Part shown: piece after piece, positions 1-64,000 of the stretch
Layout of the letters: the number at the start of each line of letters is the position of its first letter
Position numbering within the stretch: position 1 is the first letter of the stretch
Origin: Miltoncostaea marina
Lineage (GTDB): Bacteria > Actinomycetota > Thermoleophilia > Miltoncostaeales > Miltoncostaeaceae
Length of the DNA stretch: 64,000 nt
Assembly (NCBI RefSeq): GCF_018141525.1
Contig: NZ_CP064655.1
Location: 992,001 to 1,056,000 of the forward strand
Direction of reading: 5' to 3'
The notes under the pieces: generated by a model
Database searches by the model: none
Seen by the model: only the letters and a program-made list of their open reading frames with translations
Told to the model about the DNA's origin: nothing
Program-made: the position numbers and the translations under genes

Positions 1-149
1 GCCCAGTCCTCGGCGGTCCACCCGGCGACGCGCAGCGACGCGGAGCCGGCGTCGGTGGCCCGGGCGAGCGCGCGGGTGGCCTGGCCGAGCGCGGCCGCGC
101 CCACGGGGCCGAGCAGCCCCTCCAGCGCGCCCGCCCCGCCGTCGCTCAC
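1..149 (-). CDS. Hypothetical protein, N-terminal fragment (runs off the window)
   Basis: On the minus strand a GTG start at 149 overlaps the TGA stop of the YgfZ-like gene (GTGA overlap), and the frame stays open to the window edge. The visible 49 residues are rich in Ala and Gly and end in VAGWTAEDW. I do not recognise the family. The overlap suggests it is translated with the two minus-strand genes upstream. Only the start is visible, so the call rests on frame and spacing. Confidence 0.45.
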   Translation of the reverse strand, partial: MSDGGAGALEGLLGPVGAAALGQATRALARATDAGSASLRVAGWTAEDW

Positions 150-1063
150 GGCCGCCCGAAGGGCAGGTCGACCACCCGCGCCGGGCGGTCCGAGCCGGCG
201 ACCGCCACCTCGTCGCCGGGCGCGGCCTCCCGGCGCAGGACCGCCAGCCCGACCGGTCCCAGGTCGGGCGTCGCGGCGACGCTCGTGAGGACGCCCGCCT
301 CGCGCCCGCCCGGCAGCGTCACGGCGGCGCCGGCGGCGGGCGGCGGGTCGGGCAGCAGCAGCCCGCGCAGGCGCCGGTTGGCGCGCCCCCGGTACTGGAG
401 CCGCGCGACGGTCTCCTGGCCGAGGTAGCAGCCCTTGTCGAAGGAGACGGCGACGTCCTCGAGCGCCGCCTCCTGGACGAGCGTGGCCGGCCCCGTGTCG
501 ACGCCCACGCGCGGCGCGCCGGCCGCGATGCGGGCCATCTCGAGCGCCGCCCCGGGCGCCTCCTCGGCCCCGGCGCGCGCGAGTGCCGCGAGCGCGGCCG
601 CCGGGTCGTCGACCACGGCCTCGGCGGTGCCGGGCACCAGGCCGGGCACGATCAGCGTCGCGACCCCGCCCGGCGGCGCCGGGAGGCCCGCCAGCGTGAG
701 GGTGTCGGCCTCCTCGGGGCCGAGCAGCTCGAGGTCCTCCGAGAAGTGGTAGCGCTCGAGCGCCTCGGCCAGCCCGTCGGCGAGCGCCGGGGCGACGACG
801 AGGGTGAAGGCGTCGCCGGCGTCGCGGTGCACGGCCATGTCGGCGCCGATGCGGCCCTTCGCGTCGAGCATCAGGGCGCGCGCCCCCTCGCCCGGCGCGA
901 GGCGCGCGACGTCGGCCGACAGCAGGCCCTGCAGGAACCCCTCGGCGTCCGGGCCCTCCACCCACACGAGCCGCGCACGCCCGCGGACCGCCGTCGGCAG
1001 GTCGCCGCGGATGCGCGCGTACCCGGCCGCCACGTCCGGCGGGGCCGCGGCCGGCGCGCTCAC
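146..1063 (-). CDS. ygfZ: YgfZ/GcvT-like folate-binding protein (CAF17 family)
   Basis: 305 residues, similar in size to YgfZ-type proteins, which are folate-binding relatives of the glycine-cleavage T protein that support iron-sulfur cluster enzymes. The diagnostic signature KGCYLGQE lies near residues 209-216, with the conserved Cys. An N-terminal GcvT-like half contains FLQGLLSADV and MLDAKGR. The GTG start at 1063 overlaps the stop of the upstream Lon-domain gene by 4 bases, so the two are probably cotranscribed. The family is clear from the signature; the precise target enzymes are unknown. Confidence 0.88.
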   Translation of the reverse strand: MSAPAAAPPDVAAGYARIRGDLPTAVRGRARLVWVEGPDAEGFLQGLLSADVARLAPGEGARALMLDAKGRIGADMAVHRDAGDAFTLVVAPALADGLAEALERYHFSEDLELLGPEEADTLTLAGLPAPPGGVATLIVPGLVPGTAEAVVDDPAAALAALARAGAEEAPGAALEMARIAAGAPRVGVDTGPATLVQEAALEDVAVSFDKGCYLGQETVARLQYRGRANRRLRGLLLPDPPPAAGAAVTLPGGREAGVLTSVAATPDLGPVGLAVLRREAAPGDEVAVAGSDRPARVVDLPFGRP

Positions 1064-1677
1064 GGCGTCGTCACCCTGCCGTTGGTGCCGGCCCGTCGCG
1101 CGGCCTCTGCGGCGTGCTCGAGCTGCCCGGCGATCGCGTCGAACAGCTCCACGAGCCGGCGCAGGCGGCTCGTCTCGTCGCGGGTCTCGAGCAGCGACTG
1201 CTTGGCGCCCGCGGGCAGCTCGAAGGCGCCGGCGACCCCGTAGGAGAGGGGCACGCCCTCGGGGGTCTCGGGCACGGCGGCGTCCGCCAGGCCGGCCAGG
1301 TCGCGCATGCGGCTGACCACCTCGGCCACCAGCTCGGCCGGCGGCTCGCCGGGCTCGTCCACGAGCGCCTCGACGAGGGCGGAGAAGTAGAGCCGGCCTT
1401 CGGTCTCCTCCACGATCCGCACCGGCTCGACGCCGCGCACGATCACGTCCAGGCGGCCGTCGTCGAAGCGCTGCACGAGCGTCTCGAAGCGCGCGGCGCA
1501 GCCCACGTCCTCGGTGCCGGTGGGCCCGGACCGCACCAGCACGAACGGCCGGTCGTCGAGGACGCAGTCGGCGTAGAGCTGGCGGTAGCGCGGCTCGAAC
1601 AGGTGCAGCGGGACCGTCTCGCCCGGCAGCAGCACTAGGTCGAGGGGGAAGAGGCCGAGGTCGCGTCCGTCGCCCAC
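1060..1677 (-). CDS. Lon N-terminal (LAN/PUA-like) substrate-binding domain protein
   Basis: About 205 residues resembling the N-terminal domain of Lon protease, without the ATPase or peptidase part. The start is typical: LGLFPLDLVLLPGE followed by LHLFEPRYRQL. The frame is open further upstream, but I choose the GTG at 1677 because a minus-strand TAGACT box ends 7 bases before it, giving a leaderless start, and the family normally begins just before the LFPL motif. It is first in a minus-strand group with the YgfZ-like gene. Such stand-alone domains are common in actinobacteria and proteobacteria; their function is poorly known. Confidence 0.82.
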   Translation of the reverse strand: MGDGRDLGLFPLDLVLLPGETVPLHLFEPRYRQLYADCVLDDRPFVLVRSGPTGTEDVGCAARFETLVQRFDDGRLDVIVRGVEPVRIVEETEGRLYFSALVEALVDEPGEPPAELVAEVVSRMRDLAGLADAAVPETPEGVPLSYGVAGAFELPAGAKQSLLETRDETSRLRRLVELFDAIAGQLEHAAEAARRAGTNGRVTTP

Positions 1678-1684
1678 GCCGCGC

Positions 1685-1690
1685 AGTCTA
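1685..1690 (-). promoter_or_regulatory. -10 box TAGACT, leaderless start of the Lon-domain gene
   Basis: TAGACT on the minus strand ends 7 bases before the GTG at 1677, so transcription would begin at or next to the start codon. No Shine-Dalgarno sequence precedes the GTG. It is divergent from the promoter at 1743-1748. Confidence 0.6.
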
Positions 1691-1742
1691 GGCGCGCGGC
1701 GGGCCGCCCGCCCCACCGCCCGCCTCCCCCCGGCGGGTGCAT

Positions 1743-1748
1743 TAGCAT
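1743..1748 (+). promoter_or_regulatory. -10 box TAGCAT, leaderless start of the aminotransferase gene
   Basis: TAGCAT ends 8 bases before the GTG at 1757, and no ribosome-binding site lies between them. The placement matches the other leaderless promoters in this window. Confidence 0.6.
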
Positions 1749-1756
1749 CGCCGCCC

Positions 1757-2902
1757 GTGACCGCCGACCAGCAGCCCGCGCCCGGGCCCGCCCTGCCGCC
1801 CGGCCTCGTCCGCCCGGCCCTCGCCGGCGTCGACGTCTACGAGCCGGGCCGCCCCGTGGAGGAGGTCCAGCGGGAGACCGGGATCGCGTCGGTGGTGAAG
1901 CTCGCCTCGAACGAGGGGCCGTTCCCTCCCATGCCCCGCGCCCTCGCCGCCATCCGCGACTCGGCGCCCGGCGCCCGGGTCTACCCCGACGCCGGGGCGT
2001 GGGCCCTGCGCGACGCGATCGCCGCCCGCACGGGCCTCGACGCCTCTCGCGTGCTCCCCGGGGCGGGCGTCGACGGGCTCATCAAGCTGATGAGCCTCGC
2101 GCTGCTCGACCCGGGCGACGAGGTCGTGATGGGCTGGCCGTCGTTCCTCTCCTGGCGCCTCGGCGCCCAGATCCAGGGGGCCGAGACGCGGCTGGCGCCC
2201 CTGCGCGCCGACGGCTCCTACGACCTCGGCGCCCTCGCCGCGCGCGTGGGCCCGCGGACGAAGATGGTCGTGGTGGTGAGCCCCAACAACCCCACCGGCG
2301 GGGCGGTGGCGGCCGACGAGCTGCGGCGGTTCCTCGACGCGCTGCCGGGCCACGTGCTCCCCGTGATCGACGAGGCCTACTTCGAGTACCTGCCCGCCGG
2401 CGGCCACGACGGCGCCGCGCTGGTCGCGGAGGGGCGCACGGTGGCGGCGCTGCGCACCTTCTCGAAGGCCTACGGCCTGGCGGGCCTGCGCGTGGGCTAC
2501 CTGATGGGCCCCGCGGCGCTGGTGCGGGCGCTCGGCGTCGTGCGCAACGTCTTCGACGTCAGCTCCACCGCCCAGGCCGCCGCGGTCGCGAGCCTCGAGG
2601 ACGCCGACGAGCACCTGCCCGGCCGCATCTCGCTCATCGCCGGCGAGCGCGCGATGACGGCGTCGGGGCTGCGCGCGCTGGGGCTCGAGCCGCTGCCGAG
2701 CAGCGCCAACTTCCTGCTCGTGGACCTCGGCGCGCCGGAGCGCGCCCAGGCGATGAGCGCCGCCCTCCTCGCGCGCGGCGTGATCGTGCGGCCCGCCCGG
2801 GCGTTCGGCGCGCCGTCCTGCCTGCGCGTCACGATCGGCCGCCCGGAGGAGAACGCGCGCTTCCTCGCCGCCGCCGCCGGCGCGCTCGCGGAGCTCGTGT
2901 GA
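1757..2902 (+). CDS. hisC: Histidinol-phosphate aminotransferase-like PLP enzyme
   Basis: 381 residues, fold-type I aminotransferase of the HisC group. Visible motifs: VKLASNEGPFPPMP near the N terminus, the SPNNPTGG loop, the VIDEAYFEYLP segment that holds the cofactor ring, and TFSKAYGLAGLRVGY with the Schiff-base Lys at about residue 237. It would transaminate histidinol phosphate or a related phosphorylated or aromatic substrate; no other histidine genes are nearby, so specificity is open. It starts at GTG 1757, probably leaderless, and overlaps meaB by four bases (GTGA). Confidence 0.85.
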   Translation: MTADQQPAPGPALPPGLVRPALAGVDVYEPGRPVEEVQRETGIASVVKLASNEGPFPPMPRALAAIRDSAPGARVYPDAGAWALRDAIAARTGLDASRVLPGAGVDGLIKLMSLALLDPGDEVVMGWPSFLSWRLGAQIQGAETRLAPLRADGSYDLGALAARVGPRTKMVVVVSPNNPTGGAVAADELRRFLDALPGHVLPVIDEAYFEYLPAGGHDGAALVAEGRTVAALRTFSKAYGLAGLRVGYLMGPAALVRALGVVRNVFDVSSTAQAAAVASLEDADEHLPGRISLIAGERAMTASGLRALGLEPLPSSANFLLVDLGAPERAQAMSAALLARGVIVRPARAFGAPSCLRVTIGRPEENARFLAAAAGALAELV

Positions 2903-3846
2903 CCCACGAGGAGCTGGTCGCCGGCGTCCGCGCCGGCGAGCGCCGCGCGATCGGCCGCGCCATCTCGCTGGTCGAGCGGCTCGGCCCCGAGGGGCGGGCC
3001 CTCACCGCCGCGCTCCACCCGCGCACCGGCGGCGCCTGGCGCGTGGGCCTCACCGGCCCTCCGGGCGTCGGCAAGAGCACGCTGATCGGCGCGCTGGTGC
3101 GCCACCTGCGCCGGGCGGGCACGCGGGTGGCCGTGGTGAGCGTCGACCCCACGAGCCCGTTCACGCGCGGCGCCGTGCTCGGCGACCGCATCCGCCTGAG
3201 CGACCACTTCCTCGACCCCGGCGTCTTCATCCGCTCGATGGCCAGCCGCGGGCACCAGGGCGGCCTGGCCGAGGCCACCGCGGACGCCGTGCTCGTGCTC
3301 GACGCCGCCGGCTTCGACGTGGTGCTGGTCGAGGCCGTGGGTGCGGGCCAGAACGAGGTGGAGATCCAGTCGCTCACCGACACCGTCGTGCTGACGCTCA
3401 TGCCCGGCAGCGGTGACGGCGTGCAGGCCATCAAGGCGGGCGTCATGGAGATCCCCGACGTGCTCGCGGTCACGAAGGCCGACCGCGAGGGGGCCGACGC
3501 GCTGGTGGGCGAGCTGCGCGCGGCGCTCGGGCTGGTGCCGTCCGGCCCCTGGAAGCCGCCGATCGTGCGCGTGCGGGCCCTCGAGGACGGCGGCGTGGCC
3601 GAGCTCTGGGAGCAGGTCGAGCGCCACCGCGCCTTCCTCGCCGAGGAGGGCCGGCTCGAGGCCCGGCGGCGCGAGGGCCTCGCCCGCCAGCTGCGGGCGC
3701 TGGCGCTCGGACGGCTCGCCAGGCGCCTCGACGCGGCCGTGCCGGCGCCCGAGCTCGGGCGCGTGGTCGACGACGTGCTCGCGCGGCGCGCCGACCCGGG
3801 CGAGGCGGTCGACCGCATGCTGGCGAGGTTGCCCCTCGGCCGATAG
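2899..3846 (+). CDS. meaB: MeaB/ArgK-type GTPase, methylmalonyl-CoA mutase chaperone
   Basis: 315 residues of the G3E GTPase family. The P-loop GPPGVGKST is at about residues 53-61, SVDPTSPFTRGAVLGDR follows, VEAVGAGQNE forms the switch region and VTKAD is the base-specificity motif. MeaB loads and protects adenosylcobalamin in methylmalonyl-CoA mutase and related mutases. The GTG start overlaps the aminotransferase stop (GTGA), so the two are translationally coupled. A matching B12-binding mutase subunit lies at 12270-12680; the catalytic mutase subunit is not in this window. Confidence 0.92.
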   Translation: MTHEELVAGVRAGERRAIGRAISLVERLGPEGRALTAALHPRTGGAWRVGLTGPPGVGKSTLIGALVRHLRRAGTRVAVVSVDPTSPFTRGAVLGDRIRLSDHFLDPGVFIRSMASRGHQGGLAEATADAVLVLDAAGFDVVLVEAVGAGQNEVEIQSLTDTVVLTLMPGSGDGVQAIKAGVMEIPDVLAVTKADREGADALVGELRAALGLVPSGPWKPPIVRVRALEDGGVAELWEQVERHRAFLAEEGRLEARRREGLARQLRALALGRLARRLDAAVPAPELGRVVDDVLARRADPGEAVDRMLARLPLGR

Positions 3847-3899
3847 TCCCCGATGGGGCCGTGCCCCGTCGCCCGTACAGCCGAGCCTGGACCCACGGG

Positions 3900-3905
3900 T
3901 ATAGA
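3900..3905 (+). promoter_or_regulatory. Candidate -10 box TATAGA of the NHL/ATP-grasp operon
   Basis: TATAGA lies 32 bases before the ATG of the NHL gene, in the only gap upstream of the five-gene cluster. No convincing -35 box is visible. It would give a leader of about 25 bases. Confidence 0.4.
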
Positions 3906-3937
3906 GCGGACCGGCGGACTGGCGCACGATCGCGGGC

Positions 3938-5617
3938 ATGCCGATCCGCCAGAAGCGAGCATTCGTTCAGGGCGCCGTCATGGTGCTCGTCGCGGCGCTC
4001 GCCGCGCTCGCGGCCCTCCCCGCGGGGGCGGCCGCGGCCGGCGGCCCCGGCACGATCACGACCGTCGCCGGCGGCGGGAGCGGGGGCGACGGCCTCGCAG
4101 CGACCGACGCCGAGCTGCGCAAGCCGCGCCGGGTCGCGCCGCTGCCCGACGGTGGCTTCCTCGTCGTGGAGTTCGGCGGCGGGGCGACGTACGGCGACGG
4201 GCGGGTGCGCCGGGTGTGGCCGGACGGCACGATCACCACCGTCGCGGGCACCGGCGTGGAGGGCTTCGGCGGCGACGGCGGCCCGGCGATCGAAGCGCGG
4301 ATGAGCGGCCCGACCGACGTGGTGCTGACGGGCGACGGCGGCTTCCTGGTCGCCGACGAGTTCAACCACCGGGTGCGGCGCGTCGGCGCGGACGGCGTCA
4401 TCTGGACGGTCGCGGGATCGGGCGCCGAGGGCTGCGGCCGCCAGAGCGGGCGCGCGCTCGACGCCCGCCTGACCTGGCCGCGCGGCCTGGCGGTCGAGCC
4501 CGGCGGGCGCGGCTACCTCGTGCTCGACGAGAACTGCGGGCAGGTGCACCGGGTGACCGCCGGCGCCGACGCCCGGATCGGCACCGGCGACGACCTCATC
4601 GCGACCGTCGCGGGTCGCGGCGGCGACGGCTTCTCGGGCGACGGCGGGCCGGCCACGGCCGCGCAGCTCCACGCGCCGCGCGGCGTCGCCGCGCTGCCCG
4701 GCGGAGCGTTCCTGATCGCCGACTCGCTCAACCACCGGGTGCGGCGGGTGGGGGCCGACGGCGTCATCAGCACCGTGGCGGGCACCGGCGCGAACGCGAT
4801 CGCCCCCGACGGCGGCCCCGCGACGCAGACGCCGCTCGCGACCCCGCGCGACGTCGAGGCCGCCCCCGGCGGCGGCTTCCTGATCGCCGAGAGCGGGGCG
4901 AACCGCGTCCGGCTGGTGGGCCCGGACGGTCGCATCACGACGATCGCCGGCGCGGGCGGCCCGGTCGCGGCCACGTCCGGCGACGGCGGGCCGGCGGTCG
5001 ACGCGGAGCTGGCGGAGCCGCACGGCGTCAACGTGTCGCCGGACGGCGACGTGTACGTCTCGGGGGCCGGCCTGCTCGACCTCGGCGCGCGCCACTACCG
5101 GGTGCGGCTGGTCCAGGGGCCGCTGCCGAGCGCCCCCGGGTCGCCGCCCTCCTCCCAGCCGCCGCAGCCGCCGCCACTGCCCGGCGCGCCGCCGGTCGTC
5201 GAGGCGCCGCCCGCCCCGGCGCCCGCGACGGCGCCCGGGCCGGTCGCCCCGGCGGTGGCGCCCGCGGGGGCGGCGGCCCCGGCCGAGGCGCCGCTGGGAC
5301 TGCGGCTGACGCTGCGCGGCCCGCGCCGCGCGGCCGCCGGCGGGCGGGTGGTCCTGCTGATCCGGTCGGCCCGGCCGATCGCGGGCCGCCGGGTGGTGGT
5401 CGAGGTGGGGCGGCGGGTGGCCGTGCGCGGGCGGGTCGCGTGGAGCTTCCGCCGCGTGCGCGTCGTGCGGCCCGCCGGGCGGGCGGCGACGGTGGCCGTG
5501 CGGGTGACCGGCCCGGGCGCGCGCCGCGCCCGGATCCTGTGGAGCGAGGGCGGGCGCCTGCGTCGCGCCGCCGTGACGATCGCGGCCGGCGCGCCGGCCG
5601 GGAGGGGGGAGCGATGA
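3938..5617 (+). CDS. Secreted NHL-repeat beta-propeller protein with Pro/Ala-rich linker
   Basis: 559 residues. A basic N terminus and hydrophobic stretch (about residues 8-33) form a signal peptide. Residues 35-380 hold at least five NHL-like blades, each with a pattern such as ITTVAGTG..GDGGPA....L..P.GVA and a FLIADSLNHRVRRV strand, so a beta-propeller is expected. A Pro/Ala-rich linker (about 385-450) and a basic C-terminal beta domain follow. Its ATGA overlap with the downstream ATP-grasp gene makes it the first gene of the coupled cluster. The ligand is unknown; secretion is inferred from the signal peptide. Confidence 0.8.
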   Translation: MPIRQKRAFVQGAVMVLVAALAALAALPAGAAAAGGPGTITTVAGGGSGGDGLAATDAELRKPRRVAPLPDGGFLVVEFGGGATYGDGRVRRVWPDGTITTVAGTGVEGFGGDGGPAIEARMSGPTDVVLTGDGGFLVADEFNHRVRRVGADGVIWTVAGSGAEGCGRQSGRALDARLTWPRGLAVEPGGRGYLVLDENCGQVHRVTAGADARIGTGDDLIATVAGRGGDGFSGDGGPATAAQLHAPRGVAALPGGAFLIADSLNHRVRRVGADGVISTVAGTGANAIAPDGGPATQTPLATPRDVEAAPGGGFLIAESGANRVRLVGPDGRITTIAGAGGPVAATSGDGGPAVDAELAEPHGVNVSPDGDVYVSGAGLLDLGARHYRVRLVQGPLPSAPGSPPSSQPPQPPPLPGAPPVVEAPPAPAPATAPGPVAPAVAPAGAAAPAEAPLGLRLTLRGPRRAAAGGRVVLLIRSARPIAGRRVVVEVGRRVAVRGRVAWSFRRVRVVRPAGRAATVAVRVTGPGARRARILWSEGGRLRRAAVTIAAGAPAGRGER

Positions 5618-6822
5618 GCCGGGCCACCGTGCTCGTGCTGTGGACCGGCTACCCGGCCGGTGCGAACGCCGTCCACGAGCTGCGCCGCGCGGGCTTCCGC
5701 GTGATCGGCGCCCACGAGGAGGGTCGGATCGACGGCCGGTCCCCGGCCTGCCCGGCCCCGCGCCGCTATCCGTCGCCCGACGCGGCGCCGACGCGCTTCC
5801 TGGCGTGGGTGGCCGACGTCTGCCGGGCCGAGGGGGTGGACGCCGTCGTCCCGATCGACGAGGACATCGTGCGCCTGCTCGCCGAGCGGGGGGCCGAGAT
5901 CGGCCCCGTCGTGATCGTCGGGCCCACGGCCCACCAGTACGCGACGCTGTGCGACAAGCGCCGGCTCGCCGAGACCGCCGCGGCGCTCGGCCTGCCGACG
6001 CCCCGCACGGTGGAGGTCGACGCGGCGGGGCCGGACGGCCCGTGGCCGCCGCTGCCGTCCATCGTCAAGCCGCGCACCTCGCGGTCCGACGTGGCGAAGC
6101 CGCGCGCGGTCGCGACGGCGGCCGAGCGTGACGCGTACGTGGCCGAGCTCGTCGCCGACGGCCACGCCGCCATCGTCCAGGAGCGGATCGTCGGGCCGCG
6201 CTGGGTGGTCCAGAGCGTCCGCGGAGCCGGGGTCTTCGAGTTCGTCCCGCTGCGCGTCCTGCGCGAGTGGCCGCGGGGCGCCGGGCTGGCCGCCCTGAAG
6301 CGGGCGGACGCCGCGCCGGCCGAGCTGGTCGCGTCGGCGAAGGCGCTCCTCGACCACGTCGGCTACGTCGGCCCCAGCGGCGTGAGCTTCATGGAGCGCG
6401 AGGGCCGCTTCCACCCGCACGACGTCAACCTGCGCCTCGGGGCGACGAGCAGCGCGTCGGTCCACGCCGGCTTCCACTTCCAGCGGCGGGCCGTCGAGGT
6501 CGCGCTCGGCATCGGCGGCGTGCCGTTCGACGGCCTCGCGCGCACCGGCCCCTACATGCGCCTCGACCTCGAGGTCCAGGCGCTGGTCGAGGCCCTCCGG
6601 CGGCCCGGCGGCGAGCGGCCCGGCGCCGTGCTGCGCGCCGTGGCCGCGGTCGCGCTCGACTCGCGCGGCCGGCTCGACCCCTCGCCCCTCAACCCCTTCT
6701 GGGCCGCTGCCCTCGCCGGGTCCGTCCTGCGCCGTGCGCTGGGGCGGGCGCGCCGGGGCGCGGCCCCGCCGTCCACGACCACACGACCGCTCCCACAGCG
6801 ATTCCTGGAGGAGTCCCAATGA
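5614..6822 (+). CDS. ATP-grasp carboxylate-amine ligase-like protein
   Basis: 402 residues. The N-terminal Rossmann-like part begins VLVLWTGYPAGANAVHELRRAGF and contains VDAVVPIDEDIVRLL; the ATP-grasp part has SIVKPRTSRS, IVQERIVGPRW and a metal-binding segment HPHDVNLRLG in place of the usual ExNPR. Such enzymes make an acyl-phosphate and couple it to an amine or other nucleophile. It starts at ATG 5614 after GGAGGGGGGA and overlaps both neighbours by ATGA. The D-V-N-L-R metal site is unusual, so the substrates cannot be inferred. It is related in layout to D-aspartate ligase-like proteins. Confidence 0.78.
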   Translation: MSRATVLVLWTGYPAGANAVHELRRAGFRVIGAHEEGRIDGRSPACPAPRRYPSPDAAPTRFLAWVADVCRAEGVDAVVPIDEDIVRLLAERGAEIGPVVIVGPTAHQYATLCDKRRLAETAAALGLPTPRTVEVDAAGPDGPWPPLPSIVKPRTSRSDVAKPRAVATAAERDAYVAELVADGHAAIVQERIVGPRWVVQSVRGAGVFEFVPLRVLREWPRGAGLAALKRADAAPAELVASAKALLDHVGYVGPSGVSFMEREGRFHPHDVNLRLGATSSASVHAGFHFQRRAVEVALGIGGVPFDGLARTGPYMRLDLEVQALVEALRRPGGERPGAVLRAVAAVALDSRGRLDPSPLNPFWAAALAGSVLRRALGRARRGAAPPSTTTRPLPQRFLEESQ

Positions 6823-7505
6823 TGGAACAGGCGCTCGGCACGACGACCCGCGAGGCGCTCCTGCCGATGCTGGATCGCGTCACCTGCTCGGCCATGGTCG
6901 ACGCGATGGCGCAGCGGTACGACCACCCGGCGCACATCCTCGACCTGGTCAGCCCGACCCCCGGGCGGGTGCTCTTCGGCCCGGCGGTGACCATCCGCTT
7001 CATGCCGGTCCGGCGCGACGTCCAGCACCCCGTGCGCAACAACTTCGCCTCGCTCTTCTACCGCGCGATCGCGCGCGGCGGGATCGGCGCGGTGCTCGTG
7101 ATGTCGAGCGGGGGCCACCCCGTCTCCGCACTGGGCGGCGGCCGCAAGCTCTCCCGGCTGCGCCACACCGGCCTGGCCGGTGTGCTCGCCGACGGGCGGC
7201 TGCGCGACTTCGCCGCGCTCGGCGGCTACCCCTTCGCCACCTACTGCCGCGGCGAGACCGTCCGCCAGGGCGGCAACCTCGTGATGCCGGTCGAGCCGGA
7301 CGTGCCCGTCGAGGTGGGCGGCGTCGGCGTGCTGCCGGGCGACTGGATCTACGCGGACGCGACCGGCGCGGTCGTGGTCCCGGCGGCCGACATCGTCGGC
7401 GTGCTGGAGGACGCGGCGCGCTTCGAGGAGCGCGATGCCGCCTCCGCCGAGCGGATGATCCACGAGGACCCGGCCACCGTGATCGCGCAGGGGGAGGCCC
7501 GATGA
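6819..7505 (+). CDS. RraA-fold protein (HMG/CHA aldolase or RraA-like)
   Basis: About 228 residues of the RraA family, which contains class II pyruvate aldolases for 4-hydroxy-4-methyl-2-oxoglutarate and the RNase E regulator RraA. Visible: RVTCSAMVDAM, GPAVTIRFM, LAGVLADGRLRD and GDWIYADATGAVVVP. In aldolases a (D/E)-x20-R-D motif binds the metal; here RD is present but the expected acid is Gly (GGGRK), so normal aldolase chemistry is doubtful. ATG codons at 6819 and 6822 both follow GGAGGAG at 6807-6813. ATGA overlaps exist on both sides. Confidence 0.82.
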   Translation: MMEQALGTTTREALLPMLDRVTCSAMVDAMAQRYDHPAHILDLVSPTPGRVLFGPAVTIRFMPVRRDVQHPVRNNFASLFYRAIARGGIGAVLVMSSGGHPVSALGGGRKLSRLRHTGLAGVLADGRLRDFAALGGYPFATYCRGETVRQGGNLVMPVEPDVPVEVGGVGVLPGDWIYADATGAVVVPAADIVGVLEDAARFEERDAASAERMIHEDPATVIAQGEAR

Positions 7506-8611
7506 GCGCGCCGCACCGGGTCACCCTGATCCCCGGCGACGGCATCGGGCCCGAGGTCGTGGGCGCGACCCGCCGGGTGCTCGAGGCCACCGGCGTCGCG
7601 TTCGACTGGGACGTGCAGGCGGTGGGCGAGGGCCCGCTGGAGGCCCTGGGCACGCCGCTGCCCGACGCCGTCCCGGCGTCGGTGATCGCCAACCGGGTCG
7701 CCCTCAAGGGCCCGGTCACGGCGCCGAAGGTCAAGGGCTTCCGCAGTGTGAACATCGGCCTGCGCCGGGCGAGCGGCATGTTCGGCAACGTCCGTCCCTG
7801 CCGCTCGTACCCGGGCGTGCGCTCGCGCTACGAGGACGTGGACGTGGTCGTCGTGCGCGACGTGAGCGAGGACCTCTACGCCGGCGTCGAGGCGTTCGCC
7901 GGCTCGCCGGAGGCGGAGGCGCTGGTCGCCGCCCTGCGCGACGTGCTCGGGGTGACGATCGCCGACGGCTCCGGCCTGACGATCAAGGCGATCTCCGAGG
8001 CCGCGAGCCGCAGGATCGTGGAGTACGCCTTCGACTTCGCGCGACGCTCCGGGCGCACCCGCGTCACGGCGGTGCACAAGGCGCCGGTCATGAAGGCGAC
8101 CGACGGGCTCTTCCTGGAGGTCGCCCGCGAGGTGGCCGCGGCGAACCCCGACATCGCGTTCGACGACCGCGCCGTCGACATCATCTGCACGCAGCTCGTC
8201 CAGCGGCCGCAGGAGTTCCAGGTGCTCGTGATGCCGATGCAGTACGGCGACATCCTGAGCGACCTCTGCGCGGGCCTGGTGGGCGGCGCCGGCATGATCC
8301 CCGGGGTCAACGTCGGCACCGACGCGGTCCTGTTCGAGCCGGGGCACGGGAGCGCCCCCCACCTGGCGGGGACCGACCGGGCCAACCCGATGGCCACGAT
8401 GCTCTCGGGCGTCCTGATGCTGCGCCACCTCGGCGAGGCCGACGCGGCCGACCGGCTCGAGGGCGCGATCGCGGCGGTCCTCGCCGAGGGGCGACACCTG
8501 ACCTACGATCAGCGGCCGCGACGCGACGACCCGGCCGCCGCCCGCACCTCGGAGGTCGCCGACGCGGTGGCCCGGCGGCTGGAGGCAGGCGCGCCCGTCG
8601 CGGCCCGATGA
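7502..8611 (+). CDS. Isocitrate/isopropylmalate dehydrogenase-family enzyme
   Basis: 369 residues of the beta-decarboxylating dehydrogenase family, which oxidise and decarboxylate 2-hydroxy acids such as isocitrate, 3-isopropylmalate or tartrate. Motifs: LIPGDGIGPEV, SVNIGLRRASGMFGNVRP (substrate loop), RYEDVDVVVVRD, VHKAPVMKATDG with the catalytic Lys, QYGDILSDLCAGLVGG with metal-binding Asp residues, and FEPGHGSAPHLAGT for NAD(P). The usual ENTE after the VVVVR strand is DVSED here. The substrate is uncertain; the ATGA coupling to an RraA-like gene and two ATP-grasp genes argues for a dedicated pathway rather than the TCA cycle. Confidence 0.85.
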   Translation: MSAPHRVTLIPGDGIGPEVVGATRRVLEATGVAFDWDVQAVGEGPLEALGTPLPDAVPASVIANRVALKGPVTAPKVKGFRSVNIGLRRASGMFGNVRPCRSYPGVRSRYEDVDVVVVRDVSEDLYAGVEAFAGSPEAEALVAALRDVLGVTIADGSGLTIKAISEAASRRIVEYAFDFARRSGRTRVTAVHKAPVMKATDGLFLEVAREVAAANPDIAFDDRAVDIICTQLVQRPQEFQVLVMPMQYGDILSDLCAGLVGGAGMIPGVNVGTDAVLFEPGHGSAPHLAGTDRANPMATMLSGVLMLRHLGEADAADRLEGAIAAVLAEGRHLTYDQRPRRDDPAAARTSEVADAVARRLEAGAPVAAR

Positions 8612-9774
8612 GCCTCGGGGTGACGGCGCTCGCGCCGCCGCGCACGCTGCGCCGCGCGGCGCGGGCGCCCCGGCGGATCTCGTCGGGGCTCGGGCGCAGC
8701 GCGCGGTGGATCGGGGGCGCCGCGCGGGCGCACGACGCCTCCGTGGCGCGGGTGGCGCTGCGCGCGGCCCGCCTGCGCGCGCGTGGCTGGCGGCTCGGCG
8801 ACATGGCCCTGCTGGGGCTGCTCGACCCGGTTGGCGGGGCGGACGCCGAGCGATGGGCGCTGCGGCGCCGCGAGTTCCTGCGGCTCCAGGAGGCGCTCAA
8901 CCCGTCCGACGCCGTCCGCATGTTGGAGGACAAGGCCTGGTTCGCCGCGCGCTGCGAGCGCCTCGGGCTGCCGGCGGCGCCGGTGGCGCTCGTGCTGGAG
9001 CGGGTGCCGGGCGACGCCGGGACGGCCGACGCCTGGGCCGCCGCCCTCGAGCGGGGGGCGCCGGACGAGCTGGTCGTGAAGCCGGTCGAGGGCGCGCTCG
9101 CGACCGGCGTGCGCGTGCTGCGCCGCGACGCCGGCGGGGTGGCCGGCCGGGACGGCCGGCGCCGGACGTGGGCCGGGCTCGCCGCCGAGCTCGCGGCCGA
9201 GCCGGCCGGGGGCTTCCTCGTGCAGCCGCGGCTGCGGCCGGAGCCCGGGCTGCGCCGCCTGAGCGGCAGCGACGCGCTGCAGTGCCTGCGGGTCGTCACG
9301 CTGCTCGGCGACGACGGGCGGGCCCGGGTGCTCTACACCGCCCTGCGGATCGCCGTCGGCGCCGCGGAGGTCGACTCGTTCCGCGCCCGCTGGGCCGGGA
9401 CGACCGGCAACCTGCTGGCGCGGGTCGAGGAGGACGGGCGCCTGGCGACCCCGATCGGCGCGGCGCCGGGCGGGTTCGGGCTCGTCCGCGTCGCCCGGCA
9501 CCCCGACACGGGCGCGCAGCTCGCGGGCGCGCCGGTCCCACAGGCGCGCGAGGCGCTCGCCCTCGCGCTGCGGGCCGCGGAGGCGTTCGCGCCCGTGCGC
9601 ACCGTCGGCTGGGACGTGGCGCCCACGGCCGACGGCCCGGTGGTCGTCGAGGGCAACCCCTGGTGGGGCGCGACCGCGGACCCGGACGGCGCGCTGCTGC
9701 CGGTGCGCGCCGCGCTCCTCGAGGCGGTCAGCGGACCAGCAGCCAGACCGCCACGGCGACGCCGATCGCGATGA
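8608..9774 (+). CDS. Sugar-transfer-associated-type ATP-grasp protein
   Basis: 388 residues. The second half fits the ATP-grasp family often found beside polysaccharide genes (Pfam ATPgrasp_ST type): LEDKAWFAARCERLGLP, ELVVKPVEGALATGVRVL, GGFLVQPRLRPEPGLRRL, a basic/acidic loop at RARWAGTTGNL and the metal site VGWDVAPTADGPVVVEGNPW. The N-terminal 90 residues are basic and alpha-helical. It starts at ATG 8608 in an ATGA overlap. The last 47 bases overlap the convergent TauE gene, and the C terminus ends in a run of Arg. The product of the reaction is unknown. Confidence 0.75.
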   Translation: MSLGVTALAPPRTLRRAARAPRRISSGLGRSARWIGGAARAHDASVARVALRAARLRARGWRLGDMALLGLLDPVGGADAERWALRRREFLRLQEALNPSDAVRMLEDKAWFAARCERLGLPAAPVALVLERVPGDAGTADAWAAALERGAPDELVVKPVEGALATGVRVLRRDAGGVAGRDGRRRTWAGLAAELAAEPAGGFLVQPRLRPEPGLRRLSGSDALQCLRVVTLLGDDGRARVLYTALRIAVGAAEVDSFRARWAGTTGNLLARVEEDGRLATPIGAAPGGFGLVRVARHPDTGAQLAGAPVPQAREALALALRAAEAFAPVRTVGWDVAPTADGPVVVEGNPWWGATADPDGALLPVRAALLEAVSGPAARPPRRRRSR

Positions 9775-10477
9775 CCGCGATGCGCAGGATGTGGTCTGGG
9801 AGCAGCCGGGCGACGCGCGCGCCCGCGTAGCCGCCCACCAGGGTGGCGGGCGCGAGCGTCGCCACCGCCGCCCAGTCGACCGGCGCGACGAGCATCAGGG
9901 CGGGCGCGCCGATCGCGTTGGCGGCCAGGATGAGCGCCCGGTTGAGCGCGTTGAGCCGCCCGAGCCGGTCGACGATGCCGAGCGCCAGCACGGCCAGGAT
10001 CAGCACGCCCGCCGCCGCGCCGAAGTAGGTGGAGTAGGCCGCGCCCAGGAAGACGGCCGCCAGCAGGGCGGGGGAGGGCGCGGTGCGCGGCTCGGTGGAC
10101 TCGGCGAGCCGCCGGCGCAGCCGCGGCTGGACCGCCAGCAGCGCGCAGGCCAGCAGCACGAGCCACGGCACCACGGCCTCGAAGGCGTCCTCGCCGCCCA
10201 GGGCCAGCGCGGCGACGCCGGCGCCCGCGCCGGCCGCCGTGACCGGCAGCAGCGCGCGCAGCCGGGGGCCCTGCCCGGCGAGGTCGCCCCAGTAGCCGCC
10301 GACGATGGAGACGTACCCCGGCAGCTGGGCGATCGTGTTGGTCACGTTCGCCGTCAGGGGCGACATGCCGGTCGCGATGAGGACGGGGAACGACAGGAGT
10401 GACCCGCCGCCCGCGATGGCGTTCACCCCGCCGGCGAGGATGCCCACGCCGACGAGGAGCAGGACGTCAGCCGTCAC
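9728..10477 (-). CDS. TauE/SafE-family anion permease
   Basis: 249 residues, almost all hydrophobic, about eight membrane helices. The N-terminal GILAGGVNAIAGGGSLLSFP and TANVTNTIAQLPGYV are typical of TauE/SafE transporters, which export sulfite, sulfoacetate or related organic anions. The GTG start at 10477 overlaps the stop of the small membrane protein upstream by 11 bases. Its 3' end overlaps the convergent ATP-grasp gene by 47 bases. Substrate cannot be told from sequence. Confidence 0.88.
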   Translation of the reverse strand: MTADVLLLVGVGILAGGVNAIAGGGSLLSFPVLIATGMSPLTANVTNTIAQLPGYVSIVGGYWGDLAGQGPRLRALLPVTAAGAGAGVAALALGGEDAFEAVVPWLVLLACALLAVQPRLRRRLAESTEPRTAPSPALLAAVFLGAAYSTYFGAAAGVLILAVLALGIVDRLGRLNALNRALILAANAIGAPALMLVAPVDWAAVATLAPATLVGGYAGARVARLLPDHILRIAVIAIGVAVAVWLLVR

Positions 10478-10685
10478 CCAGCACGAGCGGCCAGACGATC
10501 AGGACGACCACCAGCAGCACCACGAGCCCGATGACCAGGGCCGCCCGGCGCGCGGCCGCGACGGTCTGGCGGCCGCCGTGGGCCGCGCGGTCCTCCCGCA
10601 GGTGCAGGACCACGTCGCGCGCCACCTTCGCGACCACGCCGGCGACGACGACGGCGAAGCCGATCAGGATGACCCATGCGGTCAC
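10467..10685 (-). CDS. Small two-helix membrane protein
   Basis: 72 residues: an N-terminal helix (about 3-20, AWVILIGFAVVVAGVVAK), a charged middle (LHLREDRAAHGGRQ) and a C-terminal helix (about 50-68). The GTG start at 10685 sits in a GTGA overlap with the pepA stop, and the stop overlaps the TauE start by 11 bases, so it is locked between two real genes. I do not recognise the family. Hydrophobic pattern and position support it over a competing Arg-rich frame in the same place. Confidence 0.65.
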   Translation of the reverse strand: MTAWVILIGFAVVVAGVVAKVARDVVLHLREDRAAHGGRQTVAAARRAALVIGLVVLLVVVLIVWPLVLGDG

Positions 10686-12157
10686 GTCCGTACGGGCGGC
10701 GCTGGGGCGCCGGCCAGGCGCTCGGCCACGGCCAGCGCCAGGCGCACGCCGAACCCGGTCCCCCCGGCCGAGGTCATCGCCGTGCCGGCCACGTCGAGGT
10801 GGCACCAGGGCAGGCCCTCGGTGAACTCGCGCAGGAACTGGGCGGCGTAGACCGGGCCGGCCTGGCGCTTGTTCGAGGAGTTGGTGAGGTCGGCCACCGT
10901 GCTCTCGATGAGCGGCGCGTACCGCTCGTGCATCGGCATGGGCCACGCCAGGTCGCCCGACGCCTCGCCGGCGGCCCGGACCGTGGCGGTCCACTCCTCG
11001 TCCGAGCCGAACAGGCCGGCGTAGACCTCGCCCAGCGCCACGACGATCGCGCCCGTCAGGGTGGCGAAGTCGATCATGCGGGTCGCGCCCTGGCGGGCGG
11101 CGTAGGTCAGGGCGTCCGCCAGGATCAGGCGGCCCTCGGCGTCGGTGTTGATCACCTCGACGGTGCGGCCGTTCATGGCCGTCACCACGTCGCCCGGCTT
11201 GACCGCCCGTCCGCTCGGCAGGTTCTCGGTGGAGGGCACCACGGCGAGCACCTCCACGGGCAGCCCGAGCGCGGCGATGAGGGCGGTGCCCTCGATCACG
11301 GCCGCGCCGCCCCCCATGTCCATCTTCATCTCCTCCATCCCGTTGGAGGGCTTGATGGAGATGCCGCCGCTGTCGAAGGTGACCGCCTTGCCGACCAGGC
11401 CGAGCACCTCGCCCGGCCGGGCCGTCTCCGGGCGGTAGCGCAGCACGATCATGCGCGGCGGCTCGTCGGAGCCCTGGGCCACCGCCAGCAGCGCGCCGGC
11501 GCCGAGCTTCTCCAGCTCCTTGCGGCCGAGCACCGTGCACTCGAGCCCGGGCGTCTGCGCCGCCAGGCGCTCGGCGTGGGCGGCGAGCATGGTGGGGGTG
11601 AGGTGGTTGCCCGGCGTGTTGACCAGGTCTCGGGCGCCGTTGACGGCCGCCACGACCCGGTCCGCCCGCTCCACGTCCGCGGTGCGCACCGCCGGGTGGT
11701 GGACCATCAGCCGCGACGGCGGCGCGGGCTCGTCGTCGCCCGACTTGAAGCGGCGGAAGCGGTAGAGGCCGGTGCCCAGGCCCTCCACGAAGGCCGCGGC
11801 CTCCGCGGGGCCCGACCCGGGCGGCGGCACCAGCGCGACCCGCTTCGCCGGCGCGCGCTCGGTGGCCGACGCCACCGCGCGCCCGGCCGCGCGCCAGTCG
11901 TCGGCCGAGCCCTCGCCCACGCCCACCACCGCCACGCGCGGCGCGCGAAGGGCGGGGCCGGCGTGGAAGACGGTCAGGCTGCCCGGCTCGCCCTTCACCT
12001 CGCCGTCGGCCACCGAGCGGGCGATCGCCCCGTCGAGCGCGGCGTCGGCCTCGGCGGCGGGGCCGGCGAGCGGCGAGGGCTCCGCCGGGACGCAGACGAC
12101 CAGGAGCTCGCCCTTCACCGTGGCGAGGTCCGTGGCGTTCCTGACCGAGCTGCGCAT
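10682..12157 (-). CDS. pepA: Leucyl aminopeptidase (M17)
   Basis: 491 residues, the usual size for cytosolic M17 aminopeptidases, hexameric two-metal enzymes that remove N-terminal residues. The catalytic half has [18 protein letters not shown] (metal Lys/Asp), [14 protein letters not shown] and the signature [12 protein letters not shown]. The N-terminal macro-like domain is divergent, as is normal. ATG 12157 is preceded on the minus strand by GGAGG at good spacing and a TAGAGT box. First gene of a three-gene minus-strand operon with the small membrane protein and TauE. Confidence 0.95.
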
Positions 12158-12187
12158 CCCATCCTCCGGCGGTCGACGACGCCGCGG

Positions 12188-12193
12188 ACTCTA
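12188..12193 (-). promoter_or_regulatory. -10 box TAGAGT of the pepA operon
   Basis: TAGAGT on the minus strand lies 30 bases before the pepA ATG, with GGAGG between them as ribosome-binding site. It is divergent from the GATACT box at 12228. Confidence 0.5.
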
Positions 12194-12227
12194 CGACCTG
12201 GCCGTCGGGCGGGCCGCGGGGGTGTGG

Positions 12228-12233
12228 GATACT
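12228..12233 (+). promoter_or_regulatory. -10 box GATACT of the B12-binding protein gene
   Basis: GATACT lies 36 bases before the GTG at 12270. GGAGGAG at 12254-12260 is the ribosome-binding site, with 9 bases to the start. Confidence 0.5.
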
Positions 12234-12269
12234 CCGTCGCCCCGCAGGATCCCGGAGGAGCGCAGAGAG

Positions 12270-12680
12270 GTGGACCGTCCCATCCGCGTCGTGATCGCCA
12301 AGCCCGGCCTCGACGGCCACGACCGCGGGGCGAAGATCATCGCGCGCAGCCTCCGCGACGCGGGCATGGAGGTCATCTACACGGGCCTGCACCAGACGCC
12401 CGAGCAGATCGCCGCCACCGTGGTGCAGGAGGACGCCGACGCCGTCGGCCTGTCGATCCTGTCGGGCGCCCACATGACGCTGGTGCCGCGGGTGCTCGAC
12501 CTGCTGCGCTCCGAGGGCGCGGGCGACGTGGTCGTGATGGTCGGCGGCACCATCCCGCGCGACGACATCGAGCCGCTGCGCGAGATGGGCGTGGGCGCCG
12601 TCTACACGCCCGGCGCCCCGGTCGGCGAGATGGTCGAGTTCATCGAGCGCTCCGTGCCGGGGGCCCGCGCCGGCGCCTGA
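12270..12680 (+). CDS. Cobalamin-binding (small) subunit of a methylmalonyl-CoA mutase-type enzyme
   Basis: 136 residues forming only the B12-binding domain. [20 protein letters not shown] contains the DxHxxG motif whose His coordinates cobalt; [10 protein letters not shown] and VVMVGGTIP complete the cofactor pocket. Such subunits pair with a separate large catalytic subunit to isomerise methylmalonyl-CoA or a similar acyl-CoA. The GTG at 12270 follows GGAGGAG. The large subunit is absent here, but the chaperone MeaB is at 2899-3846, and the ETF genes downstream fit acyl-CoA metabolism. Confidence 0.88.
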
Positions 12681-12750
12681 GCGCCCCGCGGCGCCCGGGT
12701 GTCGTCCGTCCCCGGCGCACCGCCGCGCGGTCCGGCGCTTTCCGACCCGT

Positions 12751-12756
12751 TAGGGT
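12751..12756 (+). promoter_or_regulatory. -10 box TAGGGT of the etfBA operon
   Basis: TAGGGT lies 36 bases before the ATG of etfB. The leader contains GGGGGG just before the start as a possible ribosome-binding site. Confidence 0.45.
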
Positions 12757-12792
12757 ACGCCGGATCACACTCTCGATCTGCTGGGGGGCTTG

Positions 12793-13572
12793 ATGAAGAT
12801 CGCGGTCTGCGTGAAGGAGGTTCCGGACGCCGGACCCTCGCGCCGGATCGACCCGGGCACCATGCGGATGGACCGCTCAGGTGACCGGTCGCTGAACGCC
12901 TACGACCTCAACGCGGTCGAGGAGGCCATCCGCCTCCGCGACGCGGCGGGCGGGGGCGAGGTCGTCCTCGTCTCCGTGGGGCAGAGCAAGGCGCTGGAGT
13001 CGATGCGCAAGGGGCTCGCGATGGGCGCGGACCGGGCCGTGCTGGTCACGGACGACGCGGCCGCCGGGTCGGACCTCGTGGCCACGAGCCGCGTCCTGGC
13101 CGAGGCCGTGAAGGCCGAGTCGCCCGACCTCGTGCTCTTCGGCCAGCAGGCGACCGACGGCGACGGCGCGGTCATGTGGGCCGCGGTGGCCGACCGCCTG
13201 CGGATGCCGGTCGTCTCCCAGATCTCGGAGCTCGAGGTCGCCGACGGGACGGCCACCGCGAAGCGGCAGACGGAGTTCGGCTACGACACCATCCGGACGC
13301 CGCTGCCGGCCGTCCTGGCGGTCGCCGACTCGCTCAACGAGCCGCGCTACCCCTCGCTCAAGGGGATCATGGGCGCCAAGAAGAAGCCGCAGGAGACGAA
13401 GGGCCTGGCCGACGTGGGCGTCGACCCGGGCCAGGCCGGCGAGGCGGGCTCGCGCACGAAGGTGCTCGGCCTGAGCGAGCCGCCGTCCCGCGGGGACACG
13501 GTCAAGATCGAGGACGAGGGCGACGCCGCCCAGAAGATCCTCGACTTCCTCGTCGAAAGGAAGCTGGTTTGA
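12793..13572 (+). CDS. etfB: Electron transfer flavoprotein beta subunit
   Basis: 259 residues. MKIAVCVKEVPD at the N terminus, NAYDLNAVEEAIRL, DLVLFGQQATDGDGA and RYPSLKGIMGAKKKP (the signature region including the recognition loop) identify EtfB. Together with EtfA it carries electrons from acyl-CoA dehydrogenases to ETF:quinone oxidoreductase, with FAD and AMP bound. A TTG three bases upstream is also in frame, but the ATG at 12793 matches the family start. It overlaps etfA by TTGA. Confidence 0.96.
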   Translation: MKIAVCVKEVPDAGPSRRIDPGTMRMDRSGDRSLNAYDLNAVEEAIRLRDAAGGGEVVLVSVGQSKALESMRKGLAMGADRAVLVTDDAAAGSDLVATSRVLAEAVKAESPDLVLFGQQATDGDGAVMWAAVADRLRMPVVSQISELEVADGTATAKRQTEFGYDTIRTPLPAVLAVADSLNEPRYPSLKGIMGAKKKPQETKGLADVGVDPGQAGEAGSRTKVLGLSEPPSRGDTVKIEDEGDAAQKILDFLVERKLV

Positions 13573-14528
13573 GCACCCTCGTCTTCCTGGAGCACCACGG
13601 CTCGGCGATCCAGAAGGGCTCGCTCGGCGTGCTCTCCAAGGCCGCGCAGATCGACCCCGACACCTCCGCCGTGGTGATCGGCTCGGGCGTCGCCGGGCTG
13701 GCGGCCGACGCCGGCCGGTACGGCGCCACCACCCTGTACGTGGCCGACGACGCCGCGCTGGAGGCGCCGCTGCCCCAGCCGCGCGTGGACGTGATCGCGC
13801 GCCTGGTGCAGGAGAAGGGCTTCGACACCGTGCTCTTCGCCGCGTCGGTGCTGGCCGCGGACGTCGCGGGCGCCCTGTCAGCGCGTCTCGAGGCCGGCCT
13901 CAACTGGGACCTCAGCGACATCGAGTCGCGCGACGGCGAGCTGGTCGGCAAGCGCTCGGCGCTCGGCGACACCGTGCGCGCGGACGTCGGCTGGACCTCC
14001 ACGCCGCGGCTGGCCATGTTCCGCGCCGGCTCGTTCGACCCGTCCGAGACGGGCGGCGAGGCGTCGGTGGAGCACGTGGCCGTGGGGACCGAGGACTTCT
14101 CGACGCAGGCGGTCATGGTCGAGCAGGCCCACGCGGAGCAGTCCGGCCCCTCGATCGAGGACGCGGACATCCTGGTGACCGGCGGCCGCGGCCTCGGCGA
14201 CCCGGAGGGCTTCAAGCAGCTCGAGGAGCTCGCCAAGGCGCTCGGCGGCGCGGTCGCGTCGACCCGCGCGGTGGTCGACTCGGGCTGGTACCCGTACGCC
14301 ACCCAGGTGGGCCAGACGGGCAAGGTCGTCTCGCCGAAGCTCTACATCGGCGCGGGCGTCTCCGGCGCGATCCAGCACAAGGTCGGCATGCAGACCTCGC
14401 AGACGATCGTGTCGATCAACAAGGACCCCAACGCGCCGATCTTCGAGTTCAGCGACCTCGGCGTGGTGGGCGACCTCAACGCGATCGTCCCGCAGCTGAC
14501 GGAGCTGGTGAAGGCCCGCAAGGGCTGA
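13569..14528 (+). CDS. etfA: Electron transfer flavoprotein alpha subunit
   Basis: 319 residues. The C-terminal FAD domain is clear: ILVTGGRGLGDPEGF, PYATQVGQTGKVVSPKLYIGAGVSGAIQHKVGM and INKDPNAPIFEFSDLGVVGDL. The start is a TTG at 13569 in a TTGA overlap with etfB, preceded by GAAAGGA at ribosome-binding distance; no ATG or GTG lies at the expected N terminus. It forms the heterodimer with EtfB and is followed by a strong hairpin terminator. Confidence 0.96.
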   Translation: MSTLVFLEHHGSAIQKGSLGVLSKAAQIDPDTSAVVIGSGVAGLAADAGRYGATTLYVADDAALEAPLPQPRVDVIARLVQEKGFDTVLFAASVLAADVAGALSARLEAGLNWDLSDIESRDGELVGKRSALGDTVRADVGWTSTPRLAMFRAGSFDPSETGGEASVEHVAVGTEDFSTQAVMVEQAHAEQSGPSIEDADILVTGGRGLGDPEGFKQLEELAKALGGAVASTRAVVDSGWYPYATQVGQTGKVVSPKLYIGAGVSGAIQHKVGMQTSQTIVSINKDPNAPIFEFSDLGVVGDLNAIVPQLTELVKARKG

Positions 14529-14546
14529 CGCCGGCTCGTCGGGACC

Positions 14547-14582
14547 GCGCTCCGGAGGCGCCCCTCGGGCCCTCCGGAGCGC
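14547..14582 (+). terminator. Hairpin terminator after etfBA
   Basis: Perfect 12-bp stem GCGCTCCGGAGG / CCTCCGGAGCGC (14547-14558 with 14571-14582) around a 12-base loop, shortly after the etfA stop. There is no T-tract, as is common in very GC-rich actinobacteria. Confidence 0.7.
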
Positions 14583-14606
14583 CCCGGCCGCGCTTGCGCG
14601 GTCGTC

Positions 14607-14612
14607 TAGACT
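14607..14612 (+). promoter_or_regulatory. -10 box TAGACT upstream of rpmE
   Basis: TAGACT lies 57 bases before the rpmE ATG, in the gap after the etf terminator, giving a leader of about 50 bases. Confidence 0.5.
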
Positions 14613-14669
14613 CGATGACAGCGATCGATCCACACGGGTCGGTGACACCCCTGCTCCGATGAGGCGCGC

Positions 14670-14882
14670 ATGAAGACCGACATCCACCCCGAGTACGTCA
14701 CCGCCCACGTCCGCTGCACGTGCGGCAACGAGTTCGAGACCCGCTCCACGAAGCCGGAGATCAAGGTCGAGATCTGCAGCAACTGCCACCCGTTCTACAC
14801 CGGCAAGCAGAAGCTGGTGGACTCGGGCGGCCGCGTCGAGCGCTTCCAGCGCAAGCTGGCCCGGAGCCGGCGCGGCGCCTAG
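14670..14882 (+). CDS. rpmE: Ribosomal protein bL31 (zinc-binding form)
   Basis: 70 residues. MKTDIHPEY at the start and the four zinc ligands CTCGNEF and [10 protein letters not shown] mark the Cys-containing (C+) type of L31, which bridges the ribosomal subunits. It is followed by prfA after 39 bases, the usual order in actinobacteria and many Gram-positive bacteria. Confidence 0.97.
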
Positions 14883-14921
14883 CAGCCCGCCGGTCCGCGG
14901 CCGCCGCGGGGGCGTCCTCCC

Positions 14922-16001
14922 GTGAGCACCGACGCGCGAGCGCTCGTCGAGCAGATCATGCGCACGCGGGCGGAGCTCTCGGAGGCGCTCGCCGACCCGG
15001 AGCTGCCGTCCGACCGCGCCCGGTTCGCGACCGTCAACAAGCGCTGGTCCGACCTCGCCGCGGCCTTCGAGCTGGCCGAGCGCTGGCAGGACGCCGCGGA
15101 GCGGCACGCCGAGGCCGAGGCCCTGCTCGCCGAGGAGGACGACCCCGACGTGCGCGGGCTGCTCGACGAGGCGCGCGCTGAGCTCGACGACCTCGGCCCG
15201 CGCATCCGCGAGGCGATGGTCGAGCCCGACCCCGACGACGACCGCGACACGCTCGTGGAGATCCGCGCGGCGGCCGGCGGCGAGGAGGCCGCCCTGTTCG
15301 CGCGCGACCTGCTGGACGTCTACTCGCGCTACGCCGAGTCGCGCGGCCTGCGGGCCGAGCTGCTGGCGACGGCCGACGCCGACGCCGGGGGCCTGCGCGA
15401 GGCGACGCTCGCCGTGAAGGGGCGCGGCGCCTACGCCGTGTTCAAGCACGAGGCCGGCGTCCACCGCGTGCAGCGCGTGCCGGCCACCGAGAGCCAGGGG
15501 CGGATCCACACCTCGACCGCCACCGTCGCCGTGCTCCCTGAGGTGGAGGACGTGGACGTGACCATCGACCGCAACGACATCAAGCGCGACGTCTACCGCT
15601 CGAGCGGGCCCGGCGGCCAGAGCGTCAACACCACCGACTCCGCCGTGCGCCTGACCCACCTGCCGACCGGGATCGTGGTGTCCATGCAGGACGAGAAGAG
15701 CCAGCTGCAGAACTTCGAGCGCGCGATGCGCGTGCTGCGCGCACGGCTCTACGAGCGCGCGCGCGCCGAGCGGGAGGCCGAGATGTCGAAGGCGCGCAAG
15801 TCGAGCATCGGCTCGGGCGACCGCTCGGAGAAGGTGCGCACCTACAACTTCCCGCAGAACCGGGTCACCGATCACCGCGTGGGCGTCACCGTGCCGCTGC
15901 GCGAGCAGGTGCTCGTGGGCAACCTGGCGGCGATCACCGACGCCCTGGCCGCCGAGGAGCGCCGGCAGCGCCTCGAGGAGCAGACGGGGGACGGCGCGTG
16001 A
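14922..16001 (+). CDS. prfA: Peptide chain release factor 1
   Basis: 359 residues. The GGQ motif in SSGPGGQSVNTTDSAVR releases the peptide from the ribosome, and the PAT tripeptide in RVPATESQGRIHTS is the UAG/UAA recognition element of RF1. KSSIGSGDRSEKVRTYNFPQ and NRVTDHR are also typical. GTG start at 14922. It overlaps the next gene by GTGA, and prmC, which methylates the GGQ glutamine, follows one gene later. Confidence 0.97.
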   Translation: MSTDARALVEQIMRTRAELSEALADPELPSDRARFATVNKRWSDLAAAFELAERWQDAAERHAEAEALLAEEDDPDVRGLLDEARAELDDLGPRIREAMVEPDPDDDRDTLVEIRAAAGGEEAALFARDLLDVYSRYAESRGLRAELLATADADAGGLREATLAVKGRGAYAVFKHEAGVHRVQRVPATESQGRIHTSTATVAVLPEVEDVDVTIDRNDIKRDVYRSSGPGGQSVNTTDSAVRLTHLPTGIVVSMQDEKSQLQNFERAMRVLRARLYERARAEREAEMSKARKSSIGSGDRSEKVRTYNFPQNRVTDHRVGVTVPLREQVLVGNLAAITDALAAEERRQRLEEQTGDGA

Positions 16002-16654
16002 GCCCCGACCCGGACCTGCTGCGCATCGAGTTCCTCGGGCTGACGATCCGCCACGAGGAGGTCGACCTGCCGCGTGAGGACCTCGCCGCCTTCTTCGCGT
16101 CGGTGAGCGACCGCTACGGGCTCTCGCGGCTCGAGTTCCACTCCGACCCGGGCGCCACGTTCTCCGGGCCGGAGGGCGCCGAGTTCGTGCTGCGCCCGTC
16201 TCAGACCGCCTCCTGCGGGGTCACCGGGATGGGCTACCGCGAGGGCGCCCAGCGCCTCATCGGGCTGGTCGACGAGGCGCTCGAGCGGTACGGCATCGAG
16301 GAGGTCTGGGTCGAGGACGTCACGGTGGTGGCGGTCTGGGACGTCGAGGAGCCCGAGGCGGCGCGCCGGCTGCTGACCGACGAGGTGCTCGGCGTCGACG
16401 AGGAGCGCCTGGCGCTGCTCGGCGGCGACGACGTCGCGCTGGGCCTGCGCATCTGGCGCCGCACCGGCGAGGCCACGCTCGAGTGCGCCGTCGAGCCGGT
16501 GCACTCCGAGCCCTCGAAGGTCTACATCCGGCTGGTGCAGAGCGGCGGCGACGCGCTCTCGGACGCGGGCGGGTTGCGCGAGGCGGCCGACGGCGTGGTC
16601 GACTTCCTGACCGGCCCGCTGACGGAGTTCATGACCGCCCGGGCGCGCCGGTAG
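15998..16654 (+). CDS. Conserved-looking protein of unknown function between prfA and prmC
   Basis: 218 residues, acidic, no signal peptide or membrane segment. It starts at GTG 15998 in a GTGA overlap with prfA and ends 26 bases before prmC, so it is cotranscribed with translation-termination genes. I do not recognise the family. Visible features: an acidic N-terminal half, a strand-rich middle (VWVEDVTVVAVWDVEEP) and a C-terminal helix ending PLTEFMTARARR. Codon usage matches the neighbours. Confidence 0.75.
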   Translation: MSPDPDLLRIEFLGLTIRHEEVDLPREDLAAFFASVSDRYGLSRLEFHSDPGATFSGPEGAEFVLRPSQTASCGVTGMGYREGAQRLIGLVDEALERYGIEEVWVEDVTVVAVWDVEEPEAARRLLTDEVLGVDEERLALLGGDDVALGLRIWRRTGEATLECAVEPVHSEPSKVYIRLVQSGGDALSDAGGLREAADGVVDFLTGPLTEFMTARARR

Positions 16655-16680
16655 GCGCGACCGGAGCGCCGGCGCGGCAC

Positions 16681-17523
16681 GTGGGCGGCCCGCTCACCAT
16701 CGGCGAGATCCTGCGCCGCAGCACGGCCTACCTGGCCGAGCGCGGGTCGCCCTCGCCCCGCCTCGACGCCGACCTGCTGCTCGCCCACGTGCTCGGGGTG
16801 GAGCGGCTGGCGCTCTACACCGACTCGGAGCGGCCGCTGACCCCCGCCGAGCTGGGCCGGGCGCGCGAGCTGCTGGCCCGGCGGGGCCGGCGCGAGCCGA
16901 TGGCCTACATCACCGGCGCCCGGGCGTTCCGGCGGCTGCGCCTGGCGGTCGGCCCGGCGGTGCTCGTGCCGCGGCCCGAGACGGAGCTGCTCGTCGAGTG
17001 GGCGCTCGAGGCGGCTCCGGCGGGCGGGGCGGCGCTCGACTGGGGCACGGGCAGCGGGGCGGTGGCGCTCGCGCTGGCCGACGAGGGCGACGGCCTGCGG
17101 GTGACCGCGCTCGACCGCTCCGGTGAGGCGCTCGCGCTCGCGCGGGCCAACGGCGAGGCGCTGGGCCTGGAGGTGGAGTGGCTCCGCTCCGACGGCTTCG
17201 CCGCGCTGGACGGCCGCCGCTTCGACGTGATCGTCGCCAACCCGCCGTACCTGTCCGACGCCGACCTGGCGGCGGCGCCGCCCGAGCTGGGCTTCGAGCC
17301 GCGGGGCGCCCTGGTGGCCGGGCCCACCGGCCTCGAGCAGATCGACGCCATCGCCGGCGCCGCCCCGCGCCACCTGGCGCCCGGGGGGCTGCTGCTCGTG
17401 GAGGTCGGCGACGGCCAGGCCGGCGCCGCGCGCGCCGCCCTCGCCGGCGCCGGGCTGGTCGACGTGGCCGCCCGCGACGACCTGGCGGGCGTGGCGCGCG
17501 TCGTGGGCGGGCGGGCCCTGTGA
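16681..17523 (+). CDS. prmC: Release factor glutamine methyltransferase
   Basis: 280 residues. The N-terminal helical domain (ILRRSTAYLAERGSPSPRLDADLLLAHVLG) and LVPRPETELLVEW precede a SAM-binding fold with DWGTGSGAVALALA; IVANPPYLSD is the NPPY motif that binds the glutamine side chain of the release-factor GGQ loop. I choose GTG 16681 because it is the first valid start after the previous stop and gives a full-length protein. The TGA overlaps the tsaC start (GTGA). Confidence 0.93.
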   Translation: MGGPLTIGEILRRSTAYLAERGSPSPRLDADLLLAHVLGVERLALYTDSERPLTPAELGRARELLARRGRREPMAYITGARAFRRLRLAVGPAVLVPRPETELLVEWALEAAPAGGAALDWGTGSGAVALALADEGDGLRVTALDRSGEALALARANGEALGLEVEWLRSDGFAALDGRRFDVIVANPPYLSDADLAAAPPELGFEPRGALVAGPTGLEQIDAIAGAAPRHLAPGGLLLVEVGDGQAGAARAALAGAGLVDVAARDDLAGVARVVGGRAL

Positions 17524-18137
17524 CCGCCGGGCTGCGGGAGGCGCTGCTCGCGGGCGGCGTGGCGCTGGTCCCGACCGACACGGTCTACGGGCTCGCCGCG
17601 GCGCTCGACTCGCCGGAGGGCGTCGCGGCGCTCTACGCCCTCAAGGGCCGCCCGCGCGAGCAGCCGTGCCAGGTGCTGCTGGCGACGCGCGCGCTGCTCG
17701 ACGAGGCCCTCGCTGCGCTCGACGGGCGCACCCGGCGGGCCGCGGCGGCGCTGTTGCCGGGGCCGGCCACCTGCCTGGTGCCCGACCCGGCGGGCCGCTA
17801 CGCGGCGGCCGCCGGCGCCGAGCCGGGCGCCGTGGGCCTGCGCGCCCCCGCGGGGGTGGCGGCGCTCTCCGCGCTCGACGTCCCCCTGGTCGCCACGAGC
17901 GCCAACATGCCCGGCGGGCCCGACCCGGCCGTCCTGGCCGACGTCCCGGCCGACCTGCGCGCGGCCGTCGCGGTCGCGGTCGACGCCGGCCGCCTGCCGG
18001 GCACGGCGTCCGCCGTGGTCGACCTGCGGCACGTGGCCGGCGGGGGCGCCGCCGCGCTGCTGCGGCCGGGGCCGGATCCCGCGGCCGTGGAGCGGGTGCT
18101 GGCGGCCGAGGGCGTCCCGCTCGTGCGCCCGCGGTGA
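17520..18137 (+). CDS. tsaC: Threonylcarbamoyl-AMP synthase (TsaC/Sua5 family)
   Basis: 205 residues. [13 protein letters not shown] near the N terminus, [20 protein letters not shown] and [12 protein letters not shown] are the YrdC-domain motifs. The enzyme joins threonine, bicarbonate and ATP for t6A37 modification of ANN-decoding tRNAs. The short form lacks the extra Sua5 domain. GTG 17520 overlaps the prmC stop. Confidence 0.92.
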
Positions 18138-18142
18138 CGGTG

Positions 18143-18148
18143 TACCCT
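18143..18148 (+). promoter_or_regulatory. -10 box TACCCT upstream of glyA
   Basis: TACCCT lies 44 bases before the GTG of glyA, just after the tsaC stop. A GGGGGCGAG ribosome-binding site lies in the leader. Confidence 0.5.
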
Positions 18149-18192
18149 CGGAGGCCGCGCCGATCCACCACTTCCGCCTGGGGGCGAGCCGA

Positions 18193-19482
18193 GTGAGCTT
18201 CATCGACGACGACAGCTACCTGTCGCAGGACATCGCGGACGCCGATCCCGAGATCGCCCGCCTGCTCGCCGCCGAGGCCGAGCGCCAGGGCGAGACGCTC
18301 GAGATGATCGCCAGCGAGAACTTCACGAGCCACGCGGTCCTGCAGGCCGTCGGCTCGGTGCTCACCAACAAGTACGCCGAGGGCCTCCCCGGGCGCCGCT
18401 ACTACGGCGGCTGCGAGGTGGTGGACCAGGTCGAGCAGCTCGCCATCGACCGGGCGCTCGAGGTGTTCGGCGCCGACCACGTCAACGTGCAGCCCCACTC
18501 GGGCGCGACCGCCAACGAGGCCGCCTACTACGCCGTGCTGCAGCCGGGCGACCGCGTGCTCGGCATGTCGCTCTCGCACGGCGGCCACCTCTCGCACGGC
18601 CTGAAGGTCAACTTCTCGGGGCGGCTGTACGCCTTCCACCACTACGGCGTGCGCCGCTCGGACTGCCGCATCGACATGGACCAGGTGCGCGACATGGCGC
18701 GCGAGCTGCGCCCGGCGCTGATCGTGGCCGGCGCGTCGGCGTACCCGCGCGTCATCGACTTCCCGGCGTTCCGCGAGATCGCCGACGAGGTCGGCGCGCT
18801 GCTGATGGTCGACATGGCCCACATCGCCGGGCTGGTCGCGGCCGGCGTGCACCCGAGCCCCGTCGGCATCGCCGACATCGTCACCACCACGATCCACAAG
18901 ACGATCGGCGGGCCGCGCGGCGGCATGGTGATGTGCACGTCCGAGCTCGCGGCGAAGATCGACAAGGCGGTCTTCCCGGGGCTGCAGGGCGGCCCCCTGA
19001 TGCACGTGATCGCCGGCAAGGCGGTCGCGCTGGGGCACGCGCTCACGCCCGAGTTCCGCGAGCGCCAGCGGGCGGTGGTCGACAACTGCCGCGCCCTGGC
19101 CGAGGGGCTGCTGGCGGGCGGGGTGAACCTGGTGAGCGGCGGGACCGACAACCACCTGGTGCTGGTCGACCTCTCGGGCACGCCGATGACCGGCAAGGAC
19201 GCCGAGGAGCGGCTCGACCGCGCCGGCATCACGGTCAACAAGAACGGCGTGCCGTTCGACGAGCGTCCGCCGACGATCACGTCGGGCCTTCGCATCGGCA
19301 CACCGGCGCTCACGACGCGCGGCCTGCGCGAGCCGGAGATGCGCGAGATCGCCCGGATCATCGCGGCGGCGCTCGACCCCGCCGCGACGGAGGCCGACCT
19401 CGAGGCGCTGCGGGCCCGCTCGCGCGCGATCGGGGAGCGCTTCCCGCTCTACCCGCGCCTCGGGGCGGGCACGGCGGTCTGA
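18193..19482 (+). CDS. glyA: Serine hydroxymethyltransferase
   Basis: 429 residues, standard length. [29 protein letters not shown] and [14 protein letters not shown] are typical, and the PLP-binding Lys is in [14 protein letters not shown]. The enzyme interconverts serine and glycine and supplies 5,10-methylenetetrahydrofolate. It starts at GTG 18193 after GGGGGCGAG and ends in a strong terminator hairpin. Confidence 0.97.
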
Positions 19483-19483
19483 C

Positions 19484-19512
19484 CCGGAGGAGGCCCCCGG
19501 GGCCTCCTCCGG
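19484..19512 (+). terminator. Hairpin terminator after glyA
   Basis: Perfect 12-bp stem CCGGAGGAGGCC / GGCCTCCTCCGG with a 5-base loop, beginning two bases after the stop codon. There is no T-tract. Confidence 0.72.
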
Positions 19513-19622
19513 TCATCCCCGATCCGGCCCGCGCGCGAGCCGCGCGCGGCCGAACCTGTGCGATTCGTCACAATGCGGCGTGACATCGGTGTCGTGCCCT
19601 TGCCGGTGCGCGGCGGCGACGA

Positions 19623-19628
19623 TAGACG
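19623..19628 (+). promoter_or_regulatory. -10 box TAGACG, leaderless start of ctaC
   Basis: The GATAGACG region ends 6 bases before the GTG at 19635. No ribosome-binding site is visible. Confidence 0.45.
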
Positions 19629-19634
19629 TGGCCT

Positions 19635-20171
19635 GTGAACCCGACCGCCCTCGTCATCACGATCGCCTACAGCGTCGTGTCGTTCCTGGCGATCGCCCTG
19701 GTCGTCTGGATCTGGCGCTCCACGCTGCCCGCCCGCCCGCGGCGCACGGACGAGACCGACACCCACAGGCTGGCCCACCGCGAGAAGGCCTGGTTCGCCA
19801 TCGCCGTCGCGAGCCTGGGCGTCCTGCTGCTGGCCACGCTGCCGTTCATCCCCTACGGCGACAACTCCGCCGAGGCCGGGCAGCAGCGTGTCGAGGTCAA
19901 CTCGATCCAGTTCGCCTGGGACATGGAGCCGCGCACCGTCACGGCCGGCACCCCGGTGCGCTTCACGGTCACGACCGCCGACGTCAACCACGGCTTCGGC
20001 GTCTACAACGACGACAACGTGATGCTGTTCCAGATCCAGGTGGTGCCCGACCACCCGAGCGACGTCGTCTACACGTTCAAGGAGCCCGGCCGCTACCAGA
20101 TCGTGTGCCTCGAGTTCTGCGGCGTGGGCCACCACAACATGCTGAGCACCTTCGAGGTGGAGCCGGCATGA
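19635..20171 (+). CDS. ctaC: Cytochrome c oxidase subunit II (CuA subunit)
   Basis: 178 residues, short for the family. Two membrane helices (about 6-28 and 50-72) precede a cupredoxin domain with the CuA ligands: VNHGFGVY supplies one His, and CLEFCGVGHHNM supplies two Cys, a His and a Met. It receives electrons from cytochrome c and passes them to subunit I. GTG 19635 is probably leaderless. It overlaps ctaD by ATGA. Size and partner resemble ba3/B-family oxidases. Confidence 0.93.
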   Translation: MNPTALVITIAYSVVSFLAIALVVWIWRSTLPARPRRTDETDTHRLAHREKAWFAIAVASLGVLLLATLPFIPYGDNSAEAGQQRVEVNSIQFAWDMEPRTVTAGTPVRFTVTTADVNHGFGVYNDDNVMLFQIQVVPDHPSDVVYTFKEPGRYQIVCLEFCGVGHHNMLSTFEVEPA

Positions 20172-22147
20172 GCACCCACGTGGACGCCGCCGCCGGCGAG
20201 GAGTACGTCGACCCCGCGCCGGTCGCCGACGCCACCGACCGGGGGATCGCCCGGCGTCTGACGATCCAGTACGTCGTCGCGTCGACCGTCATCTTCCTGG
20301 CGACCGGCCTGCTCGGCCTGGCGATGCGCCAGAGCCAGGCCGACGTCTGGCGGTTCGACGACAACACCTGGTACGCGATCATGACCGCCCACGGGCTCGG
20401 CGCCTTCGTGGGCTGGGCGGCCTTCGCGGTGATGGGTCTCTCGTTCTGGGTGCTGAGCGAGGTCGGCTTCCCGATGGGCCGGGCAGGCACGGCGCTCGCC
20501 CGCCTCACCTTCTGGCTCATGGTGATCGGCGTCGCCGGCGTCGTGGTCACGACGCTCGGCTTCTCGTTCGCCGGGTCGTGGGTCTTCCTCTACCCGCTGC
20601 CGTTCGAGTCGGCCGGCCAGTGGGGCGACGGGGCGACCGGGTTCTTCTCCGCCTCCGTGCTGCTCGTCGGGCTCTCGATCGTGACCTGGTGCCTGGCGAT
20701 CCTCGTGATCGTGCTCGGCCCGGGCCTGCGCAGCCAGGGCGGCGGCCTGCTCAACCGCGTGGGCGCGGCGATGGGCTTCGGCTTCATCTGGCCGAAGCGG
20801 TTCCGCACCGAGCGGCCGGTGCCCTACGCGGTGATCCCGCTCACCGTGATCGCGATCGACATGATCATCGCCACGCTGCCGCTCGCGGTGCTGCTGGTCG
20901 CGATGATCATCCAGTCGTTCGCGCCGAGCGTGTCGGTCGACCCGCTGCTGGCGAAGAACGTGCTGTGGTGGTTCGGCCACCCGGTGGTCTACCTGCTGCT
21001 CTTCCCCGCGGTGGCGATCTACTACCTGCTGGTGCCGCGCTTCGCGAAGCGGCGCCTGGTGGCCGGCAACATCATCGCCGTGGCCTGGGCGATCGCGATC
21101 GTCGCCAACGTCACCGTGTGGGCCCACCACATGTACATGGACTACCCGAACGGGATCCAGGCGGCGATCAACACCACGATGGAGCCGATCACCTTCGCGC
21201 TCACGATCGTGTCGGCGCTCAGCCTCTACAGCCTGTTCTTCACGATCTTCCGCTCGCGCTGGACCTGGAACGCGGCGAGCACCGCGCTGTTCCTCGGCCT
21301 GGCCAGCTGGCTGCTGGCGGGGCTGTCGGGCGTCATCAACGCGACGATCGCCTGGAACGCCTTCGTCCACAACACGCTCTGGGTGGTGGGCCACTTCCAC
21401 CACATGGCGCTCATCAACATCGGGATCGTCATCTTCGGGGCGATCTACGCGTTCCTGCCGCGGCTCATCGGCCGGCCGCTCTACAGCGACCGCCTGGGCA
21501 TGTGGCACGTCTGGCTGACGTTCGCCGCCGGCACCGCCAACAGCGTCATCTGGCTCATCCAGGGGCTCGACGGCGCGCCGCGCCGGTTCGCGATCCTGCC
21601 GGAGCAGTACAGCGCCTACAACGCGGCGGCGATCCCGGTGGTGATCGTGCTCGCGCTGGCGCAGCTGCTCTTCGTGTGGAACATGATCCAGACGTTCCGC
21701 GGCGCGACGACCGCCGCCCAGGCGCGCAGCCTGCTCGACGGGCTGCAGCGGCCGCGGCTGACGAGCGCCCCGCTGCAGGCCCTCGGCGTGGTGCTGACGA
21801 TCCTCGTGCTGACGGGCCTCGGCACCGCCGGCTGGGCGGTCGGCCGCGGGACCGACGACGACTCGCGCATGGCGTTCGTCCCGCAGCCGGCGGCCGCCCA
21901 GGGCGGTGCCGGCGGGCCCGGGCTGGAGGTGTTCGTCGCCTCCGGCTGCGGCAGCTGCCACGCCTTCCAGGCGGCGGGCTCGACCGGCGCGGTGGGCCCG
22001 AGCCTCGACGAGCGCGCGCCCACCGCCGATCGCGCCGAGCAGGTCGTCCGCAACGGGCTCAACGCGATGCCCGCCTTCGGCAACCAGCTCAGCGACGACG
22101 AGATCGAGGCGGTCGCGACCTACGTCGCGGAGAACGCCGCGCCGTAG
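20168..22147 (+). CDS. ctaD: Cytochrome c oxidase subunit I with C-terminal cytochrome c domain
   Basis: 659 residues. Residues up to about 560 form the heme-copper core: TAHGLGAFVGW (low-spin heme His), WFGHPVVYLLLFP (CuB His and the cross-linked Tyr of HPxxY), WAHHMYMD (two CuB His) and VGHFHHMALI (heme ligands). After a last helix (about 548-570) comes a linker and a cytochrome c domain with CGSCH near residue 594 and a distal NAMPAFG Met. A c-type heme fused to subunit I rather than subunit II is unusual. No subunit III gene is adjacent. ATG in an ATGA overlap. Confidence 0.93.
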   Translation: MSTHVDAAAGEEYVDPAPVADATDRGIARRLTIQYVVASTVIFLATGLLGLAMRQSQADVWRFDDNTWYAIMTAHGLGAFVGWAAFAVMGLSFWVLSEVGFPMGRAGTALARLTFWLMVIGVAGVVVTTLGFSFAGSWVFLYPLPFESAGQWGDGATGFFSASVLLVGLSIVTWCLAILVIVLGPGLRSQGGGLLNRVGAAMGFGFIWPKRFRTERPVPYAVIPLTVIAIDMIIATLPLAVLLVAMIIQSFAPSVSVDPLLAKNVLWWFGHPVVYLLLFPAVAIYYLLVPRFAKRRLVAGNIIAVAWAIAIVANVTVWAHHMYMDYPNGIQAAINTTMEPITFALTIVSALSLYSLFFTIFRSRWTWNAASTALFLGLASWLLAGLSGVINATIAWNAFVHNTLWVVGHFHHMALINIGIVIFGAIYAFLPRLIGRPLYSDRLGMWHVWLTFAAGTANSVIWLIQGLDGAPRRFAILPEQYSAYNAAAIPVVIVLALAQLLFVWNMIQTFRGATTAAQARSLLDGLQRPRLTSAPLQALGVVLTILVLTGLGTAGWAVGRGTDDDSRMAFVPQPAAAQGGAGGPGLEVFVASGCGSCHAFQAAGSTGAVGPSLDERAPTADRAEQVVRNGLNAMPAFGNQLSDDEIEAVATYVAENAAP

Positions 22148-22168
22148 CGGGCGCCCCGCCCGGGCGGG

Positions 22169-23059
22169 TCAGTCGGCGCCCGCGCGCTCCGCGGCCGCCT
22201 CGGCCGCGAGCTCCTCGCGCGAGCGCGCGGCGACGCGCTCGACGTGGTTCCACAGCAGCAGCATGGCGGCGACCCCGAGGGTGAGCGTCTGCTCGGTGGT
22301 CATGAGCATGGCCGCGCGCACCTGGTCGCCGGTCGGCGTGAGGCCGAAGAGGCGCTCCTCCTGGGCCACGTAGACGTCGTACAGCGGGTCGCTGAGGAAG
22401 ATGGTCGTCGAGACCACCATGCCGACCGCCAGCAGGCCGGCGGCCATCGCCGAGCGCCGGGCGCCGCTCAGGCGCGCCCGCGGGATCGCGGCCGCGATGT
22501 GCAGCCACACGGCGAAGCCTGCGACGAACATCGTCGCGTGCTCGAGGTCGTGGGCCCAGCGGTGCGCGAGCGCGTACTCGAACGCCACCGGCACGTGCCA
22601 GAGGGCGGTGACCGCCACCCAGAGCACGACCGCCGCGAGCGGGCGGGTCAGGAACCGCGCCACCGCCCGCAGCCGCGGCGAGCGGCCGACCCCGCGCAGC
22701 AGCGGCCGGGGCACCGCGAACAGGGCCAGGGGTCCCGCGATGCCGAGCACGATCAGCAGCGGCGCAACGTCGCCCAGCAGCACGTGCTGCAGCATGTGGC
22801 CGGACAGCAGGTACTCCTCGCCGACCGGGTCGAGGGGGGAGAGCACCGACAGCAGCAGCACCGCGACGCCCGCGGCGAACAGCGCCGCCCGCCGGCCGTC
22901 GGCCAGGTCGGGACGCCCCCGCCGGCGCAGCCGGCGCCAGCCCACGGCGTAGAGGACGACGCCCGCGGCGGCGGCCGCCAGCACCAGCGGGTCGAGCGAC
23001 CAGGCGCCCGCGAGGTCGTGGTGGGCGGTCGCGCCGCCGGCGTGCAGTGCCCCGATCAC
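22169..23059 (-). CDS. ctaG: CtaG (caa3-type) cytochrome oxidase assembly protein
   Basis: 296 residues with about seven membrane helices. SGHMLQHVLLGDVAPLLIVLG, LWHVPVAFEYAL and HDLEHATMF carry the conserved His residues of the CtaG_caa3 family, which assists copper insertion into the CuB site. It is convergent with ctaD, with only 21 bases between the stops. The GTG start at 23059 has a TATTGA box 7 bases upstream, so it is probably leaderless. Confidence 0.9.
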   Translation of the reverse strand: MIGALHAGGATAHHDLAGAWSLDPLVLAAAAAGVVLYAVGWRRLRRRGRPDLADGRRAALFAAGVAVLLLSVLSPLDPVGEEYLLSGHMLQHVLLGDVAPLLIVLGIAGPLALFAVPRPLLRGVGRSPRLRAVARFLTRPLAAVVLWVAVTALWHVPVAFEYALAHRWAHDLEHATMFVAGFAVWLHIAAAIPRARLSGARRSAMAAGLLAVGMVVSTTIFLSDPLYDVYVAQEERLFGLTPTGDQVRAAMLMTTEQTLTLGVAAMLLLWNHVERVAARSREELAAEAAAERAGAD

Positions 23060-23066
23060 CCCACGA

Positions 23067-23072
23067 TCAATA
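23067..23072 (-). promoter_or_regulatory. -10 box TATTGA, leaderless start of ctaG
   Basis: TATTGA on the minus strand ends 7 bases before the GTG at 23059. No Shine-Dalgarno sequence is present. Confidence 0.5.
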
Positions 23073-23101
23073 GCCGATGCGGGCCGCCCGCGCGGCGCGC
23101 G

Positions 23102-23830
23102 TCAGTAGACGAGGCCGGGGCCGAGCTCCATGAGCGTCGGGCCCTGGCGCGATCGGACGAACCCGTCGCGGGCGTCGATCACGGTCTCGTGCACGTACAG
23201 CCGCGCGGTCGCGACGGGGGTCAGCACGGGGAAGCGCACGGTCGTCGCGCGCCGCCCGATCGTGACCGTCGCCTCCAGCGGCGGCATCCGCCCCGGCGGC
23301 GCCCCGGGCATGAGGCCGCTCCCCAGCCGCTCCTCGAGGCGGCCGGCGGTGAAGACCGGCGACGAGTCCAGCCACTCGCGCGCGTGCCACTCTGCGCGGA
23401 AGGAGCCCAGCTCGGTCAGGAAGAGCGCGTACTCGAAGGCCGAGAACGGGTCGGCCCGGTCGAAGCGGATCGCGTGGAGCAGCTCACGCACCTCGCGGCG
23501 GCGCGCGCTCGCCGGCCCCGCCCCGCCCGACACGCTCGCCCGGTCGTGGAGCGGCACGGCGCCGCGCGGCGGCGGTGCGTCGCCGGGGGCGCCGTCGGCG
23601 GCGCAGAACGGCTCGATCCACGCGGCCGAGCCCTCGTCGATCACGCGGTAGTCGAGGTGGTGCCCCGGCGCGAGCGCGACCGACGGGAACAGCCCGAGCA
23701 GCGCGGCCACGTCGGCCGGCCGCTCCATCGCCTCCAGCCGCGGCCGGGCGGCGCCGATCCGGTCCGCCAGGGCCTCGCACCGGTCCGGGTCCAGCCGCAC
23801 CACCGTCGCCTCGTCGCCGTCCCGCGCCAT
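23102..23830 (-). CDS. Hypothetical cytosolic protein
   Basis: 242 residues from the ATG at 23830; no signal peptide or membrane helix. I do not recognise it. The N-terminal part is helical (VVRLDPDRCEALADRIGAARPRL would be helix), followed by PSVALAPGHHLDYRV and a C-terminal strand-rich part (EATVTIGRRATTVRFPV). The frame is open further upstream, but a TATCAC box ends 9 bases before this ATG, matching the leaderless pattern of the window. It lies alone between ctaG and a decayed gene. Confidence 0.65.
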   Translation of the reverse strand: MARDGDEATVVRLDPDRCEALADRIGAARPRLEAMERPADVAALLGLFPSVALAPGHHLDYRVIDEGSAAWIEPFCAADGAPGDAPPPRGAVPLHDRASVSGGAGPASARRREVRELLHAIRFDRADPFSAFEYALFLTELGSFRAEWHAREWLDSSPVFTAGRLEERLGSGLMPGAPPGRMPPLEATVTIGRRATTVRFPVLTPVATARLYVHETVIDARDGFVRSRQGPTLMELGPGLVY

Positions 23831-23839
23831 CGCCGTGCC

Positions 23840-23845
23840 GTGATA
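23840..23845 (-). promoter_or_regulatory. Possible -10 box TATCAC, leaderless start
   Basis: TATCAC on the minus strand ends 9 bases before the ATG at 23830. This is a weaker match because the last base is C. Confidence 0.35.
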
Positions 23846-24001
23846 CCACGCCGGGCGCGTGGAGGCGGCGACCCGCCGGGTCCGCTGCACCGCCGATCAG
23901 CGGTCGAGGCGATCCGGCCGGTGCCGCCGCAGGACGGGCATCCAGGGCACGACGCCGGCGGCGATCGACGCCGGGGGCGAAGACCGACCCCCACGTCCAC
24001 G

Positions 24002-24494
24002 TCAGCCGGCCGGGCGCGTCCGCGAGTGGAGGAGGAACGAGACGAACGTGCCCGCGATCACCAGCACCCGCGCCGGCCGGGATCCGGAGGTGGCGCGCGG
24101 TGTGGCGCTCGCGGGCCGGCGCGGCGGCGGCGGCGTGCCGCCGTCCACGAGGCGCGCCGTGTCCCGGCCGGCGTCCACCACGACGTGAGCGATCGGCACG
24201 TCGAACCGCGTGCGCGCGCGCTCGACCAGGCCGACCTCGAGCCGGTCGGACCCGTGCTCCGGGTGCGTCGCGATCATCACCTCGTCGGGTCCGAAGCTGC
24301 GCGCCGCGTCGTCGAGCGCCTGCAGCGGGTCGGCGTCGCCCAGCGCGCCGCGCGCCGGGATGCCCGCGGCCCCGCAGCGCGAGCGACGCCGCGTCCGCGC
24401 CCTCGGCGCGCTCGCGCATCGCCTCGAAGCGCCGGTCGCCGGTGCACGTCTCGGTCGCGACGAGCGGGCGGTGGGTCGGTGCCGGGGTCGCCAT
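24002..24494 (-). pseudogene. Frameshifted USP-like protein gene (STHP..GLVERARxRFDxPVxHVVVD type)
   Basis: Two minus-strand frames join into one recognisable protein. The first, from ATG 24494, reads MATPAPTHRPLVATETC and ends near 24380; the second continues GALGDADPLQALDDAARSF, then VMIATHPEHGSDRLEVGLVE and RFDVPIAHVVVDAGRD, and ends in a hydrophobic tail (VLVIAGTFVSFLL). The span is 493 bases, one more than a multiple of three, and removing one G from the CGGGG run near 24382 restores the frame. I recall similar actinobacterial proteins with about 50 more residues in the first half, so an internal deletion is also likely. A sequencing error is the alternative. Confidence 0.6.
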
Positions 24495-24616
24495 GGTGGC
24501 CTCCCGGCCGGCGATGCCGTGGGCCCGATCGTCCCACCGCGCCGCCCGCGGCGGCATCGGGGCCGCACCGGCGGCCGGGTCGCGGCGAACCCGAACGCCG
24601 CGCCCCCGGCGACCGG

Positions 24617-24622
24617 TACCCT
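24617..24622 (+). promoter_or_regulatory. -10 box TACCCT, leaderless start of upp
   Basis: TACCCT ends 7 bases before the GTG at 24630, and no ribosome-binding site lies between. Confidence 0.6.
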
Positions 24623-24629
24623 CGCTGGC

Positions 24630-25274
24630 GTGTCCCGCCCGCCCGTCGTCCTCGCTGGGCCCCTCGCCGGCCACCACCTCGCGACCCTGCGCGACGCGGC
24701 CACCGGGCCGGCGGCCTTCCGGCGCGCCGCGGCGGCCCTGTCGGGCCTCGTGGTGGCCGAGGCGCTCCGCGACCTGGAGGGCCGGCCCGCCGAGGTGGCG
24801 ACGCCGCTGGCGCGGGCGCGGGTGGAGCTGCCGGCCCGGCGGGTGACGCTCGTGCCGATCCTGCGCGCGGGGCTGGTGATGCTCGACCCGGCGCTCGCGC
24901 TGCTGCCCGACGACACGCGGGTCGGCTTCATCGGGATGGCGCGCGACGAGCGGACGGCGCGGGCGCGGAGCTACCTCAGCAGCCTGCCGGGCGGCCTCGG
25001 CGACGACGAGGTGGTGGTGCTCGACGTGATGATCGCGACCGGCGGCTCGACGGCCGCGGCGCTGCGTGCGGTGCGCGCGGCAGGCGCGCGGCGGGTGCGG
25101 GTGGCGGGCGTCATCGCGGCGCCGGAGGGCCTGGCGGCGGTCGCGGCGGCCGACCCGGACGCCGCGGTGACCGTCGCCGCGGTCGACAGCCACCTCGACG
25201 AGCGCGCGTTCATCGTGCCGGGGCTCGGCGACGCGGGCGACCGGCTGTACTCGGACGCGGGGGCGGGGGGCTGA
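24630..25274 (+). CDS. upp: Uracil phosphoribosyltransferase
   Basis: 214 residues. VPILRAGLVMLDPALALLP, GMARDERTARARSYLSSLP and the PRPP-binding loop VVVLDVMIATGGSTAAAL (usually DPMLATGGS) identify the uracil salvage enzyme, which makes UMP from uracil and PRPP. The first DP of the loop is VM here, a small departure. GTG 24630 is probably leaderless. The stop overlaps the SDR start by one base (TGATG). Confidence 0.9.
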   Translation: MSRPPVVLAGPLAGHHLATLRDAATGPAAFRRAAAALSGLVVAEALRDLEGRPAEVATPLARARVELPARRVTLVPILRAGLVMLDPALALLPDDTRVGFIGMARDERTARARSYLSSLPGGLGDDEVVVLDVMIATGGSTAAALRAVRAAGARRVRVAGVIAAPEGLAAVAAADPDAAVTVAAVDSHLDERAFIVPGLGDAGDRLYSDAGAGG

Positions 25275-26062
25275 TGGCGGCGCGGGGGCTGGCCGTGGTG
25301 ACGGGCGCCTCGTCGGGGATCGGCCTCGCCTTCGCCGAGGACCTGGCGCGCAGGGGCCACCCGCTGCTGGTGGTCGCCCGGCGCGGCGACCGGCTGCGCG
25401 CGCTGGCCGAGCGGGCCTCCGCCCGTCACGGCGTGGAGGTGACCCCCCTCGTGGCCGACCTCGCGACCGACGAGGGCATGGCGGCCTGCCGGGCGGCGGT
25501 CGACGCCGCCGGCGCCCCGCCGGAGGTGCTCGTGCTCAACGCCGGCTTCGGCACCCACGCGCCGCTGGCGCGGGCCGACCGCGCGCGCGAGACCGAGATG
25601 GTGCGCCTCAACTGCGTGGCCGTGCTCGACCTGGCCGTCCACGCGCTGCCGGCGATGGTGGCGCGGGGGCGCGGGGCGATCGTGGTCGTCTCGTCGGCGG
25701 CGGCGTGGCAGCCGGTGCCCTACATGGCGACGTACGCGGCCACGAAGGCGTTCGAGCTGCACCTGGCCGAGGCGCTGCAGGAGGAGCTGCGGGGGACGGG
25801 GGTGCGGGCGGTGGCGGTCTGCCCGGGACCCACCCGGACCGAGTTCTCGGTCGTGGCCGGCGGGAGCGGCGCCGGCGCGCGCGGCGTGCCGTACGAGCAG
25901 CCGGAGCTGGTCGTGCGCGCCGCCTGGCGGGCGCTGGCGGCCGGCCGGGCGCGGGCCCCCGCCGGGCTGGTGGCACGCGGCGCGCTGCTCGCCGGCGCGC
26001 TGGTGCCGCGCGCCCTGGTGGTGCGGGCGGCGGCGTTCTTCCACCGGCCGCTCGTCCGTTGA
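25274..26062 (+). CDS. Short-chain dehydrogenase/reductase
   Basis: 262 residues of the classical SDR family. TGASSGIG is the cofactor loop, VLNAGFG the NAG motif, Ser in VVVSSAAAWQ and YAATK the catalytic Tyr/Lys. The Arg pair after the second strand (VVARRGDRL) suggests NADPH. Closest in pattern to the DltE/YqjQ-like group; the substrate is unknown. The ATG overlaps the upp stop and the C-terminal part is hydrophobic. Confidence 0.88.
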   Translation: MAARGLAVVTGASSGIGLAFAEDLARRGHPLLVVARRGDRLRALAERASARHGVEVTPLVADLATDEGMAACRAAVDAAGAPPEVLVLNAGFGTHAPLARADRARETEMVRLNCVAVLDLAVHALPAMVARGRGAIVVVSSAAAWQPVPYMATYAATKAFELHLAEALQEELRGTGVRAVAVCPGPTRTEFSVVAGGSGAGARGVPYEQPELVVRAAWRALAAGRARAPAGLVARGALLAGALVPRALVVRAAAFFHRPLVR

Positions 26063-26088
26063 AGGGCTGCGAGGCACCCACCTAGAAT
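26059..26088 (+). promoter_or_regulatory. Promoter TTGAAG-18-TAGAAT upstream of the WecA-like gene
   Basis: -35 TTGAAG at 26059-26064 and -10 TAGAAT at 26083-26088, spaced 18 bases. One of the two promoters here with a recognisable -35. The leader to GTG 26122 is about 27 bases. Confidence 0.65.
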
Positions 26089-26121
26089 CCCTCAGGGCCT
26101 CCGACGCGAGGCCCGTGCCCC

Positions 26122-27252
26122 GTGACGACAGACCTCATCCCCATCCTCAGCGCGATCGCCGCGGCCCTCGTCGTCCTGGGGGCCACGCCGCTCGCGATGC
26201 GGCTCGCCCGCGCGACCGGCGCGGTCGACGTTCCCTCCGGGCGCCGCATCCACTCGGAGCCCACCCCGCGCCTCGGCGGCCTGGCGATCCTGCTGGGCTT
26301 CCTCGTGCCGGTCGTGGCCTTCCTGCCCGACGACCCCTCGGCGCGGGCGCTGATCACCGGCGCGGTGCTCATCACGGCGCTCGGCGCGGCGGACGACATC
26401 TGGGGCCTCACCCCGGGGGTGAAGCTGGCCGGCCAGGTGGCCTGCGCGGCGATCCCGGTGGCCGCGGGGCTGACCATCGACCACATCACGCTGCCGCTGC
26501 TCGGCGTCGGCGACCTCGGCTGGGCGCAGTACCCGATCACGGTGCTCTGGTTCGTCGCCCTGGTGAACATGATCAACTTCACCGACGGCATGGACGGCCT
26601 CGCCGCCGGCATCAGCGGCCTGGGCGCGACCACCTTCGCGATCCTGGCCGCCTCGCTGGGCCGCGCCGACCCGGCGATCATGGCGGCAGCGCTGGCCGGG
26701 GCGTGCGCCGCCTTCCTCGTCTTCAACTTCCACCCCGCGCGCGTGTTCATGGGTGACGCGGGGTCGATGCTGCTGGGCTTCGTCATCGCCGGCGTGGCGA
26801 TCGGCGGGGTGATGAAGAGCGCGGCGGCCATCGCCGTCGTGGCGCCGCTCGTGATCCTCGCGATCCCGATCCTCGACACCTCGTTCGTGATCCTGAAGCG
26901 GCTGAAGCACGGCCTGCCCGTCTACAACGCCGACCGCAGCCACTTCCACCACCGCTTCTTCACGATCGGGTGGAGCCAGCGCAAGACCGTGCTGGCGCTC
27001 TACGGCTGGTGCGCGCTGATGGGCGCGGTCGCGATCGCGCTGCGCTTCGTGCGCTACCGGGACGCCGACGGCCACCTCCAGCTCGCCGGCACCGCGGTGC
27101 TGTCGGCCGCGGGCCTGCTCGCGCTGGCGGCCTCGATCTACCTGGTCTACGTGCTCGAGATCCTCAAGTGGCGCTCCACGCCGGTCGTGACGCTCGTGCG
27201 CCAGAGCCGCCTCGAGCGCGCCAGCCGCCGGGAGATGGCCGGCCGGAGCTAG
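26122..27252 (+). CDS. WecA/TagO-type undecaprenyl-phosphate sugar-1-phosphate transferase
   Basis: 376 residues with about eleven membrane helices. PTPRLGGLAILLGF, ADDIWGLTPGVKL, MINFTDGMDGLAAG and FLVFNFHPARVFMGDAGSM are the catalytic motifs, and HFHHRFF is the His-rich C-terminal motif of WecA rather than MraY enzymes. It transfers a sugar-1-phosphate (usually GlcNAc-1-P) to undecaprenyl phosphate, starting a cell-wall glycopolymer. In many actinobacteria it lies directly before atpI; here repeats and another gene intervene. Confidence 0.93.
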   Translation: MTTDLIPILSAIAAALVVLGATPLAMRLARATGAVDVPSGRRIHSEPTPRLGGLAILLGFLVPVVAFLPDDPSARALITGAVLITALGAADDIWGLTPGVKLAGQVACAAIPVAAGLTIDHITLPLLGVGDLGWAQYPITVLWFVALVNMINFTDGMDGLAAGISGLGATTFAILAASLGRADPAIMAAALAGACAAFLVFNFHPARVFMGDAGSMLLGFVIAGVAIGGVMKSAAAIAVVAPLVILAIPILDTSFVILKRLKHGLPVYNADRSHFHHRFFTIGWSQRKTVLALYGWCALMGAVAIALRFVRYRDADGHLQLAGTAVLSAAGLLALAASIYLVYVLEILKWRSTPVVTLVRQSRLERASRREMAGRS

Positions 27253-27280
27253 TCCCGAGCGCGCGGACCCGGCTTCCGGG

Positions 27281-27600
27281 GACCGGGTCGGCGGGGGCGA
27301 TCCTGATCGCGGGCGGGACCCGGCCCTGTCCTGGACGAGGTCGTCGAGGGACGGGGTCGGCGGGGGGCGATCCTCTGCGCGGGCGGGACCCGGCCCTCTC
27401 TTGACGAGGTCGTCGACGGACCAGGTCGGCTGGGGCCGATCCTCTGCGCGGGCGGGACCCGGCTCTGTCTTGACGAGGTCGTCGACGGACCAGGTCGGCT
27501 GGGGACGATCCTCTGCGCGGGCGGGACCCGGCCCTGCGTTGACGACGTCGTCGAGAGACGCGGTCGGCTGGGGCCGATCCATTGCGCGGGCGGGACCCGG
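27281..27600. repeat. 69-70-bp tandem repeat array
   Basis: The core GGGCGGGACC recurs at 27311, 27381, 27450, 27519 and 27588, i.e. periods of 70, 69, 69 and 69. Between cores each unit carries GACGAGGTCGTCGA, a GGTCGGCTGGGG segment and CGATCC. The inner two units are nearly identical and the outer ones drift. The minus strand could be read as a 23-residue peptide repeat (VDDLVKTEPGPARAEDRPQP), but no start, domain or neighbour supports a gene. Two further units precede element copy C at 37369-37447. Confidence 0.85.
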
Positions 27601-27849
27601 CTCTGCGGGCCGGCTCGCGCTGGGCACGGTGTCGACCGGCGTGCCCCTCACGCGGGGACCCGGCCTCTTTCGGGCCGGGTCACGCGGCAAATCGCCCCTG
27701 GCCGGGGCGATTTGCGGACCGGCGCACCGCCTTCGGCGGGGCGGGCGCCGGAAACCCCATTGACGGATCCGTCCGTGGTGCGCGTGGGGTGTGCCGGGTG
27801 CCCTCGTGGCCGGTTCTGTCCCGCTCCCGCCTTCGGCGGTCGTGTCTCC
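27588..27849 (+). repeat. Interspersed structured element, copy A
   Basis: 262 bases align without gaps to 37438-37699 (offset 9850), including a 79-base identical run (27681-27759) and a 46-base run (27804-27849). In order it holds a GC-rich hairpin with a pyrimidine-rich loop, a perfect 12-bp hairpin (27687-27698 with 27704-27715, arms GCAAATCGCCCC / GGGGCGATTTGC), CCGCCTTCGGCGG, the palindrome GACGGATCCGTC followed by CGTGGTGCGCGTGG, and a second CCGCCTTCGGCGG. No protein-coding signal is apparent. Confidence 0.85.
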
Positions 27850-27959
27850 GGCGACCCCTCCGGATCACGTTCACGTCGTCCAGGACGAAGCGCGGCCGGT
27901 CGCCCGCGCGGCGGGCTCCGACGTCCTCGGCGGGTGGCCGTGGACACGAGGGCCGAAGG

Positions 27960-28165
27960 CCCGAGGGATCACCGGCCACGACGGCGCCGGGCGCACGCCA
28001 CGCGCACCACGGACGGATCCGTCAGTGGGCTTTCGGCGGCCCGCCCCGGCCGATAGGCCGGTGCCGCCGTGTGCAGATCGCCGCGGGCAGCGGCGATCTG
28101 CGGCGTGGCCGGGCCCGCGAGAGGGCCGGTCCCCCGCGTGGGTCCTCGCGTGGGACGTCAGGCGG
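27960..28165 (-). repeat. Interspersed structured element, copy B (inverted, diverged)
   Basis: Read on the minus strand it repeats the order of copy A. Its main hairpin has arms GCAGATCGCCGC / GCGGCGATCTGC (28073-28084 with 28090-28101), so two base pairs differ from copy A yet all 12 pairs are kept. The CCGCCTTCGGCGG hairpin becomes CCGGCC-TATC-GGCCGG, and ACGGATCCGTC with the CGTGGTGCGCGTGG block is retained near 28001-28024. Copies A and B are head to head, about 230 bases between their palindromes. Confidence 0.75.
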
Positions 28166-29468
28166 CCGGGAGGACCTGCAGCACGGGGCTGCCCGGCGCG
28201 GAGCCGGCGGCCTGGACGGGCATGTCGGCGCCCCAGCTCTCGGGGTCGGCCACCACGCGGTCGATGGCGGCGCGGGCGGCCCCGGCGGCCTCGAGGGCGC
28301 CCACGAGGTCGAGCTCGCGCCCGGCGGCCCGCCGCACGGCCGGGCCGGCCGGGAGCACGAGGCGCATGGTGACGGGGCCGGCGGCGGCGGGCGTGAGGCC
28401 CAGGCGGGCGGCGCCGTCGCCCTCGACGGGCACATCGACGACGACCCCCGGCGCGGTCACGCGCAGGCGCGCCCGCGCGGCCTCCCACATCCGCTCCGGG
28501 GCCACGCCGAGGGCGTCGGCGAGGCCGAGCGGGTCGGCGCCGAGCTGCACGGTGAGCTGGGCCGGCTCGCCCGCCACGAGCGGCGGCACGAGCAGCGGCT
28601 GGATCGCCACGCCGCTCGCCTCCCGGCCCACAAGGCCCTCCACCGCGCGCGCCACGGCCGGCGCGGCGAGCGGCGCCGGCGCGCAGGGCGCCGGCGGGCC
28701 CTTGGGCGAGGGGAACGCCCGCCGGTACTCGGCCACGAAGGCGGCGGAGGAGCCGCCGAGCCGGTAGGCGGCGGGACCGTTGCGCAGCAGGGTGCAGGCG
28801 TACCCGGTGCGGGCGCGCGACCAGGCGCTCGCCTGGTCGCCGGCGCCGAAGGCCACGTGCAGGTCGCCGCGGCGCGCGGCGGCGGCGGCCACGCGGGCCG
28901 CCTCGCGCGGCCACGCGAGCCACTCGGCCGCCGTCCACTGGCGGCCGCCGGCGCCGGTCTTGAGCCACACGCGCCCGGCCCGCGACATCGCGGCGCGCGC
29001 GCCGGCCCAGGCGGGGTCGGTGAAGGTGGCGCCCGTGGCGGCCACGTAGAGCGACACGTCGGCCCGGCGGGCGCCGAGCCGCTCCAGCGCGTCGGCGAGC
29101 GCGTCGCCCGGCGCGCCCCGGAAGGCCGCGCCGACGTCGTCGACGATCACGGCGCCCGCGCCCGAGCCGGCGATCGCCTCGCGCAGGCGCTCGGCGATCG
29201 CGTCGGGCGTGAGCGCCGCCAGCGGCGCGCCGGGCACGCGCGCCGCTCGGCGGCCGGATGGGAGCGCGGGCGCGTCGAGGCCCACCTGGTACGCGTTGTC
29301 GCGCGCGGTGATGCCCGCGCCGCCGCCCGGCTGGACGCCCACCAGGCGCTCGAGCCCGGCGCGGTCGTCGTCGAGCAGGGTCACCCGGGCGTCGGCCGGC
29401 GTGGCGGCGGTGAGGCCGGCGGCCGCGGCCGCCGCGAGGCAGGCCGCCGAGATGCCCAGGCGCGACAT
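28158..29468 (-). CDS. Secreted protein of unknown function
   Basis: 436 residues from ATG 29468. An N-terminal signal peptide (MSRLGISAACLAAAAAAGLTA, Ala-rich, cleavage probably after ADA) is followed by a globular protein with repeated AGxxAR helices and a C-terminal strand-rich part. I do not recognise the family. It stands between the repeat tract and the atp operon, divergent from atpI, and interrupts the usual wecA-atpI order. An alternative start lies 12 codons upstream, but that would put charged residues before the signal sequence. Confidence 0.65.
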   Translation of the reverse strand: MSRLGISAACLAAAAAAGLTAATPADARVTLLDDDRAGLERLVGVQPGGGAGITARDNAYQVGLDAPALPSGRRAARVPGAPLAALTPDAIAERLREAIAGSGAGAVIVDDVGAAFRGAPGDALADALERLGARRADVSLYVAATGATFTDPAWAGARAAMSRAGRVWLKTGAGGRQWTAAEWLAWPREAARVAAAAARRGDLHVAFGAGDQASAWSRARTGYACTLLRNGPAAYRLGGSSAAFVAEYRRAFPSPKGPPAPCAPAPLAAPAVARAVEGLVGREASGVAIQPLLVPPLVAGEPAQLTVQLGADPLGLADALGVAPERMWEAARARLRVTAPGVVVDVPVEGDGAARLGLTPAAAGPVTMRLVLPAGPAVRRAAGRELDLVGALEAAGAARAAIDRVVADPESWGADMPVQAAGSAPGSPVLQVLPAA

Positions 29469-29653
29469 GGGCGCATCTTTGCCCACGCCCGGCGCGCGCG
29501 CCAACTGACCGGAGGGGTGGGCCGCGCCCCCGCCGAACTGGTCGATGTCGTGGATTTCGCCGGTTCAGCGCCCCCGCCTTGACGACGGACCGGCCGGGCG
29601 GGACGATCGTCACGCGCCGCCCGGCGGGCGGCCACCCGGGCGCGCCGCGCAGG

Positions 29654-29659
29654 TATAGT
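29654..29659 (+). promoter_or_regulatory. -10 box TATAGT of the ATP synthase operon
   Basis: TATAGT (one base off TATAAT) in the gap before atpI, the best single -10 in the window. No -35 is visible. The leader to GTG 29751 would be about 85 bases with GGAGG at 29718-29722. Confidence 0.6.
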
Positions 29660-29750
29660 GGTGCGGCTCGGCCGACGACGCTGCGCGCCGTCGCCGGACC
29701 GTGTCCCGGACGCGCTCGGAGGACCCTGAATCACACCGCAGCACCCCCCC

Positions 29751-30191
29751 GTGCCTGAGACGGCCCAGGTACCGCCCGCGGAGCCGGGCGTCGCCCCGTA
29801 CTCGCCGCCCCCGGCGGGCAAGGCGGCCCTCTCCGGCATCGGCCTCATCGTGGGGCTGCTCGCGCTCCCGGTCGTGCTGCTCGCGGGCGGCCACTGGAGC
29901 GGCTGGTTCATCGGCTTCCTGCTGTGGTGCGCCAACTGGGGCATCGCGATCGCCACCGGCCGCTGGACCTGGGGCCTGTCGGCCACGGCCGCGGTCGGCA
30001 TGTCGGGCGTGTCGTTCATCGCCCGCGCCTGGCTGATCGCGATCGTGCTCTTCGTCATCGCGCTGCGCTACTCCGAGGAGGTAGGACTGATCGCCGCGGG
30101 TGTGTTCATCACGTGCTTCACGTTCGACCTCCTGGGCCGCACCGCGCTGTACGCCTCGCGCTCGCGCGCGCCCAAGGGCGCAGCCGGGTGA
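29751..30191 (+). CDS. atpI: Small membrane protein at the atpI position
   Basis: 146 residues with four membrane helices after a Pro-rich N terminus (about residues 1-24). Sequence similarity to AtpI is weak, but size, helices and place before atpB match the ATP synthase subunit I / accessory protein that helps c-ring assembly. GTG start; overlaps the possible GTG start of atpB (GTGA). Confidence 0.65.
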   Translation: MPETAQVPPAEPGVAPYSPPPAGKAALSGIGLIVGLLALPVVLLAGGHWSGWFIGFLLWCANWGIAIATGRWTWGLSATAAVGMSGVSFIARAWLIAIVLFVIALRYSEEVGLIAAGVFITCFTFDLLGRTALYASRSRAPKGAAG

Positions 30192-30199
30192 GGGCCGCC

Positions 30200-31057
30200 A
30201 TGAGGCTCCGCACCGCGGCCTTCGCCGCGCTCGCCGCCCTGCTCGTGCTGCCGGCGGCGGCCTTCGGCGCCGAGGACTTCGACCCCTCCGACGAGTTCGC
30301 GCTCGACCCGTGGGTGTCGATCGAGCTCGGGCCGCTCGACCTCTCGATCAACAAGGCCGTCTTCTACCTGGTCCTGGCCAGCCTGATCTGCATCGGCCTC
30401 GGCTTCATCGTGCGCGGCGGCCTCAAGATGCGCCCCACGAAGGCCCAGAACATCGTCGAGATCGCGTACGAGTTCGCCGAGAAGCAGATCGCCCGGCCGA
30501 CGCTGAGCGAGAAGGTCTACTCGCGCTACTTCCCGTACATCGCGACCCTGTTCCTGTTCATCCTCGTCAGCAACATGGTGAGCTTCATCCCGCTTCCGGT
30601 GGGGCACACCAGCTGGCTCGGCCCGATCCCGGACTTCGCGCTGTACGCCGCCACGGCGAACATCAACGTCACGCTCGCGCTGACCGTCGTGACGTTCCTC
30701 GTCTACAACTACGAGGGCGTCCGGGCGCACGGGGTGGGGGGCTACCTCAAGACCCTCGTCCCCGACGCGCCGAAGGCCATCCAGCCCGTCATCTTCGGCA
30801 TCGAGGTGCTGTCGCAGATCCTGCGCCTCGTCAGCCTCTCGGTCCGGCTCTTCGCGAACCTCCTGGCCGGCCACCTGCTGATCATCATGGCCGCCGGCTT
30901 CATGGTCCTGCTCGGCAACTTCGCCGGCCTGCTGGCCCTCCCGGTGGGGGTGTTCTTCTGGGTGTTCGAGTGGCTGCTCGTCGCCGGCCTGCAGGCGTTC
31001 ATCTTCGCGATGCTCAGCGGCATCTACATCGGCTTCGCCGTCGAGTCCTCGCACTGA
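30200..31057 (+). CDS. atpB: ATP synthase F0 subunit a
   Basis: 285 residues. After an N-terminal hydrophobic stretch the protein has the subunit a fold; the key Arg is in LSVRLFANLLAGHLL, followed by VFEWLLVAGLQAFIFAMLSGIYI. It forms the proton half-channels facing the c-ring. I choose ATG 30200 because GAGGG sits five bases upstream; a GTG at 30188 overlapping the atpI stop is an equally plausible start and adds four residues. Confidence 0.95.
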   Translation: MRLRTAAFAALAALLVLPAAAFGAEDFDPSDEFALDPWVSIELGPLDLSINKAVFYLVLASLICIGLGFIVRGGLKMRPTKAQNIVEIAYEFAEKQIARPTLSEKVYSRYFPYIATLFLFILVSNMVSFIPLPVGHTSWLGPIPDFALYAATANINVTLALTVVTFLVYNYEGVRAHGVGGYLKTLVPDAPKAIQPVIFGIEVLSQILRLVSLSVRLFANLLAGHLLIIMAAGFMVLLGNFAGLLALPVGVFFWVFEWLLVAGLQAFIFAMLSGIYIGFAVESSH

Positions 31058-31079
31058 CAACCCAAAGGAGCACACACTG

Positions 31080-31319
31080 ATGGAAGGCAACATCGAGGAC
31101 GCTGCAAAGGTCCTGGCGCTCGGTCTCGCGACCGCCTTCGGCGCCATCGGGCCGGGTATCGGCGTCGGCTACCTCATGGGGAAGACGGTCGAGGCCGTCG
31201 GCCGTCAGCCGGAGCTGCGCGGCGAGCTGACCTCGCTCATGTTCCTCGGCCTCGCCCTGACCGAGGCCATCGTGTTCTACGCGCTGCTCATGGGCTTCGT
31301 CGCCTTCTTCATCGGCTAG
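31080..31319 (+). CDS. atpE: ATP synthase F0 subunit c
   Basis: 79 residues, two helices joined by the polar loop GRQPE. The ion-binding Glu is in LALTEAIVFYALLM. The Gln and Ser/Thr ligands of sodium-binding rings are absent (GIGVGYLMG in helix one), so a proton ring is expected. AAAGGAG precedes the ATG. Confidence 0.96.
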   Translation: MEGNIEDAAKVLALGLATAFGAIGPGIGVGYLMGKTVEAVGRQPELRGELTSLMFLGLALTEAIVFYALLMGFVAFFIG

Positions 31320-31334
31320 ATCGGGGATCGTCTG

Positions 31335-31925
31335 ATGGGCACCCTGCTCACCTACGTGAACGCGCTGCCGCTCCAGGCGGAGAGCGAGGAGAGCGACAAC
31401 CCGCTCCTCACCATCAGCCCCGGGCTGATGGTGTGGACGCTGGTGATGTTCGCCATCACGCTCTGGATCATGAAGCGGTACGTGTTCGGGCCGGTCGGCC
31501 AGGCGATCGAGAAGCGCCGGGCCAAGATCGCCGAGAGCATCGAGGAGGCCGAGCGCAGCCGCGACGAGGCCACCGCCATGCTCGAGGACTACAAGGCCCG
31601 CCTGGTCGACGCCCGCAAGGAGGCGGACGCCCTGCGCGAGCAGGGGCGCAAGGAGGGTGAGCAGCAGCGCGCCGAGCTCATCAGCCAGGCGCAGGGGCAG
31701 CGCGAGCGCGTCCTCGCCGACGCCGACGAGCTGATCCAGGCCCAGGCCCGCACGGCCGCCAGCGGCCTGCGCGACGAGGTGGTCGATCTCGCCCTCCTCG
31801 CCGCGGAGCGCGTCTCGCGCCGCTCGCTCGACGACGCCGAGCACCGCCGGCTCATCGAGCAGGCGATCGCCGAGGCCGACCTCTCCGGTGTCGCGTCCGC
31901 CAACGGGGGCGCGGCGACCAAGTGA
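31335..31925 (+). CDS. atpF: ATP synthase F0 subunit b
   Basis: 196 residues: one membrane helix (about 30-48, PGLMVWTLVMFAITLWIM) and a long charged coiled coil that forms the peripheral stalk. The stop overlaps the atpH start (GTGA). Confidence 0.95.
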   Translation: MGTLLTYVNALPLQAESEESDNPLLTISPGLMVWTLVMFAITLWIMKRYVFGPVGQAIEKRRAKIAESIEEAERSRDEATAMLEDYKARLVDARKEADALREQGRKEGEQQRAELISQAQGQRERVLADADELIQAQARTAASGLRDEVVDLALLAAERVSRRSLDDAEHRRLIEQAIAEADLSGVASANGGAATK

Positions 31926-32476
31926 GCCTCGAAGCCACCTACGCCGAGGCGCTCTACGAGGCGGCGGCCGAGAACGGCGCGCTCGACGCCGTGACCACCG
32001 AGGTGCGCGAGTTCGCCGAGGCGGTCGCGGCGTCGGACGACCTCCGCCGGCTGCTGGCCGACCCCAACATCGACACCCCCGCGAAGAAGCGGGTCGTGCT
32101 CGGCCTCACCGAGGGCGCGAGCCCGTTCTTCGGCAACTTCCTCCAGCTCCTGATCGACCGGGGGCGCATCGAGGCGTTCCCCGCCATCGCGGAGGCCTTC
32201 GACGACCGGGTCGACCGGGCCGAGAACCGCCTCGAGGTGGAGGCGGTCACCGCGATCCCGCTGCCGGCCGACCTGCGCGAGCGGATCGTCGACCAGATCC
32301 GCGCCAAGACGGGAGCCGACGTCGAGCTCACCGAGACCGTCGACCCGGACATCATCGGCGGCCTCGTCCTGCGCGTGGGCGCGTCCGTGGTGGACGGCTC
32401 CGTGCGGCACCGCCTCGAAGGGCTCCGCGCCACCCTGCGCTCGGCGCCCGTCGACGCCGTCGCGGTGGAGTCCTGA
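31922..32476 (+). CDS. atpH: ATP synthase F1 subunit delta
   Basis: 184 residues with the OSCP/delta pattern: YAEALYEAA at the start, LQLLIDRGRIEAFPAI in the middle and VDPDIIGGLVLRVGASVVDGS near the end. It links the b-stalk to the alpha subunits. GTG start in a GTGA overlap. Confidence 0.94.
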   Translation: MSLEATYAEALYEAAAENGALDAVTTEVREFAEAVAASDDLRRLLADPNIDTPAKKRVVLGLTEGASPFFGNFLQLLIDRGRIEAFPAIAEAFDDRVDRAENRLEVEAVTAIPLPADLRERIVDQIRAKTGADVELTETVDPDIIGGLVLRVGASVVDGSVRHRLEGLRATLRSAPVDAVAVES

Positions 32477-32527
32477 CCGCGCGCAACGATCGACCCGACC
32501 TGATCAGAGAAAGGTGACGACCGCCAG

Positions 32528-34093
<1,566 letters not shown>

Positions 34094-34103
34094 CCGGAGC
34101 GAC

Positions 34104-35003
34104 GTGGCCAGCACCCGTGACATCAAGCGGCGGATCGAGTCGGTCCGCAACACGCGCAAGATCACGCGCGCCATGGAGCTCGTGGCGTCAGCGAAGCTGC
34201 GCCGCGCGCAGGACGCGATCGAGCACCTGCGCCCCTACGCCCAGGCGATGCGCCGCCTGATGTCGCAGGCCGCACGCCAGAGCGGCGGCCTGAAGGGCGA
34301 GGCGCTGCTCGACGTGCGCCCGGCCGAGGGCACGGCGATCGTCGTGGCGATCACCGGCGACCGCGGGCTGGCGGGCGCGTTCAACGTGAACATCGTCCGG
34401 CGGGCCATCGAGGTCTCCCGCCGCCTCGAGGCCGAGGGCTTCGAGGAGGTCGTGTTCACGACCGTCGGCAAGAAGGGCGCCGGCACGCTCAACTTCCGCG
34501 GCCTGCCGCTCGACCGCACCTTCCAGGGCTTCTCGGTCGCGCCGACCTACGCCGACGCCGAGCAGGTCACCGAGCACCTCGTGCGCCGGTTCACGGAGGG
34601 CGAGGTCAACCGGGTCGTCCTCGTCTACAACGCGTTCAAGTCGGTGCTCGAGCAGACCGTCACCACCGAGCAGCTGCTGCCGATCGAGCGCATGGTCGTG
34701 CTGGACGCCGACGACGACGGGCAGGAGGACGAGCACCCGCGCGGCGGGGTCGCGATCTTCGAGCCCGAGGCCGAGGCCTTCCTGCACCGGCTGCTGCCGA
34801 CCTACCTCGACACCACCATCTACCGCGCGCTGCTGGAGAGCGCCGCCGCGGAGCTCGCCGCGCGCCGCACCGCCATGCGCAACGCGACCGACAACGCCGG
34901 CGCGCTGATCGACCAGTACACGCTGGCGATGAACCGCGCCCGCCAGGCCGCCATCACCCAGGAGATCCTGGAAGTGGTGGCCGGCGCCGACGCCCTCCAG
35001 TAG
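34104..35003 (+). CDS. atpG: ATP synthase F1 subunit gamma
   Basis: 299 residues. The N-terminal helix has RDIKRRIESVRNTRKITRAM with MELVASAKLRRA, and the C-terminal helix ends RARQAAITQEILEVVAGADAL, the two ends of the central rotor shaft. A short acidic insert (DADDDGQEDEHP) is seen where actinobacterial gammas often have one. GTG start 10 bases after atpA. Confidence 0.96.
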   Translation: MASTRDIKRRIESVRNTRKITRAMELVASAKLRRAQDAIEHLRPYAQAMRRLMSQAARQSGGLKGEALLDVRPAEGTAIVVAITGDRGLAGAFNVNIVRRAIEVSRRLEAEGFEEVVFTTVGKKGAGTLNFRGLPLDRTFQGFSVAPTYADAEQVTEHLVRRFTEGEVNRVVLVYNAFKSVLEQTVTTEQLLPIERMVVLDADDDGQEDEHPRGGVAIFEPEAEAFLHRLLPTYLDTTIYRALLESAAAELAARRTAMRNATDNAGALIDQYTLAMNRARQAAITQEILEVVAGADALQ

Positions 35004-36873
<1,870 letters not shown>

Positions 36874-36874
<1 letters not shown>

Positions 36875-37248
36875 TGGCCGACGAGCGGCCGCTCGTCGAG
36901 CCGCCCGAGGGGCCGCCGCCGGCCGACCTCGAGATCACCGACCTCGTCGCCGGCGACGGCGAGGAGGCGGTGGCCGGGCGCTCGGTCTCGGTGCACTACA
37001 CCGGCGTCGCCTTCTCGACGGGCGAGGAGTTCGACTCGTCCTGGGGCCGCGGCAAGCCGTTCCGCTTCGGCCTCGGCGCCGGCCAGGTGATCGCCGGCTG
37101 GGACCGCGGCGTGCAGGGCATGCGCGTCGGCGGCCGCCGCCGGCTCGTCATCCCGCCCCACCTCGCGTACGGCGACCGCGGCGCCGGCGGCGTCATCGCC
37201 CCGGGCGAGACCCTGATCTTCGTGGTGGATCTGCTCGAGGTCGTCTGA
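36874..37248 (+). CDS. FKBP-type peptidyl-prolyl isomerase
   Basis: 124 residues, a single FKBP domain: VSVHYTGVAFSTGEEFDSSW, GAGQVIAGWDRGVQGMRVGG and VIPPHLAYGDRGAGGVIAPG contain the active-site Tyr, Phe/Asp, Val-Ile and Trp positions. No signal peptide, so cytoplasmic. The ATG overlaps the atpC stop, tying a folding helper to the ATP synthase operon. Confidence 0.92.
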
Positions 37249-37447
37249 CGCCTCGCGCGGCCCCGGGGGCGGGGCGGTCTGAGGTCGGTCGGCGGTGGTG
37301 GGTCGTCCCGGACGGGGTCGTCCGGGAACGGGATGGTCCGGGGCCGATCCTGAGCCGACCCCTGGCGCGGGCGGGACCCGGCCCCCGCTTGACGAGGTCG
37401 TCGACGGACCGGGTCGGCGGGGGTCGATCCATGGCGCGGGCGGGACC
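37249..37447. repeat. Degenerate 69-bp repeat units before element copy C
   Basis: GGGCGGGACC cores at 37369 and 37438 (period 69), preceded by a degraded GACGGGGTCGTCCGGG / GATGGTCCGGGGCCGATCC segment. Same unit as at 27281-27600, but fewer copies. No gene is apparent. Confidence 0.7.
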
Positions 37448-37699
37448 CGGCCCTGCGGGCCGGCTCGCGCTGAGCACGTCGTCGACCGGCGTGCCCCGAG
37501 CGCGGGGGCCGGCCCACTTGCGGGGCCGGCCACGCGGCAAATCGCCCCTGGCCGGGGCGATTTGCGGACCGGCGCACCGCCTTCGGCGGGGCGGGCGCCG
37601 GAAACCCCACTGACGTGAGCGTCCGTGGTGCGCGTGGGGTGTGCCCGGCGCCGTCGTGGCCGGTTCTGTCCCGCTCCCGCCTTCGGCGGTCGTGTCTCC
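37438..37699 (+). repeat. Interspersed structured element, copy C
   Basis: Gap-free match to 27588-27849 at an offset of 9850 bases. The 12-bp hairpin (37537-37548 with 37554-37565) is identical to copy A, while the palindrome GACGGATCCGTC is changed to GACGTGAGCGTC. The preceding GC-rich hairpin differs in sequence but remains pairable (GGCCGGCCC ... GGGGCCGGCC). It lies in direct orientation to copy A, so the two bracket the atp operon. Confidence 0.85.
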
Positions 37700-37811
37700 C
37701 ACCACGTCGGAGCTCGATCAGGTCGTCCAGGGCGGAGCTCGTTCACTTCGCCGCGCGGCGCGCCCCGGCGGCGCGTCAGCGCCGACGGAGCCGCGCGGTT
37801 CGTCGCACACT

Positions 37812-37855
37812 GCCGGAATGGCGCGCCCCGGCCGCCAGGCCGGAGCCATTCCGGC
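37812..37855. repeat. Nested hairpin
   Basis: Outer arms GCCGGAATGGC / GCCATTCCGGC (37812-37822 with 37845-37855, 11 bp perfect) enclose CCGGCC-GCCA-GGCCGG. Part of the non-coding tract between FKBP and the MFS gene. Confidence 0.65.
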
Positions 37856-37890
37856 CGGCGCGCCAGCCAGCGTGCCTCGGTTCGACGCAG

Positions 37891-37923
37891 CCCAGGCCGC
37901 CCGGCGGAGCCGGGCGGCCTGGG
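37891..37923. repeat. Perfect 15-bp hairpin with 3-base loop
   Basis: CCCAGGCCGCCCGGC / GCCGGGCGGCCTGGG with loop GGA. Several nearby copies of GGCGGAGC (also near 37731, 37921 and 37967) suggest another short repeat family. A terminator role is possible, but the nearest upstream stop is over 600 bases away. Confidence 0.65.
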
Positions 37924-38002
37924 CGGAGCTCTGGATCGCTTCCACTCCGAAGCGCGGCCCGGCCTCGGCGGAGCCTCACGGCGCGCCGACGTCGGAGCCC
38001 CG

Positions 38003-38008
38003 TAGCCT
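38003..38008 (+). promoter_or_regulatory. -10 box TAGCCT, leaderless start of the MFS gene
   Basis: TAGCCT ends 8 bases before the GTG at 38017. No ribosome-binding site is seen. Confidence 0.55.
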
Positions 38009-38016
38009 GGGGGGCC

Positions 38017-39303
38017 GTGCCGATGCCTGTCCCCGAGGTCCTGCGCGTCCCCGCCTTCCGGGCGGTGTGGGTCGCGAGCCTGCTGTCGAACGGCGGGTCG
38101 TGGCTGCAGATCGTGGCGAGCGGCTGGCTGATCCTCGAGGCCACCGGCAGCCCGGCCGCGGTGGGGGCTCTCGCGCTCGTGACGCGGGCGCCGGCGATCG
38201 GCCTGTCGGCGTGGGCCGGGTCGCTCGCCGACCGCGTCGACCGGCGGGCCGTCGGCATCTGGACCTTCGCCCTCCAGGCGGCGGCCGCCGGGTCGCTGGC
38301 GCTCATCACGTGGGCCGACGGCACGCACGTGGCGGCGATCTACGCCCTGACGTTCGTGGTGGGGGTGGGGTTCGCGCTCGGCCTGCCGGCCATGCTGGCG
38401 CTGATCCCGTCGCTCGTGCCCCGGGCGCGGCTGTCGCAGGCGGTCAGCCTCAACGCCGCCGGCATCAACATCGCGCGGCTGGCGGGGCCGGCGATCGGCG
38501 GGGGGATGCTCGCCCTGTTCGGCGCGACGGTCTGCTTCGCCGTCAACGCCGTCTCGTTCCTCGCGCTCGTGTGGGCGCTCGCGCGGCTCGAGCCGCGTCC
38601 GCCCGCGGCGCCGCCGGCCGCCGGGCGGCCCCGCCTGCGCGACGCGCTCGGCTTCGCCTCGGCCGACCCCGCGATCCGCCGGCTGCTGATCGGGATGGCG
38701 ATCTTCACGGTGCTGGCCTCGCCGGTGCAGGAGCTCGCGCCCGTCGTGGCCGACCGCCTCGACGCGGGGGCGACCGGGCTCGGGCTGCTGCTCGGCGCCA
38801 TGGGGGGCGGCGCGCTCGGCGGCGCCTGGCTGCTCGAGCGGCTGCACGCGGGGGGCTACCCGCGCCACCGCGCGCTGCCGACGGCCTCCCTGCTGTTCGC
38901 AGTCGGGCTGGCCGTGGTGGCGGTCACGCCGTGGTTCTGGCTCGGCCTGGCGGGGATGGCGTTCGCGGGCGCCTTCTGGATCTGGATGTTCGCCGCCACG
39001 AACACCGCGACCCAGCTGCGCTCGCCGGCGCCGCTGCTCGGGCGGATGCTCGGCCTCTACCAGCTCTCGGTGATCGGCCCGATCGCGATCGGCTCCACGC
39101 TGGCCGGCCTCGTGGCCGAGGAGGCCGGCATCGAGGCCACGCTGGCCGGCTGCGCGGCGCTGCTCGCCGCGTGGGCCGCCTGGAGCCTGCGCAACCCCGT
39201 GCTCGAGATCGACGTCCCGCTGTCCGGCGGGCCGGCGCCGTCAGGCGATGAAGCGCGCGACCGCGTCGAGCGCCGGGGCGGGGACGCGGCCGTCGACCTG
39301 TAG
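38017..39303 (+). CDS. MFS permease (MFS_3/EntS-like)
   Basis: 428 residues with about twelve membrane helices. FRAVWVASLLSNGGSWLQIVA at the start, AGSLADRVDRR (loop 2-3 motif), SLNAAGINIARLAGPAIGG and MLGLYQLSVIGPIAIGS are typical of the EntS-like MFS subgroup that exports siderophores or drugs. GTG 38017 is chosen for its leaderless promoter; ATG 38023 is a close alternative. The hydrophilic C-terminal tail overlaps the convergent hydrolase gene by 63 bases. Confidence 0.85.
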   Translation: MPMPVPEVLRVPAFRAVWVASLLSNGGSWLQIVASGWLILEATGSPAAVGALALVTRAPAIGLSAWAGSLADRVDRRAVGIWTFALQAAAAGSLALITWADGTHVAAIYALTFVVGVGFALGLPAMLALIPSLVPRARLSQAVSLNAAGINIARLAGPAIGGGMLALFGATVCFAVNAVSFLALVWALARLEPRPPAAPPAAGRPRLRDALGFASADPAIRRLLIGMAIFTVLASPVQELAPVVADRLDAGATGLGLLLGAMGGGALGGAWLLERLHAGGYPRHRALPTASLLFAVGLAVVAVTPWFWLGLAGMAFAGAFWIWMFAATNTATQLRSPAPLLGRMLGLYQLSVIGPIAIGSTLAGLVAEEAGIEATLAGCAALLAAWAAWSLRNPVLEIDVPLSGGPAPSGDEARDRVERRGGDAAVDL

Positions 39304-40050
39304 GAAGTGGCCGGCGCCGGGCACGCGCAGGGTGCGGGTGGGGAGGCCCGCCGCCCGTCGGGCGTCCGCGATGCGCCCCATCTCCGCCACGGGCACCGTG
39401 CGGTCGCGGGTGCCGTGCACGGCGAGCAGCGGCAGGCGCGCCCGGACCGCGTCGCGCAGGGGATCGTGCCGCAGCGTGGCGTTCGCGACCGCCGCGCCCG
39501 CCAGGCGCTGCAGCAGGCGCCCGGGCGCCCCGGCGGCGCGGCGCAGCTGCCCGAGCGGCCGGCCCGGCGAGGCGAGCGTGACGACGCGGGTGGCGGGCCC
39601 CGACGCGGCGGCCTCCATCGCGAGCGCGCCGCCCTGGCTGTGCCCGACGATGGCCACGCGCGCACGGTCGACGCCGGGGAGGGCGGCGAGGGCGCGCACG
39701 GCGGCGGCCGCGTCGGCGGCCAGCGGCCGCCGGTCGAGCCAGGCCAGCGGCGCGCCGGCCGAGCCTGCGATGCCACGCTTGTCGTACGCCAGCACCGCCA
39801 CGCCGCGGCCGGCGAGCTCGCGGGCCAGCACGCCGTAGGGGCCGTCGCCGCCGTCGAGGCGGCCGTAGCGGTCCTGGGGGCCGAACCCGCTCACGAGCAC
39901 CGCCGCCGGGTAGGGCCCGGGGCCGGGCGGCACGAAGACGCTCGCGGCCAGCGGCCGGCCGTCGCCGCCCGCGAGCGTCAGCGGCCGCTCCTGCACCGCC
40001 GGCGCGGGCGCGGCGGCGAGGACGAGGGCGCTGAGGAGGGCGGCGAGCAC
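39241..40050 (-). CDS. Secreted alpha/beta-hydrolase
   Basis: About 269 residues. A signal peptide (LAALLSALVLAAAPAPA) leads to an alpha/beta-hydrolase with the nucleophile in GHSQGG, the acid in HGTRDRTVP and the His in PGAGHF. An Asp-Lys-Arg-Gly segment (YDKRGIAGS) is typical of the family of dienelactone-hydrolase-like esterases. An ATG at 40056 is in frame, but TACCCT would then end only 3 bases away; the GTG at 40050 fits the window's spacing of 6-9. Overlaps the MFS gene at the 3' end. Confidence 0.82.
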   Translation of the reverse strand: MLAALLSALVLAAAPAPAVQERPLTLAGGDGRPLAASVFVPPGPGPYPAAVLVSGFGPQDRYGRLDGGDGPYGVLARELAGRGVAVLAYDKRGIAGSAGAPLAWLDRRPLAADAAAAVRALAALPGVDRARVAIVGHSQGGALAMEAAASGPATRVVTLASPGRPLGQLRRAAGAPGRLLQRLAGAAVANATLRHDPLRDAVRARLPLLAVHGTRDRTVPVAEMGRIADARRAAGLPTRTLRVPGAGHFLQVDGRVPAPALDAVARFIA

Positions 40051-40059
40051 TGCCATCCG

Positions 40060-40065
40060 AGGGTA
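40060..40065 (-). promoter_or_regulatory. -10 box TACCCT, leaderless start of the hydrolase gene
   Basis: TACCCT on the minus strand ends 9 bases before GTG 40050 (or 3 before ATG 40056). Confidence 0.5.
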
Positions 40066-40080
40066 GGACGGGGCCGCCGC

Positions 40081-40140
40081 CGGGCGCCCCGCGGCAGATG
40101 AAGGCGCGGTTCAGCATGCGGTCGCCGCGCGGGGCGCCCG
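40081..40140. promoter_or_regulatory. Inverted repeat between two divergent promoters
   Basis: CGGGCGCCCCGCG (40081-40093) and its exact reverse complement CGCGGGGCGCCCG (40128-40140) lie 15 and 10 bases upstream of the two divergent -10 boxes (40060-40065 minus, 40151-40156 plus). The location suits a shared operator or a cruciform, but the arms are pure G/C and could arise by chance. Confidence 0.35.
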
Positions 40141-40150
40141 GGGCCTGGGC

Positions 40151-40156
40151 TATCCT
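40151..40156 (+). promoter_or_regulatory. -10 box TATCCT, leaderless start of the M20 peptidase gene
   Basis: TATCCT ends 6 bases before the GTG at 40163. Confidence 0.6.
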
Positions 40157-40162
40157 CTGGCG

Positions 40163-41272
40163 GTGGACGAGGTCCTGCTCGCCGAGCGGCTGATCGCCTA
40201 CGACACGTCCCGCCGCTCCGGCATCGGCCAGGCCACCGACTTCGTGGCCGGGTGGCTCGAGGCCCGGGGGGCGTCCGTCGAGCGCCGTGAGAACGGCGGC
40301 CGGCGGAGCCTGGCGGCGCGCGTCGGCGCCGGTCCCCTCCGCCTCATCTTCCACGCGCACATCGACGTCGTGCCCGGTCACCCGGAGCAGTTCGTGCCGC
40401 GCGTCGAGGGCGGCCGCCTGTACGGGCGCGGCGCCTACGACATGAAGGCGGCGCTCGGCGCGATGATGCTGGCCGTCGCCGACCTCGCCTCGGAGCCCCT
40501 CGACGGGGCCCTCGTGGAGCTGGTGGTCGTGCCCGACGAGGAACGGTCGGAGCCGGGGGAGAACTGCACCCAGATGATGGTGCGCGACGGCCTGCGGGCC
40601 GACTTCGTCGTGTGCGGCGAGCCCACCGACATGGACGTGGGGGTCCAGGCGAAGGGCGTGCTGATGTTGCGCGTCGACGTGCCCGGCACCGCCGCCCACG
40701 GGGCGACCCCATGGCTGGGCGACAACGCGGTGCTGCGCGCGGTGGACCTCTTCCGCGGCATCGGCGACCTGCCGTTCGCCGCGGAGTCGGCGCCGCTGTT
40801 CGAGCGGCCCTCGCTCAACCTGGGGCTCATCCAGGGCGGCGACGCCGTCAACAAGGTCCCCGACCACTGCCGCATGCACGTGGACGTGCGCTACCTGCCG
40901 ACCCAGTCGCCCGACGAGGTGCTCGCCCAGGTGCGCTCGCTCGACCCGCTCGCCGACGTCCAGGTGGTGCTCGAGCGCCCGCCGGCCGACGTCTCGCCCG
41001 ACCACCCGCTGGTGCGGGCGCTGCTCGGGGCGGCGGGCCGCCACGAGCCGTCGGCCGCCTCCGTGGGGCGCGACGGCGCGTCGGACGCCGTGGCCTTCAT
41101 CGAGGTCGGCGTGCCGGCCGTGGAGTTCGGCCCCCGCGGCGCCGGCCACCACGGGCCGGAGGAGTACGTCGAGATCGCGAGCCTGCCCCGCTACCGGCGC
41201 GCCCTGGTCGAGTTCGCGCGCTCGGTGGCCGCCATGCCCGCGCCCGCCCCCCGCGACGAGGCCGCCCTGTGA
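40163..41272 (+). CDS. M20-family metallopeptidase (DapE/ArgE-like)
   Basis: 369 residues. Metal ligands are visible: FHAHIDVVPGH (His and catalytic Asp), YGRGAYDMKAALGAMM (bridging Asp), VPDEERSEPG (catalytic Glu and metal Glu), and a C-terminal AGHHGPEEYVE (last His). The middle has the dimerisation domain with GTAAHGATPWLG. It could remove succinyl or acetyl groups from diamino acids or act as a dipeptidase. GTG 40163 leaderless; GTGA overlap with the LCP gene. Confidence 0.88.
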   Translation: MDEVLLAERLIAYDTSRRSGIGQATDFVAGWLEARGASVERRENGGRRSLAARVGAGPLRLIFHAHIDVVPGHPEQFVPRVEGGRLYGRGAYDMKAALGAMMLAVADLASEPLDGALVELVVVPDEERSEPGENCTQMMVRDGLRADFVVCGEPTDMDVGVQAKGVLMLRVDVPGTAAHGATPWLGDNAVLRAVDLFRGIGDLPFAAESAPLFERPSLNLGLIQGGDAVNKVPDHCRMHVDVRYLPTQSPDEVLAQVRSLDPLADVQVVLERPPADVSPDHPLVRALLGAAGRHEPSAASVGRDGASDAVAFIEVGVPAVEFGPRGAGHHGPEEYVEIASLPRYRRALVEFARSVAAMPAPAPRDEAAL

Positions 41273-43110
41273 GCGCGCCGGACGACCGCCCGCCGCACTC
41301 GCGCGCCCGCTACTGGCGCGTGCCCCGCCGGCGCCGGCGCTGGGTGGCCCTGGTCGGCTGGACGCTGTGGATGCTCATCGCGCTGGCGGTGGCGATCCCG
41401 GCCGGCGCGTACATCTACCTCGACGACACGCTCGACGCCGCCGCCCCCGACACCCCGGAGGCCCGCGCGGCCCGCGCGGCCACCCGGCCCGTGCTGCCGG
41501 GCAAGCCCACCAACGTGCTGCTGATGGGCTCCGACACGCGCCCGGACGAGGGCGACGGCGGCCGCAGCGACACGCTGATCTTCGTCCGCATGGACCCCAA
41601 GCGGAACCTCGTCTCGATGCTCTCCTTCCCGCGCGACCTGTGGGTGCAGATCCCCGGGTTCGGCGAGGGCAAGCTCAACTCCGCGTACTCGCAGGGCCCC
41701 GCGGTCACGATCAAGACGGTGGAGGAGCTGACCGGCGAGCCGGTCAACGCCTACGTGATCGTCGACTTCCAGGGCTTCGCCAGCCTCGTGAACGCGGTCG
41801 GCGGCGTCTACCTCGACGTCGACCGCCGCTACTTCAACGAGAACCTCGGCACGGCCGCGACCAACTACGCGCCGATCGACCTCCAGCCGGGGCTGCAGAA
41901 GCTCAACGGCAACGACGCGCTCGACTACGTGCGCTACCGGCACACCGACTCCGACTACGCGCGCATCGTGCGCCAGCAGCAGTTCCTGTCCGAGCTGAAG
42001 CGCCAGACCAAGCAGCTCGACAACCTCACCAACATCACCTCGTTCCGGCGCATCTTCGGCGAGAACATCCAGACGAGCATCCAGAACCCGCGTCGCTTCC
42101 TGGGCCTGCTGGAGCTCGCCCTGACCGCCCCGAAGGACCGCATCGCGCGGGTTTCGATCGAGGGCTACAGCGACTCCGTGAACGGCGCCTCGGTGGAGCG
42201 GGCGGACCAGAGCGAGATCGACGCCAAGGTGGCCGAGTGGAAGGACCCCGAGTTCGTCCAGGAGGCCGACGAGTCGGAGAAGCCGAAGACGCCGGCGGAG
42301 ACCCACGTCACGGTCATGAACGGCTCCGGCCGCCTGCTCGTGGCCGACCGGGCCGCCCGGCTGCTCGGCGACAAGCGCTACCAGACCGCCGTGGCCGGCA
42401 ACGCCCCCGACTTCGACTACCCCTCGACCGCGGTCTACTACCGGGACGGCTTCCGCGAGCAGGCCCGGCGCATCGCCAGCATGATGGGGCCGACGGCCAC
42501 GGCGACGCCGCTCGACGAGGGGGCGAACGGCAACGACGTGGTGCTGGTCGTGGGGTCGGACTGGACCGGCGAGCTCGCCGCGCCGCCGCCGGTGAAGGAG
42601 AGCCGCCCGCCGGCCGACGTGGTGTCGACCACGGGCCTGGTCGCGCCGATCCGCAGCGGGCGGGCCGGCGCCCCGGGCCTGCGCCCGATGGCGCCCCTCA
42701 AGGTGGCCCGCGGCTCGGACGTGCGCATCGTGCGCGCCTACCGGATCGGCGGGGGCACGGGGCCGTCGGCGATGAAGGTCGTCTTCCGCGTCCACGTGGG
42801 CGGCGCCGCGAAGTACTGGGGCATCGGCATGACGACGATGGAGAACCCCCCGATCGTCGAGGGGTACACCGGCCGTTACACGAGCGGCGGCCGCGAGTAC
42901 TTCACCTACTATGACGGCCGTAACCTCCAGCGCCTCCTGTTCCGTTCGGGCGGGGTCACCTACTGGGTGTCCAACACGCTCACGAACGACCTGAGCGCCA
43001 AGACGATCGAGGAGATCGCCAAGTCCATGCGCCCCCTCAACCGCGCCAAGCTGCCCGCACGCACGACCGACACGCCCATCGCCGTCGAGACGGAAGGGTC
43101 GACCCCGTGA
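41269..43110 (+). CDS. LytR-CpsA-Psr (LCP) family glycopolymer transferase
   Basis: 613 residues. A basic cytoplasmic N terminus and one membrane helix (about 25-47) are followed by the LCP domain: NVLLMGSDTRPDEGDGGRSD, FPRDLWVQIPG and YVRYRHTDSDYARIVRQQQF hold the conserved Arg/Asp residues binding the polyprenyl diphosphate. A LytR_C domain (THVTVMNGSGR) follows, then a third, beta-rich C-terminal region of about 150 residues. The enzyme attaches lipid-linked glycopolymer to peptidoglycan. It overlaps the M20 and UGD genes by GTGA. Confidence 0.92.
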   Translation: MSAPDDRPPHSRARYWRVPRRRRRWVALVGWTLWMLIALAVAIPAGAYIYLDDTLDAAAPDTPEARAARAATRPVLPGKPTNVLLMGSDTRPDEGDGGRSDTLIFVRMDPKRNLVSMLSFPRDLWVQIPGFGEGKLNSAYSQGPAVTIKTVEELTGEPVNAYVIVDFQGFASLVNAVGGVYLDVDRRYFNENLGTAATNYAPIDLQPGLQKLNGNDALDYVRYRHTDSDYARIVRQQQFLSELKRQTKQLDNLTNITSFRRIFGENIQTSIQNPRRFLGLLELALTAPKDRIARVSIEGYSDSVNGASVERADQSEIDAKVAEWKDPEFVQEADESEKPKTPAETHVTVMNGSGRLLVADRAARLLGDKRYQTAVAGNAPDFDYPSTAVYYRDGFREQARRIASMMGPTATATPLDEGANGNDVVLVVGSDWTGELAAPPPVKESRPPADVVSTTGLVAPIRSGRAGAPGLRPMAPLKVARGSDVRIVRAYRIGGGTGPSAMKVVFRVHVGGAAKYWGIGMTTMENPPIVEGYTGRYTSGGREYFTYYDGRNLQRLLFRSGGVTYWVSNTLTNDLSAKTIEEIAKSMRPLNRAKLPARTTDTPIAVETEGSTP

Positions 43111-44462
43111 CGGAGGGCGCACCGGCGGAGGCGGAGCGCGTGGCGGGCGGCCGCGAGCGGGTGGGCGTGATCGGCGCCGGGTACGTCGGCCTGGTGACCG
43201 GCGTCTGCCTGGCGTCCATGGGCTACCAGGTCACCCTGCGCGACATCGACGCGGCCAAGGTCGCGGCGCTGAACGACGGCCAGGTGCCGATCTACGAGCC
43301 CGGCCTCGCCGAGCTGATGGAGGAGCACCGCGAGCGGCTCACCTACACGCTGTCCCTGGAGCGCCTGCTGGAGCGCTCGGACATCGTGTTCATCGCCGTC
43401 GACACGCCGCCGAGCTACTCCGGCGACGCCGACCTGTCGCGGGTGATGAGCGTGGTCGACGAGCTCGAGAAGGTGGCGGGCGCCGACGCCCGCCACGTGC
43501 TCGTGATGAAGAGCACCGTGCCGGTGGGCACCGGCGAGCGCGTGCGCGCGGAGCTCGACGCCCGCGGCCTGGCGGACGTCGGCTACTGCTCCAACCCGGA
43601 GTTCCTCAAGGAGGGCGCCGCCATCGCGGACTTCCTCCGCCCCGACCGGGTGGTGATCGGCTCGTTCGACGACGCCCAGGGCGACCGCGTGGCCGCCCTC
43701 TACGAGCCGCTCGGCGCGCCGATCATCCGCACCTCCGTGCCGTCGGCCGAGATGGTCAAGTACGCCTCCAACGCGTTCCTGGCCACGAAGATCAGCTTCA
43801 TCAACGAGATCGCGAACGTCTGCGAGGAGGTCGGCGCCGACGTCGACGTGGTGGCGGCCGGGATGGGCCTCGACAGCCGCATCGGCAGGTCGTTCCTGCG
43901 CGCGGGCATCGGCTTCGGCGGCAGCTGCTTCCCGAAGGACGTCTCCGCGCTCAAGCAGCTCGCCGGCAACTCCGGCTACCACTTCCAGCTGCTGACCTCG
44001 GTGATCGAGGTCAACGAGCTGCAGAAGCGCCGCGTCATCGGCAAGCTCAAGAAGCACCTGGGCTCGCTCGAGGGCAAGCGGGTGGCGCTGCTCGGGCTGG
44101 CCTTCAAGCCCGGCACCGACGACATGCGCGAGGCGTCGAGCCTCGTGCTGGCGGCCCGGCTGCTGGCCGAGGGCGCCGAGGTGCTCGCGTACGACCCCGT
44201 GGTGGACGGCGGCATGGACCGGCTGAAGGGCGTCGCCATCCGCGAGAGCGCCGAGGAGGTGGTCGAGGGCGCCGACGCGGCCGTGCTCGTCACCGAGTGG
44301 GACAGCATCGTCGGGATGGACTGGGCCGCGGTGCGCGAGTCTATGCGCTCGCCCGTGCTGATCGACGGCCGCAACGCCCTCGACCCGGTCGAGATGATGC
44401 GCCTCGGGTACGTCTTCGAGGGCATCGGGCGCCTGCCCGCGCACGTGGACGTGCCGTCCTGA
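43107..44462 (+). CDS. ugd: UDP-glucose 6-dehydrogenase
   Basis: 451 residues. GVIGAGYVGLVTG (NAD), KSTVPVGTGERV, SNPEFLKEGAAI and GIGFGGSCFPKDVSAL with the catalytic Cys near residue 275; GLAFKPGTDDMREA is in the C-terminal domain. It makes UDP-glucuronate for cell-surface polysaccharide. The sequence also fits UDP-N-acetyl-mannosamine dehydrogenases less well. GTG start in an overlap with the LCP gene; the stop overlaps the next start (CTGA). Confidence 0.93.
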   Translation: MTEGAPAEAERVAGGRERVGVIGAGYVGLVTGVCLASMGYQVTLRDIDAAKVAALNDGQVPIYEPGLAELMEEHRERLTYTLSLERLLERSDIVFIAVDTPPSYSGDADLSRVMSVVDELEKVAGADARHVLVMKSTVPVGTGERVRAELDARGLADVGYCSNPEFLKEGAAIADFLRPDRVVIGSFDDAQGDRVAALYEPLGAPIIRTSVPSAEMVKYASNAFLATKISFINEIANVCEEVGADVDVVAAGMGLDSRIGRSFLRAGIGFGGSCFPKDVSALKQLAGNSGYHFQLLTSVIEVNELQKRRVIGKLKKHLGSLEGKRVALLGLAFKPGTDDMREASSLVLAARLLAEGAEVLAYDPVVDGGMDRLKGVAIRESAEEVVEGADAAVLVTEWDSIVGMDWAAVRESMRSPVLIDGRNALDPVEMMRLGYVFEGIGRLPAHVDVPS

Positions 44463-45496
44463 GGCAGGCCGTCGTGCTCGTGGGCGGGGAGGGGCGGCGG
44501 CTGCGCCCGCTGACCGACACCCGCCCCAAGCCGATGATGCGGCTGGTCGACCGGCCGTTCGTGGCGCACCAGCTGGACCTGCTGCGCCGCCACGGCGTGC
44601 GGGACGTGATCTTCTCCTGCGGCTACCGCCCGGACGCGCTGCGCGCCCACTTCGGCGACGGCGCGTCCTCCGGCGTGCGCCTGCGCTACGTGGTCGACCC
44701 CGAGCCGCTCGGCACCGCGGGCGCGATCGGCAACGCCGCAGGCCTGATCGACGACGAGCCGTTCCTCGTGCTGAACGGCGACATCCTCACCGACCTCGAC
44801 ATCGGCGGGCTGCGCGAGGACCACGCCCGCAGCGGCGCGACGGCGACGGTGGTGCTGACGCCGGTCGAGGACCCGAGCGCGTTCGGCCTCGTGCGCCTGC
44901 ACGACGACCGGTCGGTGGAGGAGTTCGTCGAGAAGCCGGCGCAGGAGGACCTGCGCCCGGGCGAGCCGTTCCGCATCAACGCCGGCACCTACCTGCTCGA
45001 CCCCGGCGTGCTTGAGCGCATCCCGGCCGGGCGCGCCTGCTCGATCGAGCGCGAGGTGTTCCCGGCGCTCGCCGGCGACGGCGTGCTCTACGGCCACCCG
45101 AGCGACGCATACTGGCGGGACATCGGCACGCCGGCGTCCTACCTGGCCGCGCACCACGACGTGCTGCGCGGCGCGCTGCGCACCGAGTCGCCGGCCGGCG
45201 GCGCCTACGTCGCCCCCGGCGCGGCGGTCGACCCGGCCGCCGAGCTCGACGCGCTCGCCTGCGTCGGCCGCGACGCCCGGGTCGGGCCCGGCGCCCGCCT
45301 GGTGTCGTGCGTGGTCGGCGAGCGCTCGGTCGTCGGCGCGGGCGCCGTGCTCGACCGCTGCATCGTGGGCGACGACGTGACGGTCGCCGACGGCGCGCGG
45401 ATCGGCCCCGGCGCCGTGCTGGGCGACGGCGCGCGGGTGCCGGGCGGCGCCGTCGTGGAGGCCGGGGCCACGGTGCCCACCGGCGGCTCCGCGTGA
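44459..45496 (+). CDS. Sugar-1-phosphate nucleotidyltransferase (GDP-mannose pyrophosphorylase-like), CTG start
   Basis: 345 residues. The nucleotide-binding N terminus reads RQAVVLVGGEGRRLRPLTDT, then KPMMRLVDRPFVAHQL and FLVLNGDIL, and a C-terminal left-handed beta-helix of hexapeptides (ARVGPGARLVSC, SVVGAGAVLD). The family start (M-K/R-x-A-V-V/I-L) matches a CTG at 44459 overlapping the ugd stop as CTGA; the first GTG downstream (44474) would cut into the first strand. It probably makes GDP-mannose or another NDP-sugar. The PGI/PMI gene downstream supports mannose. Confidence 0.85.
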   Translation: MRQAVVLVGGEGRRLRPLTDTRPKPMMRLVDRPFVAHQLDLLRRHGVRDVIFSCGYRPDALRAHFGDGASSGVRLRYVVDPEPLGTAGAIGNAAGLIDDEPFLVLNGDILTDLDIGGLREDHARSGATATVVLTPVEDPSAFGLVRLHDDRSVEEFVEKPAQEDLRPGEPFRINAGTYLLDPGVLERIPAGRACSIEREVFPALAGDGVLYGHPSDAYWRDIGTPASYLAAHHDVLRGALRTESPAGGAYVAPGAAVDPAAELDALACVGRDARVGPGARLVSCVVGERSVVGAGAVLDRCIVGDDVTVADGARIGPGAVLGDGARVPGGAVVEAGATVPTGGSA

Positions 45497-45513
45497 CGAG
45501 GGCCCGTCTGAGG

Positions 45514-45519
45514 TAGCCT
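45514..45519 (+). promoter_or_regulatory. -10 box TAGCCT, leaderless start of the PGI/PMI gene
   Basis: TAGCCT ends 6 bases before the GTG at 45526. Confidence 0.6.
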
Positions 45520-45525
45520 GGTCCG

Positions 45526-46604
45526 GTGTTCGGACTCGACGGACCGGCCGCGCTCGCCGGCGACAGCATGGGCCTGATCCGCGGCCTCGACGACTCGCCC
45601 GTCGCGATGGACGAGGCCCGGGCCGCCGCGGAGGCGGTCGAGATCTTCTTCCCGCCCGAGGCGATCACCGACGTGGTGATCTGCGGCATGGGCGGCTCGG
45701 CGATCGCCGGCGACCTGCTGGTGTCGGCCTATCGCGACCGCCTGCGCCGCCCGGTGACCGTGGTGCGCGACTACTACCTGCCGGGCTGGGTCGGCGAGCA
45801 CACCCTCGTGGTCCTCTGCTCGTACTCGGGCGGCACGGAGGAGACGCTCACGCTCGCCTCGCAGGCGCTCGAGCGCGAGTCGCTGTGCGTCGCGATCAGC
45901 GGCGGCGGCAAGCTGGCCTCCCACTACGCCTCCGAGGGCGTCCCGGTCGTGCCGGTGAAGGGCGGCCTGCAGCCGCGCATGGCGCTGCTGCGGATGCTCG
46001 TGCCGCTCGCGGTGCTCTTCGAGCGCCTCGGCGTCTCGCCGCCGCTCGCCGCCGACATCGACGAGGCGCGCGGCACGGTCGCGGCCGCGGTCGCCACGCT
46101 CGGGCCCGACATCCCCGAGCCCATGAACCCGGCCAAGCAGCTCGCCCGCGCGCTGACCCGCTCCGTGCCGCTCATCTGGGGGGCCGAGTCGACCGCCGGC
46201 GTGGCGTTGCGCTGGAAGGACCAGTTCAACGAGAACGCCAACCTGCCGGCCTTCGTGTCGCTGCTGCCCGAGATGGACCACAACGAGATCGTGGGCTTCG
46301 CGGGCATGCCCGCCGACCTCAGCGGGCTGGTCAAGCTGATCGCCCTGCGCGACGAGCGGCAGCACCGCCAGGTGCAGCGGCGCTTCGACTTCACCCAGGA
46401 GCTGCTCGAGCCGCAGGTCGGGCCCGCGCTGTCGATCACCGGCGAGGGCGCGAGCCCGCTGGCGCGCATGCTGGACCTGGTGATGCTGGGCGACTACGCC
46501 TCGCTCTACCTCGCGCTGCTGCGCGCGGTCGACCCGGGCCCGGTCGAGATGATCGACCGCCTCAAGGACCGGCTCGCGTCGACCGGCTACGGGAGGGCCC
46601 AGGG

Positions 46605-46608
<4 letters not shown>
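45526..46608 (+). CDS. Bifunctional phosphoglucose/phosphomannose isomerase
   Basis: 360 residues, the short archaeal/actinobacterial PGI/PMI type rather than classical PGI. Two SIS domains: ICGMGGSAIAGDLL and LCSYSGGTEETL bind the sugar phosphate, AISGGGKLA follows, and the second half has WKDQFNENANLPAF and PEMDHNEIVGF with the catalytic His/Glu. It interconverts glucose-, mannose- and fructose-6-phosphate. GTG 45526, leaderless; the stop overlaps mtnA (CTGA). Confidence 0.88.
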
Positions 46609-47717
<1,109 letters not shown>

Positions 47718-47745
47718 ACGCCCCACCCCGACACCGGAGCCGTCC

Positions 47746-48201
47746 GTGCGCCTGCGCCGCCCCCTGATCACCGTCACCGCCGCCGTCCCCGCGCTGGTCG
47801 CGGCCCTGGCGATCCCCGCCGTCGCCGCGACGCCCGCGCCGAAGCCGCCCGCCCCGAAGGCGGGCGCGTGGACCCACGTGACGGTCCAGCGCGGCTACGA
47901 CCTGGCCTTCCGGGTGGCCGGCGGCAGGGTCACGAAGGTCGTCGCCAACGTGCTCGAGGACTGCACCGGCGAAACCGTCTCCCGCGTCGCCACCTTCGCG
48001 CCCGACGCGAGCTACCCGGTGAAGGGCGGGCGCTTCGGCCGCAAGACCGTCGAGCGGTTCGACGGCCTGACCGCCCGCATCGACTTCCGCGGCCGCTTCA
48101 CCAGCCGCACCCGGGCGACCGGCACGCTGAAGATGGAGACGATCGTCGCCGGCTCGGTCTGCACCACGTACACGCTCAGGTGGACGGCCCGGCGCAGGTA
48201 G
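47746..48201 (+). CDS. Small secreted protein with two conserved-looking Cys
   Basis: 151 residues. A signal peptide (residues 1-27, cleavage after AVA), a Pro/Lys linker, then a beta-rich domain with a Cys in LEDCTGE and another in GSVCTTY that may form a disulfide. Not recognised. GTG 47746 has GGAG seven bases upstream. It is monocistronic, just after mtnA. Confidence 0.7.
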   Translation: MRLRRPLITVTAAVPALVAALAIPAVAATPAPKPPAPKAGAWTHVTVQRGYDLAFRVAGGRVTKVVANVLEDCTGETVSRVATFAPDASYPVKGGRFGRKTVERFDGLTARIDFRGRFTSRTRATGTLKMETIVAGSVCTTYTLRWTARRR

Positions 48202-48256
48202 CCGGCGCCTGAGCGCCCCGCCCCTGGGGGCGGGGGGGCGGGGCGACGTGCCCGGA

Positions 48257-48690
48257 TGGACCCCGGCCCCGGTCCGAGCGGCGCGGCCACGCGCGGCGGC
48301 CGTGCCGGCCGACGTCCGAATGGACCTCGACGCCGGTCCGATCGGCGCGAGCCCGGGTTCGCGCGCCTCCCCGCCCCGGCGTGCATCCAAGTGGACCTCG
48401 ACGCCGGGTCCAATCGGACCGCACCGGCCACGGCCGCCCGGGCAGGGACGCCGCGGGTCGCGCCGAGTGCATGCGCCGGGTGGACCCCCGACGCCGGGGC
48501 CGATCGGCCGGCACCGGCGACGGTGGGGTGGGCACGGGCCCGGCGGGATGCGCCAAGTGGACCTCGACGCCGGGTCCAATTGGACCGCACCGGCGACGAG
48601 GCGGTGGGCACGACCGCCGGGGGCACGGGCGCGGCGGGACGCGCCAAGTGGACCTCGACGCCGCGGCCGATCGGACCGGGCGCGCCCGCG
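48257..48690. repeat. Six-copy palindromic repeat cluster
   Basis: TGGACC begins copies at 48257, 48321, 48392, 48481, 48558 and 48659 (spacing 64, 71, 89, 77, 101). The best copies read AAGTGGACCTCGACGCCGGG then TCCAATCGGACCGCACCGGC. Each has TGGACC...GGTCCA arms and a following palindrome, GGTCCAATTGGACC in copy 5 and GGCCGATCGGCC in copy 4. The 579-base gap (48202-48780) otherwise shows no gene; frames across it are Arg/Pro/Gly-rich and lack a start with support. Confidence 0.75.
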
Positions 48691-48768
48691 CGCCGCCGTC
48701 ACGGGCGCCGGCGCGGGGTCGTGACGGGGTCGGCGTGGAGCGGGCGCCCTCGGTGACGGCGGCGGCCC

Positions 48769-48774
48769 TACGGT
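48769..48774 (+). promoter_or_regulatory. -10 box TACGGT, leaderless start of comF
   Basis: TACGGT ends 6 bases before the GTG at 48781. Confidence 0.55.
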
Positions 48775-48780
48775 CGGGGG

Positions 48781-49458
48781 GTGGGCCTCGACGCGATCCT
48801 CGACGTGCTGCTGCCGCCCTCATGCGGTGCGTGCGGGTTGCCGGGGGCGGCGGTCTGCGCGGCGTGCCGGTCGGCGCTGACCCCGCCCGCGCCGCCGCTC
48901 TGCGGTGGCTGCGGGGCGCAGGTGGGGGTGCCGGTCGAGCGCTGCCCGGCGTGCCGCGGGTGGCTGGCCGGCGCGCGGCAGGCGGTGCGCTACGAGGGCC
49001 CGGCCCCGGCGCTGGTGGCGGCCCTGAAGGACGGTCGGCGCCGCGGCCTGGCGCCGGCGCTCGCGGCGATCGTCGTGGCCGAGGTGCCGCCGCCGCCGGC
49101 GGGGGCGGCGCTGGTGCCGGTGCCGCTCGGGCCGCGGCGGGCGCGGGAGCGGGGGTTCAACCAGGCGCTGCTGCTGGCGCAGGCGCTGGGGCGCGCCTGG
49201 GGCCTGCCGGTCGCGCAGGCGCTCCGGCGCGCGCGGGAGGGCCCGCCGCAGCGCGGCGCCCGCGCGTCGGCGCGCGGGCGCCAGGCGGCGGGCGCCTTCG
49301 CGGCCGGCGGGCGCGATCCCGTGCCGCCGCTGGCGTGGCTGGTGGACGACGTCCACACGACGGGCGCGACGCTCGCGGACTGCGCGCGGGCGCTACGGTC
49401 CGCGGGCGCGCGCGAGGTGGGCGCCGTCTGCTTCGCACGGGTGCCGCCGGGTGGCTGA
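48781..49458 (+). CDS. comF: ComF-family phosphoribosyltransferase-like protein
   Basis: 225 residues. Two Zn-ribbon pairs at the N terminus (PPSCGACG, CAACRSAL; LCGGCGAQ, CPACRGW), then the PRT fold with ERGFNQALLLA and the PRPP loop WLVDDVHTTGATL. ComF proteins take part in DNA uptake in competent bacteria, but are widespread in others. It lies directly before hpf and secA, a common actinobacterial order. GTG, leaderless. Confidence 0.9.
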   Translation: MGLDAILDVLLPPSCGACGLPGAAVCAACRSALTPPAPPLCGGCGAQVGVPVERCPACRGWLAGARQAVRYEGPAPALVAALKDGRRRGLAPALAAIVVAEVPPPPAGAALVPVPLGPRRARERGFNQALLLAQALGRAWGLPVAQALRRAREGPPQRGARASARGRQAAGAFAAGGRDPVPPLAWLVDDVHTTGATLADCARALRSAGAREVGAVCFARVPPGG

Positions 49459-49476
49459 GCGCGCGATCCCGGTCGA

Positions 49477-49482
49477 TACCAT
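49477..49482 (+). promoter_or_regulatory. -10 box TACCAT upstream of hpf
   Basis: TACCAT lies 36 bases before the GTG of hpf; a strong ribosome-binding site GAGGAGG (49507-49513) follows with a 5-base spacer, so this transcript has a leader. Confidence 0.5.
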
Positions 49483-49518
49483 CCGTACATCCGGTCACGA
49501 CGACGCGAGGAGGCCACC

Positions 49519-50139
49519 GTGCAGCTTCAGGTCAAGGGGAAGGGGCTGTCCGTCACGGATGCGCTCTTCGATCACGCCGAGCAGAAGCTCGACCGGCTGA
49601 CCCGGATCCTGCCTCCCTGGGACGACGCCACGACCGTCGAGCTCGAGCTGTCGACGTCGCGCGACTCCCGCATCGGCCGCGCGCAGATCGCCGAGGTGAC
49701 GGTGCGCACCAAGGGCGCGGTGCTGCGCGTGCGCGAGGCGGCCGACGACATGTACGCGGCGATCGACCAGGCGTCGCGCAAGCTCGAGCGCCAGGCCCGC
49801 AAGTACCGCGAGCGGCGCAAGGACCACTCCGGCCGGGCGCCGCTCGACGAGGTGCCCGCGCTCATCGAGCAGCAGATGCCGGGGGCGGCGGCCGAGGAGG
49901 CCGAGGTGCCCGCGCCGGCCGAGGGCGACGGCGGCGCGGCGGCCGAGGAGGAGCGCCTGCCGCGGCTGGTCAAGAGCAAGAGCTTCGTCATCACGGCCAT
50001 GTCGGCCGAGGACGCGGCGCTGCACATGGACATGGTCGACCACGACTTCTACGTCTTCCGCAACGAGCGGGACGGCCAGGTCAACGTCGTCTACCGCCGC
50101 CGCGACGGCGACTACGGGCTGATCGAGCCCGGCGCCTGA
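49519..50139 (+). CDS. hpf: Long-form ribosome hibernation promoting factor
   Basis: 206 residues. The N-terminal HPF/RaiA domain (residues 1-100: [38 protein letters not shown]) binds the 30S decoding region; after an acidic linker the C-terminal domain ([27 protein letters not shown]) dimerises two ribosomes. GAGGAGG at 49507-49513 is one of the best ribosome-binding sites in the window. A hairpin terminator follows. Confidence 0.94.
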
Positions 50140-50150
50140 GCCGCCCGCCG

Positions 50151-50186
50151 GGCGCCCGGGTGCCGCCCCTGCGGCGCCCGGGCGCC
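50151..50186 (+). terminator. Hairpin terminator after hpf
   Basis: 16-bp stem GGCGCCCGGGTGCCGC / GCGGCGCCCGGGCGCC with one G-T pair and a 4-base loop, 11 bases after the hpf stop and just before the secA promoter. Confidence 0.65.
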
Positions 50187-50200
50187 GCGGGGGCCTGCGC

Positions 50201-50206
50201 TACCAT
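50201..50206 (+). promoter_or_regulatory. -10 box TACCAT upstream of secA
   Basis: TACCAT lies 36 bases before the secA ATG, directly after the hpf terminator. Confidence 0.5.
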
Positions 50207-50242
50207 GGGCGCCGTCGTGCCCACAACCACGCGAGCGTGCGC

Positions 50243-52849
<2,607 letters not shown>

Positions 52850-52888
52850 GCGCCGCGGCCGGCCGCTGACGCCGCCCCCGGTCGCCGC

Positions 52889-54073
52889 ATGAGCACCGAC
52901 GGCACCCAGCTCTCGCTCGACGACCTCGTGCAGCGCGCGACGCGCCTGCGCGAGCGCGCGGGCGTGCTCGGCGACTACCTCGACCCGCCCGCCCTCGAGC
53001 GCCGGGTGGCCGAGCTGGAGGAGCGCATGGGCGCGCCCGGGTTCTGGGACGACCAGGCCGCCGCGGCGCGCACCTCGTCCGAGCACTCGGCGGCGTCCGG
53101 CCGGCTGGCGCAGTACCGCGAGCTCGACGAGGAGGTGGCCTCGCTCGCCGAGATGGCCGACCTGCTGCGCGAGGAGGAGCGCGCCGGCGAGGTCGACGCC
53201 GACATGCTGGCCGAGCTGGCCGACGGCCTCGACCGCGCCGACGGGGTGCTGGCCGGCCTCGAGGAGGCGCGCCTGTTCTCCGGCGACCACGACGCCGGCG
53301 ACGCGGTGGTGACGATCAACGCGGGCGAGGGCGGCACCGACGCCCAGGACTGGGCCGAGATGCTGCTGCGGATGTACCTGCGCTGGACCGAGTCGCGCGG
53401 CCTGAAGGCCGAGATCAAGGAGATCCAGGAGGGCGCCGAGGCCGGCATCAAGTCGGTCACGCTCACGGTCGCCGGCCAGAACGCCTACGGGTTGATGTCG
53501 GCCGAGCGGGGCGTGCACCGGCTCGTGCGCCTGTCGCCGTTCGATTCGGCCAACCGGCGCCAGACGTCGTTCGCGGCGGTCGACGTGGCGCCGCTGGTCA
53601 GCGACGCGGTCGAGGTCGAGATCCTCGACAAGGACCTGAAGATCGACACCTACCGGGCGAGCGGCGCCGGCGGCCAGCACGTCAACAAGACCGACTCGGC
53701 CGTTCGGATCACCCACCTGCCCACGAAGATCGTCGTGCAGTGCCAGAACGAGCGCTCGCAGACCCAGAACCGGGCGACGGCGATGGCGCTGCTCAAGTCG
53801 CGCCTCGTGCAGCTCGAGCTGGAGAAGCGCGAGGCCGAGGCCGCCAGGAGCCGGGGCGAGAGCCAGAGCATCGGCTTCGGATCGCAGATCCGCTCGTACG
53901 TGATCCACCCGTACACGATGGTCAAGGACCTCCGCACCGGCCACGAGACCGGCAACGCCCAGGGGGTGCTCGACGGCGACCTCGACGGCTTCATCCGGGC
54001 CGAGCTCGAGCGCCGCGCCCGGGGCGGCGCGCCCGCGGTGGCGGACGACGGCGAGGGGGCGGGGAAGGAATGA
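52889..54073 (+). CDS. prfB: Peptide chain release factor 2
   Basis: 394 residues. SPF in VRLSPFDSANRRQTSF is the UGA/UAA recognition element and SGAGGQHVNKTDSAVR is the GGQ motif. The gene reads in one frame without the internal UGA and +1 frameshift seen in many RF2 genes, as is common in actinobacteria. ATG 52889 lies 39 bases after secA. Confidence 0.97.
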   Translation: MSTDGTQLSLDDLVQRATRLRERAGVLGDYLDPPALERRVAELEERMGAPGFWDDQAAAARTSSEHSAASGRLAQYRELDEEVASLAEMADLLREEERAGEVDADMLAELADGLDRADGVLAGLEEARLFSGDHDAGDAVVTINAGEGGTDAQDWAEMLLRMYLRWTESRGLKAEIKEIQEGAEAGIKSVTLTVAGQNAYGLMSAERGVHRLVRLSPFDSANRRQTSFAAVDVAPLVSDAVEVEILDKDLKIDTYRASGAGGQHVNKTDSAVRITHLPTKIVVQCQNERSQTQNRATAMALLKSRLVQLELEKREAEAARSRGESQSIGFGSQIRSYVIHPYTMVKDLRTGHETGNAQGVLDGDLDGFIRAELERRARGGAPAVADDGEGAGKE

Positions 54074-54136
54074 CCACCGTCCCGTCGAACCCCCATCGAG
54101 CCGGTGTCGGCGGCGGTTTGCGGCGACTTCGGCGGA

Positions 54137-54165
54137 TTGACCCGCCCGGGAGCACCGGCTACCCT
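54137..54165 (+). promoter_or_regulatory. Promoter TTGACC-17-TACCCT of ftsEX
   Basis: -35 TTGACC (54137-54142), 17-base spacer and -10 TACCCT (54160-54165): the clearest two-box promoter in the window. It supports TACCCT as a genuine -10 form. The leader to the chosen ftsE start is about 90 bases. Confidence 0.75.
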
Positions 54166-54263
54166 CCGCAGGCTCACGGGACGGCGACATCCGCCGATGG
54201 CGTCCCAGACGGCGAGGTCCACCTCGCCGCCCGTCCCGTCAGCCGCTCGCCGGTCACCACGCC

Positions 54264-55097
54264 ATGAGCACAGACGCCCCCACGACACCCTCCGCGCCCG
54301 ACACGCCGCCGCGCCGTTCCCGCGAGCGCGACCGCTCGCGCCGCCGCGCCGGCGAGGGCGTGACGCGCGCCGACCGCCGCACCATGCTGCGGCCCGGCGA
54401 CGGGCCGATGGTCATCCTCGACGGCGTGTCGAAGGCGTACACCACCGACGCGATCGGCCTCGACGACGTCTCGCTCTCCATCGAGAGCGGCGAGTTCGTC
54501 TTCCTCGTCGGCCCGTCCGGCTCCGGCAAGTCGACGTTCATCCGGCTGCTCATCAAGGAGTTCGAGCCCACCGCGGGGTCGATCACCGTCGGCGGGCGCA
54601 ACCTGCAGCGGCTGCGCCGCTCGAAGGTGCCGTACCTGCGGCGCTCGATCGGCTGCGTCTTCCAGGACTTCAAGCTGCTCGCGGGCCGGACCGTCTACGA
54701 GAACGTGGCCTACGCCCTCGAGGTGATCGGCGAGAACCCGCGGGCGATCCGTCGCAAGGTGCCCGAGATCCTCGCCCTGGTGGGCCTGTCGGAGAAGGCC
54801 GACCGCTATCCCAACGAGCTGTCGGGCGGCGAGCAGCAGCGCGTGTCGATCGCGCGCGCGTTCGTCAACCACCCGCGCCTGCTGATCGCCGACGAGCCGA
54901 CCGGCAACCTCGACCCCGAGACGTCGATCGGCATCATGCAGCTGCTCTACCGGATCAACCGCACCGGCACGACGGTGATCATGGCGACGCACGACCGCGA
55001 GATGGTCGACAAGATGCAGATGCGGGTGATCGCGCTCGAGAACGGCAAGGTCGTGCGCGACCAGCGCCAGGCGAGCTACGCCCGCGCCGACTCCTAG
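54264..55097 (+). CDS. ftsE: Cell-division ATP-binding protein FtsE
   Basis: 277 residues. ABC ATPase with [15 protein letters not shown] (Walker A), [19 protein letters not shown] (Q-loop, typical of FtsE), [14 protein letters not shown] (signature) and [12 protein letters not shown] (Walker B). With FtsX it activates peptidoglycan hydrolases at the septum. The first 48 residues are Arg/Ser/Pro-rich and absent in most FtsE; the internal ATG at 54408 would give a standard 229-residue protein, so the true start is uncertain. Confidence 0.95.
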
Positions 55098-55100
55098 CCG

Positions 55101-55997
55101 ATGAACCCGCGCTTCTTCCTGGCAGAGGCCGTGCGGTCGATCCGCGCCAACGCCGCCGTCTCGATCGCGGCGACGGTCACGGTGCTCATCGCCGTGTTCA
55201 TCCTCGGGGCCTTCATCCCGTCGTTCCTCTACGTGCAGTCGACGGTCGACTCCCAGAAGGACCGCATCGACGTCGACGTCTTCATCTCCGACTCGGCGAC
55301 GGTCCAGCAGGTCGAGAGCCTGCGCGGTGAGCTGGAGGGCCTGCAGAGCCGGGGCGCGATCGAGTCGTTCACCTACGTCTCGAAGGAGGAGGCGCTCGAG
55401 ATCATGCGCGAGCGCCTGAAGGACCCCTCCATCCTCGAGGACCTCGCCGGCAACCCGCTGCCGGCCAAGTTCAACGTGCAGCCCAGCGACCCGGAGCAGG
55501 CCGACACGATCATCGCGGCCGTGGGCGAGAGCCCGGCGCTCGACCCCGAGCAGGGGATCTCCTACGGCAAGGAGACCGCCGACAAGCTGCTCTCGGTCGC
55601 CCGGTTCATCCAGTGGGCCGGCCTGGGGCTCATCTCGATCCTGCTCGTGGCCTCGGTCCTGCTGATCGGCAACACCATCCGGCTGTCGATCTTCGCCCGC
55701 CGGCGCGAGGTCGAGGTGATGAAGCTCGTCGGCGCCACCAACTGGTTCATCCGCTGGCCCTTCGTCATCGAGGGCATCATCTGCGGGCTGGTCGGGGCGG
55801 CCCTGTCGGTGATGCTGCTGTGGGCCGTGAAGGTCGGCATCGTGGACGCCTGGATCGCCGACGCCGACAGCGCGCTGACGCGCGACGAGGCCACCACGAT
55901 CGGCTTCCCGCTGCTCGGCATGGTGCTGATCCTCGCCGGGGCGCTGGTGGGCGCGCTCGGCAGCGGCATCACGCTGCGCCGCTTCCTCAAGGTCTGA
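55101..55997 (+). CDS. ftsX: Cell-division membrane protein FtsX
   Basis: 298 residues. One N-terminal helix (about 22-45), a large extracellular domain (VDVFISDSATVQQVESL, SPALDPEQGISYGKE) and three C-terminal helices with RRREVEVMKLVGATNWFIRWPFVIEG, the FtsX/MacB coupling segment. It starts three bases after ftsE, so the two are cotranscribed. Partner of FtsE; probably passes the signal to secreted NlpC/P60 or similar hydrolases. Confidence 0.95.
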   Translation: MNPRFFLAEAVRSIRANAAVSIAATVTVLIAVFILGAFIPSFLYVQSTVDSQKDRIDVDVFISDSATVQQVESLRGELEGLQSRGAIESFTYVSKEEALEIMRERLKDPSILEDLAGNPLPAKFNVQPSDPEQADTIIAAVGESPALDPEQGISYGKETADKLLSVARFIQWAGLGLISILLVASVLLIGNTIRLSIFARRREVEVMKLVGATNWFIRWPFVIEGIICGLVGAALSVMLLWAVKVGIVDAWIADADSALTRDEATTIGFPLLGMVLILAGALVGALGSGITLRRFLKV

Positions 55998-56016
55998 CGG
56001 CCGCCCGCCGCAGCCC

Positions 56017-57213
56017 GTGAGCGCGCGCCGGATCCTCGTGGCGCTCGCCGCGGTCCTGGCGACGCTCGTCGTGTTCGTGGCCGGCGTGGTCGTGGGCGGC
56101 CACGCCCAGGCCACCGGGCTCACCCGCCTCTCCGACCCGCTGCGCTCGCTGCTGCTGGGCGACAGCGGCCAGGACCTGCCCTCGCAGGTGCTCGGCGTGC
56201 TGCGCGACGACTACTACCGCGACGTCGACGTGGAGCGGCTGGAGCGCGCCTCGGCCGACGCGATCGTGAAGGCGCTCGACGACCCCTACACCGCCTACCT
56301 CGACCCCGACGAGCTGCGGGCCCTGCGCGAGCACAACGAGGGCGCGTACTACGGCGTCGGCCTCGGGGTGGCCCAGCGCGACGCGCAGATCGTGGTCACG
56401 CGGGTCTTCCCGGAGAGCCCGGCCTCGCGCGCCGACGTCCGCGCCGGCGACCGGCTTGTGGCGGTCGAGGGCGAGCCGGTCGGCGACCGGACGCTCGAGG
56501 CCGTCGTCTCGCGCATCCGCGGCCCCGAGGGCACCACGGTGCGGATCGGCGTGGCCACCGGCGACGGCCCCACGCGCACGCTGCGGCTGGAGCGGGCCCG
56601 CATCACGGTGCCCGCGGTCGAGGCGCGGGCCGAGGCGGTGGCGGGTACCACCGTGGGCTACATGGCCCTCTCACAGTTCACCCGCGGCGCGTCCGGCGAC
56701 CTGCGCGACAGCGTCCGCGCCCTGCGCGACCGGGGCGCGGAGGCGCTCGTGCTCGACCTGCGCGGCGATCCCGGCGGCCTGGTCAGCGAGGCCGTGGGCG
56801 TGGCCGGCGTCTTCCTGCCGGACGACTCGCCCGTGGTCCGCACCGAGGGTCGCAACTCGCCCGCGCGCACCTTCCGCACCGAGGGCGACCCCGCGGCGGG
56901 CGACCTGCCGCTGGTGGTGCTCGTCAACCGTGGCAGCGCCAGCGCGAGCGAGATCGTGGCGGGCGCGCTGCGCGACGCCGACCGCGCGCAGATCGTCGGC
57001 GAGCGCACCTTCGGCAAGGCGCTCGTGCAGAGCACGGTGCCGCTGCGCGACGGCGGCGCGCTCAAGCTCACCACCGCCCGCTACGTGACGCCCGACGGCT
57101 TCGACCTTGCCGCGCGCGGCCTGCCGCCCGACGTGCGCGTGGTCGACGACCCCGTCACCCCGCCCGACGAGGCGCTGCGGCGGGCGCTCGCCGTGGCGGC
57201 GGACGCGGCGTGA
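56017..57213 (+). CDS. ctpA: S41-family C-terminal processing peptidase
   Basis: 398 residues. Signal/anchor helix (about 5-28), a PDZ domain (IVVTRVFPESPASRADVRAGDRL) and the tail-specific protease fold: NRGSASASEIVAGAL holds the catalytic Ser and GERTFGKALVQ the Lys. It cleaves exported or envelope proteins near the C terminus. GTG 56017; GTGA overlap with rnr. Its linkage to ftsEX is common in Gram-positive and actinobacterial genomes. Confidence 0.93.
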   Translation: MSARRILVALAAVLATLVVFVAGVVVGGHAQATGLTRLSDPLRSLLLGDSGQDLPSQVLGVLRDDYYRDVDVERLERASADAIVKALDDPYTAYLDPDELRALREHNEGAYYGVGLGVAQRDAQIVVTRVFPESPASRADVRAGDRLVAVEGEPVGDRTLEAVVSRIRGPEGTTVRIGVATGDGPTRTLRLERARITVPAVEARAEAVAGTTVGYMALSQFTRGASGDLRDSVRALRDRGAEALVLDLRGDPGGLVSEAVGVAGVFLPDDSPVVRTEGRNSPARTFRTEGDPAAGDLPLVVLVNRGSASASEIVAGALRDADRAQIVGERTFGKALVQSTVPLRDGGALKLTTARYVTPDGFDLAARGLPPDVRVVDDPVTPPDEALRRALAVAADAA

Positions 57214-59006
57214 GCCGGGGCGGCGGCCAGACGCAGGTGCTGGTGGCCGAGGTCGTGCCGTCGGGGCGCGGCGCGGCGGCCGCGCCGGCCTTCGAGGCCG
57301 CCCCGCGCATCCCGCTCGTGAAGTCGGCCCGGGGCGAGGCCCGCATCGGCGACCTCGTCACGGTCACCGTGCGCGGGCGCGGGGCCCGCGTCACCGCCGT
57401 CCACGGCCCGGCCGGCTCGCCGCGGGCCGCGCTGCGCGCCCTGCTGGTGGCGGAGGGGCTGGACCGGCCGTTCCCGCGGGCCGCCCTCGAGGAGGCCGAG
57501 GCGGCCGACCCGGCGGCCGTGCCCGCCGACCGCGGCCGGCGCGACATGCGCGACCAGCGGGTGATCACGATCGACCCCGAGGGCGCCAAGGACCACGACG
57601 ACGCGATCGCCGTGGCGCCCGAGCCGGGCGGGGGCGTCCGGCTGTGGGTGCACATCGCCGACGTGTCGCGCTTCGTCCCGGCCGGCGGCGAGCTCGACCG
57701 CGAGGCGGCCCGCCGCGGCAACTCTGTCTACGTGCCCGGCAGCGTGGTGCCGATGCTGCCGCCGCGCCTGTCGACCGACCTCTGCAGCCTGCGCCCGGAC
57801 GAGGACCGCGCGGCGGTGACCGCCGAGATGGTGGTCGGGCCCGACGGCGAGGTGGGGGAGGCGCGCTTCGGCCGCTCGATGATCCGCTCCGACCGCCGCC
57901 TGACCTACGGCGAGGTCGACCACGTGCTCGGCGGCGGCGGGCTCGGCGACGCGACCCTCGAGGGCGAGATCCGGCTCGCCGCCGAGGCCGCCCGCCGGCT
58001 GCTCGAGGTGCGCCGTCGCCGCGGCGCCCTGGAGGCCCACTCGGGCGAGCCGGTCGTGACCTTCGCCGGCGACCGGGTGGCCTCCATGCGCATCGAGGCC
58101 CAGACCCCGGCCCACTCGCTGGTGGAGGAGTGCATGATCGCCGCCAACGAGGCGGTCGCGCGCTACCTGATCGCGCGCAACCGGGCCACGGTCTTCCGCC
58201 ACCACGAGGACCCGTCGGGCAGCCGCATCGAGCTGCTCTACGCCCAGCTCGACGAGCTCGACGTGGCCACCCCGCCGCTGCCCGACGGCCCCCTGCCCGG
58301 CACGGCGCGGCGCGCCGCCGCGGCCGCCGCCGCCGGCGCCGTGGCGCGGCACCTCGCGGCCGGCGGCCGCGGCGGCGACGCGCTGTGGGCGCTTGTGCTG
58401 CGCTCGCTGCGCCAGGCCTACTACTCGGCGTCCGAGGTCGGCCACTCCGGCCTCGCCAGCGCGGCCTACCTGCACTTCACCTCGCCCATCCGGCGCTACC
58501 CCGACCTGCTCGTGCACCGGGCGCTGCTCGACGCGCTCGGCGTGGGCGACCCGGCACCGGGGCCGGCTGAGCTCGACGCCGCGGCCGACCACTGCTCGGA
58601 CACCGAGCGGGCCGCCGCGGTGGTGGAGCGCCGGGCGGACGACATCTGCGCCGCGTTCCTGCTGATGGAGGTGCTGGCCGGGCGCGGCTGGGACGAGCCG
58701 GTCGAGGCGCGGGTCACGGGGCTCATCGACGCCGGCCTGTTCCTCACCTTCGACGAGGTGTTCACCGGCTTCCTGCCCTCGCGGCGGCTGGAGGACGATC
58801 ACTACCGGGCCGACCCGCTGGGCGTGGCGCTGATCGGCCAGGGCACCGGCCGGCGGATCCGCCTGGGCGACACCCTCGGGGTGCGCGTGGCGCGGGTGCA
58901 GCCGCTGCGCGGGCGCATCGAGCTGGAGCCCCAGGGCACGCCGATCGCGCGGCGGACGCCGTCGTCGCGCGAGCGCCGCCGCAGGGCCGCCGCCCGCGGA
59001 CGCTGA
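57210..59006 (+). CDS. rnr: RNase R/RNase II-family 3'-5' exoribonuclease
   Basis: 598 residues, shorter than E. coli RNase R (no N-terminal helical region visible). A cold-shock-like N terminus is followed by the RNB catalytic motif TIDPEGAKDHDDAIAV (four Asp residues), HIADVSRFV, CSLRPDEDRAA and YLHFTSPIRRYPDLLVHR, then a C-terminal S1-like domain and a basic tail. It degrades structured RNA; with SmpB-tmRNA close by it fits non-stop mRNA decay. GTG in a GTGA overlap. Confidence 0.94.
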   Translation: MSRGGGQTQVLVAEVVPSGRGAAAAPAFEAAPRIPLVKSARGEARIGDLVTVTVRGRGARVTAVHGPAGSPRAALRALLVAEGLDRPFPRAALEEAEAADPAAVPADRGRRDMRDQRVITIDPEGAKDHDDAIAVAPEPGGGVRLWVHIADVSRFVPAGGELDREAARRGNSVYVPGSVVPMLPPRLSTDLCSLRPDEDRAAVTAEMVVGPDGEVGEARFGRSMIRSDRRLTYGEVDHVLGGGGLGDATLEGEIRLAAEAARRLLEVRRRRGALEAHSGEPVVTFAGDRVASMRIEAQTPAHSLVEECMIAANEAVARYLIARNRATVFRHHEDPSGSRIELLYAQLDELDVATPPLPDGPLPGTARRAAAAAAAGAVARHLAAGGRGGDALWALVLRSLRQAYYSASEVGHSGLASAAYLHFTSPIRRYPDLLVHRALLDALGVGDPAPGPAELDAAADHCSDTERAAAVVERRADDICAAFLLMEVLAGRGWDEPVEARVTGLIDAGLFLTFDEVFTGFLPSRRLEDDHYRADPLGVALIGQGTGRRIRLGDTLGVRVARVQPLRGRIELEPQGTPIARRTPSSRERRRRAAARGR

Positions 59007-59027
59007 GCCGGCGGCGCGCGCGGCCGC

Positions 59028-59033
59028 TACCAT
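59028..59033 (+). promoter_or_regulatory. -10 box TACCAT, leaderless start of smpB
   Basis: TACCAT ends 9 bases before the ATG at 59043. No ribosome-binding site lies between. Confidence 0.5.
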
Positions 59034-59042
59034 CGCCGGTCC

Positions 59043-59537
59043 ATGGCCGCCAAGACGAAGAAGCAGCGCGCGAAGGGGGACGACCGCTACCGGGACGTCG
59101 CCCAGAACCGGCGGGCGCTCCACGAGTACGCCATCACGGACCGCTACGAGGCGGGCATCGTGCTGCAGGGCAGCGAGGTGAAGGGCATCCGCGAGGGCGG
59201 CGCCACGATCTCGGACGCCTACGTGCAGATCCGAGACGGCGAGGCGTGGCTCGTGGGCGCCCACTTCTCCGACTACGCCAACGCCGGCTACGCCGGGCAC
59301 GACCCGCGCCGCACGCGCAAGCTGCTGCTGCACCGGCGCGAGATCGAGCGCATCGCCCAGGCGCTGTCCGAGAAGGGGCTCTCGGTGGTGCCGCTGCGGC
59401 TCTACTTCAAGGCCGGGCGCGCCAAGCTCGAGCTGGGCCTCGGCCGCGGCAAGACGCTCTACGACAAGCGGCGCTCGATCGCCGAGCGCGACGCGAGGCG
59501 CGACGCCGAGCGCGCCATCCGGGCCGCCCGCCGCTGA
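59043..59537 (+). CDS. smpB: tmRNA-binding protein SmpB
   Basis: 164 residues. After a Lys-rich start: QNRRALHEYAITDRYEAGIVLQGSEVK, GGATISDAYVQIRDGEAWLVGAHFSDY (core OB fold) and a basic C-terminal tail (KTLYDKRRSIAERDARRDAER) that enters the mRNA channel. It delivers tmRNA to stalled ribosomes; the tmRNA gene is 3.5 kb downstream at 63062. The quoted stretches are parts, not the whole protein. Confidence 0.96.
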   Translation: MAAKTKKQRAKGDDRYRDVAQNRRALHEYAITDRYEAGIVLQGSEVKGIREGGATISDAYVQIRDGEAWLVGAHFSDYANAGYAGHDPRRTRKLLLHRREIERIAQALSEKGLSVVPLRLYFKAGRAKLELGLGRGKTLYDKRRSIAERDARRDAERAIRAARR

Positions 59538-59562
59538 CGCGTCCCGGGGGCGGGCGCAGGTG

Positions 59563-60300
59563 TCAGCCGCGCGCCGACCAGGGCGTGACGGGCCGCCGCT
59601 GCAGCTCGCCGTCGATCGTCGCGTCGGTGCGCCCGTCGAAGGCGCAGCGCATGCCGCGGATGGATGCCACCTCGCGCCGCGGCCCGTCGTCGAGTCCACG
59701 CCAGGGCCGGGACGAGCCCCTCCGGCGTCAGCGCCGACCAGCAGCGCGCGGAGCCCGTGTGGGCGCGGCCGGTGGTGAGGCCGTCCATCGGCTCGGCGGT
59801 CACGACCACGTGGCGCGAGGTGTCGAGCAGGTCCACGCGGTGGAAGGGGTCGCGCAGGTGCACGTGCACCCGCTCCTCCCCCCACCGCTCGTCCATGGCG
59901 CCCACTCCAGGCGGACGAGCCCGGCGAGCTCCGCGGGCGCCTCCGGCGGCGGGTCCGGGTGGCCCCAGGCGGCGTCGCGGCCCTCCGCGCCGCCGGCGCG
60001 CACGGTGGAGCGCTGCTCGTCGCCACGGCGGCGCGATCCCGTCACGCGGCGCCCCGCCTCGAGCTCGGCCGGCACTCCGCGCGGGGTGGCGGGGAGCGTC
60101 CCCGACTCGTGCAGCACCCACGCCCGCCGGCTGTCGACGACGGGCTCGGCGCCGAGCCGCGCCCGCACCCAGCGCGGCGAGCGCTCCAGGGAGAGCCCGC
60201 CCGCCGCCGGCGGCGTGGAGCTGAGCGTCCCGTTCAACCGCCGGCCGAAGGGCCCGTATGCCGCGGCACGCATCCTGCCGGGTGCCGGCCGATCGTCCAT
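59563..60300 (-). pseudogene. Decayed DUF427 (two-domain) gene with at least two frameshifts
   Basis: Three minus-strand frames carry successive pieces of one DUF427 protein. Frame one (about 60300-59900): GPFGRRLNGTLSS, RWVRARLGAEPVVDSRRAW, AAWGHPDPPPEAPAELAG. Frame two (about 59900-59700): ERVHVHLRDPFHRVDLLDTS and TGSARCWSAL. Frame three (about 59700-59563): EVASIRGMRCAFDGRTDA then IDGELQRRPVTPWSARG and a stop. The junctions lie near 59896-59905 and 59690-59698. Parts of both domains are shorter than I expect for the family, so deletions also occurred. Multiple sequencing errors are less likely but possible. Confidence 0.72.
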
Positions 60301-60333
60301 CCGCGGCCGCGCCGTGTCGAGCGCCCCGTGGGG

Positions 60334-60918
60334 CTACCGGTCCTCGGCCACCAGCACGTGGATGCCGACGGCGCCGTGCGCGCCGAGCGTCGAGATCTTC
60401 TCGATGTCCGAGGTGCGGCTCGGCCCCGACACCAGCGACACCGCGCTCGGCGGCCGCCGGCCGGCGGCGTAGGTCTCGGCGAGCGCCTCCGCCAGGCTCC
60501 AGCGGATGCGCGAGGCGAGCAGCACCGGCAGGTGGAACATGCTCACCGCGTCGATCGAGCGCCCGTGCAGCGGGGCCGCCTCCAGCACGAGCGTCCCGCG
60601 CTCGGCGACGGCGAGGGCGGGCACGGTGACGCCCATCGTGCGGAAGGGGCCGTCCAGGCCGAGCAGGTCGCGCCACCCCTTGCCGCGGCCGTCGGGCCAG
60701 GCGAGCACCTCCACGCCGGCCCCCTCCAGCGCGGCGGGCAGGCCCAGCTCCTCCAGCACGGGGTCGCCGGCGATCAGGGCGCGGGCGACGCCCCACTCGC
60801 GGGCCTGCGCCACGGCCGCCGCGGCCACCTCGCCGCCGGGGTGGGCCGCGCCGCTGCCGCGGCGGCGGGTGATCCCCTCGATCACCCCCTCGATGAGCGC
60901 CGCTACCGAGGTGGCCAC
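60334..60918 (-). CDS. lutC: LUD-domain protein LutC
   Basis: 194 residues with the LUD fold: ALAVAERGTLVLEA, VLLASRIRWSLAEAL and VSLVSGPSRTSDIEKISTLGAHG, the last being the typical LutC/YkgG ending. It is part of the LutABC L-lactate oxidation complex. GTG 60918 overlaps the lutB 3' end by 16 bases. Confidence 0.9.
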   Translation of the reverse strand: MATSVAALIEGVIEGITRRRGSGAAHPGGEVAAAAVAQAREWGVARALIAGDPVLEELGLPAALEGAGVEVLAWPDGRGKGWRDLLGLDGPFRTMGVTVPALAVAERGTLVLEAAPLHGRSIDAVSMFHLPVLLASRIRWSLAEALAETYAAGRRPPSAVSLVSGPSRTSDIEKISTLGAHGAVGIHVLVAEDR

Positions 60919-62312
60919 TGCGTCGGCAGGTCGCGCTGGTCGGTCCACGGCGCGCCGGGGCCCGGCAGCCGGCGCGCCCAGCCGCGGCGGCCGACCAGGC
61001 GCAGGGCGAGCCGGGCCGCGCGCCGCTGCAGGCCGTAGGCGACCGGGTGCCGCCAGGTCGCGCTCCACAGCCGGAACAGCATGCGGTCGCGCCGGTGCTC
61101 GGGCGTGGTGACCGCCGAGCGCACCTTCACCAGCAGGTCGTGCAGGGGGATGCCCGCCGGGCACGCCTCGTGGCAGGCGCCGCACAGCGAGGAGAGGAAC
61201 GGCAGCTCGCTGGAGCGCCGGCCCTTCACCCCCTCCAGCAGCGGGGTGAGCACCGCGCCGATCGGGCCCGAGTAGGGCGAGCCGTAGGCCTGCCCGCCCA
61301 CGCTGCGCCACATGGGGCAGGAGTACAGGCAGGCGCCACAGCGGATGCAGTCGAGGATCTCCTCGAACTGCGTGCCCCGCAGCGCCGAGCGCCCGTCGTC
61401 GAGGATCAGCAGGTGCAGCTCCTCCGGGCCGTCGGCCTCGTCGTCGGCGCGCGGCCCGGTGATGAGGTTGAGGTAGGTCGACGCCGTGTCGCCGATCGCC
61501 GCCATCGGGAGGATCTGCAGGATGTGGGCGGCCTCGTCCCACGTCTCGACGACCCGCTCCATGCCCATCACGGCCACGTGGATGCGCGGCAGTCCGGTCA
61601 CGAGGCGCCCGTTGCCCTCGTTCTCGACCACGCACACCGTGCCGGTCTCGGCCACGGCGAGGTTCACCCCCGAGATGCCGATGTCGGCCGCGGCGAAGAC
61701 CTCGCGCAGCCGCACCCGGGCGTGGGCGACCAGCGCCTCGCGGTCCGCCGGCAGCTCCTGGCCGCTCTCCTGCATGAACAGCTCGCGCACCTGGGTCGTG
61801 TTGAGGTGCACGGCCGGGGCGATGATGTGGCTCGGGTGCTCGCCGGCGAGCTGCAGGATCCACTCGCCGAGGTCGGTCTCGACCACCCGCAGGCCGGCCT
61901 GCTCGAGGGCCTCGTTGAGCTTGATCTCCTCGGTGGCCATCGACTTCGACTTGGCGAGCACGGTGGCGCCGCGCGCGGCGGCCAGGTCGGTGATGTAGCG
62001 GCACGCCGCCTCGGCGTCGGCCACCCGGGCGACCGTCCCGCCGGCCGCCGCGACCCGCTCCTCGAGCCGGTCGAGCAGGGCGGGCAGGTTGCGCACGCTG
62101 CGCCGGCGGATCTCCCGCGTGCGCAGGCGCATCTCGGCGAAGGGCTGCTCGGCGCCGATGCGCGCCCGGCCCGCGGCCCAGCTGGCGGCCGCCGTGCGCA
62201 GGTTGCCGCCCAGCTCGTCGTCGGCCAGCGCGGCGCGGGTGCGCTCGCGCAGGGGCTCGCTCGCCTCCGGGTAGGCGACGTGCGGCCGCCCCCGGGCCGG
62301 GCCGTCGCTCAC
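60903..62312 (-). CDS. lutB: LutB, iron-sulfur LUD-domain subunit of lactate utilisation
   Basis: 469 residues. The LUD domain contains VLAKSKSMATEEIKLNEALE and GISGVNLAVAETGTVCVVEN with GNGRLVTGLPRIHVAVMGME; two [4Fe-4S] motifs, CIRCGACLYSCPM and CGACHEACPAGIP, are in the C-terminal ferredoxin part. GTG 62312 overlaps lutA (GTGA). The middle gene of lutABC. The C-terminal 80 residues are basic and LutB-specific. Confidence 0.94.
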   Translation of the reverse strand: MSDGPARGRPHVAYPEASEPLRERTRAALADDELGGNLRTAAASWAAGRARIGAEQPFAEMRLRTREIRRRSVRNLPALLDRLEERVAAAGGTVARVADAEAACRYITDLAAARGATVLAKSKSMATEEIKLNEALEQAGLRVVETDLGEWILQLAGEHPSHIIAPAVHLNTTQVRELFMQESGQELPADREALVAHARVRLREVFAAADIGISGVNLAVAETGTVCVVENEGNGRLVTGLPRIHVAVMGMERVVETWDEAAHILQILPMAAIGDTASTYLNLITGPRADDEADGPEELHLLILDDGRSALRGTQFEEILDCIRCGACLYSCPMWRSVGGQAYGSPYSGPIGAVLTPLLEGVKGRRSSELPFLSSLCGACHEACPAGIPLHDLLVKVRSAVTTPEHRRDRMLFRLWSATWRHPVAYGLQRRAARLALRLVGRRGWARRLPGPGAPWTDQRDLPTQWPPR

Positions 62313-63016
62313 TCGGCCAGCACCTCGGCCAGGTGGCGCACCCGCAGCGGGATGCCGCAGCGGCGCGCCCGGCCCGCGATGTGCATGAGGCACGACAGGT
62401 CGCACGCCACCAGCTCGTCGGCCCCCGCCGCCGCGGCGTTGCGGGCCTTCTCCTCGCCCAGGCGCCCGGAGACCTCGGGGAAGTTGACGCTGAACGTGCC
62501 GCCGAAGCCGCAGCAGACGTCGGTCTGGCCCATCTCGCGTAGCTCCAGGCCCTCCACGCCGGCGATCACGGCGCGCGGGCTCTCCCGCTCGCCCAGCAGC
62601 CGCAGCATGTGGCAGGAGTCGTGGTAGGTGACCGACCCCGAGCCCGTCGGCTTCGGCCGCAGGCCGTGGGCGGCGAGGAACTGGCTGAGCTCGCTCGTGC
62701 GCTCGGCCATCTCGCGGGCCTCGGCCTCCTCCGGCCGGCCGGCGAACAGGTCGGCGTAGCCGTGGCGGATCATGGCTGCGCACGAGCCGGAGGGCACCAC
62801 GATCGGGTCGTCGCCGCGGAAGGCGCGCATCGCCTGGCGCGCGACCGGGCGCGCCTGGTCGGGGTGGCCCGAGCTCCAGCCCGGCTGGCCGCAGCAGGTC
62901 TGCCGGCGCGGCACGACCACCTCGACGCCCGCGCGCTCCAGCACGGCGCGCGCCGCGGCCGCCACGGACGGCGCGATCATGTCCGACAGGCACGTCCGCA
63001 TGAGCATGGCGCGCAT
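62309..63016 (-). CDS. lutA: LutA, cysteine-rich (CCG-domain) subunit of lactate utilisation
   Basis: 235 residues with two CCG domains: QTCCGQPGWSSGHP with PSGSCAAMIRHGY, and SCHMLRLLG with TDVCCGFGGTFSVNFPE. These Cys clusters bind iron-sulfur centres as in heterodisulfide reductase B. The ATG at 63016 is chosen because TACGAT ends 6 bases upstream (leaderless). It is divergent from the tmRNA gene. With LutB and LutC it oxidises L-lactate to pyruvate. Confidence 0.93.
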   Translation of the reverse strand: MRAMLMRTCLSDMIAPSVAAAARAVLERAGVEVVVPRRQTCCGQPGWSSGHPDQARPVARQAMRAFRGDDPIVVPSGSCAAMIRHGYADLFAGRPEEAEAREMAERTSELSQFLAAHGLRPKPTGSGSVTYHDSCHMLRLLGERESPRAVIAGVEGLELREMGQTDVCCGFGGTFSVNFPEVSGRLGEEKARNAAAAGADELVACDLSCLMHIAGRARRCGIPLRVRHLAEVLAE

Positions 63017-63022
63017 CGGGTG

Positions 63023-63028
63023 ATCGTA
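63023..63028 (-). promoter_or_regulatory. -10 box TACGAT, leaderless start of lutABC
   Basis: TACGAT on the minus strand ends 6 bases before the lutA ATG. It lies 14 bases from the tmRNA -10 on the other strand, so the two promoters probably compete. Confidence 0.6.
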
Positions 63029-63042
63029 GCGGCGGGCGGTGC

Positions 63043-63048
63043 TACCTT
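63043..63048 (+). promoter_or_regulatory. -10 box TACCTT of the tmRNA gene
   Basis: TACCTT lies 13 bases before the mature tmRNA 5' end, allowing a short leader removed by RNase P. Confidence 0.5.
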
Positions 63049-63061
63049 GTGGAGGACAGAC

Positions 63062-63428
63062 GGGCCCGATCCAGTTTCGACGGAGCGGAACCGCAACGGT
63101 AAGCGAGCCGCGGACCCGGAGGACCGCGTCAACAACCGGGAACCAACGGAGCTGCGGAGTCTTCTCCCAAGCTCGCTCTCGCTGCCTAAACAGCAGTAGA
63201 TGAGAGCCATCGGCCTCCCTTCGGGTCGTGAGGGAGATCACCGGTGTCAGCCAGCGACCCTGGCTCGGCGGCAACGGCACTCGGCCGCCGGGTGAGATCG
63301 CAGGAGCGCCTGGCGGGGGTGCGGTCGGTCGACGGTGACGCCCCCCGTGAGATCCTCACCGCCGACTGCGCTCGGAGAAGCCGTTGGGGGAACGCTTTCG
63401 GACGCCGGGGCAGTGCCGGCCGGGTCCA
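63062..63428 (+). ncRNA. ssrA: Transfer-messenger RNA (tmRNA)
   Basis: The 5' end GGGCCCG (63062-63068) pairs with CGGGTCC (63421-63427), then A; CCA is not encoded. The conserved tmRNA 5' segment is seen as CCAGTTTCGACGGAGC. A tag reading frame ends AESSPKLALAA then TAA (63188-63190), the expected LALAA-type degradation signal; the resume codon is probably GGA or GCT a few codons upstream. Several hairpins downstream fit pseudoknots. The T-arm stem is GCCGG/CCGGC, but its loop GGCAGTG is not the usual TTCRANY. Total length 367 is normal. Confidence 0.82.
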
Positions 63429-63442
63429 CTGCGGAAGGTCGT

Positions 63443-63476
63443 ACCGGGGGTCGGAGCCAACGCTCCGGCCCCCGGT
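63443..63476 (+). terminator. Hairpin terminator after tmRNA
   Basis: 15-bp stem ACCGGGGGTCGGAGC / GCTCCGGCCCCCGGT (one G-T pair) with loop CAAC, followed by TCTCGTTG. It is 20 bases before the start of the GreA-like gene. Confidence 0.7.
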
Positions 63477-63496
63477 CTCGTTGAGGGAGGCATGCG

Positions 63497-63943
63497 ATGT
63501 CGAAGGCGTTCGTGAACGAGGACGCGGCCGGCGGCGACGCGTCCGGGCGCCTGCCCGCGCGCCCGGCGGATCCCCAGCCCATCACGCCGCGCGGGCTGGC
63601 GGAGCTGCGCGAGGAGCTGGCCGAGCTCGACGGCTCCAGCCGGCGGGCGCACGTGCTCGAGCAGATCCTCGAGACCGTCGAGGTGCGCGAGCCGGAGCTC
63701 GAGGACGGCCGCGCCGGCTTCGGCTGCGTGGTCGACGTGGAGCGCGGCACGGGCGCGCTTCGCCGCTACGAGCTCGCCGGCCCCGACGAGGCCGACCCGC
63801 GGGCGGGCCGGATCAGCGTCGCCTCGCCGCTCGGCGAGGCCCTCAGCGGACGCCGCGCCGGCGACGTCGTCGCGTTCGCGGCGCCGGCGGGGGAGGAGCG
63901 GATCCGCGTGCTCGAGGTATCGCTGCCCGGCGACGGCCGGTAG
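63497..63943 (+). CDS. GreA/GreB-family C-terminal domain protein with short coiled coil
   Basis: 148 residues. ITPRGLAELREELAEL matches the start of the Gre coiled coil, but the coil is only about 40 residues instead of about 75. The C-terminal GreA_GreB domain reads GFGCVVDVERGTGALRRYEL, DPRAGRISVASPLGEALSG and GDVVAF. It probably binds the RNA polymerase secondary channel. ATG 63497 follows GGGAGG by six bases. A true GreA is expected elsewhere. Confidence 0.78.
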   Translation: MSKAFVNEDAAGGDASGRLPARPADPQPITPRGLAELREELAELDGSSRRAHVLEQILETVEVREPELEDGRAGFGCVVDVERGTGALRRYELAGPDEADPRAGRISVASPLGEALSGRRAGDVVAFAAPAGEERIRVLEVSLPGDGR

Positions 63944-64000
63944 GCCGGCTCCCCGCCCGGCCGTCGCCGTCGCGTCGGGCGGTGATCGCCGGCACGGTCA

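Follow-up and report, generated by a model that had tools for sequence, protein, structure and literature searches.

The oxidase locus and its neighbours

We analysed a stretch of 64,000 nucleotides from Miltoncostaea marina (contig NZ_CP064655.1; hereafter the window). Within it, two oxidase genes lie on the forward strand, with frames that overlap by 4 bases (Table 1). The second frame runs for 659 codons before its stop, uninterrupted by internal stops, and carries both the Pfam COX1 and Cytochrome_CBB3 families, as the preliminary description had proposed when it placed a cytochrome c domain on subunit I. All of His75, His271, Tyr275, His320, His321, His409 and His411 were found in the COX1 core, and the nearest solved chain to the cytochrome c domain was 4pw9_B (E 1.7e-12). 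GC3 stays at an even level over the junction between the two parts of the gene. From its sequence, the donor cytochrome c appears to sit on the C-terminal end of the catalytic subunit, unlike the usual arrangement on the partner subunit. The fused subunit I stayed below the cut-off of all curated NCBIfam models, so enzymes of this kind are easily misnamed.

Table 1. Positions in the window of the two oxidase subunits, their features and the convergent assembly gene
Feature	Position	Strand	Remark
Subunit II, B-family oxidase, CuA cupredoxin domain, 178 aa	19635..20171	+	GTG start
CuA ligand His119 of subunit II	19989-19991	+	ba3 subunit II alignment
CuA ligand motif C-x-E-x-C-x3-H-x2-M, C158 to M169 of subunit II	20106..20141	+	
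Subunit I - cytochrome c fusion, 659 aa	20168..22147	+	single frame
COX1 catalytic core, residues 30-485	20255..21622	+	Pfam COX1, E 1.4e-65
13th hydrophobic helix, about residues 536-561	21773..21850	+	hydropathy 536-554; low-confidence model helix 534-561
Linker, about residues 562-585	21851..21922	+	Ala/Gly/Pro-rich second half
Monoheme cytochrome c domain, residues 590-653	21935..22126	+	Cytochrome_CBB3 PF13442, E 2.1e-14, over cut-off
Heme c attachment motif CGSCH, residues 594-598	21947..21961	+	
Met634, presumed sixth heme ligand	22067..22069	+	kept in 17/17 fused proteins
CtaG-type assembly factor, convergent	22169..23059	-	PF09678 (Caa3_CtaG), E 3.2e-45

Subunit II had been called short and limited to CuA. 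This was borne out: the CuA ligands are present, and no CXXCH motif for heme c was found over its 178 residues. The best solved match was the ba3 subunit II 1ehk_B (E 5.7e-17), with H119, C158, C162, H166 and M169 falling within the alignment. Scores against general families were marginal, at 21.7 of 22 bits for PF00116 (22.3 bits with neighbours in frame) and E 1.4e-17, under cut-off, for TIGR02866 CoxB. By eye the protein has two hydrophobic segments, and for this reason it probably includes the IIa helix, which is separate in ba3 oxidases. Both a separate IIa helix and a merged form are described for B-type oxidases (PMC3128077).

The nearest neighbours with Pfam matches are SHMT upstream and, 21 bases past the stop of subunit I, the convergent Caa3_CtaG gene. 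A CtaG homologue was found near the operon at 11 of the 17 fused loci described below, this one included, and at 0 of 15 unfused loci, as counted in the stretches around them. COX3 was absent from the eight neighbour genes scanned with Pfam. The genome also encodes an A-family oxidase, and its only COX3 match adjoins that enzyme. The lack of an adjacent subunit III gene, remarked on earlier, is therefore real among these neighbours but not peculiar: it is the rule for B-family (ba3) enzymes, which consist of subunits I, II and IIa (PMC3141039). The A-family subunit I (L095:6474-9416 on G000:C1) has 981 codons with COX1 at 182-615, and the long stretch C-terminal of COX1 matched no other Pfam family.

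Oxidase family and membrane topology

Compared with solved structures, subunit I ranked ba3 chains at the top (best E 9.1e-27) and A-family chains a close second (best E 9.6e-25), a small margin for ba3 over aa3. Subunit II also ranked ba3 first, by a wider margin, and the best solved relatives of the pair were subunits I and II of T. thermophilus ba3. The curated A-family model TIGR02891 gave subunit I 171 of 671 bits, far under its cut-off. Other assignments fitted less well. A caa3-type enzyme would have CXXCH in subunit II and an A-family subunit I, neither of which was found; a C-family (cbb3) enzyme is contradicted by the presence of CuA and by 45 of 583 bits against TIGR00780 ccoN; and the loss of the active-site Tyr that marks B-family NO reductases is not seen, Tyr275 being present. 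The active-site Tyr is a mark of O2 reductases. The six heme/CuB His and this cross-linking Tyr were kept in 17/17 fused proteins, and an O2 reductase is therefore expected.

We also examined the K-path of T. thermophilus ba3, to which Tyr248 and Ser261 belong; its residues are kept only in part. The equivalents of Tyr237 and Tyr248 are kept in the fused subunit I as Tyr275 and Tyr286, and the position of Tyr244 is occupied by Val282. Ser261, Ser309 and Thr312 are not kept at the aligned positions, the alignment being weak at the last two. In subunit II, E50 (the Glu15 equivalent) is kept in 17/17, within a stretch of alignment that scores only 4 bits. Apart from the two residues named first, K-path numbering follows PMC3141039.

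Hydropathy gave 13 helices for the fused subunit I after overlapping segments were merged and helix 11, which fell below threshold, was added. Helices 1-13 were also seen in an AlphaFold model of low confidence (mean pLDDT 54, with values below 50 over most of the c domain), built from a five-row alignment of the fusion protein and four relatives and used for helix order only. An odd number of helices places the C-terminus on the outer face, so that, given an inside N-terminus, the c domain would lie on this side of the membrane. Heme c attachment and CuA are both located on the outer face. The topology had been called unusual, and it is; with its 13th helix carrying the C-terminus outside, it is nonetheless sound. 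With its odd helix count, the B-family subunit I thus ends on the side of the membrane that such an attachment requires. From the modelled end of helix 13 (residue 561) to C594 there are 32 residues, or 39 when counted from the hydropathy segment, a span that should be enough for the c domain to reach much of the outer face. Linkers from helix to CXXCH ranged over 27-45 residues in 12 fused rows, a range that omits five of the 17 (G000, G128, G119, G067 and G184) in which helix 12 was picked instead. The number of C-terminal helices varies within the family, since Thermus has 13 and the B-family subunit I of Aquifex has 14 (PMC8251803).

Distribution and probable origin of the fusion

The preliminary description suggested searching for the same fusion in public genomes, and we found it in 16 further genomes of the class. 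Full-length fused homologues were present in 17 of 399 genomes (this one included), from 8 genera and 3 families, in a search limited to no more than three scored candidates per genome and to matches listed down to about E 2e-27. CXXCH and Met were intact in 17/17, and each locus had a neighbouring subunit II with CuA ligands checked and without CXXCH (17/17). The subunit II match of G312 (L053:4799-5335) contains one in-frame stop, either a draft-assembly error or a broken gene. Leaving out four partial matches (G170, G155, G346 and G136), the fused proteins make up 17 of the 32 full-length close homologues in the class; the other 15, at 49-57% identity, have no c domain. Thirteen of these 15 end after helix 12, and those of G150 and G180 after extra hydrophobic segments. 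The latter two proteins (L063:6176-8242 and L064:145-1992) carry about two additional hydrophobic segments at the C-terminus and in this resemble the Aquifex enzyme with its 14 helices.

The survey covered the class, the phylum Actinomycetota and plasmid records, with a GTDB scan that reaches close relatives only. Among 103 genomes of one other family, nine matched at E 1e-70 or better and 9/9 were fused; these are the same nine as in the class sample, partial G346 lying below the limit. Among 396 genomes drawn from the phylum, some of them from this class, with at most three candidates scored per genome, nine matched at E 1e-40 or better, all of them in this class and two of them fused. A tblastn search of plasmids returned five records at E 1e-20, outside the phylum and none covering 80% of the protein. 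In the two of these five records that were read, the subunits I, of 494 and 579 aa, had no CXXCH. The Thermomicrobium plasmid protein is without the GHPxVY motif and may, on this sequence feature, be something other than an O2 reductase. As to whether the fusion is common among B-family oxidases, on which its novelty had been said to depend, it is common in one lineage (17/32), but it is absent from 15 close relatives and from two distant plasmid-borne homologues.

A more distant group of COX1-family proteins in the same class shares 30-34% identity, with at least 16 members among the matches listed. Asn replaced the active-site Tyr in 10/10 aligned members and likewise in L083, so that 11 of the 16 were read. 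Representatives (L082:8704-10731, L078-L081, L084-L086, L046 and L047) keep the His ligands and, in uncut frames, extend at the C-terminus by about 155-220 residues that include hydrophobic stretches; a separate cytochrome c gene often comes after them. Judged by these residues they are probably B-family NO reductases, perhaps of the proposed type that PMC11388526 mentions as nNOR. At a minimum of six of the nine NOR-like loci examined, the subunit I frame was directly followed or overlapped by a cytochrome c frame. In the four of these cytochromes that were measured, a hydrophobic helix lies 41-47 residues before CXXCH.

This helix-linker-domain layout, common to the measured NOR-operon cytochromes and the fused domains, suggests an origin for the fusion: a cytochrome gene following the subunit I gene would have been joined to it in frame. 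We consider that the fusion probably arose in this way, from subunit I and a following anchored cytochrome c gene. The proposal is weakened by the failure to find the expected precursor: at the loci of 16 fused and 15 unfused proteins, several of them on short contigs, no separate cytochrome c gene was seen beside a close O2-reductase homologue. CXXCH-containing frames beside L058, L076 and L071 were considered as separate donors and rejected, as they matched no Pfam family. Helix 13 may be the former anchor of the cytochrome, on the basis of equal layout, not of a sequence match; Thermus ba3, which carries no c domain, has a 13th helix as well.

Phylogenetic trees pointed to a more complex history for G181 and G199 (L056:8066-10372 and L057:6850-9285). 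In the COX1-core tree both were placed with unfused proteins, weakly (93/81 and 82/54), and an AU test did not reject all fused proteins as one group (p 0.235). In the c-domain tree they grouped with NOR-operon cytochromes (100/99). A single fused clade was disfavoured there (AU p 0.028), in a test that leaves out four divergent own-genome rows and uses a grouping chosen after seeing the trees. These sequences make a second independent fusion, or a domain swap, possible in G181/G199. We tentatively suggest, while leaning slightly against it, a "c-ba3" class that originated, at least twice in one bacterial class, by in-frame fusion of an anchored cytochrome c to the B-family catalytic subunit, the old anchor becoming the 13th helix and the domain a built-in electron donor.

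Proposed function of the fused cytochrome and comparison with known systems

Taken together, the features encoded at this locus make it likely that subunits I and II form a ba3-like O2 reductase of the B family, with an anchored monoheme cytochrome c in subunit I acting as tethered donor to CuA. The fused c domain would receive electrons either from small cytochromes c of the lipoprotein type or from a menaquinol:cytochrome c reductase, and would pass them on the outer face to CuA of subunit II. From there the electrons would go to the low-spin heme and on to the high-spin heme/CuB site, where O2 would be reduced. The c domain would work as in caa3 enzymes, but with its tether through subunit I. 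The preliminary description spoke of a direct electron path from the attached heme; a tethered path is likely, and it may be direct.

The genome encodes heme A synthase and three Cytochrom_C_asm matches, with ResB represented only by a match below cut-off. PF13442 matched six proteins, the fusion among them, and one of the other five was below cut-off. By eye these five look like a PQQ-dehydrogenase-type protein, a cytochrome b/c-type quinol reductase (L099) and three lipoprotein-like small cytochromes. With other small cytochromes c in the genome, the fused domain may not be the sole donor. The idea that the fusion exists because the organism has no small cytochrome c found no support, given the six matches, three of the others being lipoprotein-like.

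The c domain could instead serve mainly as a docking partner or inlet for a cytochrome bc-type complex, anchoring a supercomplex in the way that the diheme QcrC of C. glutamicum is the donor to aa3. According to the account in PMC9145763, Actinomycetota join cytochrome bc and aa3 in a supercomplex, and C. glutamicum seemingly has no other cytochrome c. L099, by eye a cytochrome b-type protein that carries a c domain itself, fits this role, but the lipoprotein-like small cytochromes in the genome, also assigned by eye, do not call for it, and the eight Pfam-scanned neighbours include no bc-complex gene. We regard docking as the main function as rather unlikely, though the most serious competitor of the tethered donor. 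It is improbable that the domain acts as a redox sensor or as an appendage that transfers no electrons: sister enzymes do without it, but where it occurs CXXCH and Met are kept in every case (17/17) despite wide divergence of the domain, with end branches of up to about 0.6 changes per column. Reduction of NO, not O2, is brought to mind by the distant homologues within the class, which have Asn for Tyr (10/10 aligned) and in many cases a separate cytochrome c gene, yet Tyr is present in all 17 fused and all 15 unfused close homologues, which makes this reading very improbable. Finally, a chimera, frameshift or annotation artefact deserves virtually no credence, as there is no stop or frame change, and assembly error is ruled out by the recurrence of the same architecture in 16 other genomes.

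The tethered-donor reading indicates that a B-family catalytic subunit can carry a hard-wired donor cytochrome. The attachment point had been described as unusual, and rightly so, the c domain being on subunit I as against subunit II in caa3. The new element is this attachment point, the c module itself being familiar; c domains are described in subunits II of oxidases (PMC3084760). A natural enzyme with a tethered donor is suited to asking whether transfer from c to CuA limits turnover. Titles and abstract openings of the open-licence literature yielded no description of a c domain on a B-family subunit I. A report in Acidobacteria was discarded as a precedent, as PMC5900883, in the part consulted, deals with an oxidase of the bd type and not with subunit I of a heme-copper enzyme.

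Among known systems, Thermus thermophilus ba3 (1ehk, 1xme) shares the 13-helix subunit I, the same heme/CuB ligands, a small CuA subunit II and the lack of subunit III (PMC3141039). It differs in having a separate cytochrome c552 and a separate subunit IIa helix, whereas here the cytochrome is fused and subunit II has two hydrophobic segments. The A-family caa3 oxidases (B. subtilis; T. thermophilus 2yev) are alike in their tethered covalent monoheme c domain, CuA and a CtaG-type factor nearby, but carry the c domain on subunit II (PMC9145763) and not on subunit I of a B-family enzyme. The Aquifex aeolicus B-family oxidase (7deg) also has extra C-terminal helices on subunit I (PMC8251803); it differs in having 14 helices, and the part of that source drawn on here mentions no c domain. 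The nearest published analogue that we found is the halocyanin-IIa fusion of haloarchaeal B-type oxidases, in which a redox donor is likewise fused to a membrane subunit (PMC3128077), though it is a blue-copper halocyanin on IIa and not a heme c on the catalytic subunit. Closest to hand are the NOR-like COX1 proteins (L082, L085, L086 and L046), whose anchored cytochrome c shares the helix-linker-domain layout and is encoded immediately behind subunit I; they differ in that this cytochrome is a separate gene and that the active-site Tyr is missing. One module thus occurs within one class in two forms, as a separate gene in NOR-like operons and as a fused domain in the predicted O2 reductase.

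Follow-up and report, generated by a model that had tools for sequence, protein, structure and literature searches.

The window, a 64,000-nucleotide stretch (positions 992001-1056000) of the 3.37-Mb, single-contig genome of Miltoncostaea marina, contains three copies of a hairpin-rich repeat, designated A, B, and C. Copies A and B share one gap between convergent genes, and copy C lies at a second site. The parts are a tandem leader (R), a hairpin core (K) with hairpins HP1 to HP5, and a further hairpin module (D). They are placed as follows, with coordinates of the window.

27253-28157 (no strand): intergenic gap of 905 bp, bounded by two convergent stop codons and occupied by copies A and B
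27279-27605 (+): R array leading into copy A (TRF: period 69, 4.7 copies, 89% matches)
27588-27849 (+): K core of copy A, 262 bp, among the 20 full copies in the genome
27657-27681 (+): HP1 of copy A, of the type GACCCGGCC-loop-GGCCGGGTC; its counterpart in copy C is of the other type, GGCCGGCCC-loop-GGGGCCGGCC
27687-27715 (+): HP2 of copy A, 12-bp stem with loop TGGCC
27719-27751 (+): HP3 of copy A, with an outer stem, a 5' A bulge, an inner hairpin, and a 5-nt 3' bulge (GGCGG), followed by AAA
27755-27789 (+): HP4 of copy A, which differs among copies
27827-27839 (+): HP5 of copy A, CCGCC-TTC-GGCGG
27945-28150 (-): copy B, diverged and inverted, with the K hairpins and without an R array or D
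28031-28069 (-): HP3 of copy B, a match to model R3 (genome 1020031-1020069)
28073-28101 (-): HP2 of copy B
37317-37455 (+): R array ahead of copy C, two units (R profile)
37438-37699 (+): K core of copy C
37700-37930 (+): D module of copy C, with more hairpins

The initial annotation of these copies gave correct sequences and coordinates but drew their extent too short: C runs on into D, and B starts near position 27945. The 69- to 70-bp tandem array that it placed ahead of copy A is recovered by TRF and divided by the R profile into five units, the last of which overlaps the core. The two units that it placed ahead of copy C are likewise found. In the central stem, HP2, the arms are 100% complementary in both copies (27687-27698 with 27704-27715 in A; 28073-28084 with 28090-28101 in B), and the reported change of two base pairs on both arms with pairing kept is present in the sequence. 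So is the change in the neighboring hairpin, the inner part of HP3, which reads CCGCC-TTC-GGCGG in A and C and CCGGCC-TATC-GGCCGG in B. HP5 also differs on both arms, its GGGCC-TTC-GGCCC in B standing against the form listed above for A. The copies are not a product of chance, since a genome search aligns copy A with 19 further copies of full length (88-95% identical) and the fold of the copy has z-scores of -3.3 as RNA and -4.0 as DNA.

The three copies, while real, turn out to be part of a genome-wide family of about twenty full copies, and the D module had escaped notice. The repeats are a genus-specific family of noncoding, structured, interspersed mosaic elements. A search with copy A finds the 20 full copies and the diverged, inverted copy B, and the family as a whole exceeds 30 members in this genome, the only one by which the species is sampled. 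Full composites have the mosaic layout R(1-8)-K-D, range from 579 to 1,255 bp, and add up to 16.7 kb, or 0.5% of the genome. The R units, 69 to 82 bp each, number one to eight per copy and by the R profile lie always 5' of K and on its strand. D, about 200 bp long, follows K on the 3' side in most copies when these are aligned with their flanks; it occurs at about 20 places, some of them without K, and stands twice in tandem, K-less, at 322.5 kb of the genome. Reduced units, consisting of the hairpins HP1-HP2-HP3, are found mostly behind stop codons, and each of the four genus genomes has them. Six of the K composites lie within 80 kb (genome 2711-2790 kb), a denser cluster than elsewhere.

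How far does the family extend? A search of the genome and its relatives finds units with HP2-HP3 in 4/4 genus genomes; model R2 matches all four and, among the class's other genomes, 0/395, with the proviso that the stricter filters of so wide a search can lose weak matches. The shorter model R3, built on HP3, gives a single weak match (in G039, E = 0.0014) among 35 genomes from outside the genus, which is taken as chance. A pattern scan of genome contigs matches two metagenome-assembled genomes (MAGs) of the genus and one hairpin in a Halomonas MAG; the latter lacks the HP3 context and is also put down to chance. Phages, plasmids, and viral contigs contain no match to the element. Among the relatives, G001 carries at least five near-identical units of about 85 nt, mostly directly after stop codons, and the gene ahead of one unit in that genome presumably encodes ribosomal protein L7/L12, judging from its C terminus. 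Copies in G002 and G003 lie near contig ends, and copy number there is probably underestimated. Rfam 15 yields no credible match at either the gathering score or relaxed thresholds, and no description of the family was found in the literature searched, which was limited to open-access papers. Elsewhere in the window, Rfam recognizes a tmRNA gene (63062-63431, 71 bits) that is missing from the ARAGORN output.

With genes called by a simple custom codon-usage caller, all 20 composites are intergenic, 8 in convergent, 11 in co-directional, and 1 in divergent gaps, and they nearly always adjoin the 3' end of a gene. Convergent gaps are enriched (8/20 composites versus 2/27 other gaps in the window; Fisher p = 0.011), against a background sample that is small. 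In 15/20 copies, some 50 bp at most separate the left neighbor from the start of R. Of the 24 units without K, 20 have a 5' neighbor that points towards the unit, which mostly lies 0-42 bp past its stop codon, and among the 19 with both neighbors known none is in a divergent gap. At the locus of A and B, the 905-bp gap corresponds to much shorter ones in two relatives, of 34 bp (G001) and 29 bp (G002), each a plain hairpin. The simplest reading is that the insert was gained in the M. marina lineage. At the locus of copy C, G001 carries different genes and is hence uninformative.

So close an association with stop codons brings in the chief rival to the explanation favored below, namely, that the unit is a host RNA element of 3' ends, transcribed with the upstream gene and either stopping transcription or protecting the 3' end, with the K composites as overgrown versions. 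The position of the non-K units fits this well, as do the lasting constraint on HP1, HP2, HP3, and HP5 in each copy and the conservation of loops and bulges while stems change (both described below). Other observations fit it poorly. K composites in co-directional gaps show no preference of orientation (6 sense, 5 antisense), several upstream genes keep a terminator-like hairpin of their own ahead of the R array, and A and B have neither a U-tract terminator nor a sigma-70-type promoter pattern. On balance this is a possible explanation, though an unlikely one.

Selection for a folded structure, in RNA or single-stranded DNA, had been suggested from copies A, B, and C, and it is well supported by a larger set of units. 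In an alignment of 10 units from M. marina (A2), 98.8% of cells are paired, and two-sided change is seen in 10 of 24 pairs. Across 24 units from the four genomes (A4), 96.9% of paired cells stay paired. A4 contains 94 two-sided cells versus 27.0 in shuffles, a count reached by 0/500 shuffles, and 15 pairs with two-sided change; its covariation score is 0.510 versus 0.139, with slid controls below 0.1. These figures are to be read with the reservation that A4 was fitted to the model, so that it leans towards structure, and that the shuffles ignore relatedness. HP3 keeps the motif GC-A-CCGSC ... GSCGG-G, with its A bulge and 5-nt 3' bulge, in nearly all 24 units; in its outer stem, by contrast, a position may show as many as four types of pair. 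Although the stems differ among the four genomes, the loops, the bulges, and the length of the spacer do not, and the fold of HP2 and HP3 is conserved through two-sided changes. The D module contributes little: 8/55 of its predicted pairs have changed on both sides, with a negligible covariation term. Because paired bases change together, the folded shape is probably recognized by something.

Wobble pairs are rare in A4 (15/548 cells), which sits awkwardly with an RNA element of 3' ends. The predominance of Watson-Crick pairs would instead agree with a site of DNA-level architecture, by analogy with the binding of gyrase or a nucleoid protein at convergent gene ends in Escherichia coli BIMEs, as would the enrichment in convergent gaps. 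There are only about 20 large copies, however, in irregular clusters, and binding to duplex DNA needs neither conserved single-stranded loops nor an asymmetric bulge, so this reading seems quite improbable.

A different kind of constraint is seen among the 20 K copies. HP2 has a diversity of 0.013, HP5 of 0.005, and HP3, with copy L017 left out, of 0.000, compared with 0.10-0.14 in R, the post-R segment, HP4, and the mid segments. HP1, at 0.13, is diverse because it exists as two whole-hairpin types. Private mutations are depleted in HP1, HP2, HP3, and HP5 (1/2127 cells versus 30/3065 elsewhere; p = 2.8e-6 without L017), and HP2 and HP3 alone give p = 5.7e-5. A first singleton test, which compared HP2, HP3, and HP5 with four other segments and retained L017, gave p = 0.50 because the whole-hairpin switch in L017 was counted as ten events; the version without L017 and with HP1 added was chosen after the data had been seen, and both outcomes are hence given. 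The copies also recombine: most pairs of markers from the lead, HP1, spacer, HP4, post, and tail segments are in four-gamete conflict, which means that markers reassort between copies, and HP1 and HP3 switch between copies as whole cassettes. Part of the two-sided change in K is accordingly wholesale exchange of hairpins by recombination rather than stepwise compensation. Short-tract gene conversion could account for some of the uniformity of HP2 and HP3, yet HP4, which lies between HP3 and HP5, is not uniform.

Might recombination explain everything? The initial annotation had reckoned with simple duplicated junk if the element were found only here, showed no covariation in more copies, and gave no transcript. 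A current form of this idea would have the two-sided changes arise solely from quasi-palindrome template-switch repair and gene conversion, and recombination alone can indeed yield the whole-cassette switches of HP1 and HP3. It would not readily keep loops, spacers, and bulges intact in four genomes with differing stems, nor spare HP1, HP2, HP3, and HP5 from private mutations when HP4, also a hairpin, is not spared. The many members in this genome, the relatives in every genus member, the covariation across 24 units, and the persistence throughout the genus all run counter to junk, which is disfavored as very improbable.

The explanation preferred here, held with little better than even confidence, is a nonautonomous mosaic element moved in trans, its hairpins recognized as a folded single strand and its modules later rearranged by recombination. 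The basic unit, HP1-HP2-HP3 directly behind gene ends, would have expanded in M. marina into the R(1-8)-K-D composites. A factor acting in trans would bind HP2 together with HP3, which is asymmetric with its conserved A bulge and G-rich 3' bulge, both in folded single-stranded form. Further copies would land behind terminators, where they do little harm, and homologous recombination would then shuffle the hairpin cassettes and alter the number of R units. Several points tell against movement in trans: no mobilizing enzyme is linked to the element, the M. marina copies show no consistent termini, inverted terminal repeats, or target duplications, and lasting hairpin constraint at each locus fits use by the host at least as well. 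More tentatively, HP2-HP3 may be the recognition structure of an undescribed single-strand system confined to the genus, whose stems may change as long as they pair; such a system could pair a structured RNA with a dedicated binding protein, or it could be a form of folded-DNA transposition without a Y1 enzyme.

What could have moved the element? The Y1 transposase (PF01797) is absent from G000-G003 and was detected in five control genomes. The IS110 genes of the M. marina genome lie outside the K copies and were rejected as drivers. In G002, one copy breaks off where HP2 meets HP3, and behind the break lies a fragment of an IS110-type gene (L152, 1600-2114 of contig G002:C236; PF01548, E = 6e-4, below the curated cutoff); the contig stops short of the far side. 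REPs are known targets of IS110 elements (PMC1525189). Separately, a stretch of about 2.6 kb with an IS110-type gene occurs in two copies that are 99.9% identical (L169 and L172, at 884.7 and 3036.8 kb of the genome), which suggests a recent duplication.

A conventional transposase acting on terminal inverted repeats (TIRs) would make the family MITE-like, the copies here being decayed and rearranged descendants whose left arms have multiplied as R. Like MITEs, the repeats are noncoding, folded, and dispersed, and in two G002 copies HP2-HP3 and an intrinsic terminator lie between inverted arms of at least about 44 bp, the outer left arm resembling R. In M. marina, by contrast, none of the 20 loci has a right arm complementary to R, all R-profile matches being on one strand, and no consistent termini, TIRs, or target duplications were seen. 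At orthologous gaps the sequences are too diverged for exact ends, and the copies share no termini. No transposase flanked by such arms was found, nor any partner transposase. A MITE-like origin is rather unlikely.

The nearest counterparts of the family in architecture are BOX (PMC3049150) and REP/BIME repeats (PMC8266576, PMC3733652). It belongs to no described family that could be tested, and the element works like an interspersed mosaic repeat of the BOX or BIME type. With BOX of Streptococcus pneumoniae it shares ordered modules with a tandem module of variable number (here R(1-8)-K-D), strong folding, and noncoding, intergenic copies over-represented between convergent genes (PMC3049150). 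The tandem module is 5'-terminal here and in the middle in BOX, the units here exceed those of BOX in size and are GC-rich, no IS with matching terminal repeats was found, and two-sided changes were measured over four genomes. The boxA, boxB, and boxC modules form a streptococcal family from an unrelated host, and the resemblance is one of architecture. With REP/BIME repeats and their RAYTs (PMC8266576, PMC3733652, PMC2817692) the shared features are an imperfect palindromic hairpin with a conserved asymmetric bulge, a mainly intergenic position near 3' ends and convergent genes, mosaics, and apparent targeting by IS110. The differences are that the genus lacks a Y1/RAYT gene, that copies number in the tens and not in the hundreds, and that the core consists of several hairpins. 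Moreover, none of the 24 units has a GTAG or CGTC tag at HP3, the flanks being CACA, CGGA, or CATC on the 5' side and mostly AAAC on the 3' side. With neither tag nor RAYT, the family does not qualify as REP.

These features make the family a test case for detecting structural selection on interspersed palindromic repeats through covariation, with four genomes, a clear hairpin in HP3, and no RAYT. It bears on how RAYT-less, REP-like repeats spread and why they persist behind genes, a question that was left open for the CGTC repeats (PMC3733652). In addition, the variable number of R units may help to tell strains apart in an actinobacterial lineage that has received little study.

Other tandem arrays are also present in this genome. 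Within the window, a separate intergenic array at 48391-48711, with units of 76 to 91 bp (CCCCGACGCCGGGGCCAATCGGACCGCACC...) unlike R, sits in the 720 bp that separate the genes at 48201 and 48922. Two more, L183 at 858.7-859.1 kb of the genome and L184 at 2370.9-2371.4 kb, lie between convergent genes and have units of about 76 to 97 bp, each with an HP3-like hairpin, GGCCGGC-A-CCGGC-TGACC-GCCGG-GGCTG-GCCGGCC.
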